From the NCBI GenBank assembly GCA_937942405.1, contig CALDEN010000379.1, positions 1 through 13,857 of the forward strand: a stretch of 13,857 bases of DNA, written 5' to 3'. The stretch's first letter is position 1, and every line of letters starts with the position of its first letter. Below the pieces are notes generated by a model that had not been told where the DNA came from, did not search any database, and saw only the letters and a program-made list of their open reading frames with translations. A program made the translations under genes and the position numbers. Shown here piece by piece: positions 1-13,857 of the stretch. This DNA is from an uncultured Saprospiraceae bacterium (lineage in GTDB: Bacteria; Bacteroidota; Bacteroidia; Chitinophagales; Saprospiraceae).

Positions 1-44
1 TTCTTAAAGGCGGACTCTAACTTTTCATTTAAACTATCGAACAT
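1..44 (-). CDS. ffh: Signal recognition particle GTPase Ffh, N-terminal fragment (runs off left edge)
   Basis: Reading leftward from an ATG at 44-42, the fragment encodes MFDSLNEKLESAFK and stays open to the window edge. This closely follows the usual start of bacterial Ffh (MFxxLxxKLxxAFK), the first helix of the SRP54 N domain. Ffh binds the 4.5S SRP RNA and signal sequences and delivers ribosomes to the membrane through FtsY. Only 14 residues are visible, so the GTPase motifs cannot be checked; the call rests on the N-terminal signature alone. A perfect TAnnTTTG box lies about 20 bases upstream, which supports a real gene start here. The gene is divergent from the CHAP gene. Confidence 0.55.
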   Translation of the reverse strand, partial: MFDSLNEKLESAFK

Positions 45-64
45 AAAAAAACGTGTTTAGAGAT

Positions 65-72
65 CAAATATA
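65..72 (-). promoter_or_regulatory. Bacteroidota-type -7 promoter box for the leftward gene
   Basis: On the minus strand this reads TATATTTG, a perfect match to the Bacteroidota primary-sigma -7 consensus TAnnTTTG. It lies about 20 bases before the leftward ATG. No clear TTTG (-33) box is seen at the expected distance upstream, so the promoter call is moderate. Confidence 0.4.
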
Positions 73-98
73 GTTCAATCAATAGGAAACTTCCTTGC

Positions 99-126
99 TT
101 TGAAATTGGTTTTAGCAGTAATTTTA
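99..126 (+). promoter_or_regulatory. Candidate promoter of the CHAP gene
   Basis: TTTG at 99-102 is followed after 16 bases by TAATTTTA at 119-126, one base off the TAnnTTTG -7 consensus. The spacing is slightly shorter than typical. The ATG at 161 would leave a short leader of roughly 25 to 30 bases. Confidence 0.3.
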
Positions 127-160
127 GACTTAAGAAATATATTTCAGAAAGAAGACGCAT

Positions 161-712
161 ATGCTGAATATTAAAATATGGATTGTCGGTTTGTTTTCAC
201 TCCTAGCAATAGGTGGAGATAAGCCTGAAGTCGGCACTGAAATAGATCGCTTAGACGATGTACCTGTGTTATATAATGGAGATGTGGATAATGTATATGG
301 CCGTAATGTCACCAGCGATGGGTATAATCTAGGATTACGCTACCAATGCGTAGAATTTGTCAAACGCTACTACCTTGAGATTTATAATCATAAGATGCCT
401 GAGTCCTATGGAAACGCCAAAGATTTCTTTGACAAAAGTCTAAAAGATGAAGATTTCAATAAAGAACGAGGCCTTAAGCAATTCAGGAATACGCGTTCTT
501 TCATTCCCCGAAAGGGAGATATTATCGTATTTGATGGAACAGATGAAAACTCTTATGGACATATGGGCATCGTAGCAAAAGTGGAAAACGAGATGGTAGA
601 AATCGTCCAACAAAACTGGGGCTTAAAATCAAGACACTCCATGAAACTCATGGAATATGAAGGTATTTATACCGTAGCCGACTTTGGGATTCTAGGCTGG
701 TTACGAAAATGA
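161..712 (+). CDS. Secreted or membrane-anchored CHAP-domain cysteine amidohydrolase/peptidase
   Basis: The 183-residue protein starts with a short basic segment and a hydrophobic stretch (about residues 5-19). It has no lipobox cysteine and no clear AxA site, so it could be a signal peptide or an uncleaved anchor. The rest matches a CHAP (papain-fold) domain: the nucleophile motif YQCVEF with Cys63, the catalytic His134 in GHMGIV, and a QQNWG motif near residues 150-154 where the third polar residue is expected. The YQCVEF and QN context resembles the amidase half of glutathionylspermidine synthetase and CHAP peptidoglycan amidases. Such enzymes cleave peptidoglycan cross-bridges or gamma-glutamyl/spermidine amides; the substrate here cannot be told. 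No immunity or secretion partner lies next to it, so a toxin role is not supported. No upstream in-frame ATG competes with this start. Confidence 0.75.
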   Translation: MLNIKIWIVGLFSLLAIGGDKPEVGTEIDRLDDVPVLYNGDVDNVYGRNVTSDGYNLGLRYQCVEFVKRYYLEIYNHKMPESYGNAKDFFDKSLKDEDFNKERGLKQFRNTRSFIPRKGDIIVFDGTDENSYGHMGIVAKVENEMVEIVQQNWGLKSRHSMKLMEYEGIYTVADFGILGWLRK

Positions 713-808
713 TGTCAGATTATTTTTCTGAGATGTCCATAATCTAGCCAACTTATAGTAATATTTTACGTGTTGATTATGTTATAATTACACTTAAAAT
801 CAGGACTC

Positions 809-2575
809 TTGAAAACATACTTCTCCTCTTTAGCTTTATTATTTGTTAGTTTTTTGGCTTTAAGCCAAGATAATGTCGTCATCGATCGATATGCTCACTC
901 TGGAACAATGGGTTCCATAAATGATGTCATTATAGACAAAACCAATAAAAAATGGATCGCATGTGATGAGGGGGTATATGTCCTCAGCGACTTTGAGCAA
1001 GCTGCAGAAAAACTAAGTGACAACGGTAAAGCGATATGCCTGACTACCAATGATCGAGGTGATGTATGGGCAGGATTTGCAAATGGGGATCTGATCAATA
1101 TGCAGTCTCAGGAAAAAATCAAAATGAATATCGATAATGTACGCATCAAAGATATCCTGATTTACAAGGCAAAACTATGGGTAGGAACCGATAAAGGGCT
1201 CTATCTATACAACACCAGAACACTAAAACTATCAAAGGAATTCAAAGAAAATAATTCTAAACTCAAATCGAATGTTGTCAATTTTATACACAGAGACATC
1301 TATGATGTGGTGTGGGTAGGTACGAAGAAGGGCGTCGCTAGATTTATAAAAGAAGAACCCAAAAGACCACTCAATGTAAAAGAAGACTTCAAAGTAATTG
1401 CCGAAAAAGATGGAGAGCGATGGTTAGTCACTGATGTCGATATGCACCTCATCTACGACGAAAATAGATGGCAAGGGATCGGATTGAAAGAGGACATCCA
1501 TACAGGGGAGATCAATGACATCGTAATCGATCGTAAAGGAAATCTCTATATCGCCTCGGACAAACTGGTCAAAATAAACCCATATGACAATATCATAGAA
1601 ACCTATGCCGATGACCTGGGCCTACTGAGTAAGAAATGCCTGACACTTGCTGCAGATGCTTTTAATCATGTTTACATCGGTACTGCAGACGCTGGATTAT
1701 TTAGATTGCGGTTTTCAAAAACTGCACTCGAGACTTTATCAGCGACTTGCTTTTTAGAAAACCCTGTTTCCTGTCACGGTGCTGATGATGCCGCACTAAA
1801 AGTCATCGCTAATGGAGGTAAAGCCCCGTATAAATACAAATGGAGTGACTCATCGTTACGAGGAGACAATCCGACAGGCATCGAACCTGGAACCTACACA
1901 GTCACTGTTACAGATAAGAACAAAGTAGAATTTGAAATAGAGATCACCTTTGATCAGCCCAAAGCACTCAGCATAGAACTAATCGAAAGCACCAGAGTCT
2001 CAGGTCCCAACAAAAGAGATGGTGCTCTTAAAGTAAAAGCACAAGGAGGTAAACCTGGATACAATTATGTCTGGAATACGGGCAATGAAGGAAATGGATT
2101 ATCCAAACTAAAAGCACAAGAATACAGTGTAACCGTGACTGATAATGCAGGATGTACTGCCGAAAACTCTTTTGAAGTACCCAGAGAAAAATTCTTACCT
2201 GATCTAGCGATCGATAAAATATCTGTAGGTCAAACTTTAAAAATAAATCACCTCTACTTTGAATCAGATAGTAGTGAGGTTACCGCCCTATCCTTCGAGG
2301 CACTGGATGAGGTCTACGACTTTCTCAATCAAAATAAAAATGTAGCCATCGAAATCGGTGGACATACAAACAATATTCCATCACATGCTTATTGTGATCG
2401 ACTATCTTCGGCTAGAGCCGAAAACGTAGCCAAATACTTGTACGACAAAGGGATTTTCCAAGGTCGTATCGCGTTTAAAGGCTACGGAAAACGAAATCCC
2501 ATCGCTACGAATGCATCCCTAGCCGGTCGTAAAAAAAATCAACGTGTAGAAATAAAAATACTCTCGATCGAGTAG
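809..2575 (+). CDS. Propeller + SprB repeats + OmpA-family envelope protein
   Basis: This 588-residue protein has a signal peptide (about residues 1-19, ending LALSQ). Residues 25-310 carry repeated 'VWVGTxKGVxxF'-type blades, as in two-component-regulator propellers. About residues 315-385 and 390-462 are two SprB-like repeats (SCHGxxDGxxxxxxxGGxxPYxYxW...GxYxVTVTD). Residues 470-588 form an OmpA C-terminal domain with the FESDSSEV strand, LSSARAENV helix, GYGKRNP loop and GRKKNQRVE ending. The OmpA module normally holds a protein to peptidoglycan, so this is probably a periplasmic or outer-membrane-facing adhesion or scaffold protein; there is no T9SS C-terminal domain. The start is TTG: no ATG lies between it and the in-frame stop at 785, and the next ATG would remove the signal peptide. 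The Asp that contacts diaminopimelate in typical OmpA domains is Asn521 here, while the partner Arg536 is kept. Confidence 0.85.
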   Translation: MKTYFSSLALLFVSFLALSQDNVVIDRYAHSGTMGSINDVIIDKTNKKWIACDEGVYVLSDFEQAAEKLSDNGKAICLTTNDRGDVWAGFANGDLINMQSQEKIKMNIDNVRIKDILIYKAKLWVGTDKGLYLYNTRTLKLSKEFKENNSKLKSNVVNFIHRDIYDVVWVGTKKGVARFIKEEPKRPLNVKEDFKVIAEKDGERWLVTDVDMHLIYDENRWQGIGLKEDIHTGEINDIVIDRKGNLYIASDKLVKINPYDNIIETYADDLGLLSKKCLTLAADAFNHVYIGTADAGLFRLRFSKTALETLSATCFLENPVSCHGADDAALKVIANGGKAPYKYKWSDSSLRGDNPTGIEPGTYTVTVTDKNKVEFEIEITFDQPKALSIELIESTRVSGPNKRDGALKVKAQGGKPGYNYVWNTGNEGNGLSKLKAQEYSVTVTDNAGCTAENSFEVPREKFLPDLAIDKISVGQTLKINHLYFESDSSEVTALSFEALDEVYDFLNQNKNVAIEIGGHTNNIPSHAYCDRLSSARAENVAKYLYDKGIFQGRIAFKGYGKRNPIATNASLAGRKKNQRVEIKILSIE

Positions 2576-2690
2576 CAGATACTGTATTTCGCTTTTCATG
2601 ATGTTTTATTTTAAGTCTTTACAGACGGGAACTAGTCGTTAAAATCGATCCATACATCGAATTATACTGGCTATAATTATTGTTGCTTCT

Positions 2691-2698
2691 TATATTTA
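2691..2698 (+). promoter_or_regulatory. Possible -7 box upstream of the LolA-like gene
   Basis: TATATTTA differs by one base from the TAnnTTTG consensus and lies 33 bases before the preferred ATG at 2731. A transcript starting just downstream would leave the ATG at 2707 nearly leaderless, which weakly favours 2731 as start. No matching -33 box was found. Confidence 0.25.
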
Positions 2699-2730
2699 GG
2701 CAAACAATGTCACCACTTAAACTAAAACCA

Positions 2731-3528
2731 ATGAAATTTATCAAATCAGCTTGTTTTCTTTTACTCATCTTACTCAGCATCAATACCAATGCCCAAACTG
2801 CAGACGAGGTCATCGATGGATATTATGAAGCCATAGGAGGACGTGATGCCTGGAATAAAGTAGAAGGATTAAAATATATGGCCAAAGTAAATCAAGGCGG
2901 AATGGAAATTCCAGTCGAAATGGTCCAAATTAAAGGAGGAAAAAGCTACATGAAAATCAGTTTTCAAGGACTCAACCTAATGCAAAATGTATTTGACGGA
3001 GAAACCCTATGGAACACAAACTTCCAAACAATGAAGGCTGAAAAAGCCACTACCGAGCAGATCGAAAATCACAAACTTACAGTGGGTGATTTTCCAGATC
3101 CATTACTCAATTATAAAGAAAACGGCTATACTCTGGAGATGGTCGGAACAGAAACATTTGACGGAACTGAAGCTTTCAAACTAAAACTGACCAAAAAACC
3201 GATGACCATCGATGGCAATAAAGTAGATGATGTAGAATTTTACTTTTTCGAGACAGAGTCTTATGCACTTATCGGATCTGAAAGCGAAATCATGGAGGGT
3301 CCAATGAAAGGAAGTGTATCTCAAACTAAACTGAGTGACTACCAAGAGGTAGATGGACTTATGCTCCCTTTTGCTATAAATGATGGAGTAAAAGACGGTC
3401 CGTCTCAACCGATCGTCATAGAAAAAATCGAACTCAATCCGACCATGGATGAGACATTACTCGCCTTCCCTGTAGAATCCAGCACAGAACCAGCTGAGAC
3501 TGCTCCAGCAACTGGCGGAAATAAATAA
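2731..3528 (+). CDS. LolA-like (outer membrane lipoprotein-sorting protein-like) secreted protein
   Basis: The chosen ATG gives a clear 20-residue signal peptide (MKFIKS, a leucine-rich core, then NTNAQ), so the in-frame TTG at 2680 and ATG at 2707 are rejected. The 265-residue product follows a Bacteroidota LolA-like pattern: an opening helix ADEVIDGYYEAIGGRDAW, then beta strands with FDGETLWNTN, a DPLLNYKENGYTLEMVGTE segment, EAFKLKLTKK, EFYFFETESYALI and a late YQEVDGLMLPFAI strand. Proteins of this fold form a half-barrel that can hold a lipid or acyl chain. A true LolA function (carrying lipoproteins to the outer membrane) is not proven, since the fold is used widely. The last 17 residues are a low-complexity Pro/Ala/Thr/Glu tail. 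A strong terminator follows directly, so this gene is transcribed separately from the next. Confidence 0.75.
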   Translation: MKFIKSACFLLLILLSINTNAQTADEVIDGYYEAIGGRDAWNKVEGLKYMAKVNQGGMEIPVEMVQIKGGKSYMKISFQGLNLMQNVFDGETLWNTNFQTMKAEKATTEQIENHKLTVGDFPDPLLNYKENGYTLEMVGTETFDGTEAFKLKLTKKPMTIDGNKVDDVEFYFFETESYALIGSESEIMEGPMKGSVSQTKLSDYQEVDGLMLPFAINDGVKDGPSQPIVIEKIELNPTMDETLLAFPVESSTEPAETAPATGGNK

Positions 3529-3538
3529 AATTTTCTTC

Positions 3539-3577
3539 AAGCCCTTAAAACATCGTGTTTTAGGGGCTTTTTATTTT
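3539..3577 (+). terminator. Intrinsic terminator after the LolA-like gene
   Basis: A 13-base-pair stem (arms 3539-3551 and 3557-3569, one G-U pair) closes a 5-base loop and is followed by a T-rich tract (TTTATTTT). It lies 10 bases after the stop codon. Confidence 0.9.
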
Positions 3578-3606
3578 AGAACCTTTCTTCAAAATATATT
3601 TTAAGT

Positions 3607-6600
3607 ATGAAAAAGCTATTACTATTAGTGGTACTCCTGGTATCCACTAACCTTTATATAAATGCCCAATCTAATACAACCGACCAGTCCGATGAGATCA
3701 TCCTCAAAGGCAAAGAAATGTTCGGAGACCTGAGTGCGAGACAAATAGGCCCTGCTCTAATGAGTGGACGTATCTCTGACCTCGAAGGACATCCTACCAA
3801 CAATAGAATCATCTATGCAGGTACTGCTGGTGGTGGAGTATGGAAGTCCACCAATGGTGGAGCATCCTTCAACTCCATCTTTGATGACTATATACAATCG
3901 ATCGGTGTCGTCACGGTAGATCCGCATGATCCGGATAATACCATATGGGTAGGTACTGGAGAGACATGGACACGGAACAGTGTAAGCATCGGAGATGGTG
4001 TATATAAGTCTAAGGACGGAGGAAACAACTGGACCAAAATACCCCTAGAAGGCTCAGAGAGGGTCAGTAGCATAATCGTTCATCCTGAAAACAAAGATGT
4101 TATATATGTCGGTGAACTCGGAGCACTATGGGGAGACAGCAAAAACAGAGGAGTCTACAAAACCACTGACGGAGGACAGACATGGGAAAACATATTCTAC
4201 GTAGATCAAAAAACAGGCTGTGCCGATCTCGTCATAGATCCCACCAACCCTGACATACTCTATGCCTCTATGTGGGAGTTTCGAAGAACTGCATGGTCGT
4301 TCAATTCTGGAGGTACGCAGTCTGGTCTATTTAAATCTACGGACGGCGGTAAAACATGGAATAAAATACATAATGGCTACCCTTCTGGAAAACTAGGTCG
4401 TATAGCCATAGCCGTGGCTCCGTCTGACTCTAATATTTTATACTCTGTAATCGAAACCGAAAAAGCAGAAAACAATGGTCTTTACAGATCAGATAACGCT
4501 GGTGCTTCATGGAAAAAACTGAATGGCGATTTCGGATTAGTCGTACGTCCATTCTATTTTTCTAGAATAGTAGTCGATCCTAAAAATCCAGATGTACTTG
4601 TTAAAGGCGGACTATTCGGATCCATCAGTAGAGATGGAGGAAAGACTTTTAAAGATCCGGGGAGGATGCATGCAGATATCCATGACATTCTGTTCGACAT
4701 CAACGATTCTGACCGCATGTATTTTGCGACAGATGGAGGAGTTTACCGATCATGGGATGGAGCTAATACGCTAGATATGGTAGACAATCTACCTGTATCT
4801 CAGTTCTATCACCTATCGATCGATAATGCAGAACCTTACAACATTTATGGAGGACTTCAGGATAATGGTTCATGGTATGGTCCTTCTAATTCGCCAGGAG
4901 GCATAGAAGCCCGTGACTGGAATAGTGTCGGATACGGAGACGGTTTCAGAGTTTTAAAACATCACACTAAACCGATCATCTACTCAGAAATGCAAGGAGC
5001 AGAAAACGTATGGAGATATGACATGACGCTCAATCAGAACAAAACCATACAACCCCTCCCCGTAAAAGGAGATCCTAAGCTCAGGTTTAACTGGAATGCT
5101 CCGATATCACTAAGTACTCACAAGCCAGACCGTATATATATCGGCAGTCAGTTTGTACATATGTCCGAAGACATGGGTGATAGCTGGACTAAAATATCCA
5201 AAGACCTCACGACCAATGACAAGAACAAACAAAATCAAGCTGACTCTGGTGGATTATCTAAGGACAACTCTGGAGCAGAAAATCACTGCACCATATTTAC
5301 CATCAACGAATCCCCGATCGATCAAAACGTCGTATGGGTAGGAACCGATGACGGCAATGTACAAGTCACCAAGAACGGAGGCAAGAAATGGGAAAATGTC
5401 ACAAAAAACATCACAGGCCTTCCGGCCAATACATGGTGCTATCACATCGAGGCGAGCGTACACGATGCAGGAATGGCATATGCCGTATTTGACGGACACA
5501 CCAAAAATGATAAAAATGCCTACGCCTATAAAACCACAGATTATGGAAAGACATGGACGTCCATCATTTCTGAGGATGTAAAAGGTTTTACTCGATCGAT
5601 ACAAGAAGACTTTATCAATCCAGACCTTCTATTCTTAGGTACAGAGACGGGACTATACATCACCATAAATGGAGGCAAAAGCTGGAGTAAGTTTACCAAT
5701 AACATGCCTGCCACTGCCGTACATCATATCGAGATGCACAAAGGGACTAACGACATCATCATGGCTACTCACGGTCGAGGCATTATCATACTGGATGACA
5801 TTAGTCCACTTAGAAAACTGACCCCAGAGGTACTCAACAAAAAGCTCCACTTCTTTGACTCGGAGCCGTATACGATGGTGGAGGAAAGCGGATTCGGTGG
5901 AGGAAGTACCGAGCTACAGTTTGTAGGACCTAATCGGAACAGAAATGCTCGGATCATATACTACTTAAAAAAGAGGCACATCTTCGGAAAAATGAAAATG
6001 GAAATCCAAGACCTAGACGGAAACCTAATCAGTGAGCTAGCCCCAGGCAAATCAAAAGGAATCAATATCGTAACATGGGACTATATGACGACCACTCCCA
6101 AAATGGCAAAAGGAAAGACCTTTACGTTCGGAGGATTTACCGCTCCTAGAGCAGCAGCCGGAAAATACAAGGTCGTCTTGACCAAAGGCAAAGAGGTGTA
6201 TACGACAGATCTAGAAATCAATTATGATCAAAACTCTGTCATCACCGCCGCTGAGAGAAAACAACATCAGAAGGTCACCAAAAAACTTTACGACATGAGT
6301 GAAGACCTGGCATATCAAGTCTATGAAATGGATCAAATGTTGGCTGTAGCCGAAAAAATATCTGCAGATAATCCTAGCTTACAAAAGCAAATTAAAGAAT
6401 TGAGTACAGCAGTCACGGAGCTAAAATCTACCTCGGTAATTACGACAGGTGATAATTATGTAGGAGCTGCAGAACCGGAATTGAGAGAAAAACTAGCTAC
6501 GCTTTATGCCAAAGTAGCTGGTGGTTTTGAGCCACCATCATCTTCCGAACTGGAAAACATGGCTCTCTTAGAAGAGCGTTTTGACGAAGGTAAAAAGACC

Positions 6601-6708
6601 CTTGCCAAAATAAAATCAAAGCAATGGGCCAAACTGTCCAAAGCAATGGAAAAGATGTCTCTAGACATCCCGACGTGGGACGACAAGATGACCTTCCTCG
6701 ATAAATAG
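3607..6708 (+). CDS. Sortilin/BNR Asp-box repeat protein (VPS10-like glycosyl-hydrolase-type)
   Basis: This 1033-residue secreted protein has a signal peptide (MKKLLLLVVLLVSTNLYINAQ). Ten Asp-box-like turns (S/T-x-D-x-G-x-x-W/F) are spread over residues 80-690: near 82, 135, 187, 244, 295, 341, 520, 588, 644 and 685. Examples are STDGGKTW, SKDGGNNW and TTDYGKTW. This is the beta-propeller pattern of sortilin/VPS10 and the WD40/YVTN/BNR families. Around residues 740-870 there is a beta-rich segment, and residues 878-1033 are charged and helical. Databases often call this family 'glycosyl hydrolase', but I see no recognisable catalytic residues, and binding or a peptidase-accessory role is equally possible. 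There is no T9SS sorting domain, so the protein is probably periplasmic or attached by other means. Terminators flank it on both sides, so it appears monocistronic. Confidence 0.85.
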   Translation: MKKLLLLVVLLVSTNLYINAQSNTTDQSDEIILKGKEMFGDLSARQIGPALMSGRISDLEGHPTNNRIIYAGTAGGGVWKSTNGGASFNSIFDDYIQSIGVVTVDPHDPDNTIWVGTGETWTRNSVSIGDGVYKSKDGGNNWTKIPLEGSERVSSIIVHPENKDVIYVGELGALWGDSKNRGVYKTTDGGQTWENIFYVDQKTGCADLVIDPTNPDILYASMWEFRRTAWSFNSGGTQSGLFKSTDGGKTWNKIHNGYPSGKLGRIAIAVAPSDSNILYSVIETEKAENNGLYRSDNAGASWKKLNGDFGLVVRPFYFSRIVVDPKNPDVLVKGGLFGSISRDGGKTFKDPGRMHADIHDILFDINDSDRMYFATDGGVYRSWDGANTLDMVDNLPVSQFYHLSIDNAEPYNIYGGLQDNGSWYGPSNSPGGIEARDWNSVGYGDGFRVLKHHTKPIIYSEMQGAENVWRYDMTLNQNKTIQPLPVKGDPKLRFNWNAPISLSTHKPDRIYIGSQFVHMSEDMGDSWTKISKDLTTNDKNKQNQADSGGLSKDNSGAENHCTIFTINESPIDQNVVWVGTDDGNVQVTKNGGKKWENVTKNITGLPANTWCYHIEASVHDAGMAYAVFDGHTKNDKNAYAYKTTDYGKTWTSIISEDVKGFTRSIQEDFINPDLLFLGTETGLYITINGGKSWSKFTNNMPATAVHHIEMHKGTNDIIMATHGRGIIILDDISPLRKLTPEVLNKKLHFFDSEPYTMVEESGFGGGSTELQFVGPNRNRNARIIYYLKKRHIFGKMKMEIQDLDGNLISELAPGKSKGINIVTWDYMTTTPKMAKGKTFTFGGFTAPRAAAGKYKVVLTKGKEVYTTDLEINYDQNSVITAAERKQHQKVTKKLYDMSEDLAYQVYEMDQMLAVAEKISADNPSLQKQIKELSTAVTELKSTSVITTGDNYVGAAEPELREKLATLYAKVAGGFEPPSSSELENMALLEERFDEGKKTLAKIKSKQWAKLSKAMEKMSLDIPTWDDKMTFLDK

Positions 6709-6717
6709 ATTGTATCA

Positions 6718-6757
6718 AAAACATGCAAAGAGGCCTTAAAATCTCTTTGTATGTTTT
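6718..6757 (+). terminator. Intrinsic terminator after the sortilin-like gene
   Basis: Two 15-base arms (6718-6732 and 6743-6757) pair with a single G-U and enclose a 10-base loop. The downstream arm ends in TTTT, and the upstream arm begins AAAA, so the hairpin could work in both directions. It starts 9 bases after the stop codon. Confidence 0.8.
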
Positions 6758-6841
6758 ACTGTGGTGAAGCTTAGTAAAATTTGCATAAGCTTAAGGAGCC
6801 ATCCACTTCTTTCCCTATTTCTACAACTCAAAACAACTCAT

Positions 6842-7399
6842 ATGGATACGCATAGATGCGAATGGTGCTTAAGTGATCAGATATATATCGACTATCATGA
6901 CAACGAGTGGGGTCAAGCCCAATATGATGACCGTACTCTTTTTGAAATGATCAATCTCGAAGGTGCTCAAGCTGGCCTGAGTTGGATAACCATATTGAAA
7001 AAAAGACAAGGTTATCGCGATGCTTTTGACAATTTCGATGCAGAAAAAATCGTAAAATACTCCGATAAAAAACTAGCCCAACTCAAAGAAAATCCAGCCA
7101 TCATCCGTAACCGATTAAAGATCGCCGCTGTACGGACTAATGCCGATGCCTACTTGAAAATTCTCGATAGCGGCCAGACATTTTCTGACTACATATGGCA
7201 GTTTGTAGATCATAAACCGATCATAAATACATTTAAAACCATGTCTGAAGTTCCTGCCAATACTCCCCTATCCGATACCATGAGCAAGCAGCTCAAAAAA
7301 GACGGATTTAAGTTTGTCGGCAGTACGATCACCTATGCCTTTATGCAAGCTACCGGAATGGTCAATGATCATATGATGAGCTGCTGGAAGTACAAGTAG
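6842..7399 (+). CDS. tag: DNA-3-methyladenine glycosylase I
   Basis: The 185-residue product is close in length to E. coli Tag (187) and aligns along its whole length. It removes N3-methyladenine from alkylated DNA as the first step of base excision repair in the cytoplasm. Visible hallmarks: the zinc ligands Cys6, His19 (YHDNEWG), His177 and Cys181 (VNDHMMSC); Glu40 and Trp48 in the base pocket (LEGAQAGLSWITILKKR); and the GFKFVGSTITYAFMQATGMVNDH block near the C-terminus. The ATG at 6842 is chosen because it puts Cys6 at the right distance. An in-frame GTG at 6761 would add 27 residues unlike the family and would start next to the upstream terminator. No partner DNA-repair gene is adjacent. 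Confidence 0.96.
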   Translation: MDTHRCEWCLSDQIYIDYHDNEWGQAQYDDRTLFEMINLEGAQAGLSWITILKKRQGYRDAFDNFDAEKIVKYSDKKLAQLKENPAIIRNRLKIAAVRTNADAYLKILDSGQTFSDYIWQFVDHKPIINTFKTMSEVPANTPLSDTMSKQLKKDGFKFVGSTITYAFMQATGMVNDHMMSCWKYK

Positions 7400-7423
7400 C
7401 AGCAATCTTAAATTAAGGATCAT

Positions 7424-7456
7424 TTTGAGTTTAAACTGTAAAGAATCCTATCTTAG
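7424..7456 (+). promoter_or_regulatory. Candidate promoter of the T9SS-exported protein gene
   Basis: TTTG at 7424-7427 is followed after 21 bases by TATCTTAG at 7449-7456, which matches five of the six fixed bases of TAnnTTTG. The spacing is a little long. The ATG lies at 7485. Confidence 0.25.
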
Positions 7457-7484
7457 GCTTTCATTTTATAGCTAAATCAGAACA

Positions 7485-9164
7485 ATGCATAAAAGTCTAC
7501 TGCTCACTGTATTTTCTTTACTTCACATCTTCACAATTAGCCTATCCCTCGCTGCTCAGGACACTTGTGCAACCGCTGCAGAGTTAGATGTCAGCAGCTC
7601 ATGTCAAGTACAGGTATTCAACAATACAGATTACACTGCATCCGACGAATCCCCCTACCCGACTTGTGGTTCCCTAGGTACTTTAATGGATGGATGGTTT
7701 ACGGTAACTGTTCCGGACAATGGATCTCTCATAGTAGAAACAACACAAGTCATAAATGGACTCAGCGACATGGTTATCCAAGCATATACCGGCTCATGTG
7801 GAAACTTGATACCATTGGCCTGTGATGATGATGGAGGAGAACTGGGACATTCATTATTGTCTTTCATTAATTTAACTCCCAGTACGACGATATATCTCAG
7901 AGTATTTGAATACAGCTCCGACGCTGTGGGCGATTTTGGACTCTGCTCATACGCAATCGAAACTCAAGCACCTGGAAATTTTTGCTCCAGTGCCCTTGCG
8001 TTGCCCCTTGCAGATACGTGTATGGTGATCGCAATAGATCATACAAATGCAACTGCATCAGAACATGGATTTAACAGTTGCATCTCAGATAGCTACACTG
8101 ACTCTTGGTTATCTGTAGAAGTTCCAGAAAGTGGTGCTTTACTCATAGAGACAAAAACAATTCCCGGAGGGCTGACAGACATGATCATGCAGATATTTTC
8201 TGGAGACTGTGATAATCTGCTCACTGTAGATTGTGATGACGATGGAGGACCTGGTTTTCAGAGTCAACTATTTATTTCCGACAGGACGCCAGGAGAGATA
8301 CTCTATATTCAGCTTTCTGAGATTAGTGGAGCTACGGGCATTTTCGGGATATGTGCAATAGCCGTAGAGTCATCTACAGGAGATCGTTGTGCGGATGCCG
8401 CATACCTCTCTCCTCTACCTACTTGCACACCTCAATTTTTCACAAACTTGGGTCAGACCAATTCCAACAATGGAACGGATCTTATATGTGGCATCGAAGG
8501 CGTAGGTATCGACAACTGGTTTTCTACAACAATACCCTCCAGCGGTAATCTGGTGATTGAAACCGTAAGTATATCCGGCAGTTCGAATACAGACCACATC
8601 ATGCAAGTATATGCTGGTACGTGTGGAGAGCTAATAGTAATCGACTGTAACGATGATGGCCCCACTGGCACAACTTCTTACGTCGAACTATCTAATCGTA
8701 TTCCCGGAGAGCTCATCTACTTTGAAGTAGTCGAATTTGGCAGCAATCAATATGGCCAATTCGGTGTATGTTCGTACGATCCATCTGCTACAGATGAAGA
8801 TGGAGATTTATGGTCGATCATAGATGATTGTGATGATACCGACCCTACCATAAATCCAGATGCTGAAGACATACCTGATAATGGGATAGATGAAGATTGT
8901 GACGGATCCGATCTTGTCGCTACTCATGCAATCGCAAACACCAGCCTTAAGCTATTTCCTAATCCCACGAATGGGATATTGAATTTTGAATTTGAAGGCA
9001 ACTTCACTTTTGAGCTTTACAACATTTCTGGTAGAGCACTGCAATCAGGCACATTGAGCCATCATCTAGATATCAGCTCGTACCACAACGGTATCTATGT
9101 GCTCATTATTCAAGACCCCAGATCCAATGACCGCATTTTCGAACAGATCATTCTTAATAAATAA
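7485..9164 (+). CDS. T9SS-exported surface protein with three tandem beta domains and a MopE-like motif
   Basis: This 559-residue protein starts with a signal peptide (about residues 1-23, ending SLAAQ). Three homologous domains follow, at roughly 25-162, 166-292 and 298-432. Each opens with a Cys-containing C..A..L segment, continues with a W[FL][ST]xx(V/I)PxxGxLxIET strand and a MQxYxGxC turn, and then has a C(D/N)DDG acidic loop and an FGxCxxA ending. They resemble bacterial pre-peptidase C-terminal-type beta sandwiches, with paired cysteines likely to form disulfides. Residues 437-478 form a MopE-like motif (DEDGD, DDCDD, INPDAED, GIDEDCDGSD) that probably binds calcium or another metal. 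From about residue 487 a type A T9SS sorting domain runs to the end (LKLFPNPTNG, ELYNISGRAL, the late GIYVLII strand). The cargo would be exported by PorU/T9SS to the cell surface or released. The partner or substrate is unknown. Confidence 0.88.
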   Translation: MHKSLLLTVFSLLHIFTISLSLAAQDTCATAAELDVSSSCQVQVFNNTDYTASDESPYPTCGSLGTLMDGWFTVTVPDNGSLIVETTQVINGLSDMVIQAYTGSCGNLIPLACDDDGGELGHSLLSFINLTPSTTIYLRVFEYSSDAVGDFGLCSYAIETQAPGNFCSSALALPLADTCMVIAIDHTNATASEHGFNSCISDSYTDSWLSVEVPESGALLIETKTIPGGLTDMIMQIFSGDCDNLLTVDCDDDGGPGFQSQLFISDRTPGEILYIQLSEISGATGIFGICAIAVESSTGDRCADAAYLSPLPTCTPQFFTNLGQTNSNNGTDLICGIEGVGIDNWFSTTIPSSGNLVIETVSISGSSNTDHIMQVYAGTCGELIVIDCNDDGPTGTTSYVELSNRIPGELIYFEVVEFGSNQYGQFGVCSYDPSATDEDGDLWSIIDDCDDTDPTINPDAEDIPDNGIDEDCDGSDLVATHAIANTSLKLFPNPTNGILNFEFEGNFTFELYNISGRALQSGTLSHHLDISSYHNGIYVLIIQDPRSNDRIFEQIILNK

Positions 9165-9357
9165 TACAAACAGCTTCCGTTTATTTAAACGCTATCGCTT
9201 AGCAGCAAAAGCAACAGATCAGGTATTGCTAGCCTTCTTTATCCACTAATGATAAGTTATTTTACATCTATGTAACTCACTCAATAAAAAAATTGAAACA
9301 AGCTCTTTATATTTTGTTACATTGCGATATATTCATTTTACAACTATTAAAAAAAAC

Positions 9358-10071
9358 ATGAGAATAGTCATCACCACAATCGCCTTATTTATCAGTCTAA
9401 GCCTGATGGGCCAAAACAACAAATTTTTTGTCAAAGCAGTCGATGGATTTTCTAAAAAGAAAATGTCCTATCTCACACTGATGGATGGTACCGAAGTAAC
9501 TGGGAAAATTAAAAAGCTTAAACGAAAAAAATGGCTCTTTGAAAAAGTCATAATCATCGATGAAAATGATAAAAAAAGAGAGTTTGAAGCCAATGAAATA
9601 AAAAGTATGTACCTACCTCAAAGTGGATTGGACAAATTAGGCAAGATGAGTGACATGCTTAGCGATGCTACACAATGGGAAAAAACTGATCTCAATCAAG
9701 AATACTTAGAAGATGGGTACGCATACTTCGAATCGACAGAGGTGTACTACAAAAAGAAGAAAAAGAAAGTACTTCTACTCCAATTAATAAACCCTAGTTT
9801 TTCTGGAGAGGTAAAAGTCTTTTATGACCCAACTGCTGGCGAAAGTGCCGGTATAGGAATCGGAGGAATGAATATAGCCGGCGGAGGTGATAAATCTTTT
9901 TACATCAAAATCGGAGACGACACCGCATTTAAACTAAAGAAAAAAGAATACAAGAAACAGGCAGAAGACATCTTCTCTACATGCCCAGATTATTTACGTA
10001 AAGTGAAAAAACTAAATTGGGAAAAATTCGGAGAAACCTTGCTTGATTATACGAATACTTGTTCAAAATAA
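9358..10071 (+). CDS. Lysine-rich secreted protein of unknown family
   Basis: I do not recognise the family. The ATG at 9358 gives a good signal peptide (MRIVITTIALFISLSLMGQ), so the upstream in-frame TTG at 9322 is not used. The 237-residue product then shows a short beta segment (LTLMDGTEVTGKIKKLKRKKW, close to residues 38-58) and an EFEANEIKSMYLP strand. A middle region has a YYKKKKKKV run and a glycine-rich turn (IGIGGMNIAGGG). The final segment, IFSTCPDYLRKVKKLNWEKF and LLDYTNTC, carries two cysteines, a pattern seen in uncharacterised Bacteroidota periplasmic proteins. It is probably periplasmic or outer-membrane associated. A near-consensus box (TATATTTTG) at 9308-9316 could belong to its promoter, although the TTG at 9293-9295 is too close for a normal spacing. 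A perfect-stem terminator 10 bases after the stop isolates the gene from the sigma-factor operon. Confidence 0.7.
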   Translation: MRIVITTIALFISLSLMGQNNKFFVKAVDGFSKKKMSYLTLMDGTEVTGKIKKLKRKKWLFEKVIIIDENDKKREFEANEIKSMYLPQSGLDKLGKMSDMLSDATQWEKTDLNQEYLEDGYAYFESTEVYYKKKKKKVLLLQLINPSFSGEVKVFYDPTAGESAGIGIGGMNIAGGGDKSFYIKIGDDTAFKLKKKEYKKQAEDIFSTCPDYLRKVKKLNWEKFGETLLDYTNTCSK

Positions 10072-10080
10072 AAGTCAATC

Positions 10081-10128
10081 CACCTATTATTCCTTTGAAA
10101 TACCACAGGAATAATAGGTGTTTTTAAT
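10081..10128 (+). terminator. Intrinsic terminator after the lysine-rich protein gene
   Basis: A perfect 14-base-pair stem (arms 10081-10094 and 10107-10120) with a 12-base loop is followed by TTTTT. Confidence 0.9.
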
Positions 10129-10414
10129 TAATTATATCGTAGAATCCCCCCTTCCTTACATGAGCTTTAGAAAAGCTCTAATTTCCCCGAGCTTTTCAAG
10201 CTATTGCACTATTACGAGCATTATGTAGTGCGTAAAACAACCACCAGCTATTACCATTATTACACTTCAAGATAAGCTCCATAATTTGTAGAAATAATCA
10301 AAGGTTCTCTACTATACACCTAGCTTTACAGTAAAATCCAAAAATTTATTTTTACCTCAGGCAACCTTTATTGCCATATGCAGGTATATAAAAGTGTAAA
10401 GCATAAAAACTACA
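10129..10414 (+). other. Long gene-free region upstream of the sigma-factor operon
   Basis: No convincing gene is present. The stretch holds a 7-base-pair hairpin (GAGCTTT/AAAGCTC, 10162-10178, 3-base loop). An 11-base palindrome, TTTACAGTAAA, lies at 10325-10335. A short inverted repeat (GGCAA/TTGCC, 10360-10375) sits 40 bases before the sigma start. A clear TAnnTTTG promoter is not seen. A GCAACC at 10361-10366 followed by GGTATA about 17 bases later loosely recalls ECF-type promoters (AAC in the -35 box), which would allow autoregulation, but this is weak. The region probably holds the control sites of the operon. Confidence 0.35.
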
Positions 10415-10966
10415 TTGAACGAACTTTTACATATCATCAAAAAATCCATGCTCGGTGATGCTAGTGCACAGCGAGCCCTCTATGAGGAGTATCGGACGAG
10501 ATGGTATATGACGAGCTTGAGATATGGTAAAAACAAAATGGAAGCAGAGGACATTTTCCAAGAAGCTCTGATCAATATTTTTAATCGTTTAGAATCCTAT
10601 GACCATAATAAAGGGGCTTTTACGACCTGGTCGACTAGAGTGATTATCAATTCTGCAATGACATATTTAAAGAAAAATAGCTGGGCTAATTCTATGTCTG
10701 GACTAGAAAACTCCTATACTGTAGAGACAGAAGTCGTGGATATTTACGATCAGCTATCAGCCAAAGAACTCACCCTACTCGTACAGAAACTTCCACTGGG
10801 ATACCGCTTAGTTTTTAATATGTATGCAATAGAAGGATTTACACACAAGGAAATCGCCGATCAACTAGAGATCAGTGTCGGAACTTCTAAATCTCAACTC
10901 TTCAAGGCACGTAGAGAATTACAAAAAACATTAGAATCACAATTAACTTCATCGAGTCATGAGTAA
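10415..10966 (+). CDS. ECF-type RNA polymerase sigma factor (sigma-70 family)
   Basis: The 183-residue protein has both ECF regions. Sigma region 2 (about residues 10-88) shows AQRALYEEY, MTSLRYGKNKMEAEDIFQEALINIF and FTTWSTRVIINSAMTYLKK. Sigma region 4 (about residues 118-178) shows LPLGYRLVFNMYAIEGFTHKEIADQL followed by the recognition helix VGTSKSQLFKARRELQ. It directs RNA polymerase to a specific promoter set and is normally held inactive by a membrane anti-sigma factor. The start is TTG: an in-frame stop lies 12 bases upstream with no ATG between, and the ATG at 10448 would cut into the first helix of region 2. The stop codon overlaps the next gene by 8 bases, so the two are translationally coupled, as expected for a sigma/anti-sigma pair. 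Confidence 0.92.
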   Translation: MNELLHIIKKSMLGDASAQRALYEEYRTRWYMTSLRYGKNKMEAEDIFQEALINIFNRLESYDHNKGAFTTWSTRVIINSAMTYLKKNSWANSMSGLENSYTVETEVVDIYDQLSAKELTLLVQKLPLGYRLVFNMYAIEGFTHKEIADQLEISVGTSKSQLFKARRELQKTLESQLTSSSHE

Positions 10967-12482
10967 GATGGACGATTACTACAAAAAACAACTTTTAGAT
11001 CATCAGCCTGCTGATGACGGATGGAATATTCCATCTGACGATCTATGGAATAAGGCTCAGCCGCATTTCCCTAAGCCTAAGAAAAAAAGAAGATTTCTAT
11101 TTTTACTGTTCCCTATCGGAATATTCCTACTCATCATGGCAGGATACTACTTAGGCAAGTCTACACGTACTGATTCCATTGCGACAGAACCTTCCTATGC
11201 GACAAGCTCTAACACACTAAAAAACACGACGAATACAGAAAAGAACATTGTAGAAGTTAGCACTGAATCATCTAAAGACCTCAGTAGTCCACCTAATCAG
11301 TCATTCAGCAATCATACGACAAACAGCAATAAAACCCACTCCAGCACTACTCCTAATGGCATTAAGTCCACTAGCTCTTCTAAAGAAAAAACCGCTCACA
11401 TCATTGACCTAGAGTCCATCAACTCATCCCTAACGGATAATCAAGCAGTATATAAAGCATCTAATAGAACTATCAACAAAGACCTCAACAACACAAGCAA
11501 CTATACGACTACTCATCCTCCATTTTTAGAAAACAGACAAACGACATCTGTCGTAGGAGCATTGAATTATTTTAGCTCAAGCCAAAAGAAAAACACTAGA
11601 CTCACAAATGTCGACAAGCAGATAAAGCAGATACAAACGCTAGCTACTCTAAAGACCTTAACAACCAAACCATTGGACATACAAGACAGAGCTCTGGCAC
11701 AACAAGACCTAAGCATAAATATCGCAGATAATGAAAAACCAACTAGTCGACATCTGATACATGAAGTAGGAACGGGATCCATGCTACACCTACTCACCAT
11801 AGTAGGAGAAGTAGAAAATGACGCCAATGAAGAATGGCAAGACGAAAAAATAATCCTCAAGTCCTATAACAATGTAAATCTCAATCTCCATTACAATCGA
11901 TACCTAAGCAAAAAATGGAACCTATCTACTGGACTTTATTATCACTCGATGAATTTTGATCTAGATGGAACGATCTACGATATACTGAGTGAGTCTAACA
12001 TTGATGATTTTGTAAGCAGTAATCTCTCTGACCGTTTAAATGATGGACTCACAGAAAATAGACAATCTGACGACTTCATGATCGAGCTCCTAGATGGCGA
12101 AACGGTCAATGCAGGCGACACGCTTAAATTCGGTCTAGATATAAGTCTAAATCTAAAAACCATACAGTTGCCTATTCTTATCAATAGAGAATGGAGCTGG
12201 AAACGGATCTCCTTTTTTGTAGGAGCGGGGGCCTCTTTCGATATACAATCATGGAGACAACGTTCTGCAGATATCCAACTCTACCGAGATGACCGACTAA
12301 TCACTAAGCCCTATTCCGAAGGAGAGACAGGTCCCGAACGGAGATACACCTACGGCCTGATCGTGCAATCTGGATTAAACTACAAAATAACGGATAACTT
12401 AAAATTCGGCGTAAGCGGAAGAGTGGTATTCCCTGATCTCATCACGACAGGAATAGAAGCCCGCTTCCTTTACCGCCTCTAA
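10959..12482 (+). CDS. Putative dual membrane-spanning anti-sigma factor with outer-membrane beta-barrel (Dma-like)
   Basis: Four parts can be read in this 507-residue protein. Residues 1-45 are a short hydrophilic cytoplasmic segment with a P-x-D-D-L-W-N-K motif (Pro25 to Lys32), which resembles the short sigma-binding segments of Bacteroidota anti-sigma proteins. Residues 46-65 are one membrane helix preceded by KKKRR, which places the N-terminus in the cytoplasm. Residues 66 to about 295 are low complexity, rich in Ser, Thr and Asn, and probably disordered in the periplasm. From about residue 300 on, alternating strands (VNLNLHYNRYLS, WNLSTGLYYHSM, LNLKTIQLPILINREW, ISFFVGAGASFDI, YTYGLIVQSGLNYKI, GIEARFLYRL at the very end) are typical of small PorT-like outer-membrane barrels. 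The layout equals that of the Dma class described in Bacteroides thetaiotaomicron, which crosses both membranes and restrains an ECF sigma factor. An ordinary outer-membrane protein with an unusual leader is the alternative, but the helix lacks a signal cleavage site. An in-frame ATG at 10968 is a possible start. Confidence 0.72.
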   Translation: MSKMDDYYKKQLLDHQPADDGWNIPSDDLWNKAQPHFPKPKKKRRFLFLLFPIGIFLLIMAGYYLGKSTRTDSIATEPSYATSSNTLKNTTNTEKNIVEVSTESSKDLSSPPNQSFSNHTTNSNKTHSSTTPNGIKSTSSSKEKTAHIIDLESINSSLTDNQAVYKASNRTINKDLNNTSNYTTTHPPFLENRQTTSVVGALNYFSSSQKKNTRLTNVDKQIKQIQTLATLKTLTTKPLDIQDRALAQQDLSINIADNEKPTSRHLIHEVGTGSMLHLLTIVGEVENDANEEWQDEKIILKSYNNVNLNLHYNRYLSKKWNLSTGLYYHSMNFDLDGTIYDILSESNIDDFVSSNLSDRLNDGLTENRQSDDFMIELLDGETVNAGDTLKFGLDISLNLKTIQLPILINREWSWKRISFFVGAGASFDIQSWRQRSADIQLYRDDRLITKPYSEGETGPERRYTYGLIVQSGLNYKITDNLKFGVSGRVVFPDLITTGIEARFLYRL

Positions 12483-12542
12483 ACCTCCTATTCTAAAATA
12501 TAACGATTAACACTCGATGTCTATAAATGGACAGGCATCTCA

Positions 12543-13857
12543 ATGAAAAAATTTAAAAAAATGAACGCACTAAAAATCTTTTTATACAAAATACCTATAC
12601 TCAAAACTCAGCTTACAATAGTCGCTCTACTGCTCATCTGCGGAACAAGTCTATCTGCTCAGGAGCTACAGAAGCACACCCTCAGCGGCCACGTTAAAGA
12701 TCGAAGCTCTGGCGAAGAACTGATCGAAGCTACCGTATACGTAAAAGAGTTATCCACTGGAAACACCACAAATGTATATGGCTTTTATTCTTTGACCCTA
12801 CCTCAGGGATCGTATCAGATCGTATATGGTTACTTGGGCTTTGAGGACATGGTTGTCACAGTAGATCTGGATCAAGACATCAGACAGGACGTCGACCTCA
12901 GCATAGCTGGCAACATGATATCCGAAATCACCATCGTCGCTGAAGAAGAAGACATCAATGTCCAGTCTACCGAGATGAGTAAGGTAACGATCGATGTCGC
13001 TGCTGTACAGAAAATACCGGCTCTGTTCGGTGAGGTAGACATCATCAAGGCCATACAACTCCTTCCTGGCGTAAAAACCATCGGAGAAGGCAGCTCTGGA
13101 TTCTATGTACGTGGCGGTAATGCAGATCAGAATCTAGTACTCCTAGATGAAGCCCCGATCTACAATGCCTCTCACCTACTGGGCTTCTTCTCGTCCTTTA
13201 ACCCAGATGCGATTAAGGACATGCAGCTCTACAAAGGAGCCATGCCTGCTCGATACGGTGGACGACTCAGCTCAGTACTGGACATCCGTATGAAAGAAGG
13301 GAATTCCAAAAAATTTGGCGGATCAGCCGGAATCGGACTCATCATGTCGAGACTATCCTTAGAAGCTCCACTGAGTGAGAACGGAAGTTTTATCCTATCA
13401 GGAAGGAGATCATATATCGACCTGATGTCTAAGGCATACCTCACTCTCAAAGGGGAGGACAGCAAAGATCAGTTTTACTTTTACGATCTCAATGCCAAAG
13501 GAAATTATCGATTCAACGAAAACAATCGACTCTTTGTATCTGGATACTTCGGTAAAGATATCTGGAAACAAGATGAAGATGGCATCAACTTTTTCTGGGG
13601 CAACAAGACTGCTACCGTGAGATGGAATCATATATTTTCGCCAAAGCTATTTTCTAATATCACTGCCTATTACAGCAATTATAATTATGGGCTTAAAGTC
13701 AATGAAGAGCTCAGTTCCTTTGACTGGTCATCGACGCTCGAGGAGGTCAGTCTCAAAGCGGACTTTACGGCATTTATCTCACCGGAGTACAGCATAGACT
13801 TCGGCATACAGTCGATAAAGCATGACATCGCTCCTGGGACGATAAAAATACTCGACA
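12543..13857 (+). CDS. TonB-dependent receptor with CarboxypepD_reg domain, N-terminal 438 residues (runs off right edge)
   Basis: The frame is open from the ATG at 12543 to the window end. Residues 1-40 form a long basic leader and hydrophobic core (LTIVALLLICGTSLSA, then QE), probably a signal peptide; the ATG at 12561 is an alternative start. Residues 45-118 are a CarboxypepD_reg-like beta sandwich (LSGHVKDRSSGEELIEATVYV, GFYSLTLPQGSYQIVYGYLGF). About 148-253 is the TonB plug (IKAIQLLPGV, SSGFYVRGGNADQNLVLLDE, MQLYKGAMPARYGGRLSSVLDIRMKEG). The start of the 22-stranded barrel follows. Such receptors import siderophores, vitamins, glycans or peptides, driven by ExbBD/TonB. No TonB box is obvious and no SusD gene is in view, so the substrate is unknown. 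It lies 60 bases downstream of the anti-sigma gene with no visible terminator between, so it is probably part of the same transcript. Confidence 0.92.
   Translation, partial: MKKFKKMNALKIFLYKIPILKTQLTIVALLLICGTSLSAQELQKHTLSGHVKDRSSGEELIEATVYVKELSTGNTTNVYGFYSLTLPQGSYQIVYGYLGFEDMVVTVDLDQDIRQDVDLSIAGNMISEITIVAEEEDINVQSTEMSKVTIDVAAVQKIPALFGEVDIIKAIQLLPGVKTIGEGSSGFYVRGGNADQNLVLLDEAPIYNASHLLGFFSSFNPDAIKDMQLYKGAMPARYGGRLSSVLDIRMKEGNSKKFGGSAGIGLIMSRLSLEAPLSENGSFILSGRRSYIDLMSKAYLTLKGEDSKDQFYFYDLNAKGNYRFNENNRLFVSGYFGKDIWKQDEDGINFFWGNKTATVRWNHIFSPKLFSNITAYYSNYNYGLKVNEELSSFDWSSTLEEVSLKADFTAFISPEYSIDFGIQSIKHDIAPGTIKILD

Follow-up and report, generated by a model that had tools for sequence, protein, structure and literature searches.

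An ECF sigma factor and an anti-sigma protein of the Dma/Reo type form a switch that appears to reach from the cell interior to the outer membrane and that, in one bacterial family, is conserved ahead of an outer-membrane transporter and a lipoprotein which it most likely switches on. In the window (the whole stretch of DNA analysed, 13,857 nucleotides in length), three open reading frames follow one another on the forward strand, encoding the sigma factor, the anti-sigma protein (hereafter Dma) and a TonB-dependent receptor whose reading frame is still open at the contig end. Their coordinates (Table 1) agree with the original prediction of three genes in one direction, with an 8-base overlap of the first two and a 60-base gap ahead of the third. 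The pair probably acts as a trans-envelope switch that controls, as its cargo, the TonB receptor of its own operon together with a DUF4249 lipoprotein, the latter being assigned to the window from its relatives alone, as the contig stops inside the receptor. In this Dma lineage the cargo is fixed and specific and the promoter-like site is conserved, so that a single reporter can read signal and response, which bears on what Dma/Reo proteins sense. In the literature searched, with subscription papers mostly outside its scope, no report linked a Dma-type anti-sigma protein to a TonB receptor operon, and none named the promoter-like site described below.

Table 1. Features of the sigma-Dma-receptor locus, in positions of the window.
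Feature	Position	Strand	Basis
Promoter-like site of the ECF sigma: CAGGCAACCTTT, 15 bases, TATA	10358..10390	+	Relatives' consensus
ECF sigma factor, 183 aa, TTG start	10415..10966	+	Pfam Sigma70_r2 8e-15, Sigma70_r4_2 2e-15
Anti-sigma protein (Dma), 507 aa	10959..12482	+	
Dma residues 1-44, putative cytoplasmic sigma-binding segment (W22, P25, W30, A33, P38)	10959..11090	+	Most conserved region; helices
Dma residues 45-67, inner-membrane helix	11091..11159	+	Hydropathy, K/R before helix 26/26; modelled helix
Dma residues 68-263, disordered periplasmic tether	11160..11747	+	pLDDT <50 over nearly all of 70-263; pairwise identity 0.12
Dma residues 264-507, 8-strand outer-membrane barrel	11748..12482	+	8 main strands; Foldseek OmpA domain; precomputed PF13568 on P0001
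60-base Dma-receptor gap	12483..12542	+	Without promoter-like site; without terminator-like site on + strand
TonB-dependent receptor, 438 of ~790 aa	12543..13857	+	Pfam; full-length orthologues including L013, L014, L015
Receptor CarbopepD_reg_2	12681..12920	+	Pfam
Receptor Plug	12987..13265	+	Pfam

The sigma and anti-sigma proteins are a Dma/Reo-type pair, a class membership that rests on layout: a cytoplasmic segment, one membrane helix, a long disordered tether and a C-terminal beta-barrel. Hydropathy and conservation give the same layout in 26 of 26 aligned anti-sigma members, in each of which the best 19-residue hydrophobic window begins at residue 35-51 and is preceded, within ten residues, by 3-7 K/R residues. 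Pairwise identity is highest in the N-terminal 44 residues (0.50), followed by the barrel (0.26) and the linker (0.12). In the AlphaFold2 model of the anti-sigma protein, helices at residues 3-13 and 27-36 are of moderate confidence (pLDDT 57-81), the membrane helix spans residues 45-67, residues 70-263 are disordered and eight main strands lie between residues 268 and 506, with most barrel blocks at pLDDT 87-98 (the loop at about 350-380 excepted). For the barrel, Foldseek finds the membrane domain of OmpA (1qjp, TM by target 0.73), so that the predicted cytoplasmic end, single helix, long linker and barrel are borne out by alignment, model and fold search alike. A cleaved signal peptide in place of the helix, for which a check had been proposed, is rejected because the helix follows a conserved 44-residue segment. 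No Pfam family matched the anti-sigma protein, and hence no FecR domain was found in it.

In the sigma protein, both Sigma70_r2 and Sigma70_r4_2 pass the Pfam cut-off and the general ECF model TIGR02937 passes its NCBIfam cut-off; the ECF21 model is absent among the Pfam and NCBIfam matches listed, and the other NCBIfam models (the best 25 of 114) fall below their cut-offs. The clade containing the window's sigma has support of 98/98 in the sigma tree, and the sigma gene lies directly 5' of the anti-sigma gene in 21 of the 21 subfamily loci with that side on the contig (L014 and L107, at contig ends, are left out of the count).

The neighbourhood is also conserved. Among 23 members of the window's anti-sigma subfamily, from a sample of 298 genomes, the same TonB receptor is the next gene in 18 of the 21 in which a next gene is visible, versus none of 50 other sigma-Dma pairs (Fisher p 4e-14, with relatedness ignored), whose cargo is varied and includes fasciclin, T9SS-tailed proteins and an RskA_C lipoprotein. 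The neighbourhood is not a product of chance, given its recurrence in these informative relatives; both the search across relatives that had been set as a test and the predicted genetic coupling of a Dma-type unit to a specific receptor thus came out positively. A DUF4249 lipoprotein stands behind the receptor at all 15 subfamily loci where that position is visible, and Pfam searches on three relatives confirmed a receptor with plug followed by DUF4249. The receptor/DUF4249 cargo is kept across 14 genus codes. Three further subfamily members, nested inside the sigma clade in the sigma tree, keep the sigma-Dma pair with other cargo, and no orthologue-level receptor was found in their genomes. 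Outside the family, no subfamily member was detected at E<=1e-20 in the 394 other genomes of a class sample or the 394 genomes of a phylum sample, the two samples overlapping and the three best candidates per genome being scored.

As in the BT2172-BT2173 pair of a TonB transporter and a DUF4249 protein, so far as the available part of that account goes (PMC11003636), the receptor is directly followed by DUF4249 in the window's relatives. Unlike typical TonB receptor/DUF4249 loci, theirs have a sigma-Dma pair in front, which is the case in just 12 of 80 named receptor loci, each of the 12 in a metagenome-assembled record; a sigma-FecR pair precedes the receptor in 1, and neither switch was seen ahead of the remainder, some of which end at contig ends. 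Sister receptors of the same family (L110-L112) also lack a sigma-Dma pair in front, and the transporter can therefore do without one. No lead to the substrate of the receptor was obtained.

The promoter-like site lies ahead of the sigma gene, and its consensus among the relatives is CAGGCAACC-N-TT-N15-CATA. By a score and threshold fixed after the site had been seen, it reaches at least 14 of 16 before the sigma gene in 20 of 21 subfamily loci, with a spacing of 15 in all 20, and the best dyad falls at the site in 20 of 21 loci versus 5-7 in shuffles; at L096, the site occurs only ahead of an additional upstream ORF, with a score of 13. The 150 bases ahead of the receptor contain no such site in any of 18 loci, and a whole-locus pattern scan detected none in the Dma-receptor gaps. 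Because the site precedes the sigma gene and is absent from the gap, the receptor looks like an output of the operon. Within the window, no terminator-like site was found on the + strand between 10050 and 12700, the Dma-receptor gap shows no notable fold (z -1.05) and a general sigma-70 promoter scan remained at chance level (8 vs 7.2). A search of 17 whole genomes with the strict pattern gave 31 occurrences, compared with 3 for the reversed control; of 30 occurrences inspected, 15 precede a subfamily sigma gene, 2 another sigma-Dma pair and 6 lie in intergenic sequence ahead of other genes, with 7 within ORFs. The window's own genome (65% complete) contains the pattern once, at the sigma gene. 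Other sigma-Dma pairs also carry the site (27 of 54 loci score at least 14), and cross-talk is therefore possible.

In the mechanism that we propose, which draws on the anatomy of Dma and on the Dma/Reo literature, residues 1-44 would in the off state retain the sigma factor at the inner membrane, with the C-terminal barrel residing in the outer membrane. A change felt at the barrel, in the form of a ligand or of the state of the outer membrane, would free the sigma to read the conserved site that precedes the sigma gene, and all four products, from sigma and Dma to receptor and lipoprotein, would rise in concert, a predicted transcriptional response to an observed layout and site. Dma would thus be the trans-envelope sensor, and the receptor an output rather than an obligatory sensor; by analogy with FecA, an output can double as a co-sensor. 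The receptor module may alternatively be run by an ECF sigma with FecR, the receptor then bearing an STN-like signalling domain. In the portion of the source available (PMC13088901), Dma1 and Dma2 of Bacteroides thetaiotaomicron likewise have an N-terminal anti-sigma segment, a membrane helix, a long disordered tether, a C-terminal barrel and an adjacent sigma, and das2 and the genes next to it rank among the most strongly induced when dma2 is deleted. Unlike the window, the Dma2 neighbours given there are DUF4943, DUF4858 and an enoyl-reductase-like protein, with no TonB receptor.

It is possible, although we do not favour it, that Dma reports general outer-membrane stress, as has been proposed for Reo, the receptor and lipoprotein being protective or replacement cargo with no relation to a ligand. 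EcfO-Reo of Bacteroides fragilis and Phocaeicola vulgatus similarly combines a sigma with an anti-sigma protein that spans both membranes and ends in a barrel; according to the accessible parts of the two reports (PMC9308784, PMC13114119), its inducers include antibacterial toxins and a peptide that binds BamA. The varied cargo of the other sigma-Dma pairs is also consistent with a stress reporter. The retention of a dedicated transporter pair across so many genus codes looks more like specific uptake. The same parts of these reports describe few altered genes in the anti-sigma mutant and, unlike the window, a regulon of NigD lipoproteins and an LPS glycosyltransferase gene, with no receptor cargo mentioned there. 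A role in stress reporting would refine the proposed switch and does not contradict it.

With its ECF sigma, trans-envelope control and TonB receptor in the operon, the window resembles FecI-FecR-FecA systems; it differs from them in that a FecR domain is absent, the receptor has no STN (Pfam finds CarbopepD_reg_2 and Plug only) and the anti-sigma protein itself ends in a barrel. A FecA-type transducer role for the window's receptor is rejected on the first two grounds. In three Reichenbachiella genomes, the orthologous receptor stands behind FecR (3/3) in the FecI-FecR-FecA arrangement and carries an STN-like domain, whereas the Dma-linked receptors proceed from a signal peptide directly to CarbopepD_reg_2, in contrast to the STN-like domain of L122. 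A PDB sequence search with the Reichenbachiella N-terminus found nothing; a fold search retrieved the signalling domains of PupA, PupB, FpvA and FecA at probability 0.90-1.00, with no match <1e-3. The Reichenbachiella receptors nest within the Dma-linked receptor clade in the tree, the AU test on this nesting having been run after it had been seen. The best reading is that Dma and FecR/STN controls are exchangeable for one transporter, which allows the two trans-envelope designs to be compared directly on orthologous transporters.

The original prediction had cast the receptor as an input. In a more specific form of this reading, the Dma barrel or tether would touch the receptor in the outer membrane and read its loading in place of the STN-FecR contact. 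As an addition to the output role this is unlikely: the lasting linkage between a single Dma subfamily and a single receptor subfamily argues for it, as does the STN-like domain of the FecR-linked orthologue and its absence from the Dma-linked ones, as if the barrel had replaced STN, but three members retain sigma-Dma without the receptor, and no other sigma-Dma pair has a receptor next. The predicted input role was accordingly not upheld, on account of these three members, the location of the site ahead of the sigma gene rather than in the gap, and the absence of STN. We regard as improbable, too, that the Dma barrel itself directly senses how the TonB receptor/DUF4249 complex is loaded, pulls the tether and frees the sigma, in a manner interchangeable with STN/FecR; if true, cell-surface signalling would have a second form, built on a barrel, and the Reichenbachiella FecR/STN would be a case in which one signalling conduit had naturally replaced the other.

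A reading in which the receptor gene has no relation to the pair upstream of it and is served by a separate promoter, so that the gene order carries no regulatory meaning, is very improbable in view of the linkage, of gaps of only 33-196 b at 15 of 18 loci and of the absence from the gap of a promoter-like site of the ECF kind, and is favoured only by the longer gaps at the other three loci. In L014 and L015 the gap measures 347-348 b; in L103 it reaches 651 b and encloses an extra 193-aa ORF. Separate receptor promoters are possible at these loci.

The subfamily of window-type dual membrane-spanning anti-sigmas (Dma) is found at 23 places in 298 Saprospiraceae genomes (profile search, at most five candidates scored per genome), with scores of 162-671 bits and the next level down at 66 bits; a search at E<=1e-20 of 394 other genomes of a class sample and 394 of a phylum sample found none. 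Two loci (L098 and L104) reach a contig edge soon after the Dma gene, and in 18 of the 21 that remain informative, covering 14 genus codes, the TonB receptor is the next receptor-like or sizeable gene. Sigma factor, barrel anti-sigma and receptor, whose joint conservation the original prediction had left to a survey of relatives, stay together in these 18 loci of the family. A 193-aa ORF lies between Dma and receptor in L103, and the gaps of 347-348 bases in L014 and L015 contain ORFs of 82 and 94 aa. In the L098 genome the receptor opens a separate contig (L108), which is compatible with linkage and was left out of the count; the L104 genome (84% complete) has no receptor above 805 bits. Behind the receptor, a DUF4249 gene follows in 15 of 15 loci whose contig goes on (Pfam on three). 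Its product looks like a lipoprotein, as the signal-like sequence ends in an invariant cysteine in 15/15 aligned rows (13 of these loci, L108 and a Reichenbachiella row; lipobox judged by eye). Among the best 80 named receptor loci listed, 12 have sigma-Dma upstream, all titled as metagenome-assembled Saprospiraceae.

Of 55 other loci fetched from the family, 54 hold a sigma-Dma pair (L030 was dropped) and four lie at a contig edge, leaving 50, none of which has a receptor next to the pair (receptor profile, E 0.01, the sole assessment for opposite-strand and shorter next genes). The difference in linkage, 18/21 versus 0/50, gives a Fisher p of 4e-14 with relatedness ignored. Pfam identified four fasciclin proteins and one cohesin/dockerin protein among eight same-strand next genes of at least 600 aa, the others having T9SS tails, and one 292-aa next gene as an RskA_C lipoprotein; cargo in the family seems to track the Dma subfamily. 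The fasciclin proteins with T9SS tails follow the pairs of L022, L233, L237 and L265 (Pfam). RskA_C-like lipoproteins of about 290 aa follow those of L016 (Pfam) and, by eye, L019, L231, L234, L239 (as second gene), L241, L243, L246 and L263.

The anatomy originally claimed for the anti-sigma (cytoplasmic end, one membrane helix, long linker, outer-membrane barrel) is borne out by alignment, AlphaFold2 and Foldseek, and the claimed gene layout, overlap and gap included, by the plus-strand ORFs of the window, an entire contig from a 65%-complete assembly (see the table). A protein search found at least eight homologues of the anti-sigma, the protein itself counted. All 26 aligned members keep the N-terminal 44 residues (identity 0.50), a single hydrophobic helix preceded by 3-7 K/R, and a polar linker of low conservation followed by the barrel. 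The window protein is modelled with helices at residues 3-13, 27-36 and 45-67, disorder at 70-263 and eight main strands inside 268-506. Foldseek matches the model to an OmpA domain; FapF rows rank top by E-value but superpose poorly, which the disordered tether probably explains.

Features of the window, with one ORF from the related locus L096
Feature	Position	Strand	Content
ECF sigma gene	10415-10966	+	Pfam sigma regions 2 and 4
Dma-like anti-sigma gene, 507 codons	10959-12482	+	8-base overlap with the sigma gene; no Pfam family
TonB-dependent receptor gene, cut by contig end	starts 60 bases after the Dma gene	+	Pfam CarbopepD_reg_2 and Plug; no STN by Pfam
Repeat protein gene	809-2575		One protein with two-component-regulator propeller repeats, SprB repeats and C-terminal OmpA domain
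Secreted protein gene	7485-9164		Galactose-binding-like and PPC domains, MopE-type metal-binding motif, T9SS sorting tail
184-aa ORF	L096:3917-4471		Separates sigma from the promoter-like site, resembling an insertion into the operon

Within 250 bases upstream of sigma, 20/21 loci carry the dyad GCAAC-N20-ATA (best dyads in shuffles, 5-7). Scored as CAGGCAACCTTT + 15 + CATA (maximum 16), this promoter-like site reaches at least 14 before sigma in 20/21 subfamily loci, with spacing 15 in all 20; the exception, L096, has a score-13 site upstream of an additional ORF. No such site occurs in the 150 bases upstream of the receptor in 18 loci (17 without any candidate, L091 scoring 11), nor, by whole-locus pattern scan, in the longer Dma-receptor gaps. 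The strict pattern has 31 matches in 17 genomes versus 3 for a reversed control. Of 30 inspected, 15 precede subfamily sigma genes, spread over 15/17 genomes; two belong to members with other cargo, and one (genome G022) is counted with an assumed partner sigma truncated at the end of another contig. Of the remainder, 2 precede other sigma-Dma pairs, 6 lie in intergenic DNA ahead of other genes (by eye, several of these encode secreted proteins or lipoproteins) and 7 fall within ORFs, probably by chance. Other sigma-Dma loci score at least 14 in 27/54 cases (L030 included; L245, with a cut sigma ORF, excluded), versus 4/1080 single-base shuffles. Judged from sequence, the site is a property of this sigma class in the family, chiefly marking its own operons. 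Since it lies upstream of sigma, is absent before the receptor and occurs mainly at these operons, the receptor would be expected to be transcribed from the sigma site.

Switch and transporter also occur apart. The three informative loci without a receptor next, L089, L095 and L097, carry either two serine-beta-lactamase-family proteins and a 205-209-aa protein (L095, L097) or alpha/beta hydrolases and an unrelated 203-aa protein (L089). Their sigmas fall at two places inside the subfamily clade (98/98), with weak support for the inner position of L089. No receptor exceeds 975 bits in these genomes (96-99% complete), the reference being 1259-1464 bits for full-length Dma-linked receptors in named records, several of which are in the profile itself. 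With other cargo and no orthologue-level receptor, sigma-Dma therefore occurs without this receptor. Conversely, like receptors lack an upstream sigma-Dma in L110-L112 of the family and in most of the best 80 named loci listed.

In Reichenbachiella agariperforans, ECF sigma and FecR (PF04773, PF16344) precede an orthologous receptor (58% identity) and DUF4249. This receptor has about 95 additional N-terminal residues, matching STN PF07660 weakly (E 0.0023, below gathering score; FecR_C, of similar fold, second at 0.0058). In the model (mean pLDDT 71) they form a small alpha/beta domain, which a fold search matches to the signalling domains of PupA, PupB, FpvA and FecA (probabilities 0.90-1.00), the best E, 3e-3, being to a secretin N0 domain. 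The receptor occurs in 3/8 genomes of the genus, with FecR next and the STN-like domain in all three (called by a profile built from the first receptor); a search of these three for the subfamily Dma, run without a positive control, gave no match. In the order, 1/291 genomes exceeds 1100 bits for the receptor, the query genome itself. In a 47-row receptor tree, the Dma-linked clade (100/99) includes the Reichenbachiella row, and the nesting recurs (SH-aLRT 99) in a quick 45-row tree made with all three Reichenbachiella rows after removal of three partial rows and of the longest branch. A tree with the Dma-linked receptors as a clade alone was rejected (p 0.0006, 47 rows). More distant receptors with adjacent FecR (L195, L206) also have longer N-termini, the STN profile matching L195 alone, weakly.

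Gene order, conserved site, domain layout, STN absence and both swaps are observed directly; on the proposed mechanism, residues 1-44 of Dma would bind sigma and a signal at the barrel would free it. In Bacteroides thetaiotaomicron, dma2 deletion raises bt_1556, bt_1557 and das2 by log2 4.5-6.0 and bt_1555 by 2.5 (PMC13088901), and outer-membrane stress sensing has been proposed for Reo (PMC9308784, PMC13114119). An additional N-terminal signalling domain separates signalling from plain receptors in FecA-type systems (PMC11637429). Given the dma2 analogy and a receptor without that domain, the receptor/DUF4249 lipoprotein pair is most likely cargo of the sigma-Dma switch. By layout the unit is placed with Dma/Das and EcfO-Reo, which it would resemble in operation; it is not FecIRA, because two defining features, FecR in the anti-sigma and STN on the receptor, are absent. 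Within the literature searched, three features are new: a Dma-type anti-sigma with fixed receptor cargo, a promoter-like site for this sigma class of the family, and one transporter on which Dma control is exchanged for FecR/STN control.

By first-start calling, the start codon of the subfamily sigma gene is TTG or GTG, not ATG, in 20/21 loci (window 10415; L013, L089-L106), and it lies 22-29 bases past the ATA of the site in 13/15 sigma-linked matches; the predicted leader is very short and the start codon weak. In L283 and L292 (two genomes of one genus), a strict site lies 45-46 bases upstream of a lipoprotein gene without an adjacent sigma gene, a possible second target.
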